This document shows, piece after piece, positions 1 through 64,000 of a stretch of 64,000 nt of DNA (position 1 is the stretch's first letter; every line of letters starts with the position of its first letter). The position numbers were made by a program, and so were the translations under genes. The stretch lies in assembly GCF_026222555.1 (NCBI RefSeq), contig NZ_CP098511.1, forward strand, positions 415,501 to 479,500. Reading direction: 5' to 3'. Source of the stretch: Aquimarina sp. ERC-38. GTDB taxonomy: Bacteria; Bacteroidota; Bacteroidia; Flavobacteriales; Flavobacteriaceae. The notes under the pieces are model-generated. The model was not told where the DNA came from and did no database searches. It worked only from the letters and a program-made list of their open reading frames with translations.

Positions 1-100
1 ATTCTCAATATATGGCTTACATGTAATCTTGTTAGATTTTTTAATACTTTAGAGGAAATAATTAATAAAAGAATTTTTTATTCACCTATATCCCATCCTT

Positions 101-928
101 ATGAAAAAAATATTAGTTCCAACTGATTTTTCCGAACAGGCGGAAAGTGCTTTAAAGGTTGCTGCACAGCTGGCAAAAAAGTACCAAAGCCAAATTTACC
201 TACTTCATATTATTGAATTACCGGTACATCTGGTTGACTTAATGGCTACTCCTACTCCTAGCGCTCCGGAGGCTATTTATTTTATGAAAGAAACGCATAA
301 GAAATTCGAAGAGTTGTTAGCAAAAGAGTATTTGAATGGTATTGAAGTTCATGAAACCGTAAGTTTTGAAGATATTAGGGAAGGTGTAATGAGTACCTGC
401 ACTAAAAACATGATTGATTTTATTGTAATGGGGTCTCATGGATCTTCTGGTTTTGAAGAGTTTTTTATTGGTTCTAATGCTGAAAAGATTGTTCGTTTTG
501 CAAAACAACCCGTTTTAGTAATTAAAGAAGATTGCGATGTTTTTAATATCGGAAGCGTAGTGTATGCTACTAACTTTGAAGTAGAAGAAAAACCTGCTAT
601 TGCTGCCATCGCTAACTTTGCCAAGCAAATTGAGGCGCAATTGCATGTGGTATGGATCAATACTGCCAGTTCTTTTAAATCTACTAAGGAAGCAGAAGAT
701 GAGATGAAAAACATGTTAAGTGGAATTGATGTTGTACAACCTTCTCTTAGCATTTATAACGATACTAATGTAGAAAAAGGAATTTTAAATTTTGCTGAAT
801 CCGTAAACGCAGGTTTAATTGGTATTGGAACCCACGGAAGAAAAGGTCTATCGCACTTTATTAATGGAAGTGTGGGCGAAGATGTGGTAAATCATGCAAA
901 ACGACCGGTGTTAACTTATAAGATATAA
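101..928 (+). CDS. Universal stress protein, tandem UspA domains
   Basis: 275 aa with two UspA domains in tandem. Domain 1 (about 1-143) opens with ILVPTDFSEQAESAL and closes with the ATP-binding-type signature GSHGSSGFEEFFIGSNAEKIVRFAKQPVLVI. Domain 2 (about 150-275) ends with GIGTHGRKGLSHFINGSVGEDVV. The G-2x-G-9x-G-(S/T) pattern is visible in both, so nucleotide binding is plausible. Such cytoplasmic proteins accumulate under stress in many bacteria; the exact role here is unknown. It is monocistronic, converging on the next gene with a strong hairpin between them. Confidence 0.93.
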   Translation: MKKILVPTDFSEQAESALKVAAQLAKKYQSQIYLLHIIELPVHLVDLMATPTPSAPEAIYFMKETHKKFEELLAKEYLNGIEVHETVSFEDIREGVMSTCTKNMIDFIVMGSHGSSGFEEFFIGSNAEKIVRFAKQPVLVIKEDCDVFNIGSVVYATNFEVEEKPAIAAIANFAKQIEAQLHVVWINTASSFKSTKEAEDEMKNMLSGIDVVQPSLSIYNDTNVEKGILNFAESVNAGLIGIGTHGRKGLSHFINGSVGEDVVNHAKRPVLTYKI

Positions 929-961
929 GGTATACTATTGGTACAATTCCCTTTTGGATTT

Positions 962-1000
962 AATCAAAAAAAGCTGCCCTTTCGGACAGCTTTTTTGATT
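962..1000. terminator. Bidirectional intrinsic terminator
   Basis: A GC-containing stem (AGCTGCCC / GGACAGCT) with a TTTC loop is flanked by an A-run on the left and a T-run on the right, so it can terminate both the UspA gene (+) and the convergent T9SS gene (-). Confidence 0.85.
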
Positions 1001-1049
1001 TCTACGTAATTTTTAGCTAGAATTACTATTTTCTTAAACAAAGAAATGA

Positions 1050-4037
1050 CTATTGTTTTAAAAATTTTAATGTTTGTTTTTCTTTATTTCCATCAATTAC
1101 CATAAAATAAATTCCGTTAGAAAGCGACTGAATATCAAAAGTAGCACCTGAACCTCGAGCAGCAACTTCAGAAATTACTTTTTTACCAAGGGTGTTGTAT
1201 ATAGTAACTACGGCAGGTTCAGAAAGTCCTTTTAAGGCTATTATATCCTGTGCTGGATTGGGCACTAGAAATAAAGCATTAGATGCATCTACTTCCCCTA
1301 AGGATAAGGTATTACTTTTACAATTAAATACGATGGATGTCCAACGCCCTCTGGCAAAAGCGGTTGAGTTACCTTCTGGTATCTTTCCATTTGTATTTGA
1401 GTTGAATTCCACCCTCACCTTAGCTCCTTTAGTTATTGAAATATCTTTAAATGTTGCTACGATAGGTCGGTAATCAGTATCTGTTTCCGGATTTTGAAAA
1501 GTTCCAACTACTTTATTGTTAATGACTACTCTGTAAGAGCTTTCTCCGTCTAATTCTGCAAGAGTATTTAAAGCAATGTTGTAGACACCAGTTTCCCCTC
1601 TAAAGGTTGCCTCTGCCGCAGCAAACTTATCTTTATAGAGTGATGCATTAATAGCTAAGGCTTTGCGTGCTCTATCTTTATAGGCAGGAGAAAAACCAGA
1701 TACATCAATTGTCGGAAAATCAGTAAGCGCATTTAGGGTGATACTACCACAGTTGGTATCTGTGTCGTCACAATCCGTATTTACTAGAATCTGAGGGCTG
1801 GTTGTTCCTTCTTTAGCATAAAAAGAAACATCATTAGAACCGGAATGTTTTACAATCAAAGAAACTCTTTCTCCTTGCGAGATATTAGAAAGTTCCCATT
1901 CGTAAGTCTGATCTTTGTTAAAATTACCTGTTATAGAACCTATTTTTACACCTTCAGAAGGTTTATTGTTATTTGACAAATTGGCTTCGGTCCAGGAGTT
2001 AGAGGTTCCTTTAAATATATCAATCGTACCTTGTCCCGGATCATTATTGACCGTCAATTGTAATTTAATCGATTCCACTTTTTTAGTAGTGGAAGGAACT
2101 ACAAATTGTAAGTAAGCGATCCTATTGCCTCGTTCGGTTCGTAATGCATCTGTGTTTACACGAGTATTTCCTTCCAGATAAGCATCTTGAGTAGGGGCAC
2201 TTGTAAGATTTTTACAATCGGAATCCACATTGGATTCTCCTTTTATCAATGCCACCCAATCACTATTATCAGGAGCTGATAAAGTATTGGTTATTGTCTG
2301 AGGAGAGGACAGGTTTCCTCCGGTTCTGGGGTTATACCATTGTACTTTCCAGTTTCCTGACGGAAGCGTAATTTTTGTAGTTCCACCGTTAGGACGATAT
2401 ACTGCATAGATTTTACCTGCCTTAGCAAAAACATAATCATTGTTATCTGTGGTTGCTGCATCTGCACTTAACATATCTACTATATCTTCTTGCAGATAGG
2501 TATTGAAAAAAGTTAAGGCATATCCACCTTGTTTGTACTTATCTCCTCTTTTTCGATGGTCATTCCCATTAATATCCCCATCATCATTAGTGTATCCACT
2601 ATAATATTCGACTCCGGTACCTCCTGCAAGCAAGGTTGCCCAGAGCACTTTATCCCTTATTTGTTTATCAGATACTCGAACTCCTTCTGCAGCACTACCT
2701 TGTTCGTCATTTGCAACTACCCATTTTTTACCTTCGCTTCGGGATTTCTGCAACCACCTTCTCACGTCATCATGAACTTTATTTTGATTAGTTTGAATAG
2801 AAGCTCCGGTTAATTCCGATTTATTGCCTATTAATGGATTATAACGCTGGTCTTGTTCACCCGGATAGGTATGGATAACCATGTGATGGTTATACGGGTC
2901 AATACTTTTAATATACTTGGCCGTTTCTTTGACTACATTATCCTTTAAAGTAGTTTCTTCGGTTAAATTCCAGTTTAACGCTAAATGATGACCGAATCTG
3001 GCAATTAATTCCCGATAATATAATTTTCGTTCCCGCCCGAAGTTATTGCCGTCCATAAGGTTGTCATTTTCGGTTTCCATCGTTTTAAAATGAAGAAACA
3101 TTCCTTTTTTATCTCCATATTCCATAAATTTTTCCCATTGTGCCAGTTTAGAAACATCAAAACGGTCTTTATTTACTTTACTCCATTGTTGTCCCCTGGG
3201 AGTATTCCCGTATTCTTTAAGTGAGACTTTTAAGGTATGCGGAAAAACGGCACCTCCATCTCCACTGGTATTCCAGGTTAAAAAAGAAATAGCATTTGCC
3301 CCCTGTCCTGCCAGATAATTAATCATACCCAGAATTTCAGTACCCTTTCCATTTCCCCAGGTATAGGCTCCGGCATCATTTGTATTATAATCCCGTTGAT
3401 GTGGTTGCCAGGTTTTATTTCCAATTTTATTTAAATTATTATTAAAACTGGGAGTGGCATCAAAATCAACATAATTCAGGGTATTTTCGGGAGAGTCCGC
3501 TCCGGCTTTTACAAACCATACTCCGTTTGGGTTATCCGGATTAGTTCCAGCATATCTCAAATAATGTTCTCCTACATAAGATAGCATTCCTTTTTCTTTA
3601 GCACGAAGATCTCTTCCGGACTTATCAGATTCTGCTATCTGAAAAGACCCGGTTTTACCATCCATAAAACCAGCGGAAGCGCCTCCGGTTTTAATAGCTA
3701 TATCATCTCCGGTTTTAAAAGAAGCCGTCCATTGCCACCTTCCGGTTTTTCCGGGTGCAAAGTGAACTTTCCAGACTGCACCGGAATCACAACTAGTATC
3801 TGCAGGATTTTCACAACCTGCATAATACCCGGGAACGGTATAGGAGCTTGATCCGTTAGTAAAAGTAACGTCCAGGCGATAATTGGTAAATGGGTTCGGA
3901 TTACTGGATTCTGATGAATTAGGTCCTGTAAATGATAAGGTTATTTTGTGCCATCGTTTTAATTCACCTGATGGATTTTGAGCAAGGAGCATACTGCTCA
4001 TAGCACATACGGCCAGAAGCGTAAAAATTGATTTCAT
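1050..4037 (-). CDS. Secreted DUF5060 / glycosidase-like protein with T9SS sorting domain
   Basis: 995 aa multidomain exported protein. Signal peptide 1-19 (cut after LLAQ). About 22-110 resembles DUF5060, the beta-sandwich found before GH-like barrels. About 120-500 is a probable TIM-barrel core (HHMVIHTYPGEQDQRYNP, WVVANDEQGSAAEGV). About 530-600 resembles the putative collagen-binding/C-terminal sandwich (GNWKVQWYNPRTGG). About 620-745 resembles a DNRLRE/CBM-type domain. About 765-905 is a module (ARKALAINASLYKDKFAAAE) of a kind seen in marine polysaccharidases. The last ~85 residues are a type A T9SS sorting domain (VPNPAQD ... GIYFMVI). It is probably a cell-surface or secreted polysaccharide-active enzyme; substrate and catalytic residues were not assigned. 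No SusC/SusD pair lies nearby, so it is not in a classic PUL here. Confidence 0.8.
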   Translation of the reverse strand: MKSIFTLLAVCAMSSMLLAQNPSGELKRWHKITLSFTGPNSSESSNPNPFTNYRLDVTFTNGSSSYTVPGYYAGCENPADTSCDSGAVWKVHFAPGKTGRWQWTASFKTGDDIAIKTGGASAGFMDGKTGSFQIAESDKSGRDLRAKEKGMLSYVGEHYLRYAGTNPDNPNGVWFVKAGADSPENTLNYVDFDATPSFNNNLNKIGNKTWQPHQRDYNTNDAGAYTWGNGKGTEILGMINYLAGQGANAISFLTWNTSGDGGAVFPHTLKVSLKEYGNTPRGQQWSKVNKDRFDVSKLAQWEKFMEYGDKKGMFLHFKTMETENDNLMDGNNFGRERKLYYRELIARFGHHLALNWNLTEETTLKDNVVKETAKYIKSIDPYNHHMVIHTYPGEQDQRYNPLIGNKSELTGASIQTNQNKVHDDVRRWLQKSRSEGKKWVVANDEQGSAAEGVRVSDKQIRDKVLWATLLAGGTGVEYYSGYTNDDGDINGNDHRKRGDKYKQGGYALTFFNTYLQEDIVDMLSADAATTDNNDYVFAKAGKIYAVYRPNGGTTKITLPSGNWKVQWYNPRTGGNLSSPQTITNTLSAPDNSDWVALIKGESNVDSDCKNLTSAPTQDAYLEGNTRVNTDALRTERGNRIAYLQFVVPSTTKKVESIKLQLTVNNDPGQGTIDIFKGTSNSWTEANLSNNNKPSEGVKIGSITGNFNKDQTYEWELSNISQGERVSLIVKHSGSNDVSFYAKEGTTSPQILVNTDCDDTDTNCGSITLNALTDFPTIDVSGFSPAYKDRARKALAINASLYKDKFAAAEATFRGETGVYNIALNTLAELDGESSYRVVINNKVVGTFQNPETDTDYRPIVATFKDISITKGAKVRVEFNSNTNGKIPEGNSTAFARGRWTSIVFNCKSNTLSLGEVDASNALFLVPNPAQDIIALKGLSEPAVVTIYNTLGKKVISEVAARGSGATFDIQSLSNGIYFMVIDGNKEKQTLKFLKQ

Positions 4038-4194
4038 AAAAATTGAGTTTCAATCCGCTTCTATTTCTTTGTTTTTCAATAGAATCGGACCTGTGTTAAT
4101 TGTATTTAGTTAATGTGAATATAACGATAACTGATTACAATTCGTATATGTTTTATGCTTAAACTATTAAAAAAATAAGGAATAGACTATCCCT

Positions 4195-4953
4195 TTATTT
4201 CAATTTCTTCCAGATTTTTTCCAATTCGTTCTCAATCAGATGTATTTTATCATGGACTACATCTGTAAATTCAGGAATGCGATGACAAAAAATATAACGT
4301 ACCCGCCATAATTCTTTTACTTCTGAAATAGTATATGTGGCATCTTCGATATTTTTATGGTCCGCTCTTAAGGTTATTGAATTTTTAGTAACGTACAACC
4401 TTCTAAAAATAAGTTTATCATCAACCAAACTAAATACTAAGGTATTATTGTTTAGTTTTTTAATAATATCTAAAGGAACTCTTTCTCCGATGACAATATC
4501 CTTAGGGTAAAAACCCGTATCATGATGTGTCATTTCCAAGTTAGAAACGGTATATGCTCTAAATTCCTTTTCTGGGTTAATTGGTAATTGTATTACAGGT
4601 AGTTCTTTAATAAAACCTGCATCTTTATAAGAGGTTATGTATTCGCTACTATTTTTTTCCGTAATACAAGGTATTACTGCAAATTGCTCTCTTTTTAATT
4701 GCTCGGTATAAGTAGTAAGGTCTCCTTTAAATTGTAATAATTCATTGACTGTTAATTCGTTTTTTAGCAAACTATCTATTTGTATACTAAAATGATTAGC
4801 AATTTTAATAATCGTATCTATTTTAGGCTCACTTCTACCCTCTTCATAAGCTCCTAAAGTACCTCTCTTTAAGTCAAATAACTCTGCGAATGCTTGTTGA
4901 CTTAACTTTTTGACACTCCGTATCTTTTTAATATTTCTTCCAAAATATGACAT
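4195..4953 (-). CDS. XRE-family regulator with S24/LexA-like C-terminal domain
   Basis: 252 aa. An N-terminal helix-turn-helix of the HTH_3/Cro type (about 5-60: IRSVKKLSQQAFAELFDLKRGTLGAYEEGRSEPKI) is followed by a linker and a C-terminal beta-rich half (about 130-225) that resembles the peptidase S24/LexA fold (GFYPKDIVIGERV ... LVFSLVDDKLIFRRLYV). No convincing Ser-Lys catalytic pair was identified, so it may be a non-cleaving regulator. It diverges from a perfect flavobacterial promoter, and a TTGC-N11-GCAA dyad sits 4 nt upstream of its start, suggesting autoregulation and control of the rightward transcript (inference). Confidence 0.8.
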   Translation of the reverse strand: MSYFGRNIKKIRSVKKLSQQAFAELFDLKRGTLGAYEEGRSEPKIDTIIKIANHFSIQIDSLLKNELTVNELLQFKGDLTTYTEQLKREQFAVIPCITEKNSSEYITSYKDAGFIKELPVIQLPINPEKEFRAYTVSNLEMTHHDTGFYPKDIVIGERVPLDIIKKLNNNTLVFSLVDDKLIFRRLYVTKNSITLRADHKNIEDATYTISEVKELWRVRYIFCHRIPEFTDVVHDKIHLIENELEKIWKKLK

Positions 4954-5280
4954 AATTTGCTAATTAAATTTGCAATTTTAAAATTTAAATGTATATTTGT
5001 CTAACAATAATAGCTAATTCTTATTAACTATACTAATATAAACAGGAAATATGGTATTTATATTTTGCACAAATAGAAATACTAAAAAATTTAGCAATTA
5101 TTAATTACTAACATTAAACAACTTTTTATTATGCTTTTTACACTTTTACATTTTACCGATCATGCAGTTTGTACATTAGAGTTTATATGTAGGATATAAA
5201 CCATATTAGTATATTACTTACTTTTTACAACGGCATTTATAACTAAACTTACTTTAATAACCATTCAAAAAAATAATTAT
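4954..5280. promoter_or_regulatory. Divergent regulatory region upstream of the PspA cluster
   Basis: A very AT-rich 327-bp gap. A perfect TTG-N19-TATATTTG promoter reads rightwards (4970-4999). A dyad TTGC-N11-GCAA (4957-4975) overlaps its -33 box and abuts the XRE start. A second near-perfect palindrome (TTAGCAATTA T TAATTACTAA, one mismatch) lies at 5091-5111, and a perfect 8-bp hairpin (GTTTATAT/ATATAAAC) at 5181-5201. If the promoter drives the 5281 gene, its 5' UTR is about 275 nt, long enough for leader regulation. Confidence 0.6.
4970..4999 (+). promoter_or_regulatory. Consensus Bacteroidota promoter
   Basis: TTG at 4970-4972, exactly 19 bases, then TATATTTG at 4992-4999, matching TTG-N19-TAnnTTTG. 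It reads toward the YbjN/PspA genes. Confidence 0.7.
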
Positions 5281-5676
5281 ATGCAGGATCATTTCCAGTT
5301 GGTAAAGGACTATTTATTACAACTTCATTGTACTATCCATCATGAGAACAAGAAAGATGGTATTATTATGCTGAGTAAGGAAAATGAAGGAATTAAGAAT
5401 TTAATCCTAGGTATTGCTTCTCCCATCTTGATTATAGAACAGTTTATTTTTAATATTAAAAATAAAAATGAACTGGTGTACCGTAGCCTGCTTCAAAAGA
5501 ACAGGGATATTGTACATGGAGCTTTTGTTCTGGATCATACGGGTGAAAAAGTAATTTTCAGAGATACTTTACAACTGGAAAACCTGGACCTAAATGAATT
5601 AGAAGGAACTTTAAATTCACTTGGTTTATTGCTAAGTGAATATTCCGAACAGATTATTAATTTTTCAAAATATTAA
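5281..5676 (+). CDS. YbjN/CesT-Tir-chaperone-like small protein
   Basis: 131 aa acidic soluble protein without signal or membrane segments. The alternating strands and final helix (GAFVLDHTGEKVIFRDTLQLENLDLNELEGTLNSL) resemble the YbjN / type III secretion chaperone (CesT-Tir) fold. It lies 3 nt upstream of pspA, so the two are almost certainly co-transcribed. By analogy with chaperones of that fold it may bind a partner within this cluster; that is inference. Family assignment is moderate. Confidence 0.6.
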   Translation: MQDHFQLVKDYLLQLHCTIHHENKKDGIIMLSKENEGIKNLILGIASPILIIEQFIFNIKNKNELVYRSLLQKNRDIVHGAFVLDHTGEKVIFRDTLQLENLDLNELEGTLNSLGLLLSEYSEQIINFSKY

Positions 5677-5679
5677 ACT

Positions 5680-6387
5680 ATGAATTTTTTCAAACGATTA
5701 TTTAAAATAGGAGAAGCAGAAGCCAATTCGGCTATTGATAAGATGGAAGACCCTATTAAAATGACAGAACAAGGTATCCGGGATATGAAAACGGATTTAA
5801 CTAAAAGCACAGAAGCCCTGGCTCAGGTAAAAGCCTTGGCCATACGCTCCAAAAATACTACCGAAGAATTTGTAACCAAGGCTGAAGATTATGAACAAAA
5901 AGCGATGTTGATCCTTAAAAAAGCGCAAAATGGTACTATGGAATCTATCGAAGCGGATCGATTAGCAAAAGAAGCGTTGATTAAAAAAGAAGAAGCCGTA
6001 CAACAAGCTAACCGTGGTAAAGAGGAGACGGATAAATTTGATAAGTCCGTTTCTCAATTAGAAAAAAATATTCAGGAAATTAAACAGAATATCAGCAGAT
6101 GGGAAAATGAGTTAAAAACGCTGAAAGCTCGCGTTAAGGTATCTGCTGCAACTAAAAATGTAAATAAGCAAATGGCTGCTATTGACGGTTCAAGTACGGT
6201 TTCTATGCTAGAGCGCATGAAGGATAAAGTCAGCCAGGATGAAGCTGTAGCGGAAGCGTATGGAGATATTGCAAATGCATCAAAGTCCATTGATGACGAA
6301 TTAGATAAAGCAGCTAATGTTACGGAATCTAACGCAGAAGATGACCTGGCGCAATTAAAGAAAAAGCTGGGGATAGAGAAATCCTAA
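5680..6387 (+). CDS. PspA/IM30 family envelope-stress protein
   Basis: 235 aa, nearly all helical with long coiled coils. It opens with MNFFKRLFKIGEAEANSAIDKMEDP, the amphipathic helix and first hairpin typical of PspA/Vipp1, and continues with the KMTEQGIRDMKTDL segment. PspA-family proteins polymerise on damaged inner membrane as ESCRT-III-like scaffolds. The classical PspF/PspBC regulators are absent; its neighbours are a YbjN-like chaperone, an NfeD-like protein and a flotillin, so it belongs to a flotillin-linked Psp arrangement. Confidence 0.88.
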   Translation: MNFFKRLFKIGEAEANSAIDKMEDPIKMTEQGIRDMKTDLTKSTEALAQVKALAIRSKNTTEEFVTKAEDYEQKAMLILKKAQNGTMESIEADRLAKEALIKKEEAVQQANRGKEETDKFDKSVSQLEKNIQEIKQNISRWENELKTLKARVKVSAATKNVNKQMAAIDGSSTVSMLERMKDKVSQDEAVAEAYGDIANASKSIDDELDKAANVTESNAEDDLAQLKKKLGIEKS

Positions 6388-6596
6388 TTAAAATTACCGT
6401 CAAAACAAGTAACATTTTTAACTGAAACACTACTAATTGTAGTAATTGTTAAGATAACGATTAATAGCGTTTCTTGTATCACCTTATTATATGATAAGAT
6501 TGTATATAACTCTATATTTATTATTAGGCTTTGCAACCTTAAGAAGTTTGCTAACTCCTAGAAAGTAGATTGTCCAACCTTTAATTGAACCATTGA

Positions 6597-7298
6597 ATGA
6601 AAGAATTATTTGACATAGCCATATCCATCGTGAATCTCCCGTTAACCGTCCTTTTAGGAGCACTCGTACTTTACTGGATTTTAACAACGCTTACTGGTTT
6701 GGATCTTGATTTTTTTGATGGAGATATTGATATGGATGTCGATACAGATGTGGATTTTGATGCACGAGCAAATCTGGATGTTCAGGATATTTCTAATACA
6801 GAAGTTAAAAAAGAAGAGGTCCTTCGGAGACGGGGTAAGTTAAACTTTTTTCAGGTTTTTTTACTGTACTTTAACTTTGTAGGACTGCCATTTATGTTTA
6901 CGTTCACTTTTTTTGTACTGTTCTGGTGGGCGCTGACCATGGCAGGAACCTCTATTACCCATAGCTATGCTAATGATTTTGGATTTCTGTTTTTCTTCGG
7001 TAGTATACTTCCGGCCTTATTAATTACTAAAATAGTAACGAAACCTTTTAAACGATTCTTTACAAATTTCAATAATAAAGGAGAGGTTGCCCTTGAATTT
7101 TTAGGTCGAGAAGGTGTACTGCAAAGTGCTATTTCAGGAGATCGCCTGACTACTTTAGAAATAAAAATTCAATCAGATCCGATTAAAGTAATGGTACAAT
7201 CTAAAAATGGCCTGCCTATTTCAGCCAATACTCCGGTAACCATCGTCAATCAAGTAAAAAACAAACAAATTTATATTATTCAACCTTTAAATCACTAG
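6597..7298 (+). CDS. YqiJ/NfeD-like membrane protein with C-terminal OB fold
   Basis: 233 aa. TM1 is at about 10-32. A strikingly acidic Asp repeat follows (about 35-55, DLDFFDGDIDMDVDTDVDFD), then TM2-3 at about 88-145, and a C-terminal OB-type beta domain (about 160-230, GREGVLQSAISGDRLTTLEIKI). The topology matches the YqiJ/NfeD partners encoded beside flotillins. It ends 6 nt before the flotillin start, so co-translation with it is likely. The Asp-rich loop could bind divalent cations (inference). Confidence 0.75.
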   Translation: MKELFDIAISIVNLPLTVLLGALVLYWILTTLTGLDLDFFDGDIDMDVDTDVDFDARANLDVQDISNTEVKKEEVLRRRGKLNFFQVFLLYFNFVGLPFMFTFTFFVLFWWALTMAGTSITHSYANDFGFLFFFGSILPALLITKIVTKPFKRFFTNFNNKGEVALEFLGREGVLQSAISGDRLTTLEIKIQSDPIKVMVQSKNGLPISANTPVTIVNQVKNKQIYIIQPLNH

Positions 7299-7304
7299 AC
7301 ACTT

Positions 7305-9368
7305 ATGAGCAATTTAGCAAGTTTAGCCATTATTGTGGTGGCCGGCATTGTACTCCTTATCGTACTCTATTTTATAATTATTGCCATCTTTTACAAGAAG
7401 ATCCCGCAAGGAGAAGCCCTGGTTCGTACCGGTTTTGGGGGGACGGCTGTTGCCTTTGATAAAGGATTATACGTAATTCCTGTTTTACATAAAGTAGAAA
7501 TCATGGATATTGCCATCAAAAAGATTGAAATCGAACGTTCCGGACTGAACGGTTTGATATGTAAAGATAACATCCGGGCAGATATTAAAGTTGCGTTTTT
7601 CGTAAAGGTGAATAAATCCGTAGAAGATATTATTAACGTTGCTCAAACCATTGGATGTAATAGAGCTTCGGAAATTGAAACTTTACGAAGTCTTTTTGAT
7701 GCTAAATTTTCAGAAGCTCTAAAAACGGTAGGTAAAAAGTTTGAATTTGTAGAGTTGTACGAAGCCCGACGGGAATTTAGGGATGAAATTATTAATATTA
7801 TCGGTACCGATCTTAACGGATATATCCTTGATGACTGCGCTATTGACGATCTAGAGCAGACTTCGCTGGATATTATGAAACCAGATAATATTCTGGATGC
7901 TGAGGGTATTAAGAAAATTACTGAATTGACTGCTGCGCAAAATATTAAATCCAACCTAATTAAACGGGATGAGGAAAAGATTATCCGTAAACAAGATGTA
8001 GAAGCTAGAGAAGCCATTTTGGAACTGGACAAGCAGTTGGCTGAAAAAGAAGAACAGCAACGAAGAGAAATCTCTAATATAAAAGCCAGGGAAGAAGCTG
8101 AAATATTAAAGGTAAGTGAAGAAGAGCGCCTGAAGGCAGAAACAGCACGAATTATTACCGAAGAAAAAGTAAAAGTTGCCGAAGAAAATATGGAACGCCA
8201 AATTATCGTGGCAGCTAAAAATAAGCAACGAACGGATGCTGTAGAAACCGAACGGGTAGAAAAAGACCGATTACTGGAAGCTACGGAAAGAGAGCGTATT
8301 GTTACTTTAGCTCAGATTGAAAAAGAAAAGGTAGTTGAAGTAGAAAAGAAAAATATTCAGGATGTGATCAGGGACCGGGTGATGCTGGAAAAAGGAGTGG
8401 TTGAAGAACAGGAGAATATGAAAGATATTGAAGCCTTTAAAACCGCAGACCGGGATAAGCAAGTAAAAATTACCGTGGCTGAAGCTGAGGCACAGGAAAG
8501 CTTAATCAAAACTATTAAAGCAGCGGAAGCACAAAAAGAAGCGGCAAAACAGAAAGCAGAAGAAATCAATATTGAAGCTCAGGCTCAAAAAGAAGCAAGT
8601 CAAAAAGAAGCCGAAGCCCGTAAAACTTTAGCAGAAGCTACGGCTAAAGAAGAAGCAACTATCGGAATGTCCGAAGCACAGGTGATGCATGCTAAGGCAG
8701 ATGCCAACGAAAGACAAGGACTAGTAGAGGCTAATATTATTGAAAAGAAAGCAAAAGCAGAAGCAGCCGGCATTCTAGCCAAAGCTGAAGCTATTAAAGA
8801 AGAAGGTTTAGCCGAAGCTGAAGTTATTAAGGAAAAAGCTATTGCTGATGCCGCAGGTATTGAAGAAAAGGCGAATGCTATGAAAAAACTAGATGGCGTA
8901 GGAAAAGAACATGAAGAATTTAAACTACGACTAGACAAAGAATTACAGGTAGATCTTGCAGAAATCAATATCCAAAAAGAAATTGCAGATGCACAATCTT
9001 TAGTTATTGCAGAAGCTTTAAAAGCAGCCAATATTGATATCGTAGGTGGGGAAACTATGTTCTTTGACCAGATTGTCGGTCAGGTAACTAAAGCCAAAGG
9101 TTTTGACCGATTGGTAAAACATAGCGATAATATACAGGATGTTAAAGATGCCATTTTAGGCAGTGATGATGTAAAAGGTAACTTACTGGAAAAAGTAAAA
9201 GAATTTGCAACTAAATACGGAATTTCTTCTGAAGACATTAAAAATCTAACTATTGCTAATTTATTGATGGATTTAAAGAAAAAATCTAATAGTCAGGAAG
9301 AAACAGATCTTTTTAGTAACCTGCTTAATCTAGCTAAAGGGTTGGGATTATCTGATCGGAAATTGTAA
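7305..9368 (+). CDS. Flotillin-family protein (YqiK type)
   Basis: 687 aa. An N-terminal transmembrane anchor (about 8-30) is followed by a Band 7/SPFH domain (about 32-200, QGEALVRTGFGGTAVAFDKGLYVIPVLHKVE), a very long charged coiled coil rich in EA/AEA repeats (about 220-560), and a C-terminal flotillin-like domain (about 560-687). Flotillins oligomerise into membrane microdomain scaffolds. With the preceding NfeD-like gene it forms a standard yqiJ-yqiK pair; association with PspA suggests a role in membrane integrity. Confidence 0.9.
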   Translation: MSNLASLAIIVVAGIVLLIVLYFIIIAIFYKKIPQGEALVRTGFGGTAVAFDKGLYVIPVLHKVEIMDIAIKKIEIERSGLNGLICKDNIRADIKVAFFVKVNKSVEDIINVAQTIGCNRASEIETLRSLFDAKFSEALKTVGKKFEFVELYEARREFRDEIINIIGTDLNGYILDDCAIDDLEQTSLDIMKPDNILDAEGIKKITELTAAQNIKSNLIKRDEEKIIRKQDVEAREAILELDKQLAEKEEQQRREISNIKAREEAEILKVSEEERLKAETARIITEEKVKVAEENMERQIIVAAKNKQRTDAVETERVEKDRLLEATERERIVTLAQIEKEKVVEVEKKNIQDVIRDRVMLEKGVVEEQENMKDIEAFKTADRDKQVKITVAEAEAQESLIKTIKAAEAQKEAAKQKAEEINIEAQAQKEASQKEAEARKTLAEATAKEEATIGMSEAQVMHAKADANERQGLVEANIIEKKAKAEAAGILAKAEAIKEEGLAEAEVIKEKAIADAAGIEEKANAMKKLDGVGKEHEEFKLRLDKELQVDLAEINIQKEIADAQSLVIAEALKAANIDIVGGETMFFDQIVGQVTKAKGFDRLVKHSDNIQDVKDAILGSDDVKGNLLEKVKEFATKYGISSEDIKNLTIANLLMDLKKKSNSQEETDLFSNLLNLAKGLGLSDRKL

Positions 9369-9526
9369 TGCCCCCTAGCCCCCAAAGGGGGGAATGACTC
9401 AGGTTGAGGAAATTTCGACAAGCTCAATTTGTCAAAATTTCGACAAGCTCAATCTGTCAAGACTTCGACAAGTTCAATCTTGTCAATTGAATCAACTTTT
9501 AGACAATCTTTAAAACAATTTGAATT
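9369..9526. repeat. Three tandem 25-bp hairpin repeats after the flotillin gene
   Basis: Three consecutive units (9411-9435, 9436-9460, 9461-9486) share the core TTCGACAAGCTCAAT, and each can fold through GACA...TGTC. They are preceded at 9370-9392 by a C-run/G-run palindrome (CCCCCTAGCCCCCAAAGGGG). These look like the dispersed palindromic repeats common in flavobacterial intergenic DNA; no ORF is evident. Confidence 0.7.
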
Positions 9527-9829
9527 ATGGGAGCAACAGCAATGATTTCTAGTATTAAGTCTAATGACCGAAGAGGAAAAAGAGCCACTTTCGGTTATTT
9601 AAACAGCCATCCAAGAGTTTCTAAAAACAGGCTTCACATTGAACCTGTGCCAGAAAGCGTTTTAAAAGATATCCGCCAGAAGTTAAAAGTGCAACGCATA
9701 AAAGAACGAAGGCTACAAATTATCTTCTTTATGATTGCTTTGGCTATTATCTTATCCTTAGGGTATCAAATGTCATTTATGAACGGAGCGGATGTGAATC
9801 ATTTTTTTAGTTTGTTTAAGCGAGGGTGA
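9527..9829 (+). CDS. Small single-pass membrane protein, unknown function
   Basis: 100 aa. The N-terminal two thirds are basic and hydrophilic (SNDRRGKRATFGYLNSHPR; VQRIKERRLQ) and one transmembrane helix lies at about 64-82 (IIFFMIALAIILSLGYQM), with a short C-terminal tail. This predicts an N-in, C-out inner-membrane protein. I do not recognise a family. It lies between the flotillin and giant-ATPase genes on the same strand, so a role in that cluster is likely but unproven. Confidence 0.65.
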   Translation: MGATAMISSIKSNDRRGKRATFGYLNSHPRVSKNRLHIEPVPESVLKDIRQKLKVQRIKERRLQIIFFMIALAIILSLGYQMSFMNGADVNHFFSLFKRG

Positions 9830-9871
9830 TTTTGAATTATTACTTAGCTATGAATCGCTAAGCGGGAACTT

Positions 9872-9930
9872 TACCTCCCCTGATTTATCGTTGATAAATC
9901 TGTCCCCTTCTCCAGGAGGTGGGGAACTTT
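9872..9930. repeat. Left palindromic repeat flanking the DUF559 gene
   Basis: Contains a perfect hairpin GATTTATC-GTT-GATAAATC and a second dyad ending CCAGGAGGTGGGGAACT. It aligns in the same orientation with the block at 10439-10492, so the DUF559 gene sits between direct copies. Confidence 0.7.
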
Positions 9931-9964
9931 TAAGGTAATCATCGGATTTTAATAATATTAAGCA

Positions 9965-10327
9965 ATGAAGAAAAAACAAATTCATAATAGGAAGGTACTT
10001 GAGCCATACCGTAAAAAGCTTCGGAATCATGGAACTTCTGCCGAGGCTTTCTTATGGAAGTTTTTACAGAGAAGTCAATTAGAAGGCAGGAAATTCAGAC
10101 GCCAACATAGTATTGGAAATTACATTGTAGATTTCTACTGTCCGAAAGAAAAATTAATTATAGAATTAGACGGTGAATATCACAACCGTCCGGATGTACA
10201 AATAAAAGATCAAATTAGAACCGACTATTTGGAAGGTTTAGGGTTTACCGTTATTCGTTTTGAAAATAAAATAGTATTTGATCATCTCCCTTCAGTACTG
10301 AAGGGTATTAAAGATCATTTTAAATAG
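9965..10327 (+). CDS. DUF559 (Vsr-like) endonuclease-domain protein
   Basis: 120 aa single domain. Visible features are the N-terminal basic segment (RKVLEPYRKKLRNHGTSAEA), FRRQHSIGNYIVDFYCP, and IIELDGEYHN followed by GFTVIRFENKIV. The D(V)DFYCP...ELDG pattern with a downstream acidic/His residue matches the PD-(D/E)XK/Vsr-like fold of DUF559 proteins. Cellular function is unknown; a nuclease role is inferred from fold. Length is normal. The gene is inserted in an otherwise functional cluster and flanked by matching palindromes, so it may be a mobile or selfish element. Confidence 0.85.
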   Translation: MKKKQIHNRKVLEPYRKKLRNHGTSAEAFLWKFLQRSQLEGRKFRRQHSIGNYIVDFYCPKEKLIIELDGEYHNRPDVQIKDQIRTDYLEGLGFTVIRFENKIVFDHLPSVLKGIKDHFK

Positions 10328-10529
10328 TACTACTTAATAGAGCGCCTTTTACGAAGTAAAACAGCCCGTAAGCTCTCCTCTTCGTAGAGGAGGAGAATGA
10401 ATTCGCTTTTAGCGAAGAAGGAGGTGGTGGGGAGCCGCACCACCCTGAATTTATCTTTGATAAATTCTTCCCTCCTCCCGGAGGAGGGAACTCAATAAGA
10501 ACTTTAATTAGTGTTTTTAGAAGAAAACT
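10328..10529. repeat. Hairpin cluster and right palindromic repeat after the DUF559 gene
   Basis: Four successive dyads: CTCCTC/GAGGAG at about 10373-10393, TTCGCT-TTT-AGCGAA at about 10402-10416, GGTGGTG/CACCACC at about 10422-10444, and GAATTTATC-TTT-GATAAATTC followed by CCCTCCTCCCGGAGGAGGG at 10447-10488. The block 10439-10492 is the homologue of 9872-9930 in direct orientation. Confidence 0.7.
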
Positions 10530-13500
10530 ATGGAAGAAACAAACAATATAGCACAGAATCAATTGGACGGTGGGACGTATGAAATCATCCAAAATCGCTT
10601 GCAAAAACAAAAAAATGAACTTCAAAACCGTCTTTTACAACTAAATGATGCGCGTAAAGAAGTTTTTGGTAGTGTAGAAACCAAGTTGATTGCTAATAAT
10701 CGGATCAATACCGAGAATAATTGTATTGCCAGGGATATAGTGACTATTGGAGACTATTGTTTGTTCGGATATAATGTACACTTCGGGTTGCGAACGGATA
10801 TTCAACTTGAGGATGTTTTTAGTATCTACAGGTATGAAGATGATCATTTTTCTGCTTTATCCTTAGACCTACTACAAAATACCGTTTTTATAGACGATTT
10901 TACCAACCTTTATAAATATTACCGGAATACCATATTTTCTAAATTTGCAGTTATTGGAAATTACCTCTATATGGTATTTCAACTAAGTGAAAGTGTTTCT
11001 GATATTAAAACCTTCAAGTGGTTGATCAATGAGAATAGCTTGTTCTATGTTGATAATCGAAGTGATCACGAATTTAAATTTCCAAAACAATATGAATTTA
11101 CCTGGACAGAGGTAACCCGGGATATGCACCGTTATGGCACGCATCCTCATATTTCTATTGTAGACAAAGTATTTGTTGAAACCGTAGGTGGTGATTTGAC
11201 TATAAAAATAGAAGATAATACGGAGGATGGTAAAGGAATTCTAAACGAACCCGTAGCTCAGGCGGACCAAACCCTGGATGATGGACAATATCGTTTTGCT
11301 GATTTAGGAAATTTAATTGCTTTAGAAATCAAACCTTTTCAGGAAACACCACGTTATTTTGTATACAATCATAAAATACAAGAGGTAAAGCGAATCGACA
11401 CTATTAAAGATGCTTGTCTTCTACTTCCTGATGAACAAGGAATTATTTATCCTAATGGGTATTACCTGCAATCCGGGGCTTTTAAGTTTTTTAATAACGA
11501 AATTAATAATGTTACTTTTCAAGAGAAGATAAGTTCGCCTAATGGCGAAGATTTTCTTTATGTGTTCTACGAAAGTAAAAAAGGTTTGTATGTGTTAATG
11601 TCTTACAACATCATAGAGCAGGAAGTTAAAACACCCATTATATGTAATGGTTTTACCATTTTAGAACAAGGTGAGCTTTGTTACTTTAAAACCGAAGACG
11701 AGCAAACCAAGCATCATGTTATCCAGATTTGGCAAACCCCTTTTTTAAAAGGAACGCTTATGCCTTCAGAACATGCGGATACGCTACTATATAAAATCGG
11801 TAACAAGGATATTGTCAAAGCTATTGCAGAATGTAATGCTTTGATTACATTATTAAATAAAGAAGATAACTACGAAGGCTTATATGATGATGTTGCCAAA
11901 TACTCTACTAATATTACCGATAGCTATTATTGGATTCAAGAAGAAGAAACATTTCGGCTGGATGTTCCTTTAGAAGAAATTAATCACGCGGCTAATGCTG
12001 CTATCGACGAATTTGAAAAAGTAGTTCAACTCCGTAAAACTGCGGTAAATGTTACCCAGGAGACTCAAGACAAAGCCAAAGCTGTATTTATTAAGATAAA
12101 GAGTAGTACTTTCCGGTCTGTTGAAGAATTTGTAGAGGTATTATCGCAACTACGAACATTAAGGGGTGAAATTATTAGTCTCCATAATATCCGATACGTA
12201 GACAAAACCTTCCTTGAAGAACTTGAAGATCAAATTGCTACGCAAACCGAAAAGATTTCGCAACGTTGTGTTCAATTTTTACTAAATGACCAAGCCTTAG
12301 CACCCTATCAGCTACGAATTGAAGAAAAAAAAGGAGAACTTGCAAAAATTAAAAAAGTAATCAAAGCTAAAAGCTTAGAAAAAGAAGTAAATCAAATTGC
12401 TACTGACCTTGAACTACTGATTGATATTGTTTCTAATTTGGAAATTGAGGACACCTCTCATTCTACTCAGATTATTGATACCATTTCATTACTGTTTGCT
12501 ACTATTAACCAATTAAAAGCCGGAATTAAAAATAAAATACGTGCTTTGGGCAGCAAAGAAGCAACCGCAGAATTTGCAGCACAAATCAAGTTGGTAGACC
12601 AAAGTATCATTAATTACCTTGACATTGCCAATACTCCCGAAAAAACAGATGAATTACTTAATAAAGTCTCAGTTCAACTAGAAGACCTGGAAGGTCGGTT
12701 TACCGATTTTGAAGAATTTATCACCAAGATTATTGAAAAAAGGGAAGAGGTTTATAATGCTTTTGAAACCCGTAAAAATAGCTTAATTGAAGCCAGAAAC
12801 AAAAAAGCTACTTCTCTAGAAAGCGCAGCCACCCGGATATTAAAAGGAGTTAGTAAAAAAGCGTTATCTTTTGATTCGGTTGTAGCAATAAACGGATATT
12901 TTGCTTCGGATTTAATGATCAGCAAACTGCGGGATATGGTTGATCAATTGCAAAAATTGGATGACGCCGGAAAAGCCGAAGGAATAGAAACTGCTATTAA
13001 AGTTGCTAAAGAAGATGCTATACGTAAGCTGAAAGACAAGCAAGACCTTTATGAAGATGGTGAAAATGTTATTAAGTTAGGAAAACATAAATTTGGTGTA
13101 AATCGCCAACCTCTTGACTTAACCATTGTTTACAAAGAGGAAGTACTACAATATCATCTTACTGGAACGGACTTTTATCAAAAAGTAAAAAATGAAATAC
13201 TATTACAATCAAAAAAATATTGGGATCAAGAACTAATCTCAGAAAATCCGAAAGTATACCGTTCGGCATATTTAGCTTATAAAATATTTACAGAAAATAA
13301 TAAAAATGAACTTCTATCCTTAGATGAGGATCAACTTCTGGAAGTTGTAAGGTCCTCAAGTAGTAAAAGTTATTCTGAAGGATATGTAAAAGGGGTTCAT
13401 GATGTGGATGCGGTAAAAATCCTAACTGTTTTAATACGTAAACATCATGATTTAGGGTTGCTTCGCTATACACCTCATACCAGAGCATTCGCACAATACT

Positions 13501-15419
13501 TTTGGCACAACCTGCCATCAGAAAAACACACTTATTGGAACCACAGGTTAAAAGCTGCAGGAGAAGTATTAGCCGTTTTTCCAGAAAGTAAAGAATATCA
13601 GCAAACCCTTTACCGTCTGGAAGATGAAATTGGTAGTGTATTTTCTAAAGATTTAATCGAAATTAATGGCTCTTTTGAGAAAAATAATGGAAGAATAGCC
13701 ATGTATCTTTTTGAAGAGCTACAAAGCAACGATACGTTTTGTATCAGTGAAACAGCTCATGGATTGTACGAAAACTTTATTTCGGAATTAAAAAGAAAAA
13801 ATGTATTTAACAATTTTCAGAAAAACATTTCAAAAGATCTGAACAGTCCGCAAAATAGTAATGATCAAATTAATATCATGGTGCAATGGGTGGATTCCTA
13901 TTTACAACAGGAACATCCGGAAAAGACACACTATACGCATGAAGTAATTTGCATTTTACTATATAAAGACGAAGCAGCTTCTGAAGTAATTCATGTGACC
14001 CCTTATGATACTATTCTATCATTAAAGGGCAGTCATCCAACTATTATTGAAGAAAATTATCTTTTTGATTATCATGAGTTCATTGAGAAATTATCTGAAT
14101 TTACCACTACTGAAGTTTCTGCTTTTGAAGCCTTTAGAAAAGCTAAACATGTAGTTACCGAAAAACTTAAGGAAGAACTTAAACTACAAGAGTTTAAACC
14201 CCGGGTATTATCTTCTTTTGTTCGTAATAAATTAATTAATGAAGTGTATCTACCCTTGTTCGGAGATAATTTATCCAAACAGTTGGGAAGCATTGGAGAT
14301 AGTAAACGAACGGATCGTATGGGGATGTTACTTTTAATTTCGCCGCCGGGATACGGTAAGACTACGCTTATGGAATATATGGCTAACCGGTTAGGATTGG
14401 TTTTTATGAAAATTAACGGCCCTTCCATCGGTCATGAAGTTACCTCTGTAGATCCGGCATCGGCAACAAATGCGGCCGCCAGGGAAGAATTGAAAAAATT
14501 AAACCTGGCTTTAGAAATGGGTACTAATGTGATGTTGTACCTGGATGATATCCAACATTGCAATCCTGAATTTTTACAAAAATTTATTTCTCTTGCCGAC
14601 GGAACACGAAGAATGGAAGGGGTTTATCGTGGGAAATCCAAAACCTACGATTTACGAAGTAAGCGATTTTGTGTAGTCATGGCAGGTAATCCGTATACGG
14701 AAAGCGGAGAAAAATTTCAGATTCCGGATATGCTGGCTAACCGGGCCGATATCTACAACCTGGGAGACATTATTGGAGATACTGCCGAATTATTTAGGTT
14801 AAGTTTAATTGAAAACTCGCTTACCTCAAATCCTATTTTACATCAATTAAGTAGTACCTATTTTGAAGATATCTATCAATTTATAAAGATGATAGAAACC
14901 GGAACGCAGGAAGGACTGGAATTAAAAGGTAATTATTCTAAACAAGAAATACAGGATTATTTATCTGTTTTAAAGAAGGTAATCATAGTAAGAGATCTTG
15001 TAGCTATAGTCAACGAAAATTATATTCAATCCGCAGCAACCGAGGATGCTTATCGTACCGAACCTCCATTTAAGTTACAAGGTTCTTATAGAGATATGAA
15101 TAAACTGGTCGCTAAGATTGTTCCCATTATGAACGAAAAAGAGTTACAGGTACAGCTACTTTCTCATTATGAAAACGAATCGCAAACCCTAACCCGCACC
15201 GCCGAAGCCAATCTTTTAAAATATAAAGAATTAGCTCAAATTATTACGGAGCAAGAAAAAGAACGCTGGAATTTGATAAAAGAAACCTTTCTAAAAAATA
15301 ACAAATTGAAAGATTACGGAAGAAATAATGAAATAGCACAGGTATTAGAACAGCTAGTGCAGTTTAATAGTCATTTATCAGGCATTCAACAAGTTTTAAA
15401 AGGCAATTCTAAAAACTAG
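10530..15419 (+). CDS. Giant AAA+ ATPase (DUF3686 / DNA repair ATPase-like)
   Basis: 1629 aa. The N-terminal ~450 residues form a beta-rich region resembling the DUF3686 domain found in proteins usually labelled DNA repair ATPase. The middle (about 480-880) is coiled coil. The C-terminal AAA+ module has Walker A PPGYGKTT (about 1271-1278), Walker B VMLYLDDIQ (about 1334-1342) and a sensor-1-like VVMAGNPYTESG (about 1380). No transmembrane helix is seen. It is the last gene of the PspA-flotillin cluster, which suggests a remodelling motor acting with those membrane proteins; the DNA-repair label rests on annotation tradition, not on anything visible here. Confidence 0.75.
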   Translation: MEETNNIAQNQLDGGTYEIIQNRLQKQKNELQNRLLQLNDARKEVFGSVETKLIANNRINTENNCIARDIVTIGDYCLFGYNVHFGLRTDIQLEDVFSIYRYEDDHFSALSLDLLQNTVFIDDFTNLYKYYRNTIFSKFAVIGNYLYMVFQLSESVSDIKTFKWLINENSLFYVDNRSDHEFKFPKQYEFTWTEVTRDMHRYGTHPHISIVDKVFVETVGGDLTIKIEDNTEDGKGILNEPVAQADQTLDDGQYRFADLGNLIALEIKPFQETPRYFVYNHKIQEVKRIDTIKDACLLLPDEQGIIYPNGYYLQSGAFKFFNNEINNVTFQEKISSPNGEDFLYVFYESKKGLYVLMSYNIIEQEVKTPIICNGFTILEQGELCYFKTEDEQTKHHVIQIWQTPFLKGTLMPSEHADTLLYKIGNKDIVKAIAECNALITLLNKEDNYEGLYDDVAKYSTNITDSYYWIQEEETFRLDVPLEEINHAANAAIDEFEKVVQLRKTAVNVTQETQDKAKAVFIKIKSSTFRSVEEFVEVLSQLRTLRGEIISLHNIRYVDKTFLEELEDQIATQTEKISQRCVQFLLNDQALAPYQLRIEEKKGELAKIKKVIKAKSLEKEVNQIATDLELLIDIVSNLEIEDTSHSTQIIDTISLLFATINQLKAGIKNKIRALGSKEATAEFAAQIKLVDQSIINYLDIANTPEKTDELLNKVSVQLEDLEGRFTDFEEFITKIIEKREEVYNAFETRKNSLIEARNKKATSLESAATRILKGVSKKALSFDSVVAINGYFASDLMISKLRDMVDQLQKLDDAGKAEGIETAIKVAKEDAIRKLKDKQDLYEDGENVIKLGKHKFGVNRQPLDLTIVYKEEVLQYHLTGTDFYQKVKNEILLQSKKYWDQELISENPKVYRSAYLAYKIFTENNKNELLSLDEDQLLEVVRSSSSKSYSEGYVKGVHDVDAVKILTVLIRKHHDLGLLRYTPHTRAFAQYFWHNLPSEKHTYWNHRLKAAGEVLAVFPESKEYQQTLYRLEDEIGSVFSKDLIEINGSFEKNNGRIAMYLFEELQSNDTFCISETAHGLYENFISELKRKNVFNNFQKNISKDLNSPQNSNDQINIMVQWVDSYLQQEHPEKTHYTHEVICILLYKDEAASEVIHVTPYDTILSLKGSHPTIIEENYLFDYHEFIEKLSEFTTTEVSAFEAFRKAKHVVTEKLKEELKLQEFKPRVLSSFVRNKLINEVYLPLFGDNLSKQLGSIGDSKRTDRMGMLLLISPPGYGKTTLMEYMANRLGLVFMKINGPSIGHEVTSVDPASATNAAAREELKKLNLALEMGTNVMLYLDDIQHCNPEFLQKFISLADGTRRMEGVYRGKSKTYDLRSKRFCVVMAGNPYTESGEKFQIPDMLANRADIYNLGDIIGDTAELFRLSLIENSLTSNPILHQLSSTYFEDIYQFIKMIETGTQEGLELKGNYSKQEIQDYLSVLKKVIIVRDLVAIVNENYIQSAATEDAYRTEPPFKLQGSYRDMNKLVAKIVPIMNEKELQVQLLSHYENESQTLTRTAEANLLKYKELAQIITEQEKERWNLIKETFLKNNKLKDYGRNNEIAQVLEQLVQFNSHLSGIQQVLKGNSKN

Positions 15420-15570
15420 GCTTTCACATTAAAAAGGTTCTAATTTTAAGCATTTATTCCACTTTTATTACTTGAATATGAAATGAGCTAATGAAATTTT
15501 GTTTATATGTACATTGCCTTGGATTATTTCTCTAGTTTTAGCATTAAATCAATTATTATTTTAGATTATC

Positions 15571-16437
15571 ATGTTTAAAATTATTTCCTTTTCTTTTTTA
15601 GTAGTAATTCCCGCTATTATTTTTGCTCAAAACTCCTCATCGCTAGTTAAAAGAGATACAACTGAATCAGAATCTACAGATAAAACTCGCTGGCAAATGT
15701 TAGGTTATGATGGAAAAGCAGCAGTAGGAAGTGTCCTTAATGCTTTTTCGCAACCCGTGCGATGGCAGGGGAAAGATTGGTTAACCTTTGGTGGGGTTGC
15801 TGCAGGAACTGCTATTTTATATGCTTTTGACGATAATACACAACGTTTTTTTAACGATCAGGAAGATGATATTCCACAGGTAGTTAAAGAATTTGGGTTT
15901 AGGATTGGAAAACCACTAATTAACTACGGACTAACTACCGGAATATATGTTACCGGGCTTATTACTAAGAATGAAAAAATTAGAAGAACCGGAGTGTTAC
16001 TGATCGCTTCTGCTACCGCCGGAGGATTGATTCAATCTGTGGTTAAAACCGTAGCTGGAAGAGCCCGTCCGGGAACAGGTTTGGGTAAAGATCAATTTAG
16101 GTTTTATGATGAACGAGCCGGGTTTCATTCTCTTCCTTCCGGACATACGGTTCTGGCTGTTACTACCGCACATGCATTAGCAAAACAATTTAAAAACCCA
16201 TTTACTAAAACCGGAATTTATTTAATTGGAGCCATTTCTCCCATTTCCCGAATATGGTCAGGAGCGCATTGGGTTACAGATGTTTTCCTAGGTGCTGCTA
16301 TGAGTGTTGCTATTGTAGAAGGAGTAGATCATTATCTGAATCGAAAAGAATTTTACAGCAACTACAAGAAAACGGCGGCTATTCGCTGGAACTTATCTGT
16401 GGGTGCAGGAAGTCTTGGTTTGAGAGGTACTTTTTAA
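15571..16437 (+). CDS. PAP2-family membrane phosphatase
   Basis: 288 aa with N-terminal signal/TM (cut near FAQ). All three PAP2 signatures are present: KTVAGRARP (about 156-164), PSGHT (about 189-193) and SRIWSGAHWVTD (about 226-237), with the two catalytic histidines. Such enzymes dephosphorylate lipid phosphates such as undecaprenyl-PP, PGP or lipid A; the substrate cannot be told. Its C-terminus turns back to soluble sequence. Monocistronic by spacing. Confidence 0.88.
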   Translation: MFKIISFSFLVVIPAIIFAQNSSSLVKRDTTESESTDKTRWQMLGYDGKAAVGSVLNAFSQPVRWQGKDWLTFGGVAAGTAILYAFDDNTQRFFNDQEDDIPQVVKEFGFRIGKPLINYGLTTGIYVTGLITKNEKIRRTGVLLIASATAGGLIQSVVKTVAGRARPGTGLGKDQFRFYDERAGFHSLPSGHTVLAVTTAHALAKQFKNPFTKTGIYLIGAISPISRIWSGAHWVTDVFLGAAMSVAIVEGVDHYLNRKEFYSNYKKTAAIRWNLSVGAGSLGLRGTF

Positions 16438-16566
16438 AGTAGGTATAAGATAGGGTACTAAAAATCGAATTAACTACTCAGCCTAAGTATATTTTTATTT
16501 TATTGTTGGCGGTAATCTAAAAAACATTATGAATATAAAAATTTAGGATAAGACTTTAATATTCAC

Positions 16567-16574
16567 TACTTTTG
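16567..16574 (+). promoter_or_regulatory. TAnnTTTG box immediately before the Panacea gene
   Basis: TACTTTTG ends only 4 nt before the ATG at 16579, predicting a leaderless or nearly leaderless mRNA. The -33 TTG is not perfect, so strength is uncertain. Confidence 0.5.
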
Positions 16575-16578
16575 CGAA

Positions 16579-17067
16579 ATGAAAGCGACAGCATTAGGTC
16601 ATATAATAACTGACTATGTTAATAGTAAAGGGGTAACTGTATCACCAAAAAAATTGCAGAAACTTGTTTATTATGTAGAAGCTTGGCATTTAGTTCATTT
16701 CGATTCCGAATTAATTGACGAGAATTTTGAAGCTTGGGTTCACGGACCTGTTGTGCCTGAATTATATCAAGATTTAAAACAGTTTGGATATAATGATATC
16801 CAAATCATCAATGACGAACTTGACTCTTCTGAAGAAAGAATTAAAAAAGTCGCTAAAGAAAATGATTTGACCGAAAATCAAATTCAACTTATCTATTCTG
16901 TTTTAAACAAATATGGAACTTTAAGCTCATTTGAACTTGAAATGTTAACTCATAGTGAGCAACCTTGGATTGAAGCAAGGAAAGATTTTCCACCTCATGA
17001 AAGATGCACTAATGTTATTCCTAAAAATAGAATGAAAGAATTCTATTCTGCTCAATTAGCAGCCTAA
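16579..17067 (+). CDS. Panacea-domain (DUF4065, SocA-like) antitoxin
   Basis: 162 aa soluble protein. The Panacea/DUF4065 signature is clear: a start with ATALGHIITDYVNSKG, the motif KLQKLVYYVEAWHLVHF (about 24-40), ENFEAWVHGPVVPELYQDLKQFG (about 47-70) and the C-terminal HSEQPWIEAR. Panacea is known as a promiscuous antitoxin domain paired with many unrelated toxins. The next gene begins immediately after the stop codon (TAAATG), the arrangement expected of a toxin-antitoxin operon with antitoxin first. Confidence 0.82.
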   Translation: MKATALGHIITDYVNSKGVTVSPKKLQKLVYYVEAWHLVHFDSELIDENFEAWVHGPVVPELYQDLKQFGYNDIQIINDELDSSEERIKKVAKENDLTENQIQLIYSVLNKYGTLSSFELEMLTHSEQPWIEARKDFPPHERCTNVIPKNRMKEFYSAQLAA

Positions 17068-17583
17068 ATGGCAAAAAAGAGTAATAAAAAAGGATTTGAA
17101 ATTCCAGACCCTAAAAATCAACTCGAAAGTGCAATAAATTCATTGTCCAAATATAAAGTTGGAGAGCAAGGTATATCTTTTCATTCTGTCAAAAATTTAA
17201 AGCCAATTTTTGCATTTGACTATTTATCCCTTAATGAGACAAAGTTATGCTTTAATGTTAAAACTAATGACCGAGATGATTTATTGGGTTTTTTAGAGGG
17301 TTTGAAAAAAGTTTCCAGTTTTACTTACGAAAAAATGCGTTTAACAAAAGCGTTGAGATTTCACTCGATAGATTTGTTAGATAAAAAAGTTAACTTAAAT
17401 CCTTCTGATTTTCTCAGAGTTCTCGCACCAAGCTATCGTGGAATGACAGAAGACGAGCTTCCTACTCTTTACCAATTTGATTTACAATATAAAATTGAAG
17501 CGCGTGCTGTCGGATTTTTGTATAAAGGAGTTTTCTATATAGTTTGGTACGACCGAAATCATGTAATCTACCCGAAAAAATAA
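17068..17583 (+). CDS. Putative toxin partner of the Panacea antitoxin
   Basis: 171 aa soluble protein with a basic N-terminus (MAKKSNKKGF). It is predicted alpha/beta, ending in strands EARAVGFLYKGVFYIVWYDRNHVIYP (about 143-168), a layout reminiscent of the last strands of RelE/BrnT-like toxins although no firm family is recognised. Conserved-looking candidates are the R/H of the DRNH turn. Its start codon abuts the antitoxin stop codon, indicating translational coupling. Toxicity is inferred from context only. Confidence 0.6.
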   Translation: MAKKSNKKGFEIPDPKNQLESAINSLSKYKVGEQGISFHSVKNLKPIFAFDYLSLNETKLCFNVKTNDRDDLLGFLEGLKKVSSFTYEKMRLTKALRFHSIDLLDKKVNLNPSDFLRVLAPSYRGMTEDELPTLYQFDLQYKIEARAVGFLYKGVFYIVWYDRNHVIYPKK

Positions 17584-17639
17584 AGCCTACTTGCCAACAA
17601 TGTATACAACTCTGCGAGAAGGATAGATAACATTTGTAT

Positions 17640-19049
17640 TTATTTACTAGCCACAGAACTTTCTTTATCCACTTTCAATTTTACATTTTCAACTACATAC
17701 GTACCCATGTTTTTACCTTGAAGTAAACCCAAATCAATTGCAGAACGGTAATGAATTCCCCCATACAAACGACTTACTGCAGCTTCTTCGGCAGCTTGAT
17801 AAAAAGAAGAAAAAGATCTGACCGGTAATCCGTAGGCAACTTCTGTAGTGTCATCAAAGGAAAAGTTATCACCGAAAATATCGGTAAGTACAGTTGCAGC
17901 AGCTCCGGAAACTACTGAGTGTCCGCTTGTATACTCCGGAAACGGTGGAGTTTGCAAAATCGGTTCCCAATCCTGATCTATGTATTGATTGATTAAAGTT
18001 TCAGGTCGGATTAAGTTACTACGGTATTTTTCATCCCAGCAACTAATAAATGCATCTGCAATGGCTACAGAAGTACGCGTGTAGGCATATATGGTTTTTA
18101 TAAAATCCGTATTAGTCTTTTGACATGCTATTTTGCAAATCCCAATCCAATGGGCACCAGGTGTAATTTTTTTAGTTGCAAACATCAAATGACCTTTATG
18201 GGTGGATACATAAGGATTACAATCCCAGAATTGAGCAATTTTTAGTTTTTCTGAGGACTCGCCTTCTTCCCTGATTTGTTTTCCTACTTTATAAGTTTCA
18301 ACTACTTCTTTATAAAACGAAGTTTCTTTTTCTAGTGAAAATTTAGGAAAAGGATTGGGTTTAAATTGTGACGGATCTTTTAATACCATCGGCCTAATTT
18401 TTGCCCAGTGTGGTTCGATACCGCTCATATAATCCGGTGGAGTTGGTTGCCAGCGAGAAGGATCATCCGTATTTACAGAGAACTTCGGCATAGTTCGGGT
18501 TTGTGCGTAATTATCGGCTTTATACCAATCTTTGATATGGTTTGCTACCTTCTCTCCATATTCTTTTGAAACTTCAAAAGAATTTTTATTTACGGTATGC
18601 CAATTCTTGTATAAACTATCTTGATACTGCTGTATTCGATCTTCAGAAAATAATAAAGATTTTCCTACTTCCAAATAAGCAATTAAAGCTGCTACTTCCA
18701 GATGTACTATAGACGTATCTGCTTTTTGTACAGGTTGTAGATCCTTCACTTGAGAAGCCAAGGTTTTGTAATTCTTGCTTGATTGTTGTATTACCTCATA
18801 CGCTGCTATATTCGCATAATTGTAGATACGACTAGCGACCGGTGGCGAAAATATATCATGAACCATTACCTCTGTAATTTTATCAACAGCTTCATGATAA
18901 TTTGCAGAAGTTACTTCAATTTTACTACTTTGATTTTGACATGAAAAGAAAGCTAACATGTATATGATGATAAACAAAGTATATACGATTTTTTGTAAAC
19001 TAGATAGTAAGTTATTCGTAGAAAAGAAACTACAATATTTCAAATTCAT
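17640..19049 (-). CDS. Vanadium-haloperoxidase/PAP2-superfamily lipoprotein
   Basis: 469 aa. The N-terminus has a hydrophobic stretch ending in FFSC (about 34-37), a probable lipoprotein signal. The C-terminal half carries PAP2/VHPO active-site motifs: PEYTSGHSVVSGAAATVL (about 364-381) and SRLYGGIHYRSAIDLG (about 422-437) with the two catalytic histidines. The family includes vanadium-dependent haloperoxidases and vanadate-binding phosphatases; which activity applies is not evident. An internal Met before LAFFSC could be the true start. Confidence 0.8.
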   Translation of the reverse strand: MNLKYCSFFSTNNLLSSLQKIVYTLFIIIYMLAFFSCQNQSSKIEVTSANYHEAVDKITEVMVHDIFSPPVASRIYNYANIAAYEVIQQSSKNYKTLASQVKDLQPVQKADTSIVHLEVAALIAYLEVGKSLLFSEDRIQQYQDSLYKNWHTVNKNSFEVSKEYGEKVANHIKDWYKADNYAQTRTMPKFSVNTDDPSRWQPTPPDYMSGIEPHWAKIRPMVLKDPSQFKPNPFPKFSLEKETSFYKEVVETYKVGKQIREEGESSEKLKIAQFWDCNPYVSTHKGHLMFATKKITPGAHWIGICKIACQKTNTDFIKTIYAYTRTSVAIADAFISCWDEKYRSNLIRPETLINQYIDQDWEPILQTPPFPEYTSGHSVVSGAAATVLTDIFGDNFSFDDTTEVAYGLPVRSFSSFYQAAEEAAVSRLYGGIHYRSAIDLGLLQGKNMGTYVVENVKLKVDKESSVASK

Positions 19050-19151
19050 GTTTTATTAGGTTTCTTAAAGGGTAATAGTATAAAGAACTTTTTTACAAAA
19101 TTAAAACTATTTATATGAATTACAAGCATTTAAACCATATTGCATATATCC

Positions 19152-19184
19152 AAAAAATTCCGCTTCAATTAAGAAACGGAATTT
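19152..19184 (-). terminator. Intrinsic terminator of the DUF547 gene
   Basis: On the minus strand AAATTCCG ... CGGAATTT forms an 8-bp stem continued by a run of six T, directly downstream of the CDS ending at 19212. Confidence 0.8.
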
Positions 19185-19211
19185 ATTAGTAATTTATATT
19201 TAGTTGTATTT

Positions 19212-19961
19212 TTAATCTTGAGCCACTACTGCTTTACCATTTACTCTTGCATTTAAACTCCAATTGTAATCAGTATACCCTTTATTAGATTGCTTTGCAA
19301 TTTTTACATTCGCATATTTATTAATAAAATCAACCACGTCTCCCCCGTTTACTTTAAAATCTTTTTTAAACCAGGTGAAGATTTTAGAAACTTTTACTTG
19401 ATTTTTTGTAATAATATTACGGGTAGGATCATTGATAAATTGACGGGTTTGTGTATCCAAAGCTTCATCTACATTTGATGCGGTATATGCACGATTCCAA
19501 ACTACGGGACAACTATAAGAAGCACAGTTAATTGCAAAATGAATTCTCGGATCACCAAATTTTCTTAAAATTTCATGTTCTAACTGACCCAAACTATACC
19601 ATTCGCCACTGATCTTAAAAAATTCTTTTTCCCAGGGATCTTTAATATCTTTTATACTTTTTACCGGATAGCTATCTATAATTAATTTAATTGTATAGGC
19701 GTTATATGCATTTATCCAGTAAGCCAACTTTTCTTCTCTAGACCAACTTTCTTGAGGAGGATTGGCTGAAAGCTGAGCAAAATACCTATATAGAAGGGAA
19801 CTATCCTGCATAAAACCTTCGTAATCTACCTGACCATCATCAGAAACATTTAATAATAGTGCTTGATCCCATAGATTGTGATCAAATGAAGAAGTTTGCG
19901 CTTGAGAAATAAATACCGTAAAGGTAAAAATTACGGTATAAAGGAATTTAGGGGTATTCAT
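19212..19961 (-). CDS. DUF547 secreted protein
   Basis: 249 aa when started at the internal ATG at 19961, chosen because MNTPKFLYTVIFTFTVFISQAQT then forms a clean signal peptide; the longer frame up to 20027 would bury it. DUF547 is recognised by YWINAYNAYTIKLIIDSYPVKSIKDIKDPWEKEFF and the motif DPRIHFAINCASYSCP with its conserved Cys pair. The family has no firmly established activity. It is a paralogue of the next gene upstream (20147-21142). Confidence 0.85.
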   Translation of the reverse strand: MNTPKFLYTVIFTFTVFISQAQTSSFDHNLWDQALLLNVSDDGQVDYEGFMQDSSLLYRYFAQLSANPPQESWSREEKLAYWINAYNAYTIKLIIDSYPVKSIKDIKDPWEKEFFKISGEWYSLGQLEHEILRKFGDPRIHFAINCASYSCPVVWNRAYTASNVDEALDTQTRQFINDPTRNIITKNQVKVSKIFTWFKKDFKVNGGDVVDFINKYANVKIAKQSNKGYTDYNWSLNARVNGKAVVAQD

Positions 19962-20146
19962 AATTAGTTTTTTTAAGGTTTGTATTCCTAATATTTTGAT
20001 CACACTTTTAAGTGATGATGAAAACATTGATGTAATAGTCCTAACAAAATCTTAAAACTTACAGAATGTATGGTTGAACCCTCCTAGATTAAAGAATTAT
20101 TGAATTTAATTCATTGATAACTAATTAATTAAAAAATATAAAATAA

Positions 20147-21142
20147 TTAATTATTTAATTGCCAATTGTAGTCTTTATAAGAAATTTTGGCATTTGGTCG
20201 AATAGTAGTCGTTGCATATTGATTTAAAAAATCAATCAAACTTCCCTCTGTTTTAAAATCTTTTGAAAACCAATTGAATATTTTAGATATTTCTACTCTG
20301 TCTTCATTAATAGAATTATAGGTTGTGTTGTTTATAAATTGCTTTGTTAATACATCTAATTGCTTTTGTACATTATCTGTTGTAAAAGCTTTATTGGACA
20401 AAGCAGGGCAGGAAACAGAAGCACAGTTTATCCCGAAATGTATTCGGGGATCTCCTAACTTTCTCAAAACTTTATGTTCAACATCATTTAGATTGTAGCG
20501 TTCCTCGCCTAATTGAAAGAAACGTTGTCCCCAGGGATCTTTTATATCTTTAATACTGGTGATCGGATAGTTATCTAAAATCAGTTTAATCGTAAACGCA
20601 TTATAAGCATTCATCCAAAAGGCTAGCTTACTATTTTTAGTATCCTCTTCACTGGGAACCTTATTGGACAGCATTTTTAAATAAGTATCTAGCTTTTGTT
20701 GATCTTGTTGAAAACCCTTGTAGTTTACTTTTCCCTGGTCTGTCACATGTTTTGAAAGTAATTCATTCCATAATGCGTGTTGACTTGCTATTTTTGTCTG
20801 GTTGGATTTATCTTTATCAACTGACCTTGCAACAGCTACTTTTTCTTTTTTGGGTATTGTTTCTTCCGGAAAGTTGTCAGGTGCTTTTTCTTCAATAGGA
20901 ATAGGAGGCCTGTTGACTTTTTGATTATTCTTACTTTCCGTATCTAGATTTCTTTTTTTAACAGCATCGGTAACCGCACTGTCTTCGGGTATGGTTTTAT
21001 TAGCTTCTGTTTTTTTTGAAATGGTACTATCGGAAACTTTTTTTTCGTTGGAACCTTTATTCTTTTCTTGACCAAAAGAAGTATTTGAACTACAAGACAG
21101 TAAAAAGAATATAGTAGTTAAATAAATAAAACCTGTTTTCAT
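20147..21142 (-). CDS. DUF547 lipoprotein with low-complexity linker
   Basis: 331 aa. Lipoprotein signal (FFLLSCSS, Cys about 17). Residues 25-125 are a Lys/Glu/Pro-rich linker, then the DUF547 domain (about 125-331) with FWMNAYNAFTIKLILDNYPITSIKDIKDPWGQRFF and DPRIHFGINCASVSCP. The domain is close to that of 19212-19961, so the two are tandem duplicates that differ by the linker and by lipid anchoring. The linker probably spans periplasm or extends from the membrane (inference). Confidence 0.85.
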   Translation of the reverse strand: MKTGFIYLTTIFFLLSCSSNTSFGQEKNKGSNEKKVSDSTISKKTEANKTIPEDSAVTDAVKKRNLDTESKNNQKVNRPPIPIEEKAPDNFPEETIPKKEKVAVARSVDKDKSNQTKIASQHALWNELLSKHVTDQGKVNYKGFQQDQQKLDTYLKMLSNKVPSEEDTKNSKLAFWMNAYNAFTIKLILDNYPITSIKDIKDPWGQRFFQLGEERYNLNDVEHKVLRKLGDPRIHFGINCASVSCPALSNKAFTTDNVQKQLDVLTKQFINNTTYNSINEDRVEISKIFNWFSKDFKTEGSLIDFLNQYATTTIRPNAKISYKDYNWQLNN

Positions 21143-21215
21143 AACTATACTTTGCGCAAATTTACAAGATGAGTTACAAAACTTAAGCCAAACTAGTATA
21201 AAACTTGTGATAATT

Positions 21216-21938
21216 TCACTTCGCTATATATTTTAAATAATAACGGTACAGTGCTTCCGGACTGGCTCCTAATGTTTTTTTTAAATGAATTAGAAAAAAG
21301 TGATATTGTAACGTCCAGATTCCATGTTCCCTATATTTTCGTGCTGAAGTTTTAATAATTTTAGGAATTACACAAAAAGCGTCTTCTTTATAAAGCCTGG
21401 AAATAAATTCATTATCTTCATAAATTTTATAGGCTTCATCAAAACCTCTGACATCTTCAAAAAGAGATTTTGTTATAAAAAGACTCTGATCACCGCCTCT
21501 ACAATATTTACTGTCAAATCTGGTAAACCAAGCTATAAATTGCAACCACCAGTGGGTATCGTCAAACTGCATACGGAAACAACCGGCATTGACACCTTTT
21601 TTTATCTCTGCTAATATATATTGGTCAAAGTATTTAGGTGGATAACTATCAGAATGTAAAAAATATAAAATTTCACCTTCTGCAATCGAAGCTCCGTGAT
21701 TCTGTTGAATAGCCCTTCCTTTTTCGGACTGAGAAATTTTTATTTTACGACAACAACATCCTGAATGTTTTTTGCTTTGTATGTAATTTGATATGGCATA
21801 TACCGTACCATCAGAACTTTTTCCGTCAACAATTAAAATTTCGGTAATTAAGGCATCACTACTATGAGAAAATAAATGATCCAGAAAAACCCCTATGGTT
21901 TTTGATTCGTTATAAACCGGAACAATAATACTTATCAT
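21216..21938 (-). CDS. TIGR04283-type family 2 glycosyltransferase
   Basis: 240 aa GT-A glycosyltransferase. It has the nucleotide-sugar binding start MISIIVPVYNESKTIGVFLDHL, EILIVDGKSSDGTV, the segment SEKGRAIQQNHGASIAEGEILYFLHSDSYPP (the HSD in place of DxD) and CRGGDQSLFITKSLFEDVRGFDE. This layout matches the TIGR04283 group, named for proposed arsenosugar synthesis; no arsM or arsS gene is nearby, so the substrate is open. No transmembrane anchor is seen. Confidence 0.8.
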   Translation of the reverse strand: MISIIVPVYNESKTIGVFLDHLFSHSSDALITEILIVDGKSSDGTVYAISNYIQSKKHSGCCCRKIKISQSEKGRAIQQNHGASIAEGEILYFLHSDSYPPKYFDQYILAEIKKGVNAGCFRMQFDDTHWWLQFIAWFTRFDSKYCRGGDQSLFITKSLFEDVRGFDEAYKIYEDNEFISRLYKEDAFCVIPKIIKTSARKYREHGIWTLQYHFFLIHLKKTLGASPEALYRYYLKYIAK

Positions 21939-22154
21939 ATTCTTTTTATCGCATTAACATCTATTAATGCTTACCCCTTTAATCAATTACAACTTTAAAA
22001 TTACCTACATCCTATATGGTCTATAACGATAACATACAATCAGAGTTACCAGACAATGTAGCAACTTTCTTTTTAAAGCAAATTTAACTATTAAAAAAGA
22101 CTATTTAACAAAATATGAAGATATTCCCGGGAGATTTGGAAAAATAAGTAGTAA

Positions 22155-22816
22155 AGGCTCAGGGCAAGCTTCTCGCCCAAACATTTCCATTTCAAAACAA
22201 AAAAAGGAAAAAACTTTACGATTGTTCCTCTATTAACGTTGGTCTACTAGGGCTCCCTTTGGTAGAAGGCTCAGGGCAAGCTTCTCGCCCAAACATTTCC
22301 ATTTCAAAACAAAAAAAGGAAAAAACTTTACGATTGTTCCTCTATTAACGTTGGTCTACTAGGGCTCCCTTTGGTAGAAGGCTCAGGGCAAGCTTCTCGC
22401 CCGAACATTTCCATTTCAAAAACAAAAAAGGAACAAACTTTACGATTGTTCCTCTATTAACGTTGGTCTACTAGGGCTCCCTTCGGTAGAAGGCTCAGGG
22501 CAAGCTTCTCGCCCAAACATTTTCATTTCAAAAACAAAAAAGGAACAAACTTTACGATTGTTCCTCTATTAACGTTGGTCTACTAGGGCTCCCTTTGGTA
22601 GAAGGCTCAGGGCAAGCTTCTCGCCCAAACATTTCCATTTCAAAAACAAAAAAGGAACAAACTTTACGATTGTTCCTCTATTAACGTTGGTCTACTAGGG
22701 CTCCCTTCGAATAGAAGGCTCAGGGCAAGCTTCTCGCCCAAACATTTCCATTTCAAAAACAAAAAAGGAACAAACTTTACGATTGTTCCTCTATTAACGT
22801 TGGTCTACTAGGGCTC
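22155..22816 (-). repeat. 112-bp tandem repeat array containing tRNA-Gln 3' ends
   Basis: Nearly six copies, period 112 bp (113 next to the tRNA). Read on the minus strand, each unit begins with the last 16 nt of the tRNA-Gln acceptor/T-arm (GAGCCCTAGTAGACCA), then ACGTTAATA, a terminator-like hairpin, and a second dyad GGGC...GCCC. tRNA-end fragments start at plus positions 22240, 22352, 22464, 22576 and 22688; the real tRNA end is at 22801. Units nearest the tRNA match each other better than the two outermost, which carry a GGAAAAAAC variant. Confidence 0.95.
22761..22789 (-). terminator. Intrinsic terminator of tRNA-Gln, first array copy
   Basis: Minus strand GGAACAA ... TTGTTCC, 7-bp stem with 9-nt loop followed by six T, 11 nt after the tRNA discriminator. 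Copies recur every 112 bp in the array. Confidence 0.75.
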
Positions 22817-22872
22817 GAACCTAGACTCTTCTGGACCAAAACCAGACGTGTTGCCAGTTACACCATAGACCA
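22800..22872 (-). tRNA. tRNA-Gln (anticodon TTG)
   Basis: 73 nt cloverleaf. Acceptor TGGTCTA/TAGACCA (7 bp), anticodon stem TCTGG/CCAGA with loop TTTTGGT giving anticodon TTG, and T-arm CTAGG-TTCGAGC-CCTAG. CCA is not encoded. Its 3' 16 nt are reiterated downstream in the tandem array. Confidence 0.95.
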
Positions 22873-22889
22873 TTAACCTAATGCGGGTG

Positions 22890-22920
22890 CAAATTTAAAA
22901 CATTCTTTTAGGTATCCCAA
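22890..22920 (-). promoter_or_regulatory. Promoter of tRNA-Gln
   Basis: On the minus strand TTG (22918-22920), 20 bases, TAAATTTG (22890-22897), followed 17 nt later by the tRNA 5' end. Confidence 0.65.
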
Positions 22921-23071
22921 CTAAATTAAATATTTTTTCAAAAAAATTAGTTATAAAAGCAACAATTAAAATAACTACCCGTCTTATGAATATTAAGGAT
23001 AAGGCGAATAAAGAATTGACAAAAGGTATTTTATTATTAAATTCGCCACACTGTATTTAAGAACAAAATTT

Positions 23072-26000
23072 ATGGGCACATTTGATTTTAGCAAATGGAA
23101 TAAAATTTTAGGCTGGGTAACTTTTTTAATAGCGATAACCGTATATGCTTTAACGGTTGAACCTACCGCCAGTTTCTGGGATGCAGGAGAATATATCGCT
23201 ACCTCTTCAAAATTACAGGTAGGGCATCCCCCGGGAGCCCCCCTCTTTCAAATGATCGGGGCTTTTGCCTCTATTTTTGCCAGCGACCCAACTTCAGTAG
23301 CTTTAGCAGTTAATATGACCTCTGCATTTGCTAGTGCTTTTGCCATTTTATTTATGTTTTGGTCCATAACCTTATTGTTACGAAAAATTATCCGTATTGA
23401 AGAAGAATTTACTACTGGTAAGGGAATTGCCGTATTAGGAAGTGCTTTTGTAGGCTCTTTGGCTTTCGCTTTTACCGATAGTTTTTGGTTTAATGCCGTA
23501 GAAGCCGAGGTTTATGCCATGGCCACCTGTGTATTGTCCATTATGTTTTACCTGGGGCTATTATGGGATCGAGATATGCATAAACCCAGGGGAGACCGCT
23601 GGCTAATTCTAATTGCATTTGTTGCCGGACTGTCTTTTGGGATACATTTTATGGGATTGCTTTCTATTCCCGCCATTGGACTTCTGTATTACTTTAAGAA
23701 TTACAAAGTAACCATAAAGAGTTTTATCGTTGCGAATATTACGGTAATTGCCATTCTACTTTTTATATTTAAACTGCTCTTACCTTCTACCCTTAAATTA
23801 TTTGGTGGGCTGGAAGTATTTTTTGTAAATAGTCTAAGTATGCCCTTTAATTCCGGAACCATATTTACCGCTTTAATTATTGCTGTTGCCTTTTATTATG
23901 CGTTACGTTCCAGCCGAAATAAAGGCTATCGTGCCCTTTATACCGGGCTGCTTTGTACCGTTTTTATCCTAATAGGTTTTTCCAGTTGGATTATGTTACC
24001 GATCCGTGCCAATGCCGGTACGGTTATTAATGAAAATAACCCAAATAACGCCCGGGAACTATTAGCGTATTACAATATGGAGCAATACCCGGAAACCCAC
24101 TTGTTCTACGGCCCCCAATTTACAGAGATTTATTCCGGACTGGATGAAGATGATCCCTATGAGGATGATAAACCAAAATATGAGAAAAATACAAAAACAG
24201 GTAAGTACGAAATTGTAAACGACTGGAAAAACGCTAAGCAAAATATTGACGATAACCACAAATCCATCCTACCCCGAATGTGGAGTACGGAGCATATTGC
24301 CAATTATATGGATTTTACCGGTCCGATTAAGTTTACTATCAAACCGGAATACCAGGATCAAGAAGAATTATTACAAGCCGTTTCACAATTCCGTAGAAAA
24401 TACGCTACGGGGCAATTGGACAACGATGATTATAACAAATTTTTACGCTCGTTTGGTAAATACCTTGACGTAGAAAAACCTTCATTAGGTGCTAATATAG
24501 CTTACTTATTAGAGTACCAGATGGGATATATGTACTGGCGTTATTTTATGTGGAATTTTGCCGGACGACAAGATGATAATCAGGGGAGGTATACGGATTT
24601 ACAAGGTAACTGGCTAAGTGGTATTAAATGGATTGATGAATTACACTTAGGTTCGCAGGATAACCTACCTACGGATGCTACTAAAAATAAGGCAAGAAAT
24701 ACCTATTATTTTCTTCCGCTTATCCTAGGATTGATCGGTTTGGCTTTCCATTCTCAAAAAGATTTAAAAAGCTTTTGGGTTTTATTAATATTTTTTCTTT
24801 TTACCGGCCTGGCTTTGAAAATTTATTTAAACGAACGCCCATTTGAACCCAGGGAACGGGACTACGCTCTGGTGGGTTCTTTTTACGTATTTTCTATCTG
24901 GATTGGATTTGGGGTGTATGCTTTATTTGATATGCTGAAGGAATACCTAAAACCTAAAATCCTGGCACCTATTGTAACCGCAGTATGCTTCTTAGCAGTT
25001 CCGGTGTTATTAGCTTCAGAAAATTGGGATGATCATGACCGTTCTAACCGGTATACGGCGCAATCTATGGCAAAAATGTACCTGCAATCCTGCCAGGAAG
25101 ATGCTATTTTATTTACTATCGGGGATAATGATACCTTTGCCCTGTGGTATGCGCAAGAAATTGAAGAGTACCGTACGGATGTACGAACTGTAAACACCAG
25201 TTTGTTTGCTACCGACTGGTATATCGATCAAATGAAACGAGCAGCCTATGAAGGAAAACCCATTCCTTCACAACTCACCCATGAATTTTACCGTTTTGGA
25301 AGTAATGATGTGGTCTATCATAAACCAATCACGAAAGATACTATGTTGATCCAAAACTGGATGAAGTGGATACAATCTGATGACCCCAGGACTAAAGGAG
25401 ATCTGCAAAATGGTAAAAAAGTAAACACTTTTCCAACCAAGCATGTTCGCATTCCGGTAGATAAAGAAACGGTTCTTAAAAATGGAATTGTAAAACCTGA
25501 AGATGCGGATTTAATTGTGCCTTATGTAGATATTTATATTAAAAACGATATCCTGTTAAAGAACCGCTTGTTGATGCTGGATATTATTGCTAATAATAAC
25601 TGGGAGCGACCAATTTATTTTACCGGAGGTAGTTTTGGGGATGATGACTATTTATGGATGAAGGATTATTTACAACTTGACGGGGTAACCTATAAATTAG
25701 TACCTATCAGAACGCCGGTTGATAAAAGAAACCCTTATGAAATGGGACGAATTGATACCGACCTTATGTATGATAACGTCATGAGTTGGAACTGGGGAAA
25801 TAGTGAAAATCCAGATATCTATCATGACCCTGAAACCCGAAAAAATGCAATTACCTATCGAAGTAACCTGGCTAGATTAGTCGAGGCTTTGCTAGCTAAA
25901 GGAGATAAGAAAAAAGCTAAAGAAGTATTGGACCTGGGTATGGAAAAAATGCCAATTGAGTATTATGAATATTATACTTTACTGGAACCCTATGTAACCG

Positions 26001-26359
26001 GATATTATCAAGTAGGAGAAAAAGAAAAAGCCAGGGATTTGTGGAATAAAATTGCTAAAAAATACCAGGAACAACTTACTTATTTCGGCAACCTTGACCT
26101 AGAGAAACAATATGAATTTGCCAGTGATATTGTAAGCAATGTAGAAAGGTACCGTAGTGTAGTCGACTTGTTAGTCATGAATAGGGATCAGGAACTTGTT
26201 AAAGAAAAAGCAGGGGAATTTAACGAATATCTAAACATGTTTACCAGACTCTATTCTGATGATGAGAAATACGATAATAAAGCAGTTCCAGCAACTCCGG
26301 AAAGCTTACAGAGAGAGTTAAAGGATAGTCAGCCCATATTAGATACTTTAGAAAAATAA
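23072..26359 (+). CDS. DUF2723 multi-pass membrane protein, glycosyltransferase-like
   Basis: 1095 aa. The N-terminal half has about 12 transmembrane helices with DUF2723 landmarks: VEPTASFWDAGEYIATSSKLQVGHPPGAPLF (about 29-59, containing the acidic residue expected in GT-C enzymes) and NAVEAEVYAMAT (about 143-154). A second membrane block lies at about 545-655. The C-terminal ~430 residues are soluble with GDNDTFALWYAQE and TPR-like helices near 940-1010. GT-C membrane enzymes use lipid-linked sugars; in Bacteroidota such proteins have been suggested to act in protein O-glycosylation. Monocistronic. Confidence 0.8.
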   Translation: MGTFDFSKWNKILGWVTFLIAITVYALTVEPTASFWDAGEYIATSSKLQVGHPPGAPLFQMIGAFASIFASDPTSVALAVNMTSAFASAFAILFMFWSITLLLRKIIRIEEEFTTGKGIAVLGSAFVGSLAFAFTDSFWFNAVEAEVYAMATCVLSIMFYLGLLWDRDMHKPRGDRWLILIAFVAGLSFGIHFMGLLSIPAIGLLYYFKNYKVTIKSFIVANITVIAILLFIFKLLLPSTLKLFGGLEVFFVNSLSMPFNSGTIFTALIIAVAFYYALRSSRNKGYRALYTGLLCTVFILIGFSSWIMLPIRANAGTVINENNPNNARELLAYYNMEQYPETHLFYGPQFTEIYSGLDEDDPYEDDKPKYEKNTKTGKYEIVNDWKNAKQNIDDNHKSILPRMWSTEHIANYMDFTGPIKFTIKPEYQDQEELLQAVSQFRRKYATGQLDNDDYNKFLRSFGKYLDVEKPSLGANIAYLLEYQMGYMYWRYFMWNFAGRQDDNQGRYTDLQGNWLSGIKWIDELHLGSQDNLPTDATKNKARNTYYFLPLILGLIGLAFHSQKDLKSFWVLLIFFLFTGLALKIYLNERPFEPRERDYALVGSFYVFSIWIGFGVYALFDMLKEYLKPKILAPIVTAVCFLAVPVLLASENWDDHDRSNRYTAQSMAKMYLQSCQEDAILFTIGDNDTFALWYAQEIEEYRTDVRTVNTSLFATDWYIDQMKRAAYEGKPIPSQLTHEFYRFGSNDVVYHKPITKDTMLIQNWMKWIQSDDPRTKGDLQNGKKVNTFPTKHVRIPVDKETVLKNGIVKPEDADLIVPYVDIYIKNDILLKNRLLMLDIIANNNWERPIYFTGGSFGDDDYLWMKDYLQLDGVTYKLVPIRTPVDKRNPYEMGRIDTDLMYDNVMSWNWGNSENPDIYHDPETRKNAITYRSNLARLVEALLAKGDKKKAKEVLDLGMEKMPIEYYEYYTLLEPYVTGYYQVGEKEKARDLWNKIAKKYQEQLTYFGNLDLEKQYEFASDIVSNVERYRSVVDLLVMNRDQELVKEKAGEFNEYLNMFTRLYSDDEKYDNKAVPATPESLQRELKDSQPILDTLEK

Positions 26360-26394
26360 GTATTTGTATTGGTTATACAACTTTTGTTACATTT

Positions 26395-26690
26395 TGAGAA
26401 AAAAGCGTCAATCCGCGTGGACCAGAAGGGCAGGTTCGAATGTTATTTATAATGAAATGAAGAATAATAGCCTTCCTTGAACTTAATTTAGGATATCGAG
26501 TGCTTAGATTCAACTCAGGATGAAATAGCTTTTGACTAAAATCCTTATCATCCGGAGCCAGGTCAAAAGACTTGGTTGTTCTGTTGAAATGGTTGAAGCA
26601 AACTTCTTCCTTTAGTCGAAGTACTCGATTGACACATTTTATAAGATTAATTATTCCAAATGCACCACGGGTAGAAGTAGTAAAGAACCT
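26395..26690. repeat. Dispersed non-coding repeat, copy A
   Basis: The gap between the DUF2723 and thioredoxin genes is filled by sequence that aligns with 48620-48840: shared stretches include AAAAAAGCGTC, AATGAAATGAAGAA, ACTAAAATCCTTATCAT, TTGAAGCA-ACTTCTTCCTT and ATTCAAATGCAC with small indels. Any ORFs in it are not conserved between the copies. It overlaps the 3' end of the thioredoxin gene by 2 bp. Confidence 0.75.
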
Positions 26691-26985
26691 AAACAAATTC
26701 TTTAATCAGATTAATAAGCGTATTGGCATTCTGTTCACCGCTTTGCCTCCAGGTCATTTCCCCGTCTTTATAGATGATTAATGTAGGCAATCCTTTAATT
26801 CGTAAAGCAGTTGCCAGTTCTTCATTTTTATCTACGTCAATCTTAATAACCTTGCATTTATCGCCCATGGCAGCAGCCACATCTTTTAGGACAGCATGCA
26901 TGGCTACGGAGGGTTCACTCCATTCCGTATAAAAAGAAAGTAAAACCGGGATTTGTAAATCTATTAATTCCCCAAATTTTGACAT
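26689..26985 (-). CDS. Thioredoxin-fold protein lacking the CXXC motif
   Basis: 98 aa, a full-length thioredoxin fold: VLLSFYTEWSEPSVAMHAVLKDVAAAMGDKCKVIKIDVDKNEELATALRIKGLPTLIIYKDGE, with the cis-Pro motif (GLPTLI) intact. The active site that is normally WCGPC reads WSEPS, so both redox cysteines are absent; the only Cys (DKC) is elsewhere. It cannot be an ordinary dithiol reductase and is more likely a binding or chaperone-like protein. No signal peptide, so cytoplasmic. Confidence 0.85.
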   Translation of the reverse strand: MSKFGELIDLQIPVLLSFYTEWSEPSVAMHAVLKDVAAAMGDKCKVIKIDVDKNEELATALRIKGLPTLIIYKDGEMTWRQSGEQNANTLINLIKEFV

Positions 26986-27074
26986 ATAATTGTGTTTTAG
27001 TTAGTACTTAAACTAAGTGTTTTATATAAATGGGTTCACTTAGCAATGGATAAATATACTATTAATTACAAAAG

Positions 27075-28313
27075 TTAAGATGAAACCTCCCTTTTTAGCT
27101 CGATAATCGTAATCTCAGGCCAGATACCTACCCGCCCCGGAAAAGCATGAAATCCAAACCCCCGATTAACATTTAGAAATTTATTAACCTCTCTATAAAT
27201 GCCTGCCCACTGTTTGTATACATATTGCACCGGACTCCATTTAATGACTCCGGGAATCTCAATACCAAACTGGAATCCATGCGTATGTCCGCTTAAGGTT
27301 AAATGATAATGTTGCGGATGGTTTTTTACCTCATACTCCCAATGCGAGGGATCATGACTTAGTAAAATCTTAAAATCTTCTTTGTTCACCCCTTGAGAGG
27401 CTACGCCTAAATCACCTGCTTTTTTAAAATTATGCCCCCAGTTTTCCACACCAATAATCGCCAGGCGTTCTCCATCTTTTTCAATAAATCGATTTTGATT
27501 TAATAAAAGGTCAAAATCGATTTTTTTATGAATATCCTTTATGGCCTGAAAGTTTGCATCTTTTGCAGCCTGCGTATCCCAAGTAACGTATTCTCCGTAA
27601 TCATGATTTCCCAACACTGAAAATTTACCAAAAGTTGGGGTTTTAATACGTTTAAACGTATCAATCCAATCATCCATTTCAGAGGCTACGGTATTTACAA
27701 TATCTCCGGTAAACAATATTAAATCTGTTTGTTGTTTGTTGATCAGATCAATGGCATATTCAATCTTTGCGGATTCGTCAAAACTTCCGGAATGAATATC
27801 AGATATTTGGGTCAGTCGAAAACCATCAAAGGCTTTGGGTAAATCTTTAAAATACAGCGTATGGGTAATGGTTTTAAAATTATACTTCCCCCTTACAATG
27901 CCATGAATCAGCCCGACGAATGGTACTGCGGCAATCCCCAAGGCTAATTGACTGATAAATTTTCTACGGTCCGGAATCATTTTTTCCGGAGTTGATCCGT
28001 CCGTAAAGGTGTTGCTTAAATAGGTATATCCGGCAATAGATAAACGTATAATATCCTCGCCAAACATAAAAAGCACTAAAATTAGTTTAGGAACCAGGGT
28101 AACAAATATTAAACCGCTTGCTCTTAGCGTATATTTGGTAGGGCCTACGCTACGGTCATAATTAGCAAATATGTAAATAGAATATCCTATAATACTAACA
28201 GATACCAACACATAAAGCACCTGAATCCAGGTTTGTTTTGTTATTGTTCGAATGGCCTGAAATGCATAAATATCGACAATAGCTACAATAACAATAAGAA
28301 TAATCCAGCGCAT
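27075..28313 (-). CDS. Membrane-anchored metallophosphoesterase (YaeI-like)
   Basis: 412 aa. Four N-terminal TM helices (about 2-22, 33-52, 66-95 and a helix near 120-140) precede a calcineurin-like phosphoesterase domain (about 160-400) with metal ligands in order: DIHSGSFD, GDIVNT, GNHDYG, LSHDP and LSGHTHG. YaeI/LpxH-like relatives cleave phosphodiesters in lipids or nucleotides. The substrate is not determinable. Active-site set is complete. Confidence 0.88.
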   Translation of the reverse strand: MRWIILIVIVAIVDIYAFQAIRTITKQTWIQVLYVLVSVSIIGYSIYIFANYDRSVGPTKYTLRASGLIFVTLVPKLILVLFMFGEDIIRLSIAGYTYLSNTFTDGSTPEKMIPDRRKFISQLALGIAAVPFVGLIHGIVRGKYNFKTITHTLYFKDLPKAFDGFRLTQISDIHSGSFDESAKIEYAIDLINKQQTDLILFTGDIVNTVASEMDDWIDTFKRIKTPTFGKFSVLGNHDYGEYVTWDTQAAKDANFQAIKDIHKKIDFDLLLNQNRFIEKDGERLAIIGVENWGHNFKKAGDLGVASQGVNKEDFKILLSHDPSHWEYEVKNHPQHYHLTLSGHTHGFQFGIEIPGVIKWSPVQYVYKQWAGIYREVNKFLNVNRGFGFHAFPGRVGIWPEITIIELKREVSS

Positions 28314-29079
28314 ACATAAAATTTAGCAACAAAACTATTCTACCCTCATTTAAAAGTAATTAGTTTTTTGTTAAAATTAAAAACCGAACCTTGTAATTTA
28401 GCTCTACCTGACTTTCATAGGTCTATAAATTTATACTTTTAAATATGGGTTATTTATTTTATGGATACGTTTTTTATTCGTAAATTTGTCAAATCATTTG
28501 AAGACTAGTAGTAATCAGATATTGATTTTAAAGATATATAAAGTAATTGATAACATAGTTATCAATTTTATTTTGGGGCGAAATGCCGTCATTCTGACGG
28601 CATTTCTTTGTTTATAAACCTTCCAAAAAAGCTATGCTGATCTTACCTTAAAATATCCCTTCCACTCGGTACAAGTTGGTTTTACTATACCTGTTTTTAA
28701 TAATCACTAAATTACCTGCTAAATTTCTAGTTAACAAAATTTACCAATACTCGATTAAAAAAGCTAAAAGTATAGCAAGCATAGTATAGATGGTTGTGAA
28801 TAAAATAGTTGAGTCAATTTTTGATACACCAACGCTATTATAAACTAAAGCCGTAGACAATTTTATAATACTGATTTTCAATACTATAATGATTAGTCTT
28901 GATTCTTGTTTCTAGAAGCGATAGCGACCTGCCCGTCTGCAGGCGGGTCTTGAATCTTTACCGGATACTAATTATTCTTTACTGAACACTAATCATAAGA
29001 ATTATTAATTTTCAATTCTATTTTACTGTATTCTCACTGATCTTATTTTTATCTTGCATTCCTTATAATCTATTTTCTT
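28314..29079. other. Long intergenic region upstream of polA
   Basis: 766 bp without a credible ORF. It holds a candidate small RNA (28489-28612), a dispersed palindrome at about 28919-28950 (GACCTGCCC...GGCGGGTC) and otherwise AT-rich sequence. The polA promoter was not confidently located. Confidence 0.6.
28481..28612 (+). ncRNA. Candidate small RNA with two perfect hairpins
   Basis: A TAAATTTG -7 box at 28481-28488 predicts a start near 28494. The transcript would contain a perfect 10-bp hairpin (AATTGATAAC-ATA-GTTATCAATT, 28545-28567) and a perfect 11-bp hairpin (AAATGCCGTCA-TTC-TGACGGCATTT, 28581-28605) followed by CTTTGTTT, like an intrinsic terminator. No gene on this strand ends here, so the terminator belongs to an orphan transcript. 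The -33 box is weak (TTA). Confidence 0.5.
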
Positions 29080-31905
29080 ATGTCACAAAAACGCTTGTTT
29101 TTACTGGATGCCTATGCATTGATTTTTAGAGGTTATTACGCGTTAATTAAAAACCCCAGGATCAATTCCAAAGGCTTAGATACTTCTGCTATAATGGGGT
29201 TTGTAAATTCGATGTTTGACGTGATAAAACGAGAAAAGCCGGATCATCTGGCAGTTGCTTTTGATAAAGAAGGCAGCTCGGCAAGAGTAGAAATGTTTGC
29301 GGACTACAAAGCGAATCGTGATGAAACCCCGGAAGCCATCCGTATTGCCATCCCAACCATTCATAAAATCTTGGAAGCCATGCATATCCCTATTATTGAA
29401 GAGGCAGGCGTAGAAGCAGATGACTTAATAGGTACGATTGCTAAACAAGCTGAAAAAGAAGGGTTCCAGGTATTTATGGTTACTCCCGATAAAGATTACG
29501 CACAACTAGTTTCTGAAAATATCTTTATGTATAAACCTGCCCGGATGGGAAATGGCATTGAAATCTGGGGAATCCCAGAAGTGCAAAAAAGGTTTGAAGT
29601 AGAACGCCCTGAGCAGGTTATTGATTACCTCGGAATGATGGGGGATTCGGTTGATAATATTCCCGGATTACCGGGTATCGGTGATAAAACGGCTAAGAAG
29701 TTTATAGCTGCTTACGGTTCTATAGAAGGCTTGTTTGAAAACATCGATCAGTTAAAAGGGAAGATGAGAGAAAAAGTAGCCGCCAATCAGGAGTTAGGAT
29801 TGCTTTCTAAGAAGTTGGCTACCATTATGATCGACTGTGATGTTACTTTTAATGCTAAAAACTACGAACTTTCCAAACCGGATTTCGAACAAGTACAGGT
29901 GTTATTTGAAGAATTGGAATTCCGCCGCTTGCGGGATCAGTTTTTAAAATTATTTTCAGATGAGGATACTTCGGTGACACAGGTCACTTCTACCTCTACC
30001 GCAAAGCAACAGGCGACTACCGCAGGGGCTGGTCAGTTCTCTTTATTTGATACGAATGTGGCAAACGGAGAAGCACCATCCTTTAACAGTCGAAAAACTA
30101 TTGAAAATACACCTCACTTTTATCAGAACATAAGTCAGGGACTGGGATTAGAATTATTTTTAAGTAAGCTTTCTAAACAAAAACAAGTATGTTTTGATAC
30201 GGAAACTACAGGACTGGACGCTCTAACCGCAGAATTAGTTGGAATTGCCTTCTCTTGGGAAGCTCATAAAGGCTACTACTTACCTTTTCCTTCAGAAAAA
30301 GAAGAAGTACAGCAACTGATTGAAAAACTACGTCCGTTTTTTGAAGATGAAGCCAATACTAAAATTGGTCAAAACTTAAAGTACGATATTAAAGTCCTGG
30401 AGAAATATGATGTAGAGGTAAAAGGAACACTCTTCGATACCATGTTGGCACATTATCTGATCAATCCGGATATGCGTCATAATATGGATGTTTTATCCGA
30501 AACCTATCTGGACTACACTCCCGTCTCAATTACTGAACTTATTGGAAAAAAAGGAAAGAACCAAAAATCCTTTAGAGAAGTTCCCGTTGAACAACAAACA
30601 GAATATGCCGTAGAAGATGCGGATATTACTTTTCAATTAGCCAGCTATTTTACCCCCGAATTAAATGAAGCCAATACGTTAAGCCTTTTTAATGACATTG
30701 AAATTCCGTTATTAAGAGTCCTGGCTGCTATGGAATCTGAAGGGATTAATCTCGATGAAGGCTTTTTAAATAGCTTGTCTACGGATCTGGATACGGATAT
30801 TAAAAAATTAGAAACTTCTATCTATGAAACAGCAGGAGAAGAATTTAATATCGGCTCCCCTAAACAATTAGGAACTGTTCTTTTTGACAAATTAAAACTG
30901 GTTGACAAACCAAAGAAAACAAAAACCGGCCAATATTCAACCGCAGAAGATGTACTTTCTTATCTAGCTAAAGACCATACAATCATTCAGGATATTTTGG
31001 ATTACCGCGGATTATCCAAATTAAAAAGCACCTATGTAGATGCCTTACCTAACCAGGTAAATAAAAAAACCGGCAGGGTGCATACGGATTATATGCAAAC
31101 GGTTGCTGCCACCGGGCGATTAAGCTCTAACAATCCTAACTTACAAAATATTCCGATCCGAACTGAAAGGGGTCGGCAAGTTCGTAAAGCTTTTATTCCG
31201 CGAGATGAAAATTATATCTTACTTGCTGCAGATTATTCTCAAATAGAACTTCGGATTATTGCGGCTTTAAGTCAGGAAGAAACCATGATGCAGGCCTTTA
31301 CTAACAACGAAGACATTCATGCTTCCACGGCTTCCCGGGTATTTAACGTTCCACTAGAAGAAGTCACCCGCGAACAACGAAGCAATGCAAAAACGGTAAA
31401 TTTTGGTATCATCTATGGGGTTTCCGCTTTTGGGTTAAGCAATCAGACCAATCTATCCCGAGCGGAGTCTAAAGAATTGATTGACACATATTATAAAACT
31501 TATCCCAAACTACGCCAATATATGAGCGGACAGGTAGATTTTGCCAGGGAACATGGATATGTACAAACGGTTCTGGGCAGAAGACGATATTTAAAAGATA
31601 TTACCTCAGCAAACAATGTTGTCAGGGGAGCCGCCGAACGGAATGCTGTAAATGCCCCGATTCAAGGAAGTGCTGCCGATATTATTAAAATTGCCATGAT
31701 TTCTATTTACAACAAATTAAAAGAAGGTAATTACAAGACAAAAATGCTATTACAAGTGCATGATGAATTGGTTTTTGACGTCCATAAAGATGAACTACAA
31801 GAGGTATCTAAGATGATCCAATACGAAATGGAAAACGCTTACAAATTAGAAGTACCTCTTGATGTTGAACTAGGAACCGGGCAAAATTGGCTGGAGGCGC
31901 ATTAA
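29080..31905 (+). CDS. polA: DNA polymerase I
   Basis: 941 aa, complete three-domain enzyme. 5'-3' exonuclease/flap domain about 1-290 (EEAGVEADDLIGTIAK; GDSVDNIPGLPGIGDKTA). 3'-5' exonuclease about 345-540 with FDTETTGLD (about 372), LKYDIKVL and YAVEDADITF, so proofreading residues are intact. Polymerase domain about 560-941 with motif A LLAADYSQIELR, O-helix RSNAKTVNFGIIYG and motif C LLQVHDELVFD. Roles are Okazaki-fragment processing and excision repair. It is preceded by a long non-coding stretch. Confidence 0.97.
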   Translation: MSQKRLFLLDAYALIFRGYYALIKNPRINSKGLDTSAIMGFVNSMFDVIKREKPDHLAVAFDKEGSSARVEMFADYKANRDETPEAIRIAIPTIHKILEAMHIPIIEEAGVEADDLIGTIAKQAEKEGFQVFMVTPDKDYAQLVSENIFMYKPARMGNGIEIWGIPEVQKRFEVERPEQVIDYLGMMGDSVDNIPGLPGIGDKTAKKFIAAYGSIEGLFENIDQLKGKMREKVAANQELGLLSKKLATIMIDCDVTFNAKNYELSKPDFEQVQVLFEELEFRRLRDQFLKLFSDEDTSVTQVTSTSTAKQQATTAGAGQFSLFDTNVANGEAPSFNSRKTIENTPHFYQNISQGLGLELFLSKLSKQKQVCFDTETTGLDALTAELVGIAFSWEAHKGYYLPFPSEKEEVQQLIEKLRPFFEDEANTKIGQNLKYDIKVLEKYDVEVKGTLFDTMLAHYLINPDMRHNMDVLSETYLDYTPVSITELIGKKGKNQKSFREVPVEQQTEYAVEDADITFQLASYFTPELNEANTLSLFNDIEIPLLRVLAAMESEGINLDEGFLNSLSTDLDTDIKKLETSIYETAGEEFNIGSPKQLGTVLFDKLKLVDKPKKTKTGQYSTAEDVLSYLAKDHTIIQDILDYRGLSKLKSTYVDALPNQVNKKTGRVHTDYMQTVAATGRLSSNNPNLQNIPIRTERGRQVRKAFIPRDENYILLAADYSQIELRIIAALSQEETMMQAFTNNEDIHASTASRVFNVPLEEVTREQRSNAKTVNFGIIYGVSAFGLSNQTNLSRAESKELIDTYYKTYPKLRQYMSGQVDFAREHGYVQTVLGRRRYLKDITSANNVVRGAAERNAVNAPIQGSAADIIKIAMISIYNKLKEGNYKTKMLLQVHDELVFDVHKDELQEVSKMIQYEMENAYKLEVPLDVELGTGQNWLEAH

Positions 31906-31906
31906 A

Positions 31907-32641
31907 TTACCGATATTCTGGGTTTTCAAATGACCAATGGGTACCGGCATCCCAGGCCTCACGTGAATTCCCATAGTTGGAATAGCCTCCAATATTCTTT
32001 AAGGCTAAAGCCAGGTGTAATAAATTATAGGTCATAAAGGTGGTATTTCTATTGGTGAAATCAGAAGTAAAACCTACCGGAGGATTGATTTCTTTATCCT
32101 TCCATTCCGTATCCCCGTAGCTAGGCCCCGGCCCTACTTCACCAATCCAACCGCAATCTGCTTGTGGCGGAATGGAATATCCGACATGCTGTAAGGCATA
32201 GAGTATTCCCATTGCGCAATGTTTTACTCCATCTTCATTTCCGGTAACCATACATCCTCCTACTTTTCCGTAGAAAATATATTGCCCTTTATCGTTTGTC
32301 TTACTGCTCATCGCATACAAACGTTCAATTAATTTTTGAGCTTCAGAGGATTTTTCTCCTAACCAGATCGGCGTACCTATAATGAGAATATCCGCTTTAT
32401 TAATTTTCTGAAATAGTTCCGGCCAATTGTCTTCTGTAAATCCATGCTCAGTCATGTCCGGGTACACCCCGGGAGGTATCTGATGGTCAATAAAACGAAT
32501 GGCTTCAAAGTTTACTTTTTCTTTTTCTAAGATTTGTTGTGAAACCCTCATGAGTCGCTCCGTATGACTTTTATTAGGAGATTTTTTAAGGGTACAGTTT
32601 ATATATACTACGTTAAGGTTACTAAAATCAGGCTTACTCAT
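31907..32641 (-). CDS. Flavodoxin-fold NAD(P)H-dependent oxidoreductase
   Basis: 244 aa. The flavodoxin-like FMN-reductase fold shows as VVYINCTLKKSPNKSHTERL (phosphate loop), KADILIIGTPIWLGEKSSEAQKLIERL (FMN-contact segment with PIW) and KVGGCMVTGNEDGVKHC. The C-terminus (about 165-244) with the GPGPSYGDTEWKD segment is a lid-like extension. Probably reduces quinones or other small electrophiles; substrate unknown. It converges on polA with a 1-nt gap and no terminator between them. Confidence 0.82.
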   Translation of the reverse strand: MSKPDFSNLNVVYINCTLKKSPNKSHTERLMRVSQQILEKEKVNFEAIRFIDHQIPPGVYPDMTEHGFTEDNWPELFQKINKADILIIGTPIWLGEKSSEAQKLIERLYAMSSKTNDKGQYIFYGKVGGCMVTGNEDGVKHCAMGILYALQHVGYSIPPQADCGWIGEVGPGPSYGDTEWKDKEINPPVGFTSDFTNRNTTFMTYNLLHLALALKNIGGYSNYGNSREAWDAGTHWSFENPEYR

Positions 32642-32794
32642 GGATTACTTTTAAATATTTCCTTAAAAGTAACCTAATTGAAATACGATGTTTGTTAGGT
32701 AGCTAACAGTTGAGAGAAAAGATTTTATGGATTGGTTGATAATAGTTATCTTTTCATTTAAGCTTTCTTTATAATAACTTCACAATATTATTAC

Positions 32795-34105
32795 TTATAT
32801 ATCATAAGCTTTTAAAACCTTATCAAAATTTTGAGATTTAATAAAACTTTGTTTCTTTTTATTTACCTGAATAATACTTAAAAAACCTAAATTGACTAGA
32901 ATTCTAAGGTCAGATCTGGCAGTAAAATTAGAAATATTAAATCGAGATTCAATCTCTTTAACACTCAAAATTCTATCTGAATCATCATTTACAATTTTTA
33001 AAATTTGAGCCATTCTATCATTTACATTAGGGATTTTCATAAACTTAGCCGCCTGAAAAACTTCTTTTTGTTTTTGATTTATATATTTTTTCAATGCTTC
33101 GTAAGCCTTCTGCATGGTTTTTATATGATATGTTATAAAGTACCCTAAATCATTTCTATCAAATTCTGTATATAAATATGCTTTCTCATATTGAACTTTA
33201 GTATCTTTTATTATTTTTGATATAGATAAATATTCAGTTAACCAGTATCCATTCCTTAACATGTACCAGTAGAATAAAGCCCTGGCCGTTCTTCCGTTTC
33301 CATCAGTAAAAGGATGAATATAGCCCATCATAAAATGAATTATACAACCCTTTATTATTGGATGCACGAAATTCTTAGGAGAACTATTGAAAAAATTACA
33401 TAAGTCATTTATTAAATTTTCTAATTCACCCTTGGCAGGAGGAGTATGAACTATTTCTCCATTAATATTATTTATAACATGAACATCATTACTACTTCTA
33501 AATTTCCCAACATCTTGCTGATTATCCAAAGTTTTATATGATATCAATTGATGAATATATAAAATTTTTTCTGGGGTGATTTCTTCATTTTTATTTTGAA
33601 CAATATGTTTCATTGTTATGAAATTATTCATAATCATTTGTTCTGATTTATTTTTAGGTTTTTTCCTATCCTGAATCATTTCCCTTGCCTTTTTTCTTGT
33701 AGTCACAGCTCCTTCCATTTGACTACTTGAAATAGCTTCTTCCATGATTGAATTAATTACATATTTTGTTTTGTCAGTTTCAGCAATTCCAATATTACTA
33801 CTTAAGGTTCCGCCGATGTGTAAGTCAAACTGATGCAAAGCTTGTTGCATATAATCAGTTATAAAATAGGTGAAGTCATGGTTTCCAAAAGAAATTGATT
33901 TGGAATATAATAAGCGATGAAATTTAATTGTAAACCATAATTCTTCTTGATTATAATCCTTTGAAATAAATTTATATTTTAACTTATCCCAATAAAGATA
34001 GGAATCTAGTATTTCTTTTAAAATTCCCTTTTGCTGTAGCTTCGTTATAAGTGTAAAATAATTGTTTTTATATTGCTCATTAAACTTTGGTGGGAATTCG
34101 ATCAT
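32795..34105 (-). CDS. Fic-domain protein with self-inhibitory helix and C-terminal wHTH
   Basis: 436 aa. Order: N-terminal helical region; inhibitory helix SSSQMEGA (about 126-133, matching (S/T)xxxE(G/N), class II); Fic core with catalytic HPFTDGNGRTAR (about 263-274, the HxFx(D/E)GNGRxxR consensus intact); C-terminal winged helix (about 370-425, LSVKEIESRFNISNFTARSDLRILVNLGFL). Class II Fic enzymes AMPylate protein targets and are restrained by the Glu. No Phd/FitB-type partner is adjacent. The protein is solitary with a terminator hairpin upstream. Confidence 0.92.
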   Translation of the reverse strand: MIEFPPKFNEQYKNNYFTLITKLQQKGILKEILDSYLYWDKLKYKFISKDYNQEELWFTIKFHRLLYSKSISFGNHDFTYFITDYMQQALHQFDLHIGGTLSSNIGIAETDKTKYVINSIMEEAISSSQMEGAVTTRKKAREMIQDRKKPKNKSEQMIMNNFITMKHIVQNKNEEITPEKILYIHQLISYKTLDNQQDVGKFRSSNDVHVINNINGEIVHTPPAKGELENLINDLCNFFNSSPKNFVHPIIKGCIIHFMMGYIHPFTDGNGRTARALFYWYMLRNGYWLTEYLSISKIIKDTKVQYEKAYLYTEFDRNDLGYFITYHIKTMQKAYEALKKYINQKQKEVFQAAKFMKIPNVNDRMAQILKIVNDDSDRILSVKEIESRFNISNFTARSDLRILVNLGFLSIIQVNKKKQSFIKSQNFDKVLKAYDI

Positions 34106-34131
34106 GATGATAATTTCTACGAAATTAAATA

Positions 34132-34165
34132 AAATAGCGAGATTATCTATAAATCTCGCTATTTT
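34132..34165 (-). terminator. Intrinsic terminator of the serine hydrolase gene
   Basis: A 13-bp stem (AAATAGCGAGATT / AATCTCGCTATTT) with a 7-nt loop, followed on the minus strand by TTTATTT, 50 nt beyond the stop codon at 34218. Confidence 0.8.
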
Positions 34166-34217
34166 TACTTTAAAGTAATATATTTGATGACCAAGTTAAA
34201 ACTTACACATTTATCAT

Positions 34218-35435
34218 TTATCTCCTCGAAGTCAAATCCCTATAAAAATCATAATAATTTAAAAACGTTGGTATCACCGGGCCATTAAATTGATTCGCTC
34301 CGTTAAACAGGATGCAAATAGCAATATTATTTTCAGGATCTACCATTAATTGTCCTTTGTACTGATTGACGTTGCCCCCGTGATATACAATTTTACGTCC
34401 GTGGTAATCCAGTATCCGCCAACCTTTAGCATAATAAGATTTAGTAACCCCTTCCCAAAGATTTACGTAAGAACTGTTCCCTTTAGTCTCCACTTCAGGA
34501 GTAAAAATAACGTTCAAACTTTCCTTTGAAATAATATCCGGTCGATAGCCTAGTAGTGCTTTTAAATACTCTCCCATATCTGTAATAGAAGCATTAATTC
34601 CTCCAGCAGCTACCACATTATAATAATTAGGATGAATAGTAGTTAAGGTATATTTATTAGTATATCGATTCAACTTATGTGGTAAGGCTACGTTCGGATT
34701 TGCAATAATACTTTCATAAGAGGCTGATGCAGTTTTCATTCCCAGAGGATCAAAAAGACGCTTTTGTAACAATTGCCTAAACGTAATCTCCGTTTTGGCT
34801 TCCATAACCTTTTCCATTATAGAAAATACTGCATTTTGATAGGCATAGGTAGTACCTTCTTCGGCTACTGTATTTGCATACCTAAATCCGGCAATAATAT
34901 TATCTAAAGCTAAGCCTTTATGAATCAGTTTTGTATTGGTATATTTATAAAGCCCGGAAGAATGGCTAAGTAAATGCGTAGCTGTAAGCCGATTTGCCTG
35001 CTCCATATTTTTTAAAGTAAAAGAAGGAACCAACTCCCTAATATTTTGATCCCAGGTAAGCAAGCCATTATCTACCAAATTTCCGGCAAGTACTGCCGTA
35101 ACCCCTTTGGATAAACTGGCAATCCGAAAAACCGTATGTACATCTACGGAATCCGTACTTTTTAATTTCTTTACCCCAAAACCTTTTTTATAAATTACCG
35201 TCGAATCTTTAACAATAACCACCGCAGCTCCGGGACATTCTGATATATTAAAACTAGTGGTAAAAAATTTATCGTAATGATCTACAAAAAGCTGTAAAGA
35301 ATCTACTTTCGGCTTTTGAATGCTATCCGAGATTCCTATTTGTATAGTATTTTCTTTAGGTTCTACCGTAGAACAAGAAGCAATCATTCCGGTTAAAAAA
35401 AGCAGGTGACATATCCATTTCATAAAAGCAATCAT
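34218..35435 (-). CDS. Beta-lactamase-family serine hydrolase lipoprotein
   Basis: 405 aa. Lipoprotein signal (LTGMIASC, Cys21). Class C beta-lactamase/DD-peptidase fold with SxxK as SLSK (107-110), the YxN motif YQN (about 200) and the third motif HGG (about 349, replacing KTG). Such periplasmic or surface enzymes hydrolyse peptides or esters; resistance is not implied. A second Met (residue 5) could be the start and would leave the same signal peptide. Confidence 0.85.
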   Translation of the reverse strand: MIAFMKWICHLLFLTGMIASCSTVEPKENTIQIGISDSIQKPKVDSLQLFVDHYDKFFTTSFNISECPGAAVVIVKDSTVIYKKGFGVKKLKSTDSVDVHTVFRIASLSKGVTAVLAGNLVDNGLLTWDQNIRELVPSFTLKNMEQANRLTATHLLSHSSGLYKYTNTKLIHKGLALDNIIAGFRYANTVAEEGTTYAYQNAVFSIMEKVMEAKTEITFRQLLQKRLFDPLGMKTASASYESIIANPNVALPHKLNRYTNKYTLTTIHPNYYNVVAAGGINASITDMGEYLKALLGYRPDIISKESLNVIFTPEVETKGNSSYVNLWEGVTKSYYAKGWRILDYHGRKIVYHGGNVNQYKGQLMVDPENNIAICILFNGANQFNGPVIPTFLNYYDFYRDLTSRR

Positions 35436-35452
35436 TTTTGTAAAAATAGAAG

Positions 35453-38155
35453 TTATAAAACAAAACGATATGTTGCTTTGATCAAAAATGTATTTTCCGG
35501 TTGTTGATTAAAAATTTGATTGTCGATATTGTCAAATAATCGATTATCTGCATCTCCATCCCCATTAATTCCCTGTGACCAAACTAAAAATATCTCGGAT
35601 CCGGGAATATATTCCCACCTAAGTACCAGATTGGAACGAAACTGCACAAAAGCAAAATCCGGGTTGTCAAAAGTATAATCGGGTGTCATCCTTTGATTGG
35701 GATTTTCAGTAACTTGATATTCGTCATCAACTAGTTGTATTTGATTGGTATTATACAACTGTACCCGATCGGATAACTCCTTAGCCACCGGATTATCTAC
35801 ATAATTAAAATCCGTATACTTTCCGTTAGAAACAAAAGGTTGCCCGTAATACTGAATGGATAAATTAGGATTGATACTGTAGTTTAAGCGAATACTGGTA
35901 CTTAAGGTTTTTTGTAAAATGTTACCGGTTATGTATCTCTTGCTTTCGCCAAAATCAACATCCGTCACATATTGCGTTTTATTCGGGCTTATATTATAAC
36001 TGGTATCTACAGAAAAATTAAACGCGTTAAAGGGTTGATACCCAAAATTAAATACAAATCTTTTAAAAGAAAAACTATTATCTACCGCAGCAGCATACAC
36101 ATGTCCCATGGTAAATTGGAACTTCTTTTGCGGGTTTGAGTTAAAAAATAAAAAGCCAATATTTTCATCTGAAAAACGGAACCTGGGTCCGCCCCTCAGA
36201 AAAAACGGATTAAAAATTCGGGGTTTATGAACTACCCCGGCGAACAATTGCCAGTTATTTTTAAAATTAATTTCTGTTTCTAACTGATATTGTATTCGAT
36301 TGTAATTTCCTTCAAAATCAAAAGCCGTAAATTGTTCAAAACCTATGGCCATTTGCCGGTAGAACTTCTTTGGTTTTAAAAATAAATAATTCACTTCGGC
36401 AAACTGTTTAAACTCGTCTGCCCTTCTTAGAAAGCCTACGTCGTTTAGTTCCAATTCGGGAGAACGCCAATCAATACCTCCTTCATATCGCCAATTACCT
36501 CCACCGGATTTACCACTTCTTAGTTTCCCCCCGGTACCGGTCAAACTGGTACGGGTAGAATCTAATTGAACATGACTTGCATCAATCCTTCCAAAATTAT
36601 GAGTCAGGGATTCTTGCGTATCAAAAATCGCTTCCGGTGAACCGATGACATGACTGGAAACAAAATTGCCTTCTATAAAATAATTACGGTCTTTCCAGGT
36701 ATGCCGGATATCTAGACCTCCGGTATACGCTGCTTTTCTTAAAAAATTAAGGTTATTTTCACGAAGGCCGATTAGTTCCCGGGTTTCATCCGTATTCTCA
36801 TCAGTAAAATCGATATTATTAATATCACTTAGGTTGCGATTGGTTGCTGTAAAAATACCGCCAATAAAAGAATTACGTTTATTAAAGTCTTTTTGTACCC
36901 GGGTTACGATGTAATTAGTGAGTGGTTCGACAATAGCTTCTCGTTGATTTCCATCTTCATCTTCTATTTGTGCAATTTCCTGTGCTGTCACACTCTCTAA
37001 AAAACCAATAGACCATCCGTTCTTTGTTTTCCCACTAAATTTAGCTGCCCCTAAAATGGTGGTGTTTAAAGGAACCTGAGAAAACTCACTGGTAACAATA
37101 CCATCTCCAAAAGAGCCCTGCGGGTTTCGACCGATTCTCCGGGAATAGAACACATTATCTTCACGGTCTGCAAATTGATAATCAAAAATGTTCTTGTTTT
37201 CCACAAAAAAGGGACGTTGTTCTTCAAAAAATATTTGAAACCCATCCAAAGCAATCGCGGCCGGGTCTGCTTCTACCTGTCCAAAATCCGGGTTTACGGT
37301 AAGGTCCAGCGTAAGATCGTTGGTAATTCCGATTTTAGCATCCAGGCCACCGTTCAACTTAAAATCATCTCCATCCCTAAACGGATTTCCGGGTTCTTCC
37401 GGGTAGGTATCATATTGTACTACGGAGAATGGCTGAATTTCTAATTGTTTCTGCGGTTTGATATCAATCAATCCGTGCAGTTCCCCAAATTCACTAACAA
37501 AACCTGCAGCTTCCAGCGGAATACGTTGCCAGACCGAACGCTCATCTTCTCGAAATAACAAACGGGTTACCTGCAATCCCCAAATCTGCTCTTTACTTTT
37601 CCCAAATTTTAATTGGCTTAACGGAATTTTAGCTTCAGCAGTCCAGCCATTAGCACCAATTTTAGAAGCGGCATACCAGATGGGGTTCCAACTTTCATCC
37701 CAGTTATCTCCATTTTGACTTACAAATTCATCTCCCTTAACTCCTGCTGCTGTAATAGTAAAGGAAAAAGCAGTTCTTTTATCATGATAGCTATCAAAAA
37801 TAATGCTAATTCGGTCTCCTGCAAATCCGTCGCGCCGGGACAATCGTTTTTCAATTTTTTCCGGAGACGTATCAAAACATTCAAAAGCTACGTATAAATA
37901 AGTCTGATCGTACAGAATTTTGAATCTTGATTGTTGACTTGGGGGCGTACCTTCATCAGGGTTACGTTCTATAAATTTTTCTGACCAGGGCACTAAATTC
38001 CAGCTATTTTCGTCGATAATCCCATTTATTTTCAGCGTACTGTTTGTTGTAACAGGTTGCGTGGTATAAATCTTTTTTGGAACAGTTACACTTTTATTTT
38101 GGCCATATACCAATAAAGACATCGATAATAAAACTATCAGAAAAGGCAACTTCAT
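35453..38155 (-). CDS. DUF5916 outer-membrane protein with CBM9-like N-domain
   Basis: 900 aa when started at the ATG at 38155, preferred because MKLPFLIVLLSMSLLVYGQ is a proper signal peptide; the longer frame starts at 38209. About 25-230 resembles family 9 carbohydrate-binding domains (DENSWNLVPWSEKFIERNPDEGTPPSQQSRFKILYD; FECFDTSPEKI). The remainder is DUF5916, rich in alternating beta strands ending in Phe/Leu (FLIKATYRFVL), consistent with an outer-membrane beta barrel. Function unknown; related proteins are often encoded near transport or peptidase genes. It lies 18 nt upstream of the serine hydrolase gene, so the two are probably co-transcribed. Confidence 0.82.
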   Translation of the reverse strand: MKLPFLIVLLSMSLLVYGQNKSVTVPKKIYTTQPVTTNSTLKINGIIDENSWNLVPWSEKFIERNPDEGTPPSQQSRFKILYDQTYLYVAFECFDTSPEKIEKRLSRRDGFAGDRISIIFDSYHDKRTAFSFTITAAGVKGDEFVSQNGDNWDESWNPIWYAASKIGANGWTAEAKIPLSQLKFGKSKEQIWGLQVTRLLFREDERSVWQRIPLEAAGFVSEFGELHGLIDIKPQKQLEIQPFSVVQYDTYPEEPGNPFRDGDDFKLNGGLDAKIGITNDLTLDLTVNPDFGQVEADPAAIALDGFQIFFEEQRPFFVENKNIFDYQFADREDNVFYSRRIGRNPQGSFGDGIVTSEFSQVPLNTTILGAAKFSGKTKNGWSIGFLESVTAQEIAQIEDEDGNQREAIVEPLTNYIVTRVQKDFNKRNSFIGGIFTATNRNLSDINNIDFTDENTDETRELIGLRENNLNFLRKAAYTGGLDIRHTWKDRNYFIEGNFVSSHVIGSPEAIFDTQESLTHNFGRIDASHVQLDSTRTSLTGTGGKLRSGKSGGGNWRYEGGIDWRSPELELNDVGFLRRADEFKQFAEVNYLFLKPKKFYRQMAIGFEQFTAFDFEGNYNRIQYQLETEINFKNNWQLFAGVVHKPRIFNPFFLRGGPRFRFSDENIGFLFFNSNPQKKFQFTMGHVYAAAVDNSFSFKRFVFNFGYQPFNAFNFSVDTSYNISPNKTQYVTDVDFGESKRYITGNILQKTLSTSIRLNYSINPNLSIQYYGQPFVSNGKYTDFNYVDNPVAKELSDRVQLYNTNQIQLVDDEYQVTENPNQRMTPDYTFDNPDFAFVQFRSNLVLRWEYIPGSEIFLVWSQGINGDGDADNRLFDNIDNQIFNQQPENTFLIKATYRFVL

Positions 38156-38487
38156 AAGATATTTACGTTCAAAATTTAAGCTATGCACTAAAGAAAATAT
38201 AGTGAACATAACTACTACGATTTCCTAAAAAATGACGATACAGGTTAGCAGGCATGATACCTGACAAGATGTTGTATTGGATTTGTATGAATTAGATTCA
38301 AAGTAAAGAGGAATGCGGTAAGTACCCTATGCAATTAGTAAAAAATTAACAACGAAATTCGTTACTGAATAATCCTGCGTTTGTTATTTGCTATCTAAAT
38401 ATATAATTGTACATTTGCACCCCTATTTTGTATAGGAAAGGAATGTTTAATTTGCTTGTATAGAACAAGCTGTAAAAAAAAATTTGT
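38156..38487. other. Divergent region between DUF5916 gene and rplM
   Basis: 332 bp, AT-rich. It holds a perfect rightward promoter (38388-38417) and a small hairpin in the rplM leader (GCTTGT-ATAGA-ACAAGC, 38454-38470). No leftward promoter was confidently seen. Confidence 0.6.
38388..38417 (+). promoter_or_regulatory. Perfect promoter of the rplM-rpsI operon
   Basis: TTG (38388-38390), 19 bases, TACATTTG (38410-38417). It predicts a ~65-nt leader that contains the 38454-38470 hairpin. Confidence 0.8.
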
Positions 38488-38943
38488 GTGGACACATTAA
38501 GTTACAAAACAGTATCTGCAAATAAAAAGACCGTTTCAAAAGAATGGGTACATGTAGATGCTGAAGGACAGACTTTAGGACGCCTCTCCTCTGTAGTAGC
38601 GAGAATACTGCGAGGAAAGCACAAGCCTAACTTTACCCCACACGTTGATTGCGGTGATAATGTAGTAATTACAAACGCTGAAAAAATCAATTTAACAGGA
38701 AAAAAGTGGACGGATAAATCGTATATCCGGCACACTGGTTATCCTGGTGGGCAAAGAAGTCTTACAGCTCAGGAATTATTTGATAAAAATCCGGAGCGAC
38801 TCATTGAAAAATCGGTTAAGGGGATGCTACCTAAAAACAAATTAGGTGCTGCTTTATTCCGTAATTTAAAGGTATATGCCGGGACTGAGCATTCTCATGG
38901 AGCCCAGCAGCCTAAAACTATTAACTTAAACGAATTTAAGTAA
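38488..38943 (+). CDS. rplM: Ribosomal protein uL13
   Basis: 151 aa, standard length. Conserved L13 sequence ([64 protein letters not shown]). Starts at GTG (38488), the position giving the usual flavobacterial N-terminus [11 protein letters not shown]. The stop overlaps the rpsI start as TAATG, so the pair is translationally coupled. A leader hairpin lies 18-34 nt upstream. Confidence 0.97.
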
Positions 38944-39329
38944 TGGAAACAATTCATAAAATTGGCCGAAGAAAAACCGCGGTTGCCAGAGTGTATATGA
39001 AAGAAGGTTCTGGTAAAGTAACCATTAACAAGAAAGATCTTGCGGACTACTTTCCTACTGCTACCTTACAGTATAAGGTAAACCAACCTTTAACCCTAAC
39101 TGAAAATACAGATAAGTACGACTTATCCGTAAATGTATACGGGGGTGGGATTACCGGTCAGGCAGAAGCGATCCGATTGGCTATCTCAAGAGCTATCTGT
39201 GAAGTAGATGTTGAGAACCGTAGCATTTTAAAACCGGAAGGTTTATTAACCAGAGACCCGAGAATGGTAGAGCGTAAAAAATTCGGACAGAAAAAAGCGC
39301 GTAAGAAATTCCAGTTCTCTAAACGTTAA
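38943..39329 (+). CDS. rpsI: Ribosomal protein uS9
   Basis: 128 aa. Canonical S9: [39 protein letters not shown] and the C-terminal tail [12 protein letters not shown], whose last Lys/Arg contact P-site tRNA. One-base overlap with rplM. Confidence 0.97.
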
Positions 39330-39584
39330 AAACGAAAATTTATTCGTTACCGCTTTTACTTACTATTATTAGAAGTAGAAGCAATTAAAAACTATAATTA
39401 ATTAGTTTTTGTTGTTACTTGGATAATGCTCGTTGTTTCTAAGCTAAATAAAAAGTACAGAACAATGATATCCTGAAACAAGTTCGGGACAAGGGTTAGT
39501 TTAGCATCTAAATGGATAAGGCCGTACTAAATAAAGTAGCCACTTATACATTGCTATTGCAACAGAACGTAAACTATTACAAAA

Positions 39585-40442
39585 ATGGCAAATAACATTG
39601 AAGTAAAAGAATTACTTGATGCAGGGGTACATTTCGGACACCTGACAAGAAGATGGGACCCAAATATGGCTCCTTATATTTATATGGAACGTAATGGTAT
39701 CCATATTATTAATTTATATAAAACTGCAGCAAAAATTGATGAGGCCAGTCAGGCACTTCATAAAATTGCAGCTTCCGGAAGAAAAATCCTTTTTGTAGCT
39801 ACTAAAAAGCAAGCAAAAGAAATCGTTGCTGAAAAAGCAGCAAAAGCAAACCAACCTTATATTACCGAAAGATGGCCGGGCGGAATGCTTACTAACTTTG
39901 TAACGATCAGAAAAGCTGTTAAAAAAATGGCTTCTATAGACCGGATGAAAAAAGATGGTACTTTTAACACCCTTTCTAAAAAAGAACGTTTACAAGTAGA
40001 TCGTTTAAGAGCTAAATTAGAAAAGAACTTAGGTTCTATATCTGATATGACCCGACTACCGGGAGCTTTATTCATCGTAGATATTACCAGAGAACATATT
40101 GCCGTAAAAGAAGCACAGAAATTAAACATTCCTATCTTTGCTATGGTGGATACTAACTCTGATCCCCGACAGGTGGATTATGTAATCCCTTCTAACGATG
40201 ATGCTTCAAAGTCTATTGATAAAGTAATGACTTTTGTAAGTGATGCGATTATCGAAGGTTTAACGGAAAGAAAAGCAACTAAAGACGCTCCTAAAGAAAG
40301 TCAAAGTGCTGCAGCAGCAAAACCTAAAGCCGAAGAAAAGCCAAAAGCTGAAGAAAAGGTTGCGGTTCCTGCACCTGCAAAAGCCGAAGCAGCGGTGGAA
40401 ACGGTGGCTACCGAAGCACCCGCAAAACAAGAAGAAGAATAA
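39585..40442 (+). CDS. rpsB: Ribosomal protein uS2
   Basis: 285 aa. Core (about 1-235) is standard S2 (LLDAGVHFGHLTRRWDPNMAPYIYMERNGIHIINLYKT; ERWPGGMLTNFVTIRKAV; FAMVDTNSDPRQVDYVIPSNDDASKSI). The last ~50 residues are an Ala/Lys/Glu/Pro-rich, probably disordered tail. A rho-independent terminator follows before tsf, so read-through or a separate promoter is needed for tsf. Confidence 0.97.
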   Translation: MANNIEVKELLDAGVHFGHLTRRWDPNMAPYIYMERNGIHIINLYKTAAKIDEASQALHKIAASGRKILFVATKKQAKEIVAEKAAKANQPYITERWPGGMLTNFVTIRKAVKKMASIDRMKKDGTFNTLSKKERLQVDRLRAKLEKNLGSISDMTRLPGALFIVDITREHIAVKEAQKLNIPIFAMVDTNSDPRQVDYVIPSNDDASKSIDKVMTFVSDAIIEGLTERKATKDAPKESQSAAAAKPKAEEKPKAEEKVAVPAPAKAEAAVETVATEAPAKQEEE

Positions 40443-40480
40443 ATTTGATTCTTAACCAGATTAATTGATACTAATATCCC

Positions 40481-40529
40481 AAAGCCGTTTAATTTTTTAC
40501 TGTTACGTATAAATTAAACGGCTTTTTAT
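40481..40529 (+). terminator. Intrinsic terminator after rpsB
   Basis: A 15-bp stem AAAGCCGTTTAATTT / AAATTAAACGGCTTT with about 15-nt loop followed by TTATT; as a long A/T-rich arm it may act as a partial attenuator before tsf. Confidence 0.75.
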
Positions 40530-40551
40530 TAACACTACAAATAAAAAAGAT

Positions 40552-41526
40552 ATGGCAAAAATTTCAGCCGCAGAAGTTAGTAAACTTCGTAAAGCTACCG
40601 GTGCCGGTATGATGGATTGTAAAAAAGCACTTGTTGAAGCAGAAGGAGATTTTGACAAGGCAATTGCAGTACTACGTAAAAAAGGACAAAAAATAGCCGA
40701 AAAAAGAGCGGACCGGGATTCTAGCGAAGGTGCCGTAATTGCAAAAGTAAATGAGCAAAACACAAAAGGTGTGATTGTATCACTGAACTGTGAGACAGAT
40801 TTTGTAGCCAAAAATGATACGTATGTACAAATGGCTCAAAAAATGGCAGAAATCGCTTTGCAGTCCGGAGCACAATCTAAAGAAGATTTTTTAGCTACCG
40901 AATATGAGAACGGGTTGACTGTTCAGGAAAAATTAACGGAACAAACCGGGGTTATTGGTGAGAAAATTGAAGTAGGTGGTTATAAAACCTTAGAAGCCCC
41001 TTTTGTAGGTTCTTATATCCATGGAAATAAGATCGGAGCTTTAGTCGGTTTATCAGAAGCAGTAGATAAAGCACCGGAAATCGCTAAAAATGTTTCCATG
41101 CAGGTTGCTTCTATGGGAGCTACCACGCTATCTTACCAGGATTTTGACCCTGATTTCGTAGCCTCTGAGACGGATGCACGAATTGCAGCGATTGAAAAAG
41201 ATAATGAAGAGTTACAACGTTTAGGTAAAACCTTAAAAAACGTACCTCAATTTATTTCCAGATCACAGCTTAGTGACGAAGTAATGGCTAAAGCCAAACA
41301 AGATATCGAAGCAGAATTAAAAGCCGAAGGAAAGCCGGAAAAAATCTGGGATAAGATTGTACCTGGTAAGTTAGAAAGGTTTGTTTCTGACAATACTACC
41401 TTAGATAATGAAAAGGCCTTACTAGATCAGCGATTTATTATGGATGAAAAACAAAGTGTTGCTCAATATGTAGCTAGCCAGGGTAATGTAAAAGTAGTTG
41501 GTTTTGAAAGAGTATCTTTAGGATAA
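40552..41526 (+). CDS. tsf: Elongation factor Ts
   Basis: 324 aa. N-terminal UBA-like helical region with ISAAEVSKLRKATGAGMMDCKKALVEAEGD and GQKIAEKRADRDSSEGAV; catalytic core SLNCETDFVAKND that contacts EF-Tu; C-terminal module LDQRFIMDEKQSVAQYV. It exchanges GDP on EF-Tu. Length fits Bacteroidota EF-Ts with one insertion. A terminator follows. Confidence 0.96.
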   Translation: MAKISAAEVSKLRKATGAGMMDCKKALVEAEGDFDKAIAVLRKKGQKIAEKRADRDSSEGAVIAKVNEQNTKGVIVSLNCETDFVAKNDTYVQMAQKMAEIALQSGAQSKEDFLATEYENGLTVQEKLTEQTGVIGEKIEVGGYKTLEAPFVGSYIHGNKIGALVGLSEAVDKAPEIAKNVSMQVASMGATTLSYQDFDPDFVASETDARIAAIEKDNEELQRLGKTLKNVPQFISRSQLSDEVMAKAKQDIEAELKAEGKPEKIWDKIVPGKLERFVSDNTTLDNEKALLDQRFIMDEKQSVAQYVASQGNVKVVGFERVSLG

Positions 41527-41552
41527 CGATCATTCACTGATAATACTATAAT

Positions 41553-41586
41553 GAGAGACTGCTTTAAAAGTGGTCTCTTTTTATTT
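41553..41586 (+). terminator. Intrinsic terminator after tsf
   Basis: Stem AGAGACTGCTTT/AAAGTGGTCTCT (with one mismatch) then TTTTTATTTT. Confidence 0.85.
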
Positions 41587-41705
41587 TAGCAATTTATAGT
41601 TTTTTACTATTCTAAGTAAAAAGTCAGGTTTGTCTAAAAATACAACTAGAAAAAGCCTATCATTTATTATTCATCAAAGCCTCTCGTACAATTTCAGATT
41701 ATCGC

Positions 41706-41713
41706 TATATTTG
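41706..41713 (+). promoter_or_regulatory. Probable -7 box of pyrH
   Basis: TATATTTG, 31 nt before the ATG; the -33 position reads TCG instead of TTG. Confidence 0.55.
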
Positions 41714-41744
41714 CCCAAAATTGAAATAAAAAGCTAACCTTCCT

Positions 41745-42452
41745 ATGAAATACAAAAGAATCTTACTAAAACTCTCCGGGGAAGCTTTAATGGGAGAACG
41801 GCAATATGGTATTGATCCTAAAAGACTAGCAGAATATGCCGAAGAAATTAAAAAGATTACGGATGAGAATGTAGAAGTAGCTATTGTTATTGGCGGAGGT
41901 AATATATTCAGGGGAGTTGCAGGTGCTAGTAAAGGTATGGATCGGGTACAGGCGGATCATATGGGGATGTTGGCTACGGTTATTAACGGACTTGCTTTAC
42001 AAAGCGCCTTGGAAGATGCGGACATTCCTACCCGTTTACAATCTGCTATTAAAATTAATGAGGTGGCCGAACCTTTTATCAAAAGAAGGGCTATTCGTCA
42101 CCTGGAGAAAGGAAGGGTTGTGATTTTTGGAGGAGGTACCGGTAATCCGTATTTTACTACAGATTCTGCTGCCGTGCTTCGGGCTATTGAGATTAATGCA
42201 GATGTGATTTTAAAAGGTACTCGGGTAGATGGAATTTACACTGCAGATCCGGAAAAAGATAAAAAAGCAACTAAATTTGATTTTATCACTTTTGATGATG
42301 TACTTCGTAAGGGATTAAAAGTAATGGACACCACGGCTTTTACTTTAAGTCAGGAAAATGAGTTGCCTATCATCGTTTTTGATATGAATAAGTCCGGTAA
42401 CTTATTTAAAGTACTATCTGGAGAAGCAATCGGAACAAAAGTAAATTTATAA
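41745..42452 (+). CDS. pyrH: UMP kinase
   Basis: 235 aa of the amino-acid-kinase fold. Motifs: [16 protein letters not shown] (phosphate loop), [34 protein letters not shown] and [19 protein letters not shown]. Hexameric UMP to UDP kinase of pyrimidine synthesis, allosterically controlled in bacteria. It lies 66 nt upstream of frr, a common pairing. Confidence 0.97.
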
Positions 42453-42518
42453 AATAACCTGCGTATATATTTTATTCCTATATTCACTTATCGTAAATAC
42501 CTCTAGTATAATATTGAA

Positions 42519-43082
42519 ATGGAAGAAGAGATTGATTTTATTTTAGACTCAACAAAAGAATCTATGGAAGGTGCTATCAAACACCTTGAAAATAAATTAT
42601 TAGTAATACGCGCAGGTAAAGCTGCCCCTGCTATGTTAAGTGGAGTAATGGTCGAGTACTACGGCTCTCCTACCCCTTTAAACCAGGTAGGAAATGTAAC
42701 TACCCCTGATGCCCGAACCTTAAGCATCCAACCTTTTGAAAAATCCATTATTTCTGAAATTGAGAAAGGGATACAAATGGCAAATTTAGGTTTTAACCCA
42801 ATGAACAATGGGGAGAGTGTGATCATTAGTGTTCCGCCTCTTACGGAAGAAAGAAGAAGGGATTTAGTAAAACAAGCAAAAGCCGAAGCAGAAGATTCTA
42901 AAGTCGGGGTTCGAAACGACCGAAAAAATGCAAATAACGAAATTAAAAAACTAGAGAAAGAAGGACTATCAGAAGATATGGCTAAAAATCTGGAAGCTGA
43001 TGTTCAAGATCTTACTAACAAGTACATTAAGAAAATTGATGATATGCTGGTAGTAAAGGAAAAAGAAATCATGACGGTTTAA
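42519..43082 (+). CDS. frr: Ribosome recycling factor
   Basis: 187 aa. Two-domain RRF: N-terminal helix about 1-30, hinge and beta domain (VMVEYYGSPTPLNQVGNVTTPDARTLSIQPFEKSIISEIEKGI), and C-terminal three-helix bundle with PPLTEERRRDLVKQAKAEAEDSKVGVRNDRK. With EF-G it splits post-termination ribosomes. Confidence 0.97.
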   Translation: MEEEIDFILDSTKESMEGAIKHLENKLLVIRAGKAAPAMLSGVMVEYYGSPTPLNQVGNVTTPDARTLSIQPFEKSIISEIEKGIQMANLGFNPMNNGESVIISVPPLTEERRRDLVKQAKAEAEDSKVGVRNDRKNANNEIKKLEKEGLSEDMAKNLEADVQDLTNKYIKKIDDMLVVKEKEIMTV

Positions 43083-43518
43083 AATAGAATCGCGGTTTTA
43101 TAGGAGTTTTATTTATTAAACGAAAGGGGTTTTAAAATGATCCTTAATGACTTTTTTGATGACCAACTTTCAACATCATAGATTTACTAGTAATTAAAAC
43201 TTGTTAGAGCATTTCAGATTGTATCAGATAGAGCAGTATTTTTGTATATTCTTTTGGTTCTTTTTTAAAAGAAATTGCCTTTCACATTTAAAACCCCTTG
43301 TTAAAAATCAGATATGATAGTTTCAAACTATTTTCAGATTTTAATTTAAGTCACAGACCTTCATACAATACCTACCACCATATAAATATAGAAAACAATT
43401 GGATTTTTTAGTTTAGCTTCTACTTTACGACTAAAAATAAGTGTTACTGTCTATATTTTAAAAACCTGGTTCTTTTAAAAGGCTTCAAATTAGTACCTTT
43501 GCCAACTTATTTCAACAT
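43083..43518. other. Intergenic region with a long inverted repeat
   Basis: 436 bp with no credible ORF. Imperfect 15-16-bp inverted repeats AAGGGGTTTTAAAATG (43124-43139) and CATTTAAAACCCCTT (43285-43299) bound about 175 bp, like a small MITE or a large stem-loop. A promoter box TACCTTTG (43494-43501) precedes the transporter gene. Confidence 0.55.
43494..43501 (+). promoter_or_regulatory. -7 box of the RND transporter gene
   Basis: TACCTTTG, 17 nt before the ATG; no clear TTG at -33. Confidence 0.5.
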
Positions 43519-45918
43519 ATGATCAAATTTTTTACTTTAGGATTTTGGGATACCATAGCAGGTATTATCTTAAGAAACAGGGCGATCATATTAGCAGTCA
43601 TCATAGGCATTACCGTATTCCTTGGGTTTCAGTGGCAACATATGCGCTTTTCATTTTCCGAAGCTAATTTATTACCTGATGATCATGAAGTAAATCAGCA
43701 ATACGAACAATTTCTTGAACGATTCGGAGATGAAGGAAACCTGATTGTCATGGCAATTAAGGATAGTACTTTGTTTACTCCTGAAAAATTAAAAGCCTGG
43801 AATCAATTTAATGCTTCCTTTAAACAGTACAGCGAGATTGACCTGGTGATTTCCTTAAATAATTTAAAAGTACTGGAAAAAAAGGAGAACCCTGCACGTT
43901 TTGACATGGTTCCGTTTCTTAAAGATTCCGTATATACGAATGAGACTGTAAACAATTACAAAGAACAGCTCTTTAATCAACTGCCTTTTTATGAAGGATT
44001 AATTTATAGTAATAAATCCAAAACGCTACAAAGCGCTTTATATTTAAACAGGGATATCGTTAATACCATTATCCGGAAGAATTTTATTGAAAAAACATTG
44101 AATCCAGCCATACGCGAGTTTGAGGAACGCTATCAAACGGATATTAAGGTTTCCGGAATGCCGTATATCCGTACGATGAATTCGCAAAATATTATGGATG
44201 AAATTCAGATTTTTATCCTGGCTGCTTTACTAGTAACTTCTCTTATTTTCTTTTTCTTTTTTCGGTCGTTTAGAGCTACGTTTATTTCTATGATTGCTGT
44301 GATCATAGGAGTGATGTGGGCATTTGGACTATTAGGATTGTTACAATATGAAATTACGGTTCTTACAGCTATTATTCCCCCTCTGGTTATTGTTATAGGA
44401 ATTCCCAACTGTATCTTTTTGATTAATAAATACCAACAGGAGATCGAGAAACACGGTAATAAAACTTTATCTTTACAACAGGTAATTACTAAAGTTGGAA
44501 ATGCTACGTTAATGACCAATATTACCACAGCTTCCGGTTTTGCTACTTTTGCCTTGACTGAAAGTAAATTATTAAAGGAATTTGGTATTGTTGCTGCAAT
44601 TAATATTGTAGCCCTTTTTATATTATGCCTACTTGTAATTACTATTATATACAGTTATTTACCTACTCCTAAAGAACGCCACTTAAAACACCTGCGGAAG
44701 GGCTGGGTAGATCATCTGGTCAACTGGATGGAGCATATGGTTAAGAACCAAAGGATTACTATTTATATAGTGTCAATTCTCATTTTGATTACCAGTATTA
44801 TCGGTATTTATACGATTCGGGTGTCTGGGAGTTTATTAGAAGATATGCCTAAATCAGCAGGGTTTTATAAGGATATCACTTTTTTTGAAGAAGAGTTTGA
44901 TGGTATTATGCCTTTAGAGATTTTGATAGATACTAAAAGAGAAAAAGGGGTTTTAAAGCTACCTACACTCCGTAGAATGGATGAACTGGGAGCACTTCTT
45001 GCCGAGATTCCGGAATTGTCCAAACCCTTATCCATTGTGAACCTGGTGAAATATGCAAAACAAGCTTATTATAATAATAATCCGGCTTATTATCAATTAC
45101 CTACCAATCAGGAACGAAACTTTATCTTACCTTATCTTAAAAATTTTGAATCCGAGACTAATACTTTAACAAGTTATGTAGATAGTACAGGTCAATATGC
45201 ACGTATGACTGTCTTTATGAAAGATGTAGGGACTGAAGAGATGGAACGTATCGAAATGATGATCGGGCCCAAGATTGAAAAGTTATTTCCTAAAGATCGA
45301 TATAATGTGGCCTTTACCGGAAAAGCACTTATTTTTCAAAAGGGAACGAACTACCTGGTGCGAAATCTGATTTTTTCCTTAGGATTGGCTATTGTACTTA
45401 TTGCCCTATTTATGGCCTGGATGTTCCGTTCATTTAAAATGATTTTAATATCCTTAGTCCCTAATCTATTACCCCTCTTAATGACCGCAGGATTGATGGG
45501 CTTTTTAGGAGTACCTATCAAACCTTCGACCATTTTGGTTTTTAGTATTGCTTTCGGAATTTCCGTAGATGACACTATACATTTTTTAGCAAAATATCGA
45601 CAGGAATTAAAATCCAATAAATGGAAGATCCGTAAATCTGTTTTTGCTTCTTTACGGGAAACAGGACTAAGTATGTTTTATACTTCTACCGTACTTTTCT
45701 TTGGGTTTTCGGTATTTATGCTATCAAGTTTTGGGGGAACCAAAGCTTTGGGAGGATTAATTTCTGCAACTTTGTTATTTGCAATGTTGGCAAACTTATT
45801 ATTGCTACCTTCCCTTTTACTTTCTTTAGAACGAAATATTGCTAATAAGAAAACTTTAAAAGAACCTACCCTAAACATCATACCGGAAGAAGAAGATATC
45901 TCAACTAAAAAGAAGTAA
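43519..45918 (+). CDS. RND-superfamily (MMPL-like) transporter
   Basis: 799 aa with two six-helix halves: TM1 about 18-37, periplasmic loop about 40-220, TM2-6 about 225-385; second half TM7 about 412-435, loop about 440-610, TM8-12 about 615-770. The MMPL signature IAFGISVDDTIHFLAKYRQEL carries the proton-relay Asp pair. The mid-hydrophobic start lacks a signal. MMPL-type RND pumps move lipids, hopanoids or sterol-like cargo; the cargo is unknown. No membrane-fusion or outer-membrane partner is adjacent. Confidence 0.85.
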   Translation: MIKFFTLGFWDTIAGIILRNRAIILAVIIGITVFLGFQWQHMRFSFSEANLLPDDHEVNQQYEQFLERFGDEGNLIVMAIKDSTLFTPEKLKAWNQFNASFKQYSEIDLVISLNNLKVLEKKENPARFDMVPFLKDSVYTNETVNNYKEQLFNQLPFYEGLIYSNKSKTLQSALYLNRDIVNTIIRKNFIEKTLNPAIREFEERYQTDIKVSGMPYIRTMNSQNIMDEIQIFILAALLVTSLIFFFFFRSFRATFISMIAVIIGVMWAFGLLGLLQYEITVLTAIIPPLVIVIGIPNCIFLINKYQQEIEKHGNKTLSLQQVITKVGNATLMTNITTASGFATFALTESKLLKEFGIVAAINIVALFILCLLVITIIYSYLPTPKERHLKHLRKGWVDHLVNWMEHMVKNQRITIYIVSILILITSIIGIYTIRVSGSLLEDMPKSAGFYKDITFFEEEFDGIMPLEILIDTKREKGVLKLPTLRRMDELGALLAEIPELSKPLSIVNLVKYAKQAYYNNNPAYYQLPTNQERNFILPYLKNFESETNTLTSYVDSTGQYARMTVFMKDVGTEEMERIEMMIGPKIEKLFPKDRYNVAFTGKALIFQKGTNYLVRNLIFSLGLAIVLIALFMAWMFRSFKMILISLVPNLLPLLMTAGLMGFLGVPIKPSTILVFSIAFGISVDDTIHFLAKYRQELKSNKWKIRKSVFASLRETGLSMFYTSTVLFFGFSVFMLSSFGGTKALGGLISATLLFAMLANLLLLPSLLLSLERNIANKKTLKEPTLNIIPEEEDISTKKK

Positions 45919-46526
45919 TTCTCTGTAATTAACTTATAAAATCTGAGAATTCCGGAAACCCCCTGGTAAATGTATATATTATAAACGTCAAAGCCCCGCC
46001 ACTTCTGGCGAGGCTTCTGCATGATAGATTACCCCAAAATCTATCAAACGAAACTCAACGTAAACACAATCGTCATAATTGCATTTACAATATACGAGCA
46101 GCTTAGGTTTTAAAATATAAGTTCGTACAGGGTTTATACCCCCTCTACTTAAAAAAATATGTATTTGAAGAAAATATTAGAAAATCATTCTATAACCATT
46201 TGATTATTAAAACCTTGTTATGCAATTGAATGAATAGAGAAAGAATAAATCCACTTATTATTAGAAGCGATAACCTGTTTTTTAGTTTTCATTAACACAA
46301 TTGTGAATTTTTTAAAGTCAAAAATGAGATAATCATCCTGTAAAAACTGATCTTATTTTTAGTTTTTCAACAGAAATTAACCAGGTTCATACTTCTACTT
46401 TATTTACATACTTTACGAATTGTATTTTAATAGGTTCTACATTTTTAATTAATAAATTATATTTGCACGCTTCTATTTTTGAAAAAAATATATTGTACAA
46501 AACTTTTACTCTTATTAAAAGAACGG
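45919..46526. other. Intergenic region upstream of asnS
   Basis: About 600 bp without an ORF. A hairpin AAGCCCCGCCA-CTTC-TGGCGAGGCTT (45991-46015) has no U-run. The promoter -7 box TATATTTG (46458-46465) serves asnS. The rest is AT-rich. Confidence 0.55.
46458..46465 (+). promoter_or_regulatory. -7 box of asnS
   Basis: TATATTTG; a start near 46471 would favour translation from the ATG at 46527 rather than the upstream TTG at 46479. Confidence 0.55.
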
Positions 46527-47972
46527 ATGAAAAAAAATACGACCATAGTTGAATTATTAGATAGCGATCAATTGTTACAACAAGTAACGGTACAAGGTTG
46601 GGTACGTTCTTTTAGGAATGATAGGTTTATTGCGTTGAATGACGGATCCACACTTAAAAATATACAATGTGTTATTGAGGACGACCTATTAGATGATGCC
46701 GTATTGAAGCGTATTACCGTAGGAGCTGCTTTAGTTATATCAGGTACTTTGATAGAAAGCCAGGGAAAAGGTCAAAAGGTAGAAATTCAAGTGGCATCTG
46801 TACATATTGAAGGAGATGCTAACCCGGAAGAATTAAAGCTTACCATTCTTTCTCCTAAAAAGCATAGTCTCGAAACTTTACGCGAACAAGCACATTTACG
46901 TATACGTACAAATACATTTGGTGCCATTATGCGGGTACGGTCACAATTGTCTTTTGCTATTCATCAATACTTTCAGCAAAACAATTTTCATTACGTACAT
47001 ACACCGGTGATTACCGGTAGTGATGCCGAAGGAGCCGGAGAAGCTTTTAAAGTAACCAATATGGATCTTACTAAAGTTCCCTTGACTGAAAAAGGGGAGG
47101 TGGACTATACCAAAGACTTTTTTGGCAGAGAAACTAATTTAACGGTAAGCGGACAATTAGAAGGAGAAACCTATGCAATGGGATTAGGTAAGATATATAC
47201 CTTTGGTCCTACCTTTAGGGCAGAAAACTCAAACACTTCACGTCATCTGGCAGAATTCTGGATGATCGAACCTGAAATAGCGTTTTGTGACCTGGATCAA
47301 AACATGGACCTGGCCGAAGATTTTATTAAAGGTACTATAAAATACCTATTAGAAAATTGCCAGGATGACCTTGAGTTTTTAGAAAATCGATTGATAGAAG
47401 AAGATAAAAGAAAAACCCAGGCGGAACGTTCGGAAATGAAGTTACGTGAAAAACTACATTTTGTCTTAGATAACAATTTTAAACGGGTTAGCTATACGGA
47501 AGCTATTGAAATACTAAAAAATTCAAAACCTAATAAAAAGAAAAAGTTTAAATATCCGATTCACGAATGGGGAGCGGATTTACAGAGTGAACACGAACGT
47601 TTTTTAGTAGAAAAACATTTTAAGTGTCCTGTAATTTTATTTGACTACCCAGCCAACATTAAAGCTTTTTACATGCGTTTAAACGAAGATGGTAAGACGG
47701 TAAGGGCTATGGACATTTTATTTCCGGGGATTGGAGAAATTGTAGGAGGGTCGCAAAGAGAAGAGCGCCTGGACGTCTTAAAAGAAAAGATGAAAGCACT
47801 GGATATCCCCGAAGAGGACTTATGGTGGTACCTGGATACCCGTAGATTCGGAACTTGTACACATAGTGGTTTTGGCCTGGGCTTTGAAAGGATGGTATTA
47901 TTTGTAACCGGAATGACAAATATCAGGGATGTAATTCCGTATCCCAGAACACCTTTAAATGCTGAATTTTAA
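46527..47972 (+). CDS. asnS: Asparaginyl-tRNA synthetase
   Basis: 481 aa class IIb synthetase when started at the ATG at 46527; a TTG 48 nt upstream would extend it but is unlikely. N-terminal OB-fold (VTVQGWVRSFRNDRFIALNDGST), then motif 2 FGPTFRAENSNTSRHLAEFWMIEPE and motif 3 GFGLGFERMVLFVTGMTNIRDVIPYPRTP. Asn-specific features are consistent with AsnRS rather than AspRS. Charges tRNA-Asn. Confidence 0.96.
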   Translation: MKKNTTIVELLDSDQLLQQVTVQGWVRSFRNDRFIALNDGSTLKNIQCVIEDDLLDDAVLKRITVGAALVISGTLIESQGKGQKVEIQVASVHIEGDANPEELKLTILSPKKHSLETLREQAHLRIRTNTFGAIMRVRSQLSFAIHQYFQQNNFHYVHTPVITGSDAEGAGEAFKVTNMDLTKVPLTEKGEVDYTKDFFGRETNLTVSGQLEGETYAMGLGKIYTFGPTFRAENSNTSRHLAEFWMIEPEIAFCDLDQNMDLAEDFIKGTIKYLLENCQDDLEFLENRLIEEDKRKTQAERSEMKLREKLHFVLDNNFKRVSYTEAIEILKNSKPNKKKKFKYPIHEWGADLQSEHERFLVEKHFKCPVILFDYPANIKAFYMRLNEDGKTVRAMDILFPGIGEIVGGSQREERLDVLKEKMKALDIPEEDLWWYLDTRRFGTCTHSGFGLGFERMVLFVTGMTNIRDVIPYPRTPLNAEF

Positions 47973-48023
47973 TTTACTTCAAATAGTAGAAAAATAGTCA
48001 TTCTTTTTCTTAAAAGGCAACTA

Positions 48024-48506
48024 TTACTTTTTACTTGAAGTTAATAAATCAAACCCATGATTTTTTGCATGGTCAATAGCCGTTTTTCCGGTGTTGTCTT
48101 CAATATACGGATCAGCGCCCTGTTGTAATAAAAATTCGGCCATCTCCCGTTGTCCAAAGGTAGCAGCAAAGATCAATGCGGTTCCCTGGTTAAAATTTTT
48201 AATATTCACATCTGCACCTGCTTCAATTAATAATCTGGCAATTTCCAGATATCCTTTAAAACTAACTCCCATTAAAGCAGTATTCCCAGCCGTATCCTGC
48301 GCGTTTACTTCCGGAGAAAAAGATAATATAGTTTGAACTACCGGTATATTACCATAATATGTAGCTAATAACAAAGGGGTGGAACCTCGCTGATCCTTAC
48401 TTTTAACCCAATCAGGATTTGTTTCTAATAAAGTCTTTACTTTATCTGAATTATGGGAACGAATGGCTTCAAATAAAAAATCTGAATTCATAGTTAATAG
48501 TTGCAA
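48024..48506 (-). CDS. Ankyrin-repeat protein
   Basis: 160 aa (possibly from the sixth codon Met). Four ankyrin repeats: KDQRGSTPLLLATYYGNIPVVQTIL, AQDTAGNTALMGVSFKGYLEIARLLIEAG, NIKNFNQGTALIFAATFGQREMAEFLLQQG and IEDNTGKTAIDHAKNHG. No signal, so a cytoplasmic protein-binding scaffold of unknown partner. Confidence 0.88.
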   Translation of the reverse strand: MQLLTMNSDFLFEAIRSHNSDKVKTLLETNPDWVKSKDQRGSTPLLLATYYGNIPVVQTILSFSPEVNAQDTAGNTALMGVSFKGYLEIARLLIEAGADVNIKNFNQGTALIFAATFGQREMAEFLLQQGADPYIEDNTGKTAIDHAKNHGFDLLTSSKK

Positions 48507-49139
48507 ATTATTTGATGAACAATGATAAACCGGTTCGGATTCTAAATTAGTGAATAAAGTAGCAGGTACAAAAAAGTAGTGCCTTTATTTAGTTTAAATT
48601 ATAACTTCTGTTGTGTTTATGGAAAAAAGCGTCGATTCGAGTGGTTTTTCGTAATGAAATGAAGAAAAAATGTATCGAGAATAGCTTTTTTAACTAAAAT
48701 CCTTATCATTTTGGACTTTATTGAAAGACTTGATAGTTCTGATGAACTAGTTGAAGCAGACTTCTTCCTTCGGTCGAAGAAATTGAACCGATGGATTTTA
48801 TAATAATGATTATTCAAATGCACTATGGGTTTAATTATAAATTACAAAAGGATAATCTTCGCATTCTGATAAAGATGTAAGCAAGTCTTTCTTTTAAAAG
48901 GTAGTTACCATTTTTTTAAACCGGGGGTAGTTTCACAATCTAAAAACACATATTTGTTCTTATCAATTTCGGTAAATTATCATTACCATTATGTCATTAT
49001 TGATAAAACTACTAAAATTGGTTAATAATATAATAATACCCTAGAGTAAGTGTTTTATGATAAGCTTACATTTATAGGATTTACCTATTTTTGTAACGGA
49101 AGTTGTCTAAACTACTTCCTTATTTCAAGGCTATTTTAT
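48507..49139. other. Intergenic region between ankyrin gene and rpoN
   Basis: About 630 bp. It holds dispersed repeat copy B (48620-48840); the remainder upstream of rpoN is AT-rich with no definite promoter identified. Confidence 0.55.
48620..48840. repeat. Dispersed non-coding repeat, copy B
   Basis: Homologous to 26395-26690 in the same orientation but about 60 bp shorter (internal deletions in the AGAAGGGCAGG... region). Both lie between a + strand upstream segment and a minus/plus gene junction. Confidence 0.75.
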
Positions 49140-50600
49140 ATGTTGAAACAACAATTAAATTTTAAACTTTCTCAAAAGCTCTCGCCTCAACAAATCCAGC
49201 TGATGAAATTAATTCAATTGCCTACCCAGGCTTTTGAACAAAGGCTAAAACAAGAAATGGAAGAGAATCCGGCTTTGGATAGCGGTAAAGAGAAAAGTGA
49301 CGAATTAGAAGATACTTTCAGCAATGAAAACTCAACCGAAGATGACTATGGCTCAGAGAAAATTGAAACGGATATTAATGTAGATGAGTATTTAAGTGAC
49401 GATGAAATTCCCAATTATCGTTTAAATGCTAATAATTACAGTTCGGATGATGAAGAAAAAAATGTTCCTTATGCTTCCGGCACTTCTTTTCATCAACATT
49501 TAATTAATCAGTTAAATACATATAGACTAAATGAACAAGAAAGGGAAATAGCCGAATTTCTGGTGGGAAGTATTGATGAAAGCGGATATATACGTCGACC
49601 TTTGGCAGATATTATTGATGATCTTGCTTTTACTCAAAATATCTATACTACCGAAGAAGAAGTTGAAAAAGTACTGGATATTGTTCATCAATTAGACCCT
49701 GCCGGTGTAGGTGCACGTAGTCTGCAAGAATGTTTATCTATACAATTGCATCGTAAAGAGACTACCATTCCTATTAAACTTGCCTCTTTAATCATAGATA
49801 ATGCTTTTGACCACTTTAGCAAGAAACATTACGATAAGTTACTTGCTAAATTTGATATTACCGAAGAACAATTACGGGAATCTATTGAAGAAATTGAACA
49901 TTTAAATCCCAAACCCGGAGGTTCTTATGCCGGTAACAACCGAATTGTAGAACATGTTGTTCCCGATTTTACCATTCGTATTGTAGATGGTGAACTGGAG
50001 TTGACCTTAAATGGTCGTAACGCCCCGGAACTTCATGTCTCCAGAGAATACAATAACATGCTCCAGGGGTATAAAGCAAGTAAAGAAAAGTCAAAATCTC
50101 AAAAGGATGCGGTTCTTTTTATAAAACAAAAACTGGATGCGGCTAAATGGTTTATTGAAGCGGTTCGACAACGTCAGCAAACGCTTTTTGTAACTATGAG
50201 TGCCATTATGCATTATCAAAAAGAATATTTCTTAAGTGGTGATGAACGAAACTTAAAACCTATGATCCTTAAAGATATTGCCGATGAAATCGGAATGGAT
50301 GTAAGTACGGTATCCCGGGTTGCAAATAGTAAATATGTAGATACTCCTTATGGAACCAAATTAATTAAAGAATTTTTCTCTGAATCTATGACTAATGATC
50401 AGGGAGAAGAAGTCTCCACCCGGGAAATAAAGAAAATTCTTGAAATCACCATCGGAGAAGAAGATAAACGAAAACCACTTACTGATGAGAAACTGGCAAA
50501 AATGCTAAAAGAAAAAGGTTATCCTATTGCCAGAAGGACTGTTGCTAAGTATAGAGAACAGTTAGACATCCCCGTAGCAAGGTTACGAAAAAAAATCTAG
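49140..50600 (+). CDS. rpoN: RNA polymerase sigma-54 factor
   Basis: 486 aa from the ATG at 49140, which gives the standard start MLKQQLNFKLSQKLSPQQIQLMKLIQLPTQAFEQRL (region I, activator interaction); the frame is open 30 codons further upstream but that is not family-like. Acidic region II follows, core-binding domain about 110-330, and the C-terminal DNA-binding part with HTH (ADEIGMDVSTVSRVANSKY) and RpoN box KMLKEKGYPIARRTVAKYREQLDIPVARLR, close to ARRTVAKYR. Directs -24/-12 promoters. Confidence 0.96.
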   Translation: MLKQQLNFKLSQKLSPQQIQLMKLIQLPTQAFEQRLKQEMEENPALDSGKEKSDELEDTFSNENSTEDDYGSEKIETDINVDEYLSDDEIPNYRLNANNYSSDDEEKNVPYASGTSFHQHLINQLNTYRLNEQEREIAEFLVGSIDESGYIRRPLADIIDDLAFTQNIYTTEEEVEKVLDIVHQLDPAGVGARSLQECLSIQLHRKETTIPIKLASLIIDNAFDHFSKKHYDKLLAKFDITEEQLRESIEEIEHLNPKPGGSYAGNNRIVEHVVPDFTIRIVDGELELTLNGRNAPELHVSREYNNMLQGYKASKEKSKSQKDAVLFIKQKLDAAKWFIEAVRQRQQTLFVTMSAIMHYQKEYFLSGDERNLKPMILKDIADEIGMDVSTVSRVANSKYVDTPYGTKLIKEFFSESMTNDQGEEVSTREIKKILEITIGEEDKRKPLTDEKLAKMLKEKGYPIARRTVAKYREQLDIPVARLRKKI

Positions 50601-50601
50601 A

Positions 50602-51201
50602 ATGATTTTCCGTACTATTAATGTTCTTTTTCATCCGATTATCATTCCAGTAGTTGCAGCTACTTTATACTTCTCCATTGCTCCCAGGTTTATTCCTGAT
50701 GGAATTATTCAGGCAAAAGTTTTTGGGATACTTATTATCACCGTGCTTATCCCAATAGTGCTTTCGTTCTTTTTAAAAAGTATGGGAATCATTCCATCTG
50801 TTTCAAATCATTCCATTAAATTTTTAAAAATACCTTTGCTTATCCAATCCCTGCTTTTTTTCTTTGTCATTAAAGCCATCATACATATCTATGAATATCC
50901 GGAACTGTACTTCTTTTTCTTAGGAATTTTATTTTCCATACTTACGACTATCTTTATGATCCTCTTCTCAATTCGGGTAAATCTGCATATGTTGGGATTA
51001 GGAGCGGTTACGATGTTTTCCATAGCTTTAAGCATCCATTTTAGTATTAATTTGACCCTAATTATTTCGTTACTACTAATGGTTTGTGGTGTTGTAGCTA
51101 CTTCACAATTGTTTCAGCGAGAGCAATCCTATATTGAAACCATTTTAGGCTTTATCATTGGCCTTCTTCCCCAGTTAACCCTGGTATCTTCCTGGTTATA
51201 G
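50602..51201 (+). CDS. Multi-pass membrane protein, unknown function
   Basis: 199 aa with about six TM helices (about 10-28, 38-58, 70-92, 100-125, 130-150, 175-195) and no signal peptide. I recognise no family; some PAP2-related proteins look similar but no PAP2 motif is present. It starts 1 nt after the rpoN stop codon, so it is co-transcribed with rpoN. Its 3' end overlaps the convergent porin gene by 6 bp. Confidence 0.75.
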   Translation: MIFRTINVLFHPIIIPVVAATLYFSIAPRFIPDGIIQAKVFGILIITVLIPIVLSFFLKSMGIIPSVSNHSIKFLKIPLLIQSLLFFFVIKAIIHIYEYPELYFFFLGILFSILTTIFMILFSIRVNLHMLGLGAVTMFSIALSIHFSINLTLIISLLLMVCGVVATSQLFQREQSYIETILGFIIGLLPQLTLVSSWL

Positions 51202-51912
51202 TATATAAAATATAAGCCCAAATTTTGCAATACGCATACCAATCGTATTGTCACCGATCACCGCATCATCTTTAAAAAGCGTATTTAGACTATAATACAC
51301 ATAGAAATTAAAGGTGTTCCACCCGAAAGATAAAGTAGCCCCGTACCGTAAACGATTCAGTTCGTTTAATTTGGTCTGATTTACCGTAATTCCAGTATTT
51401 GAAGAATACGTAGATTTAAAATAATAAATATACCCAAGCTGCAATCCGGTATATATTCGCCAGAATTTATGACTTTCTGCGACTGAGGTTCGCCATCGAA
51501 ATTGTAACGGCACTTCTATTAAATGGGTAATAAACCGGTTGGAATCATAACTAATATTTTCTTCTTCTAAATCCAAAAACAAACCTTCTTGAGTGTCCTG
51601 TACTTCATCAATATATAAAGATTGATTATAGGTATTACCAGAATAGCCTATACCTAATCCGATAGCAAAATTCCGTTGTGAATTTATTGGCATATCTCTG
51701 ATAAAACCAGCATGAATACCTCCGGAAAAGCCGGATTGATCTATAGGTGTATCTACTAACAAGTTGAAAGTAACACCTGCATAGAATTGATCTTCACGAT
51801 ATTTCTGGTCTGATGCTGTTGTATCTACAGAGGTTGAAGTAGTTAATTGTTGTCCTATTCCTACAAAACAAAAAGTAAGTAAAAAACAAAGAAGACAACC
51901 ACTTACTTTCAT
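51196..51912 (-). CDS. PorT-family outer-membrane beta-barrel protein
   Basis: 238 aa. Signal peptide about 1-20 (MKVSGCLLCFLLTFCFVGIGQ). Alternating amphipathic strands ending in LIFYIL fit an 8-10-strand barrel: FYAGVTFNLLVDTPIDQSGFSGGIHAGFIRDMPIN, FAIGLGIGYSGNTYN, LIEVPLQFRWR, GLQLGYIYYFK. The PorT-like family includes a T9SS-linked protein (PorT/SprT), but assignment to that role is not safe from sequence alone. Confidence 0.75.
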   Translation of the reverse strand: MKVSGCLLCFLLTFCFVGIGQQLTTSTSVDTTASDQKYREDQFYAGVTFNLLVDTPIDQSGFSGGIHAGFIRDMPINSQRNFAIGLGIGYSGNTYNQSLYIDEVQDTQEGLFLDLEEENISYDSNRFITHLIEVPLQFRWRTSVAESHKFWRIYTGLQLGYIYYFKSTYSSNTGITVNQTKLNELNRLRYGATLSFGWNTFNFYVYYSLNTLFKDDAVIGDNTIGMRIAKFGLIFYIL

Positions 51913-52292
51913 AGTACAAGTACAGTAAAAAGAATTTAAATTTTTATAGTGCCATATTAGCGTTTGTTAACCAAAGCGTAGTACAAAGTACAAGTAACAA
52001 ATTAATTTTTGATTGAACAATATAAATTGAATGTAGGCTTGAATTAAATGAACTTTCTAAAAAATAGAGAAAAAATTGTATTAGGTTTAAATTTTACTCC
52101 TAAAATTATTTTCGGTATTCTCAAGAAGGTATAGAAAAAGCTATTTTTCATAGGATCAAATAGCTAAACTAATCACATATTTCTTAAACAGACCTACGTT
52201 AATATAAAGAAAAATAAATTATAAGTAGTTGTTTTCTACAAACACAAAATCCCGCAGAAAGCGGGATTTTATATTGTAAAGCCTTTTAATAA
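51913..52292. other. Intergenic region between porin and ExbD genes
   Basis: 380 bp AT-rich sequence without an ORF. The only clear element is the terminator at 52246-52270. Confidence 0.6.
52246..52270 (-). terminator. Terminator of the ExbB/ExbD cluster
   Basis: Perfect 10-bp stem AAAATCCCGC / GCGGGATTTT with a 5-nt loop, 23 nt beyond the last exbD stop codon. Confidence 0.85.
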
Positions 52293-52775
52293 CTATTTTA
52301 TATTATCCGTAGCATCTCCTTGCCGTGTAGTATAATTAATTTTAAGTGCCTGTACTTCTCTTAATTCCTTTTTGATATCACCTACTAATCCCATATTGGT
52401 TTCTCCATCTACTTTTAAAGCTGTAGTTAAGAATGGAATTAATTCTTCTCTTTTGGAAGCACGTTCTGCCAGAATAAAAGGTTTGATATCCCGAACATCG
52501 GCAAACTTATCATTTAATTGAATTTTAGCTTGTGTACCCGCACTTGCAGCATAACGCTCACTTGGTTTCCCTGCATAAATATACATTACCAAATCTTTCT
52601 TATCCAACTTTTCAATTTGATTGGCAACCGGTAATTTATTATCTATCATCAATGTATTTTGACGCATTACCGTAGCTACCATAAAAAAGAATAATAACAT
52701 AAATACAATATCTGGTAAGGATGCTGTAGATATTGCCGGTAAATCTCCGCTTTTTTTCTTTTTAAATTTCGACAT
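52293..52775 (-). CDS. ExbD/TolR-family biopolymer transport protein (copy 2)
   Basis: 160 aa. One TM near 25-44 (SLPDIVFMLLFFFMVATVMR) carries the conserved Asp of the ExbD proton pathway; a periplasmic domain (about 55-150) follows. It is encoded 17 nt after the first exbD. With the MotA/TolQ-like protein it forms the stator that energises TonB-dependent receptors. Confidence 0.88.
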   Translation of the reverse strand: MSKFKKKKSGDLPAISTASLPDIVFMLLFFFMVATVMRQNTLMIDNKLPVANQIEKLDKKDLVMYIYAGKPSERYAASAGTQAKIQLNDKFADVRDIKPFILAERASKREELIPFLTTALKVDGETNMGLVGDIKKELREVQALKINYTTRQGDATDNIK

Positions 52776-52792
52776 AATATATCCTTCTTAGA

Positions 52793-53401
52793 TTATTTTT
52801 TAGGTTCTGCTTCAGAAAGTTTTTCAGGATACATTAATTGTATCTTCTTAATATTCTCCTTCAATCTTTCTTTATCTCCCGGGTAATTTACATCTTTTAC
52901 CTCCTGCTCCATTTGTACAAATGTTTTTCCGAACAAACGTTGAGATTCACGGTTTCTTAAAAAATTATAAGCAGCTACCAGTTCATTTTGAACGGCTATA
53001 TAAGTAGAGTAATCTGTTTCTCTATTATTTCTAAGAGAGATCACCGCTTTATTTGGATTATCAGAAGAAGTAGATGACCTACTACCCTGACAATATTCGC
53101 AACGATCGTTTCCACTGCCACCTCCATTATCAAGAAAGGCAATGGCAGCTTCTCTTAAAGCTCCTAATTCCATAGGAACTTCTTCTACCAAAAGGTCATT
53201 GTTCTTATTAACCTCTACTACAAAAATATTTTTTTCTTTTAAGATAGGAGGTGTTTCTTCATCTTCTACTGGTGGTGGAAGTTTTCGACTAATCCCACTA
53301 TCTGTTTCAATAGTAGTAGTAACTAAGAAAAATATTAGCAGTAAAAAGGCAATATCCGCCATAGATCCCGCATTTACTTCCGGTGCTGCTCTTTTCGCCA
53401 T
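52793..53401 (-). CDS. ExbD/TolR-family biopolymer transport protein (copy 1)
   Basis: 202 aa. The TM segment NAGSMADIAFLLLIFFLVTTTIETDSGI (about 10-36) contains the conserved Asp. The periplasmic domain has an unusual CEYCQGSRSSTSSD insertion (about 100-115) with a CxxC pair not found in the second copy. Tandem exbD genes of different length are typical of Bacteroidota. Confidence 0.88.
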   Translation of the reverse strand: MAKRAAPEVNAGSMADIAFLLLIFFLVTTTIETDSGISRKLPPPVEDEETPPILKEKNIFVVEVNKNNDLLVEEVPMELGALREAAIAFLDNGGGSGNDRCEYCQGSRSSTSSDNPNKAVISLRNNRETDYSTYIAVQNELVAAYNFLRNRESQRLFGKTFVQMEQEVKDVNYPGDKERLKENIKKIQLMYPEKLSEAEPKK

Positions 53402-53413
53402 ATTATTTAAAAT

Positions 53414-53884
53414 TTACTTTATTAATTTTTGAACCCCAGACACTATCATCATACCAATCGCTATAATTGCTAAGATGTAAAATGAATATAAACCAGCTCC
53501 TACCAATTTTGATTCTGTTGCAGAAAGCATTTCACCATCTTTCATCGTGGTCTCTACTCCTTCTGCCAATACGTACCCTATTCCCAAAATTACTAAAAAA
53601 GCAACAATACCAATTAGCGTGTTCTTAAGTCCACCCGGATTTTTAGCTAGTGCTGAAAAAACAGTAATAAGGGTTGCTATAATTGCTATAACAAATACAA
53701 CTAATGTTAACATATATAAAGGATTAACCGCCCCATAAGCCATATCCTCCGGAAGTTCTCTTGCTTCGGATACGCCATTTTCTTCCATTAGCGTCGAAAT
53801 AGAACTATTCATCACAAACCATAGAGCAATACCAACAGCTCCTAAGGCCAGTACTATGTATGATAAAATTTTTGAAATCTTCAT
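53414..53884 (-). CDS. Four-TM membrane protein in the ExbB/ExbD cluster
   Basis: 156 aa with four TM helices (about 6-24, 57-77, 86-106, 128-152). No family is recognised. It sits between the MotA/TolQ-like gene (129-nt gap) and exbD (12-nt gap) in the same orientation, so it is probably an accessory of the same proton-driven complex (inference). Confidence 0.75.
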   Translation of the reverse strand: MKISKILSYIVLALGAVGIALWFVMNSSISTLMEENGVSEARELPEDMAYGAVNPLYMLTLVVFVIAIIATLITVFSALAKNPGGLKNTLIGIVAFLVILGIGYVLAEGVETTMKDGEMLSATESKLVGAGLYSFYILAIIAIGMMIVSGVQKLIK

Positions 53885-54012
53885 GTAACTAGATTTTTAA
53901 CTAAATCCGCGTTATAACGAATACAGTATTAATAGTAAGATTGAATTAATATAAAGTCTTTTCAAATCTAATTTTATAAAAGTAGATTATCAAAGTAACA
54001 CTTACGGATTAA

Positions 54013-54813
54013 TTATCTTTTTGTTTTGTAAGCAACTAATAGGTCAATTAAGGTAATGGAAGCATCTTCCATATCATTGACAATACTATCAATTTTAGCA
54101 ACGATGTAATTGTAAAAGATTTGAAGTATAATTGCAACAATCAGACCAAAAACGGTAGTTAATAATGCTACTTTAATACCTCCTGCTACCAATGATGGTT
54201 GCATATCACCTGCTGCTTCAATCTTATCAAATGCCTCAATCATACCAATTACCGTACCCATAAACCCAAGCATTGGTGCCAATGCAATAAATAAAGATAC
54301 CCAGGAAACGTTTTTCTCCAACTGTCCCATTTGTACACCTCCGTAAGCCACTACAGCTTTTTCAGCTGCGTCTATACTTTCATTTGCACGGTCTAAACCT
54401 TGATAGTAAATAGAAGCTACCGGCCCTTTTGTATTTCTACAAACTTCTTTTGCTGCCTCAACACCACCTGTATTCAAGGCATCTTCTACATTTTGTTGTA
54501 GTTTTTTGGTATTAGTCGTAGCCAGGTTTAAATAGATAATTCTTTCAATAGCAATAGCAAGACCAAGAATTAAACATAATAGTACGATCCCCATAAAACC
54601 AGGACCTCCTTCTATAAAACGCTTTTTCAGTTTTTGGTGAAAAGATGCTTCTTCTGCAACTACAGGCTCAGAATCTTGTACTAATGTTGTTGTCAAAGGC
54701 GCAATAAGCAACTGCGCGTTAGCCGTTAATAACTGGTTCGATGAAGTTGATGCAGTTGCACTGCCAAAACTCATTATCATTGCGATTGCCAGAATAGAAA
54801 ATAATCTTTTCAT
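54013..54813 (-). CDS. exbB: MotA/TolQ/ExbB proton-channel protein
   Basis: 266 aa. It has an N-terminal signal-like TM (about 5-25) then TM at 75-95, 165-188 and 205-230. The family signature is WVSLFIALAPMLGFMGTVIGMIEAFDKIEAAGDMQPSLVAGGIKVALLTTVFGLIVAI, with the Thr/Ser and Gly-rich packing of the pore. It assembles with ExbD dimers. The symbol is provisional because TolQ cannot be excluded, but TolR/TolA/TolB are absent. Confidence 0.88.
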   Translation of the reverse strand: MKRLFSILAIAMIMSFGSATASTSSNQLLTANAQLLIAPLTTTLVQDSEPVVAEEASFHQKLKKRFIEGGPGFMGIVLLCLILGLAIAIERIIYLNLATTNTKKLQQNVEDALNTGGVEAAKEVCRNTKGPVASIYYQGLDRANESIDAAEKAVVAYGGVQMGQLEKNVSWVSLFIALAPMLGFMGTVIGMIEAFDKIEAAGDMQPSLVAGGIKVALLTTVFGLIVAIILQIFYNYIVAKIDSIVNDMEDASITLIDLLVAYKTKR

Positions 54814-55206
54814 TATGCTGATTTGTAATTTTAATTAGTTAAAGGGTTAAAGATATAAAAATATTGTAAACTTAATATTAATTAAATAATAATGACGAAA
54901 CCCGGGTTATATCCTATAGGATTCGCAATTTAAAATACATTTGTCCGTACTCGCGAGGTACAAATGTTGATAAAATAAAGAACTTAAACAAACTAGTTAG
55001 CTTGCTCTATAATTCTGCATTTACTATGCATTTCAATTCGGAGCAGAGAGGAAGGGATTCGAACCCTCGATACGCTTTTGGCGTATACACACTTTCCAGG
55101 CGTGCGCCTTCGACCACTCGGCCACCTCTCTAGTTGTATCTTTTTTCAAATACAGAACGCCAAATAACAAAAAAAATATTGAGTACTAAAATCTGAGCCG
55201 TTAATT
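54814..55206. other. Intergenic region carrying tRNA-Ser
   Basis: 393 bp between exbB and ansA. Apart from the tRNA-Ser at 55044-55131, no ORF, repeat or definite promoter was recognised. Confidence 0.6.
55044..55131 (-). tRNA. tRNA-Ser (anticodon GGA)
   Basis: 88 nt class II tRNA: acceptor AGAGAGG/CCTCTCT, anticodon stem CACGC/GTGTG with loop CTGGAAA giving anticodon GGA, a long variable arm (TATACGCCAAAAGCGTA), and T-arm GAGGG-TTCGAAT-CCCTT. Discriminator G, no encoded CCA. Confidence 0.95.
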
Positions 55207-56238
55207 TTACAGCATTTCACCGCGTAGTGACTTTTCATACTTGGTTTTGAACTGTTTATAACTTAGATTTTGAGATAGTAAAAACATGAGTTTAACGATT
55301 GCAGATTCTATAGTAATATCTTTTCCTGATATTACGCCGTATTGCAGCAAATGCTTTCCAGTCTCATAAGCCTTCATATTTACCTCCCCCATTTTGCATT
55401 GGGTACAATTGATTACCGGTATTTCTCTTTCCTTCAATTCTTTTAATACAGTGACAAACCATTCTGCCGTCAAGGCATTTCCGGCACCAAAGGTTTCTAT
55501 AATGACACCACGAACTTTAGAATGCAACATCATTTCAGTCGTAATCTCTTTAGAAATACCCGGGAACAACCTAATAATAATTACTTCCGTACAGAACTGA
55601 TCTTTATAAAATAATTTTTTGTTTAGGTCTGGTTTTAATAAATCCTTGTGGTTTACTACTAATTTTACTCCGGAAACCGCTAAAGGAGGATAATTATAGG
55701 ATCGGAACGCTTCAAAATGAGCAGCATTCATTTTAGAGGTTCGGTTACCACGGAGTAGTTTATATTCAAAATATAGCCCTACCTCTTTAATTACCGGTTT
55801 CTCCTGATATTGTAAGGCAGCTAATTGAATAGCGGTTATTACATTTTCTTTAGCATCCGTCCGCAAATCTCCAATTGGTAATTGAGATCCGGTACATATA
55901 ACAGGTTTTTGTAGGTTTTCAAACATAAAACTTAGAGCAGAAGCTGTGTACGACATGGTATCACTTCCATGTAAAACCACAAAACCATCAAAGTCGTGGT
56001 AATGATCATGGATAATGTTACCTAGTTGCGCCCATAATAGAGGGTTCATATCAGATGAATCGATAGGTTCTTCAAAACTAATGGTTTCAATATGACAATG
56101 TAATAGTTTTAATTCCGGAATATGTTTTAAAAGTTTTTTAAAATTAAAAGCCTTTAAAGCCCCTGACTCAAAATCTTTAATCATTCCTATAGTACCACCT
56201 GTATAAATTAATAATATGTTGGGAATGTTGGGATTCAT
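55207..56238 (-). CDS. ansA: L-asparaginase type I
   Basis: 343 aa cytoplasmic. Two catalytic threonine motifs: ILLIYTGGTIGM (about 8-19) and VVLHGSDTMSYTASALSFM (about 83-101) with Lys/Ser region TGSQLPIGDLRTDAKENVITA. No signal peptide and the C-terminal domain match the type I (cytosolic, low affinity) form. Converts asparagine to aspartate and ammonia. It lies 9 nt downstream of the TatD gene; a shared transcript is likely. Confidence 0.93.
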   Translation of the reverse strand: MNPNIPNILLIYTGGTIGMIKDFESGALKAFNFKKLLKHIPELKLLHCHIETISFEEPIDSSDMNPLLWAQLGNIIHDHYHDFDGFVVLHGSDTMSYTASALSFMFENLQKPVICTGSQLPIGDLRTDAKENVITAIQLAALQYQEKPVIKEVGLYFEYKLLRGNRTSKMNAAHFEAFRSYNYPPLAVSGVKLVVNHKDLLKPDLNKKLFYKDQFCTEVIIIRLFPGISKEITTEMMLHSKVRGVIIETFGAGNALTAEWFVTVLKELKEREIPVINCTQCKMGEVNMKAYETGKHLLQYGVISGKDITIESAIVKLMFLLSQNLSYKQFKTKYEKSLRGEML

Positions 56239-56247
56239 ATTTTTTAA

Positions 56248-57054
56248 TTAAGCAAAGTTATCTACTTTTAAACTAAATACGTTTAAGGCAGTTTCCGTAG
56301 TAATTTTGGCAACGGCTTCTTCAGAAATATCATAAATATTAGCCACTTTGCTTAAGACTTTGGTTAGATATGCACTTTCATTTCGTTTTCCTCTATACGG
56401 TACGGGAGCTAAATAAGGCGCATCAGTTTCTAAAACGATATGTTCTATCGGAATTTGACGTAGAAACCTATCAATTTTACCATTTTTAAAGGTAACTACT
56501 CCTCCGATACCTAGTTTCATATTATAAGAAATTGCTTTTTGTGCCTGTTCCAAATCCCCGGTAAAGCAGTGAAAAATTCCAAATAAATCATCCCCTTTTT
56601 CTTCTTCCAGTACGTCAAAAACTTCATCAAATGCTTCCCTGCAATGAATAACTATGGGTAGTTGGTATTTTTTTGCCAACCGAATTTGCTTTTTAAAGGC
56701 GTCCAGCTGTTCTTTTAAAAAAGTTCGATCCCAGTACAAATCAATTCCGATTTCACCAATGGCATAAAACTTTTTTAATGCTTCGGGTTGCTTCCTTTTT
56801 AAAACCTCCTCATAGACATGTTGCAACTCTGATTCGTAGTTTTCTTTTACATGAGTAGGATGCAAACCCATCATTAGAAAGGTGTTTTTGGGATATTTAG
56901 CTTCCAGATCATACATACCTTTAGTATAGGTAGCATCTATGGCTGGAATAAAAAAATACTGAATTCCTTCTTCCAATGCCTTTTGAATTACGGCATCCTG
57001 ATCTTCCTGGAAGGATTCACTGTATAAATGGGTATGGGTATCAACTAAAATCAT
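56248..57054 (-). CDS. TatD-family metal-dependent hydrolase
   Basis: 268 aa TIM-barrel. Metal ligands: VDTHTHLYSE (HxH, about 4-8), YAIGEIGIDLYWDR (Glu, about 97), IVIHCREA (His, about 133), IFHCFTG (His, about 159) and ETDAPYLAP (Asp, about 209). TatD-type deoxyribonuclease or related esterase; the DNase function in vivo is debated. Upstream of ansA in the same direction. Confidence 0.92.
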   Translation of the reverse strand: MILVDTHTHLYSESFQEDQDAVIQKALEEGIQYFFIPAIDATYTKGMYDLEAKYPKNTFLMMGLHPTHVKENYESELQHVYEEVLKRKQPEALKKFYAIGEIGIDLYWDRTFLKEQLDAFKKQIRLAKKYQLPIVIHCREAFDEVFDVLEEEKGDDLFGIFHCFTGDLEQAQKAISYNMKLGIGGVVTFKNGKIDRFLRQIPIEHIVLETDAPYLAPVPYRGKRNESAYLTKVLSKVANIYDISEEAVAKITTETALNVFSLKVDNFA

Positions 57055-57194
57055 GAAGTAAAAGTATGGTTTATAGAAATTAACTTTTCGTAATGTTCAA
57101 AAATAATAGAGAAGCGTTCATAAATTGTTCAAAATTTTTACTATTTGAAATAAACTTTATCTATTTTCATCTCTTTTAAAATTAGCTTTAACAG

Positions 57195-58283
57195 ATGGAA
57201 CAAACAATTAAATTAACACTCACAGATACTACCTCAGAGGCTCCTAATAAAAACAACATTGCTATTGCGAAAAAAATTAATAAAATTGAAAGGTTAAAAA
57301 AACAAATACAAACCATCAATTCCACTTTAACACAAATTAAAGGGCTATATGATAAAAATTTAAGTTTAACCGAAAAAAAATTGTTTAAAGTTAAAGAAGC
57401 ACTTATTGTTCGCCTTTATGAGAGATTTCTGCAAAAATCATTTACCGCCTGGCAAAAAGAGATGATATATTCCAAAATTCAGAACGAAATCTTTTTTCTA
57501 CAAGAAAACCAATATACTTCTGAAAAATTTGAAAATATCCTTAATGAACTACAAAAGCAAGCTAAGGAGGATATAAAAAATATGGATCCTTTAGAAAAAG
57601 AGTTTATGGATGAAATTATGGGAAATATGCTGAAAGATTGGGGATTTGATTTTGAGGATGGAACTGTAGATTACGATAAGTTGGACGATGAAGATTATCA
57701 ACGAGAGTTTTTCAAAAAGCAGCAGGAATCCAGGCAGGATTGGGAGAGAGAAGTTAAAAGAGAGCAAAAGGCTAACCAAAATTTAACAACTGATAAAGAG
57801 TTTTATAAACTTTATAAAAGTTTGGTAAAAAAAACACATCCTGATCTGGTAACTGATAAAAAAGAAAAAGAACGCCTAGAAGTGGTTATGAAAGAACTTT
57901 CGTTAGCTTGGGAAGATCGTAATTATTATAAACTATTGCTTCTTCAAAAGGAGATTATTAAAGAAGAGGACCTACAGATACAGCTAAGCAAAAACCAGTT
58001 AAAATCTGTTTTTACATCTTTAGATAGAGAAATTGAAAAATTAGAAATTGAAAAATATAAATTAAAGCAAGCCCCGGAAAATGAATTTTATTGGAATCAT
58101 TTTAATGCTCGTTCTCAAAAGGGAATCGAAAAAAAACTAGCTGTACATAAAAACGAAATGCTGGCATTGATTTCCAATCATAATTTCGAGTTACAGCAGT
58201 TAAAAAATCAGAAAAGTACCAAAGAAATGCTTAAAGAGATAAGATCAGTTGTACAATATTCAGATCCTTTTGAACTTTATTAA
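57195..58283 (+). CDS. J-domain-like coiled-coil protein
   Basis: 362 aa cytoplasmic, highly charged. Coiled coils at about 25-75 and 280-345. A J-domain-like core at about 195-250: YKLYKSLVKKTHPDLVTDKKEKERLEVVMKELSLAWEDRNYYKLL, with the intact HPD tripeptide. DnaJ-like proteins stimulate Hsp70 ATPase; the partner here is unknown. It is followed 8 nt later by a retropepsin-like gene, so the pair is a unit. Confidence 0.72.
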   Translation: MEQTIKLTLTDTTSEAPNKNNIAIAKKINKIERLKKQIQTINSTLTQIKGLYDKNLSLTEKKLFKVKEALIVRLYERFLQKSFTAWQKEMIYSKIQNEIFFLQENQYTSEKFENILNELQKQAKEDIKNMDPLEKEFMDEIMGNMLKDWGFDFEDGTVDYDKLDDEDYQREFFKKQQESRQDWEREVKREQKANQNLTTDKEFYKLYKSLVKKTHPDLVTDKKEKERLEVVMKELSLAWEDRNYYKLLLLQKEIIKEEDLQIQLSKNQLKSVFTSLDREIEKLEIEKYKLKQAPENEFYWNHFNARSQKGIEKKLAVHKNEMLALISNHNFELQQLKNQKSTKEMLKEIRSVVQYSDPFELY

Positions 58284-58291
58284 GTTTTGAG

Positions 58292-58732
58292 ATGAATATG
58301 TCTATACGCCAATTACTTACTAAAAAGAAATACCATAGAATTCCGCTAACTTTTACTAAAACCAATCATTTTGAAGTAAAAGCAACAATCAATGAAATCG
58401 AAGGTAATTTTATCCTGGATACCGGAGCTTCCAATTCTTGTGTAGGCTTTGATGCTATTGAGAAGTTTGATCTTTTTGCTCAAGATAGTGATGTTAAAGC
58501 TGCTGGGGCGGGAGCAACGGATATGCTTACACAAGTATCTAAAAAAAACAGTATTCGAATACAATTATGGTCTCGAAAAAATATCCCCTTAGTCCTTTTT
58601 GATCTAACCCATGTTAATACCGCATTAATCACCCATGAAGCGGAACCTGTAGATGGAATTATCGGTGCGGACATTCTTAAAAGAGGAAAAGCCATTATTG
58701 ATTACGAACGTACCTGTTTATATCTTAAATAA
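58292..58732 (+). CDS. Retropepsin-like aspartic protease-fold protein
   Basis: 146 aa, single domain without signal. The catalytic DTGA motif appears as FILDTGASNSCVGFDAI (about 46-60) and the second half contains GIIGADILKRGKAIIDYE, the hydrophobic-Gly flap-partner signature of clan AA proteases. It is a one-lobe retropepsin-type enzyme expected to dimerise; substrates unknown. It shares a transcript with the J-domain-like gene. Confidence 0.78.
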   Translation: MNMSIRQLLTKKKYHRIPLTFTKTNHFEVKATINEIEGNFILDTGASNSCVGFDAIEKFDLFAQDSDVKAAGAGATDMLTQVSKKNSIRIQLWSRKNIPLVLFDLTHVNTALITHEAEPVDGIIGADILKRGKAIIDYERTCLYLK

Positions 58733-58940
58733 TCCACTTAACGTAAATACTGTACAATTTTTAAAGAAAATAGCTCCCAACATCTTACTATACATTTAGA
58801 AATATAAAACCTAAAATATCGCTGTGAAATTACTGACCGGCCAAAAGTAAACTTGTAGGTTTGGAACACTTCACTCAACATACTTTTATATAAGGTATAA
58901 AAACTACTTCCTGCGTGCTTTACAAACTCATCTAAATTAC

Positions 58941-58948
58941 TATTTTTG
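58941..58948 (+). promoter_or_regulatory. -7 box of purH
   Basis: TATTTTTG, 23 nt before the ATG; -33 position TTT approximates TTG. Confidence 0.5.
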
Positions 58949-58971
58949 CGCTTTCTAACTCAAAATAGTTC

Positions 58972-60504
58972 ATGAATACTTCAAAAAAAGTAACTTCTGC
59001 ATTGATTTCGGTTTTTAGTAAAGACGGATTAGCACCAATTGTTAAAAAATTAAATGAACTCGGTGTTACCTTGTATTCTACAGGAGGTACTGAACAGTTT
59101 ATTAAAGATTTAGATATTCCCGTCGTACCTGTAGAGGATATTACTTCATATCCCTCTATATTGGGTGGACGAGTTAAAACTTTGCATCCCAAGGTTTTCG
59201 GAGGTATTTTAAACCGTCAAAATAATGATAGTGATATCGCTGAATTAGAGCAATATGAAATTCCGCAATTAGACGTTGTCATTGTAGATTTATACCCTTT
59301 TGAAAAAACAGTTGCTTCAGGTGCTTCGGAACAGGATATTATTGAAAAAATTGATATCGGAGGTATTTCATTAATTCGGGCAGCAGCCAAAAATTTTGCC
59401 GACGTTACCTGTATTTCTTCAATGAATGATTATAAAGACTTTCTAAGGGTGCTGGAAGAAGGTAATGGAGAAATATCTATAGCCGATAGAAAGAAATTTG
59501 CCACTCGTGCATTTCAGGTTTCTTCTCATTATGATACGGCAATTTTTAACTATTTTAATAGCGAACAGGAAGAAAACACTTTAAAGATAAGTGAATCTAA
59601 CGGAAGTGTTTTAAGATATGGAGAGAATCCGCATCAAAAGGGATATTTCTTTGGTAATTTTGATGAAGTATTTGAGAAATTACATGGTAAGGAATTATCT
59701 TACAATAACTTACTTGACGTAGATGCCGCTGTACAATTAATGCTAGAATTTAAAGAGGAAGCACCTACTTTTGCTATTCTTAAACATAATAATGCTTGCG
59801 GACTGGCCCAACGCAAAACTATTTTACAGGCATATAAAGATGCACTGGCCGGTGATCCGGTTTCAGCTTTTGGAGGGGTTCTAATTAGTAATAGCGAGAT
59901 TGATAAAGAAACGGCTAACGAAATTCATTCGTTATTTTGTGAAGTGGTAATCGCTCCTACTTTTAGTCCGGAAGCTTTAGATATTTTAAAAGGAAAGAAA
60001 AATCGGATAGTATTAGTCCTTAAAAACACCAACTTTGCTTCGCAACAAGTTCGAACTTGTTTAAACGGGTATCTGGTTCAGGATAAAGATTTAAAAACAG
60101 ATACAAAAAAAGATCTTAAGGTAGTAACGGAGACAGCTCCTACCCCTGAACAGATTGAAGACTTACTATTTGCCTCTAAAATCTGTAAGCATACCAAATC
60201 CAACACCATTGTTTTTACAAAAAATAAGCAATTATTAGCCAGTGGTACCGGACAAACCTCTCGTGTGGATGCCCTTAAACAGAGTATTGAAAAAGCAGGT
60301 TCTTTTAACTTTAATTTAAACGGAGCTGTTATGGCTAGTGATGCTTTTTTCCCTTTTCCGGATTGTGTGGAATTAGCAGATAATGCGGGAATAAAGGCGG
60401 TAATACAACCCGGAGGTTCTATTAAAGACGAATTAAGTATTGAATATTGCAATAAAAACGGAATGGCCATGGTAATGACCGGAACACGCCATTTTAAACA
60501 TTAA
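58972..60504 (+). CDS. purH: Bifunctional AICAR transformylase / IMP cyclohydrolase
   Basis: 510 aa. N-terminal IMP cyclohydrolase (about 1-195: SALISVFSKDGLAPIVKKLNELGVTLYSTGGTEQFI; GGRVKTLHPKVFGGIL) and C-terminal transformylase (about 200-510: LRYGENPHQKG, FAILKHNNACGLA with the catalytic Lys-His, SGTGQTSRVDA, GAVMASDAFFPFPDCVE, QPGGSIKDE). Performs the last two steps of IMP synthesis. It is followed by mreB after 43 nt. Confidence 0.97.
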   Translation: MNTSKKVTSALISVFSKDGLAPIVKKLNELGVTLYSTGGTEQFIKDLDIPVVPVEDITSYPSILGGRVKTLHPKVFGGILNRQNNDSDIAELEQYEIPQLDVVIVDLYPFEKTVASGASEQDIIEKIDIGGISLIRAAAKNFADVTCISSMNDYKDFLRVLEEGNGEISIADRKKFATRAFQVSSHYDTAIFNYFNSEQEENTLKISESNGSVLRYGENPHQKGYFFGNFDEVFEKLHGKELSYNNLLDVDAAVQLMLEFKEEAPTFAILKHNNACGLAQRKTILQAYKDALAGDPVSAFGGVLISNSEIDKETANEIHSLFCEVVIAPTFSPEALDILKGKKNRIVLVLKNTNFASQQVRTCLNGYLVQDKDLKTDTKKDLKVVTETAPTPEQIEDLLFASKICKHTKSNTIVFTKNKQLLASGTGQTSRVDALKQSIEKAGSFNFNLNGAVMASDAFFPFPDCVELADNAGIKAVIQPGGSIKDELSIEYCNKNGMAMVMTGTRHFKH

Positions 60505-60547
60505 TTTTTAGTACATTTATAAATTCTAACCCCTTTTAACGTTTTTT

Positions 60548-61576
60548 ATGGGATTTTTTGACTTCTTTACCGAAGAAATTGCCATTGACTTAGGTACCGC
60601 AAATACCTTAATTATCCATAATGATAAAGTTGTTGTAGATAGCCCTTCTATCGTTGCCCGTGATATTGTATCCGGAAAAATTATAGCAGCGGGGAAAGAA
60701 GCAGCCATGATGCAAGGAAAAACCCATGAAAACATTAAAACGATCCGACCCTTAAAGGATGGAGTTATCGCTGATTTTGATGCCAGTGAAAAAATGATTA
60801 GTATGTTTATCAAAGACATACCAGCGTTACGAAAGAAAATTTTTACTCCTGCTTTACGGATGGTTATCTGTATACCATCCGGAATTACTGAAGTGGAAAT
60901 GCGTGCGGTAAAAGAAAGTGCGGAACGGGTAAACGGAAAAGAAGTGTACCTGATACACGAACCTATGGCAGCCGCCATTGGTATTGGGGTTGATATTATG
61001 CAGCCCAAAGGAAATATGATTGTAGATATCGGTGGAGGTACTACGGAGATTGCTGTCATCGCTTTAGGGGGAATTGTTTGTGACAAATCTATAAAAATTG
61101 CAGGTGACGTATTTACCAATGATATTATTTACTACATGAGAACTCAGCACAACCTTTATGTGGGAGAACGAACGGCAGAAAAGATTAAAATTCAGATTGG
61201 AGCTGCTACAGAAGACCTTGATCTCCCGCCAGAAGATATGAGTGTACAAGGCCGGGATCTATTGACCGGAAAACCCAAACAGGTTCAGATATCCTATCGG
61301 GAAATATCTAAGGCACTAGATAAATCAATCCTGCGAATTGAAGATGCGGTAATGGAAACCTTATCGCAAACCCCACCGGAATTAGCTGCGGATATTTATA
61401 ATACCGGAATTTACTTAGCCGGTGGTGGATCTATGCTACGGGGACTGGACAAACGATTGTCTCAAAAAACAGACCTGCCCGTATACATTGCCGAAGATCC
61501 GTTAAGAGCCGTAGTACGCGGAACCGGAATTACCTTAAAGAATCTAAGCAGGTATAAGAGTGTGTTGATTAAGTAA
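60548..61576 (+). CDS. mreB: Rod-shape actin homologue MreB
   Basis: 342 aa. Actin-fold phosphate motifs IDLGTANTLI (about 12-21), VDIGGGTTEIAV (about 158-169) and LAGGGSMLRG (about 296-305), with VKESAERVNGKEVYLIHEPMAAAIGIG. Polymerises with ATP under the inner membrane to guide the elongasome with MreC, MreD and PBP2, all encoded downstream. Confidence 0.97.
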   Translation: MGFFDFFTEEIAIDLGTANTLIIHNDKVVVDSPSIVARDIVSGKIIAAGKEAAMMQGKTHENIKTIRPLKDGVIADFDASEKMISMFIKDIPALRKKIFTPALRMVICIPSGITEVEMRAVKESAERVNGKEVYLIHEPMAAAIGIGVDIMQPKGNMIVDIGGGTTEIAVIALGGIVCDKSIKIAGDVFTNDIIYYMRTQHNLYVGERTAEKIKIQIGAATEDLDLPPEDMSVQGRDLLTGKPKQVQISYREISKALDKSILRIEDAVMETLSQTPPELAADIYNTGIYLAGGGSMLRGLDKRLSQKTDLPVYIAEDPLRAVVRGTGITLKNLSRYKSVLIK

Positions 61577-61846
61577 TGAGTTAGTTGATGGTTAATTGTT
61601 TTTTGTATGAAGTACAAAGTGAATAGTATTAAATGCTAGGAAGCGGAATGTTAGTGTAAATAGTGAAGAAGGGCTTCGAGTCCCTCAGCCCACGGAGCAC
61701 GAATAAAAAACAAAAGAGGACTTCGAGTCCCTCAGTCCTCAAAGCACGAGTAAAAAACGATAAACGAGAGGGCTGAGGCCCTCGAAGCCCAAATAAAAAG
61801 AAAATAAAAATATGATGAACTAACCTCTGTAAACCTACTTCCCCTT
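61577..61846. repeat. Hairpin repeats between mreB and mreC
   Basis: Three related 21-bp dyads: 61671-61691 GGGCT-TCGAGTCCCTC-AGCCC, 61718-61738 GGACT-TCGAGTCCCTC-AGTCC, and an inverted copy at 61770-61790 GGGCT-GAGGCCCTCGA-AGCCC. The first two share flanks AGCACGARTAAAAAAC as a ~47-bp direct repeat. The G/A and C/T differences between copies are compensatory. No ORF is present. Confidence 0.8.
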
Positions 61847-62680
61847 ATGCAGCAAATCATAAACTTTTTAGTTCGAAATAAAAATTTCTTACTTTTTTGT
61901 TTTTTGTTTTTAATATCTTTTATCCTTACCGTGCAATCACATTCCTATCACCGTAGTAAGGTAATTAGTTCTACCAACTTTTTTACCGGGGGTTTATACG
62001 GTTGGCGCTACCATGTAAGTCATTATTTTGGGCTAGATAGTGAAAATAAACGTTTACTGGAAGAAAATGAATATTTAAGGAATCAATTATTACAATTACA
62101 AACTACTTATGATACAATACCTACACGTAAGGTAGATACCATTAGCTTTGATAGACCTTATACTTTTTATCGCGGATATGTTTATAAAAACGATTATCAT
62201 AAAAAAGACAATTACTTACTAATTAATATTGGTGAAAACGATAGTATCTTACCAGATATGGGAGTTATTACTGACAAAGGCATTGTAGGAATTGTAGAAA
62301 ATACTTCAGCTAACTACAGCAGGGTACTTTCTATTTTAAATAGTAATTCCAGGATTAATGCTGGTTTAAAAAATTCAAATCAGTACGGTTCTTTAATTTG
62401 GGACGGTATGGACCCAAATATTGTTCAGTTGGAAACAGTTCCGCGACAAGCGGTATTAAAAAAAGGAGACACGATTATAACCAATGGACGTTCTACTATT
62501 TTTCCTAAGGGTATTGGTATCGGTACTATTGAAAATTTTGAATTGGATCAAAGCCAAAGCTATTATTTAATTAATATCCGGCTTTTTAATGATATGACGG
62601 ATATTGGGTTTGTATATGCCATCAAAAATGCAGATAAGCCTGAAATTAATCAATTAGAAAGGTCTGTAGGGAATGAATAA
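61847..62680 (+). CDS. mreC: Rod-shape-determining protein MreC
   Basis: 277 aa, one N-terminal TM (about 12-32: FLLFCFLFLISFILTV) and a coiled-coil/beta-barrel periplasmic domain (GVITDKGIVGIVENTSANYSRVLSILNSNSRINAGLKNS; KGDTIITNGRSTIFPKGIGIGTI) typical of MreC. It overlaps mreD by 8 bp. Confidence 0.94.
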   Translation: MQQIINFLVRNKNFLLFCFLFLISFILTVQSHSYHRSKVISSTNFFTGGLYGWRYHVSHYFGLDSENKRLLEENEYLRNQLLQLQTTYDTIPTRKVDTISFDRPYTFYRGYVYKNDYHKKDNYLLINIGENDSILPDMGVITDKGIVGIVENTSANYSRVLSILNSNSRINAGLKNSNQYGSLIWDGMDPNIVQLETVPRQAVLKKGDTIITNGRSTIFPKGIGIGTIENFELDQSQSYYLINIRLFNDMTDIGFVYAIKNADKPEINQLERSVGNE

Positions 62681-63179
62681 TAGTATTTTACTCTATATTT
62701 CGAGGTTTGTAGCACTAGTTTTAGCTCAAGTAATACTATTCAATCATATCAATTTTTTAGGATATATTAATCCTTATATCTACATTATTTATATTGCCCT
62801 AGCTCCTCTTAATACTCATAAAAGTTTGTTTCTTTTTGTCAGTTTTTTACTAGGGTTGAGTATTGATATGTTTGGAGATTCCGGGGGGGTGCATGCTGCA
62901 GCTTGTGTGTCGACGGCTTTTAGTAGGCCAATTATTTTACGATCGGTATTTGGGTTAAGTTATGAATTTCAAACCATGAAATTGAGTCGGGTAGGATTAG
63001 TACCTTTATTCACCTATGTAGCTGCGCTGGTTTCCATACATCATATTATTCTTTTCTCTCTTGAATATTTTAACATTGCGCATATACTTCAAATTGCTAA
63101 AAAAACCTTATTTTCAGGTATATTATCCAGTGTTGTTATCACTATAATTTTAATATTTTTTAGAAAGAAAGATTCATGA
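62673..63179 (+). CDS. mreD: Rod-shape-determining protein MreD
   Basis: 168 aa with about five TM helices (about 7-23, 31-44, 51-68, 105-130, 145-165). It contains the SIDMFGDSGGVHAAACVS segment that matches the MreD pattern of a small loop with Asp and Gly. Overlaps mreC at the 5' end and the PBP2 gene by 4 bp (ATGA) at the 3' end, so translation is coupled. Confidence 0.9.
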   Translation: MNNSILLYISRFVALVLAQVILFNHINFLGYINPYIYIIYIALAPLNTHKSLFLFVSFLLGLSIDMFGDSGGVHAAACVSTAFSRPIILRSVFGLSYEFQTMKLSRVGLVPLFTYVAALVSIHHIILFSLEYFNIAHILQIAKKTLFSGILSSVVITIILIFFRKKDS

Positions 63180-64000
63180 GAAAGGTGCTGTTGTATCTGA
63201 TTATTATATCTACCGGACTTATATTTGTTTCCCGTCTATTTTATTTACAGGTTTTAAATACTTCTTTTGCAGCATTGTCTGAAGATAATGCAATCAAAAT
63301 GATTTATGACTATCCGCAACGAGGTGCTGTTTATGATAGAAACGGTAAATTATTGGTGACCAATCAACCTTCTTACGATGTTATGGTAATTCCCAGGGAA
63401 GTCAAAGCTTTTGACACTTTGGAATTCTGCGGAATTTTAGGGATTACTAAAGAACGTTTACTTAAACAACTGAAAAAAGCCAGCGTATATTCTCCACGTG
63501 TGCCTTCGGTAGTAATTCCTCAATTAACTAAAGATGAATACGCCTATTTACAGGAAAAAATGCGAAAATTTACCGGTTTTTACATTCAAAAACGTTCACT
63601 AAGGGATTACCAAACCGAAAATGCTGCTAATGTACTAGGCTATATCGGTGAAGTTAACGAAGCTTTGATCCGTAAAAATCCATATTACTTATCCGGGGAT
63701 TTAATTGGAATGAGTGGTGTCGAAAAACAGTATGAAAATGAACTACGCGGTATTAAAGGAGTTAAACGTATTCAAAAAGATCGGTTTAACCGTGACATTG
63801 GTCCTTATAAAGATGGAAAATTTGACACCTTGCCGGTCAACGGAAATGATTTAACCATTAGCATAGATATTGATCTGCAAGCCTACGGCGAAAAATTAAT
63901 GCAGGGGAAAAGAGGGGGTATTGTTGCTATCGAACCGGCCTCCGGCGAAATTCTGGCAATGGTTACCGCACCCAGCTATAAACCGGAATTATTAGTGGGA
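63176..64000 (+). CDS. mrdA: Penicillin-binding protein 2 (partial, 3' end beyond window)
   Basis: The first 275 codons, in frame to the window edge. One TM (about 5-22: LLYLIIISTGLIFVSRLFYL), then the PBP2 dimerisation/pedestal domain with YPQRGAVYDRNGKLLVTNQPSYDVMVIP, GMSGVEKQYENELRG and IDIDLQAYGEKLM, and the beginning of the transpeptidase (GIVAIEPASGEILAMVTAPSYKPE). The SxxK catalytic serine lies beyond the window. It follows mreD with an ATGA overlap; the elongasome transpeptidase of rod growth. Confidence 0.93.
   Translation, partial: MRKVLLYLIIISTGLIFVSRLFYLQVLNTSFAALSEDNAIKMIYDYPQRGAVYDRNGKLLVTNQPSYDVMVIPREVKAFDTLEFCGILGITKERLLKQLKKASVYSPRVPSVVIPQLTKDEYAYLQEKMRKFTGFYIQKRSLRDYQTENAANVLGYIGEVNEALIRKNPYYLSGDLIGMSGVEKQYENELRGIKGVKRIQKDRFNRDIGPYKDGKFDTLPVNGNDLTISIDIDLQAYGEKLMQGKRGGIVAIEPASGEILAMVTAPSYKPELLVG

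Follow-up and report, generated by a model that had tools for sequence, protein, structure and literature searches.

The window, i.e., the whole stretch of 64,000 nucleotides that was analysed, lies in the single-contig genome (4.43 Mb) of Aquimarina sp. ERC-38. On the minus strand it carries a gene for tRNA-Gln followed by six tandem units, the last of which is incomplete:

22799..22872, minus strand: tRNA-Gln(TTG), called by ARAGORN; the part copied downstream runs from A58 to the 3' end (22799-22815)
22703..22815, minus strand: unit 1, 113 nt; tRNA 3' end, leader with hairpin and T tract (22789-22761), core 22694-22742
22591..22702, minus strand: unit 2, 112 nt; opens with copy 1 (22686-22702), core match 22582-22629
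22479..22590, minus strand: unit 3, 112 nt; opens with copy 2 (22574-22590), core match 22470-22517
22367..22478, minus strand: unit 4, 112 nt; opens with copy 3 (22462-22478), core match 22358-22405
22255..22366, minus strand: unit 5, 112 nt; opens with copy 4 (22350-22366), core match 22246-22293; changed T-tract hairpin
22154..22254, minus strand: unit 6, incomplete; copy 5 (22238-22254), changed T-tract hairpin, core ending after GCCCTGAGCCTT

Within the 64-kb window, the 17-mer AGCCCTAGTAGACCAAC, which spans A58 to the called end of the gene, has six occurrences on the minus strand and none on the plus strand: once as the tRNA gene's own end (22799-22815) and five times as an exact copy. 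The copies are spaced by 113 nt and then four times by 112 nt. A first-pass annotation, made from the letters alone, had described five 112-bp units that each start with the final 16 nt of the gene. The five exact copies stand; the copied block, however, begins at A58 and is 17 nt long, the identity spans the whole unit, and one spacing is 113. TRF reports a period of 112, 5.9 copies, 97% matches and a score of 1240, and the units are 95-98% identical. Within a unit, the tRNA-end copy is followed by a hairpin with a T tract, by the sequence GGGC-GAGAAG-CTTGCCCTGAGCCTTCTACC(G/A)AAGGG and by the next copy, into which the core match of unit 1 extends. The repeated terminator-like hairpin and GGGC/GCCC dyad of the first-pass annotation were both found in the units. 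The hairpin, read by eye, has a 7-bp stem and a 9-nt loop, and because of this loop it is missed by a strict terminator scan, which listed no terminators between 22000 and 23100. Changes in it are common to the two units most distal to tRNA-Gln. No tRNA-end copy follows the last unit, the core of which stops at 22154. All listed open reading frames lie outside the array. One unit of the window folds unremarkably (z -0.61), and values of -2.31, -0.06 and -1.19 were obtained for other single units. Elsewhere in the window, at 9410-9486, a 25-bp tandem repeat containing TTCGACAAGCTCA is present, akin by eye to the palindromes of the form TGAGC..GTCGAAG that are dispersed in this genome.

The array is real, and the same layout was observed behind the tRNA-Gln genes of other Aquimarina and of Gillisia, Salinimicrobium and Mariniflexile. 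A 61-nt query retrieved arrays behind tRNAs for Thr, Met, Asn, Leu, Asp, Trp and Ile as well. A restriction of the element to tRNA-Gln was therefore rejected: it does occur behind this flavobacterial tRNA, as had been noted, without being special to it. When all 40 tRNAs of the ERC-38 genome were checked, exact partial copies of the tRNA end were found behind nine, namely Gln, three Met (at 524 kb, 1737 kb and 2802 kb), Lys, Ile in two of the three rRNA operons, Gly and Trp. Eight of the nine are accompanied by the core. The exception is the tRNA-Met(CAT) at 2802 kb (L194, 2801400-2803700), which has a GGATCGTGCC T-loop and of which the copies extend deeper into the T-arm without a GAGAAG core. 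Remnants with four mismatches follow the Thr and Leu(TAA) tRNAs of the same genome, and decayed examples were seen at L208, L178 and, for Thr, in L191. At L204 (G042:C6:75000-77500), the tRNA-Gln gene itself is tandem, with five full genes 117 bp apart; at L205 there are two.

A covariance model, R1, built from an alignment of 26 elements, matches 56 of 149 Flavobacteriaceae genomes (one per genus, ERC-38 included). Among the matches listed, 106 outside ERC-38 were classed. A copy of the end of an adjacent same-strand tRNA, with at most five mismatches, follows 93 of these (83 with at most two, 10 with three to five), five have a copy with more than five, and eight have no predicted tRNA, although several of the latter still look like tRNA ends by eye. 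A same-strand tRNA was predicted within 1.2 kb upstream of 98 of the 106, and in Flavobacteriaceae the copies cover at least 13 anticodons. L243 and L233 combine a perfect arm with an end resembling that of tRNA-Leu(TAG), as in the Leu-TAG end of L308, while no tRNA is predicted near them; they are orphan copies. At E<=1e-4, matches were obtained in 19 of 196 genomes of the order and in 12 of 247 of the phylum, counts in which ERC-38 and overlaps are included. In nine of the 12 loci L301-L312 the match goes with a copy behind a predicted tRNA, including Arg and Leu tRNAs from two families that do not belong to the class. An exact 18-mer scan of viral contigs gave three stretches: a predicted tRNA-Lys with a copy, a tRNA-Asn-like end and a chance match. 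No description of this element in Bacteroidota was found in the open-licence papers searched. The element is tied to tRNA 3' ends, stands behind many isoacceptors and is present in some genomes and absent from their close relatives.

Its unit consists of the tRNA copy (A58 to the 3' end), a leader, an arm complementary to tRNA nucleotides 59-65, and a GAGAAG core with a REP-like hairpin, after which the next tRNA-end copy follows. At least four strict pairs between the arm and the element's own copy are formed in 93 of 141 distinct elements, compared to a mean of 29.8 and a maximum of 42 in 500 shuffles of the copies. By position, the signal covers tRNA nucleotides 59-65 and falls to background from 66 on (134 elements). 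In the 26-element alignment, 90.2% of the cells of the arm and inner stem pair, versus 80.3% (sd 1.3) in shuffles, and the covariation score is 0.381 versus 0.205, a value reached in 0 of 500 shuffles. Core columns 14 and 17, a pair absent from the model, hold U-A in 93, C-G in 26 and A-A in one of 120 distinct rows. Over all pairs of the model, 1057 cells are Watson-Crick, 129 G-U, 25 A-C and 79 other, in an alignment that was fitted to the model, which flatters the paired share. The large excess of G-U over A-C identifies the folded strand as the tRNA-sense strand. The arm is not strictly maintained, since in diverged copies it fits the tRNA version alone in 17 and the copy alone in five of 44 cells. 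As sources of the arm, copying of the 5' strand of the T-stem and inversion of its 3' strand fit equally well, with counts of 14 and 14 where the two differ (position 64). The inverted repeat made up of arm and copy is matched to the tRNA and is not an end that belongs to the element itself. At L225 the tRNA and its copy share a change that is missing from the arm, which would be an example of concerted evolution.

The leaders follow the transcription of the tRNA gene: a terminator-like hairpin is present if the tRNA ends its transcript, and none is found in operons. Of 102 elements, 65 have such a hairpin after the tRNA and ahead of the core, among them 26 of 26 for Gln, as opposed to 0 of 5 for Ile, 0 of 10 for Trp, 0 of 3 for Asp and 0 of 3 for Arg. 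The element thus respects whether the tRNA is the end of the transcript, as expected of a tolerated insertion, and this places the core downstream of the stop at a large number of loci. Many leaders recur after the tRNA-end copy. The cores themselves do not cluster by genome (0.432 versus 0.422 upon permutation, with 799 of 2000 permutations as high; one element per genome and tRNA, 72 of 85 usable), nor by tRNA, which gives no sign of a recent burst within genomes.

Filled and empty sites could be compared directly at tRNA-Gln. L047 carries a 226-bp insertion (2 x 113, two units) behind an intact tRNA, with the last copy joining the flank of the empty site. L046, L066, L076 and L058, which form a well-supported clade with L047 in a tree of the neighbouring gene, have no insertion. 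The terminator-bearing leader of L047 is not the resident one and resembles the leader of L050. The empty site and direct repeat that mark a MITE-like element are both seen in this comparison, the direction of which is taken to be that of an insertion; an exact loss between the direct repeats would look identical. Across the tRNA-Gln tree as a whole, partial copies are present in nine ingroup rows out of 41. A second case lies within ERC-38, where the element follows tRNA-Ile in the rRNA operons L180 and L197 and is absent from L192, the difference being 61 nt; L192 is a natural empty site within the same genome.

A parallel is available in E. coli K-12, of which the tyrT repeats have long been an unexplained curiosity. 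Three copies lie behind tyrV and one behind tyrT, and all of these repeats open at A58 of tRNA-Tyr (AATCCTTCCCCCACCACCA). In the three tyrV repeats a 10-nt arm, GGGGAAGGAT, complementary to tRNA nucleotides 59-68, is followed by GAGAAG, the hexamer of the flavobacterial core. In E. coli this hexamer was found only there, the tyrT-tyrV unit and proK having GAGAAC. The analogy with tyrT and rtT drawn in the first-pass annotation holds in detail, with regard to the A58 start, the fitted arm and the GAGAAG of the tyrV repeats. Seven K-12 regions with 28 predicted tRNAs contain 13 copies behind 11 tRNAs (Tyr, Pro, Arg and Lys), a count that takes in partial ends and leaves out full second tRNAs. 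The bearers include proK, argV/Z/Q and lysT/W/Y/Z/Q, and the copies are preceded by an arm-like complementary stretch. No copies were found in these regions behind argX, hisR, leuT, proM, proL and the metT-glnX tRNAs. In six of the 13 (five Lys and argQ) base 58 is C, and identity therefore starts at 59. The specificity of the arm can be assessed only for Tyr (10 versus 5) and for one Arg (8 versus 6), where it is clear, because the tRNAs share AATCCT.

The array is best explained, with a probability of about 0.52, by the expansion of a tRNA-trailer element that is widespread and of the same kind as rtT in E. coli. This would be palindromic DNA that re-creates the tRNA end upon insertion, with tandem expansion and concerted evolution to follow. 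Such an element would be non-autonomous, with its insertion boundary in the T-loop (57|58), and insertion would restore the tRNA by bringing or duplicating the end from A58 to 73. The long direct repeats flanking it would then allow recombination to expand and contract the array and to keep the match to the tRNA. On the tRNA-sense strand the arm would form a stem like that of a T-arm. This stem might be what a mobilising enzyme recognises on single-stranded DNA, or it might prevent pairing between the spare tail and the body of the tRNA in a read-through RNA. Several observations count against a DNA element. No mobilising enzyme was found, and Y1/RAYT is absent from the element-bearing genome G089; the covariation on the sense strand fits selection on an RNA equally well; the clean empty sites could be exact losses via recombination between direct repeats; and the copies at L194 occur without this core. 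The lack of clustering among the cores, the loose upkeep of the arm and the unremarkable folding of the window unit count on the same side. A wider form of the proposal is considerably more tentative. According to this, Bacteroidota and Enterobacterales have in common the plan of one class of tRNA-customised hairpin elements, for which the T-loop of nearly every tRNA gene can serve as the insertion site. The left arm would be written by the element to complement nucleotides 59-65 of the tRNA in question, so that each insertion would form a false T-arm plus a spare tRNA end, with the E. coli rtT RNA being one insertion that was later processed. If this were so, a mobile or template-switched element with ends copied from its target would exist. 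Reverse transcription of a mature tRNA, stopped at the modified base 58, was set aside by reasoning, as the copies lack CCA where the gene lacks it and run into the flank.

The main rival is that the units are maintained as a functional trailer RNA, a read-through transcript being processed at the spare tRNA end to give an rtT-like RNA that acts as a small RNA, sponge or processing decoy. The end of the annotated rttR of E. coli, at L342:1067, coincides precisely with the final base of the CCA in the first copy. The covariation and G-U excess on the tRNA-sense strand point the same way, and the operonic elements, having no terminator in their leaders, should be transcribed. A passage in PMC4986893 further reports Northern signals for RtT relatives in Actinobacillus and, on a role in the stringent response, refers to Bosl and Kersten. 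Against these stands the terminator-like hairpin ahead of the core, in the window as in the 65 elements counted above, from which little read-through is to be expected. The presence of the element is also patchy, as the tRNA-Gln tree shows, and decayed copies occur. A trailer RNA is on balance unlikely as the explanation, and of the roles proposed first a processed small RNA keeps some standing; attachment-site relics and back-up terminators fit poorly. Back-up terminators, or an insulation of transcription behind tRNA genes, would agree with the 65 terminator-like leaders and with the six stacked hairpin and T-tract blocks of the array. They leave unexplained the operonic cases for Ile, Trp, Asp and Arg as well as the tRNA copy and the arm, and no terminator between 22000 and 23100 was listed by the strict scan. 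This reading is very improbable.

Hardly more probable is that the copies are attachment-site relics, left by integrases that use tRNA T-loops. A second tRNA-Gln end does lie away from the gene in two Aquimarina genomes (L065/G620 and L060/G621); the one in G621 has the same first base, A58, and is located 13.3 kb downstream of the gene within one contig. These appear to be two real insertions at tRNA-Gln, yet neither second copy has a GAGAAG core within 150 nt ahead of it, and relics of this sort should not take the form of gene-free inserts of 40-130 bp that carry a conserved hairpin, which speaks against the integrase origin suggested in the first-pass annotation. An open reading frame beside the second copy in G621 (L340) encodes, to judge by a motif, a putative Fic protein. 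It is also improbable, if somewhat less so, that slippage simply duplicated the tRNA 3' end in tandem along with its terminator, without a specific mechanism and with a REP-like palindrome trapped where the duplicates join. The near-identity of the window units, the many leaders repeated after the copy and the tandem tRNA-Gln genes of L204 and L205 agree with such a slippage. Slippage gives no rule, however, by which the A58 boundary and the core would recur behind 13 anticodons and in two phyla, with arms that match each tRNA. The slippage reading is hard to hold for the family and right for changes in copy number inside one array. Finally, near-identical tandem copies can be miscounted in assembly, but the genome is a single contig and one- and two-copy forms occur in many independent assemblies. 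An artefact, to which next to no weight is given, is refuted for the element itself; the exact copy number of the array is provisional.

With the A58 boundary, the fitted arm, the palindrome and the spare tRNA end recurring behind many tRNAs of another phylum, the tyrT curiosity becomes a testable rule with covariation. The R1 model finds such elements, and the filled and empty pairs, together with the paralogous rRNA operons, make the choice between a mobile element and a trailer RNA decidable by experiment. For annotators, it follows that partial tRNA ends behind tRNA genes need not be scars of phages or ICEs.

Among the systems to which the array can be compared, integrative elements (ICEs, prophages and IMEs) likewise keep the 3' end of the tRNA whole and produce a direct repeat starting in the T-arm, as described in PMC9897764. 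They differ in that the present element has no genes or integrase, is 40-130 bp long and carries a conserved hairpin at the joint; in place of an att-bounded gene segment with an integrase, the array has units of 112 nt without an open reading frame. With REP, BIME and REPIN sequences and their RAYT, the array shares the short palindrome, and related TGAGC..GTCGAAG hairpins are dispersed in the ERC-38 genome (14 sites versus one for a reversed-pattern control). The GAGAAG element, unlike these, occurs in fixed association with tRNA ends and has an arm and a copy that suit the tRNA, and a dispersal independent of tRNAs, as in REP, was not found (98 of the 106 classed matches near a tRNA, 93 with a copy). 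One group of the dispersed hairpins (L118, about 1265.7-1265.9 kb in ERC-38) lies behind tRNA-Asn, on the opposite strand and without a tRNA-end copy. Y1/RAYT genes (PF01797) were detected in six of the seven genomes searched, two of them in ERC-38, and none in G089, which has six elements; RAYT-driven movement of the REP type has no support.

RtT (Rfam RF00391) is the closest counterpart. It lies behind a tRNA, holds a copy from A58, has an arm complementary to the following T-stem strand and then GAGAAG, is tandem and has a palindromic filling. Each of these was found in the array: the unit stands behind a tRNA gene and contains its 3' end from A58, and the arm complementary to the copied T-stem strand is followed by GAGAAG, in E. 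coli in the tyrV repeats only. The proK, arg and lys copies of E. coli likewise come after an arm-like stretch complementary to the copy, while those of Arg and Lys have a core of AACGTTGC..GCAACGGCCCGAAGGGCGAG and not GAGAAG. A passage in PMC2965389 places sequences like rtT among the BIMEs, which parallels the dispersed TGAGC..GTCGAAG hairpins seen here. The spacing in the E. coli array is 178 nt; inside, tyrT has about 80 nt of other hairpins, whereas the Bacteroidota have about 30 nt, and the E. coli copies carry CCA. In Bacteroidota a terminator is often found ahead of the core. The RF00391 model gave no match in the window at 21900-23100 (E<=10) or in 17 Bacteroidota loci (E<=5), the gathering cut-off of 45 bits not being reached, and recovered four matches of 133-138 bits in the E. 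coli K-12 control. The array is thus rtT-like in its plan, probably also in its working, and not a scored member of RtT, because the Rfam model fails on it.
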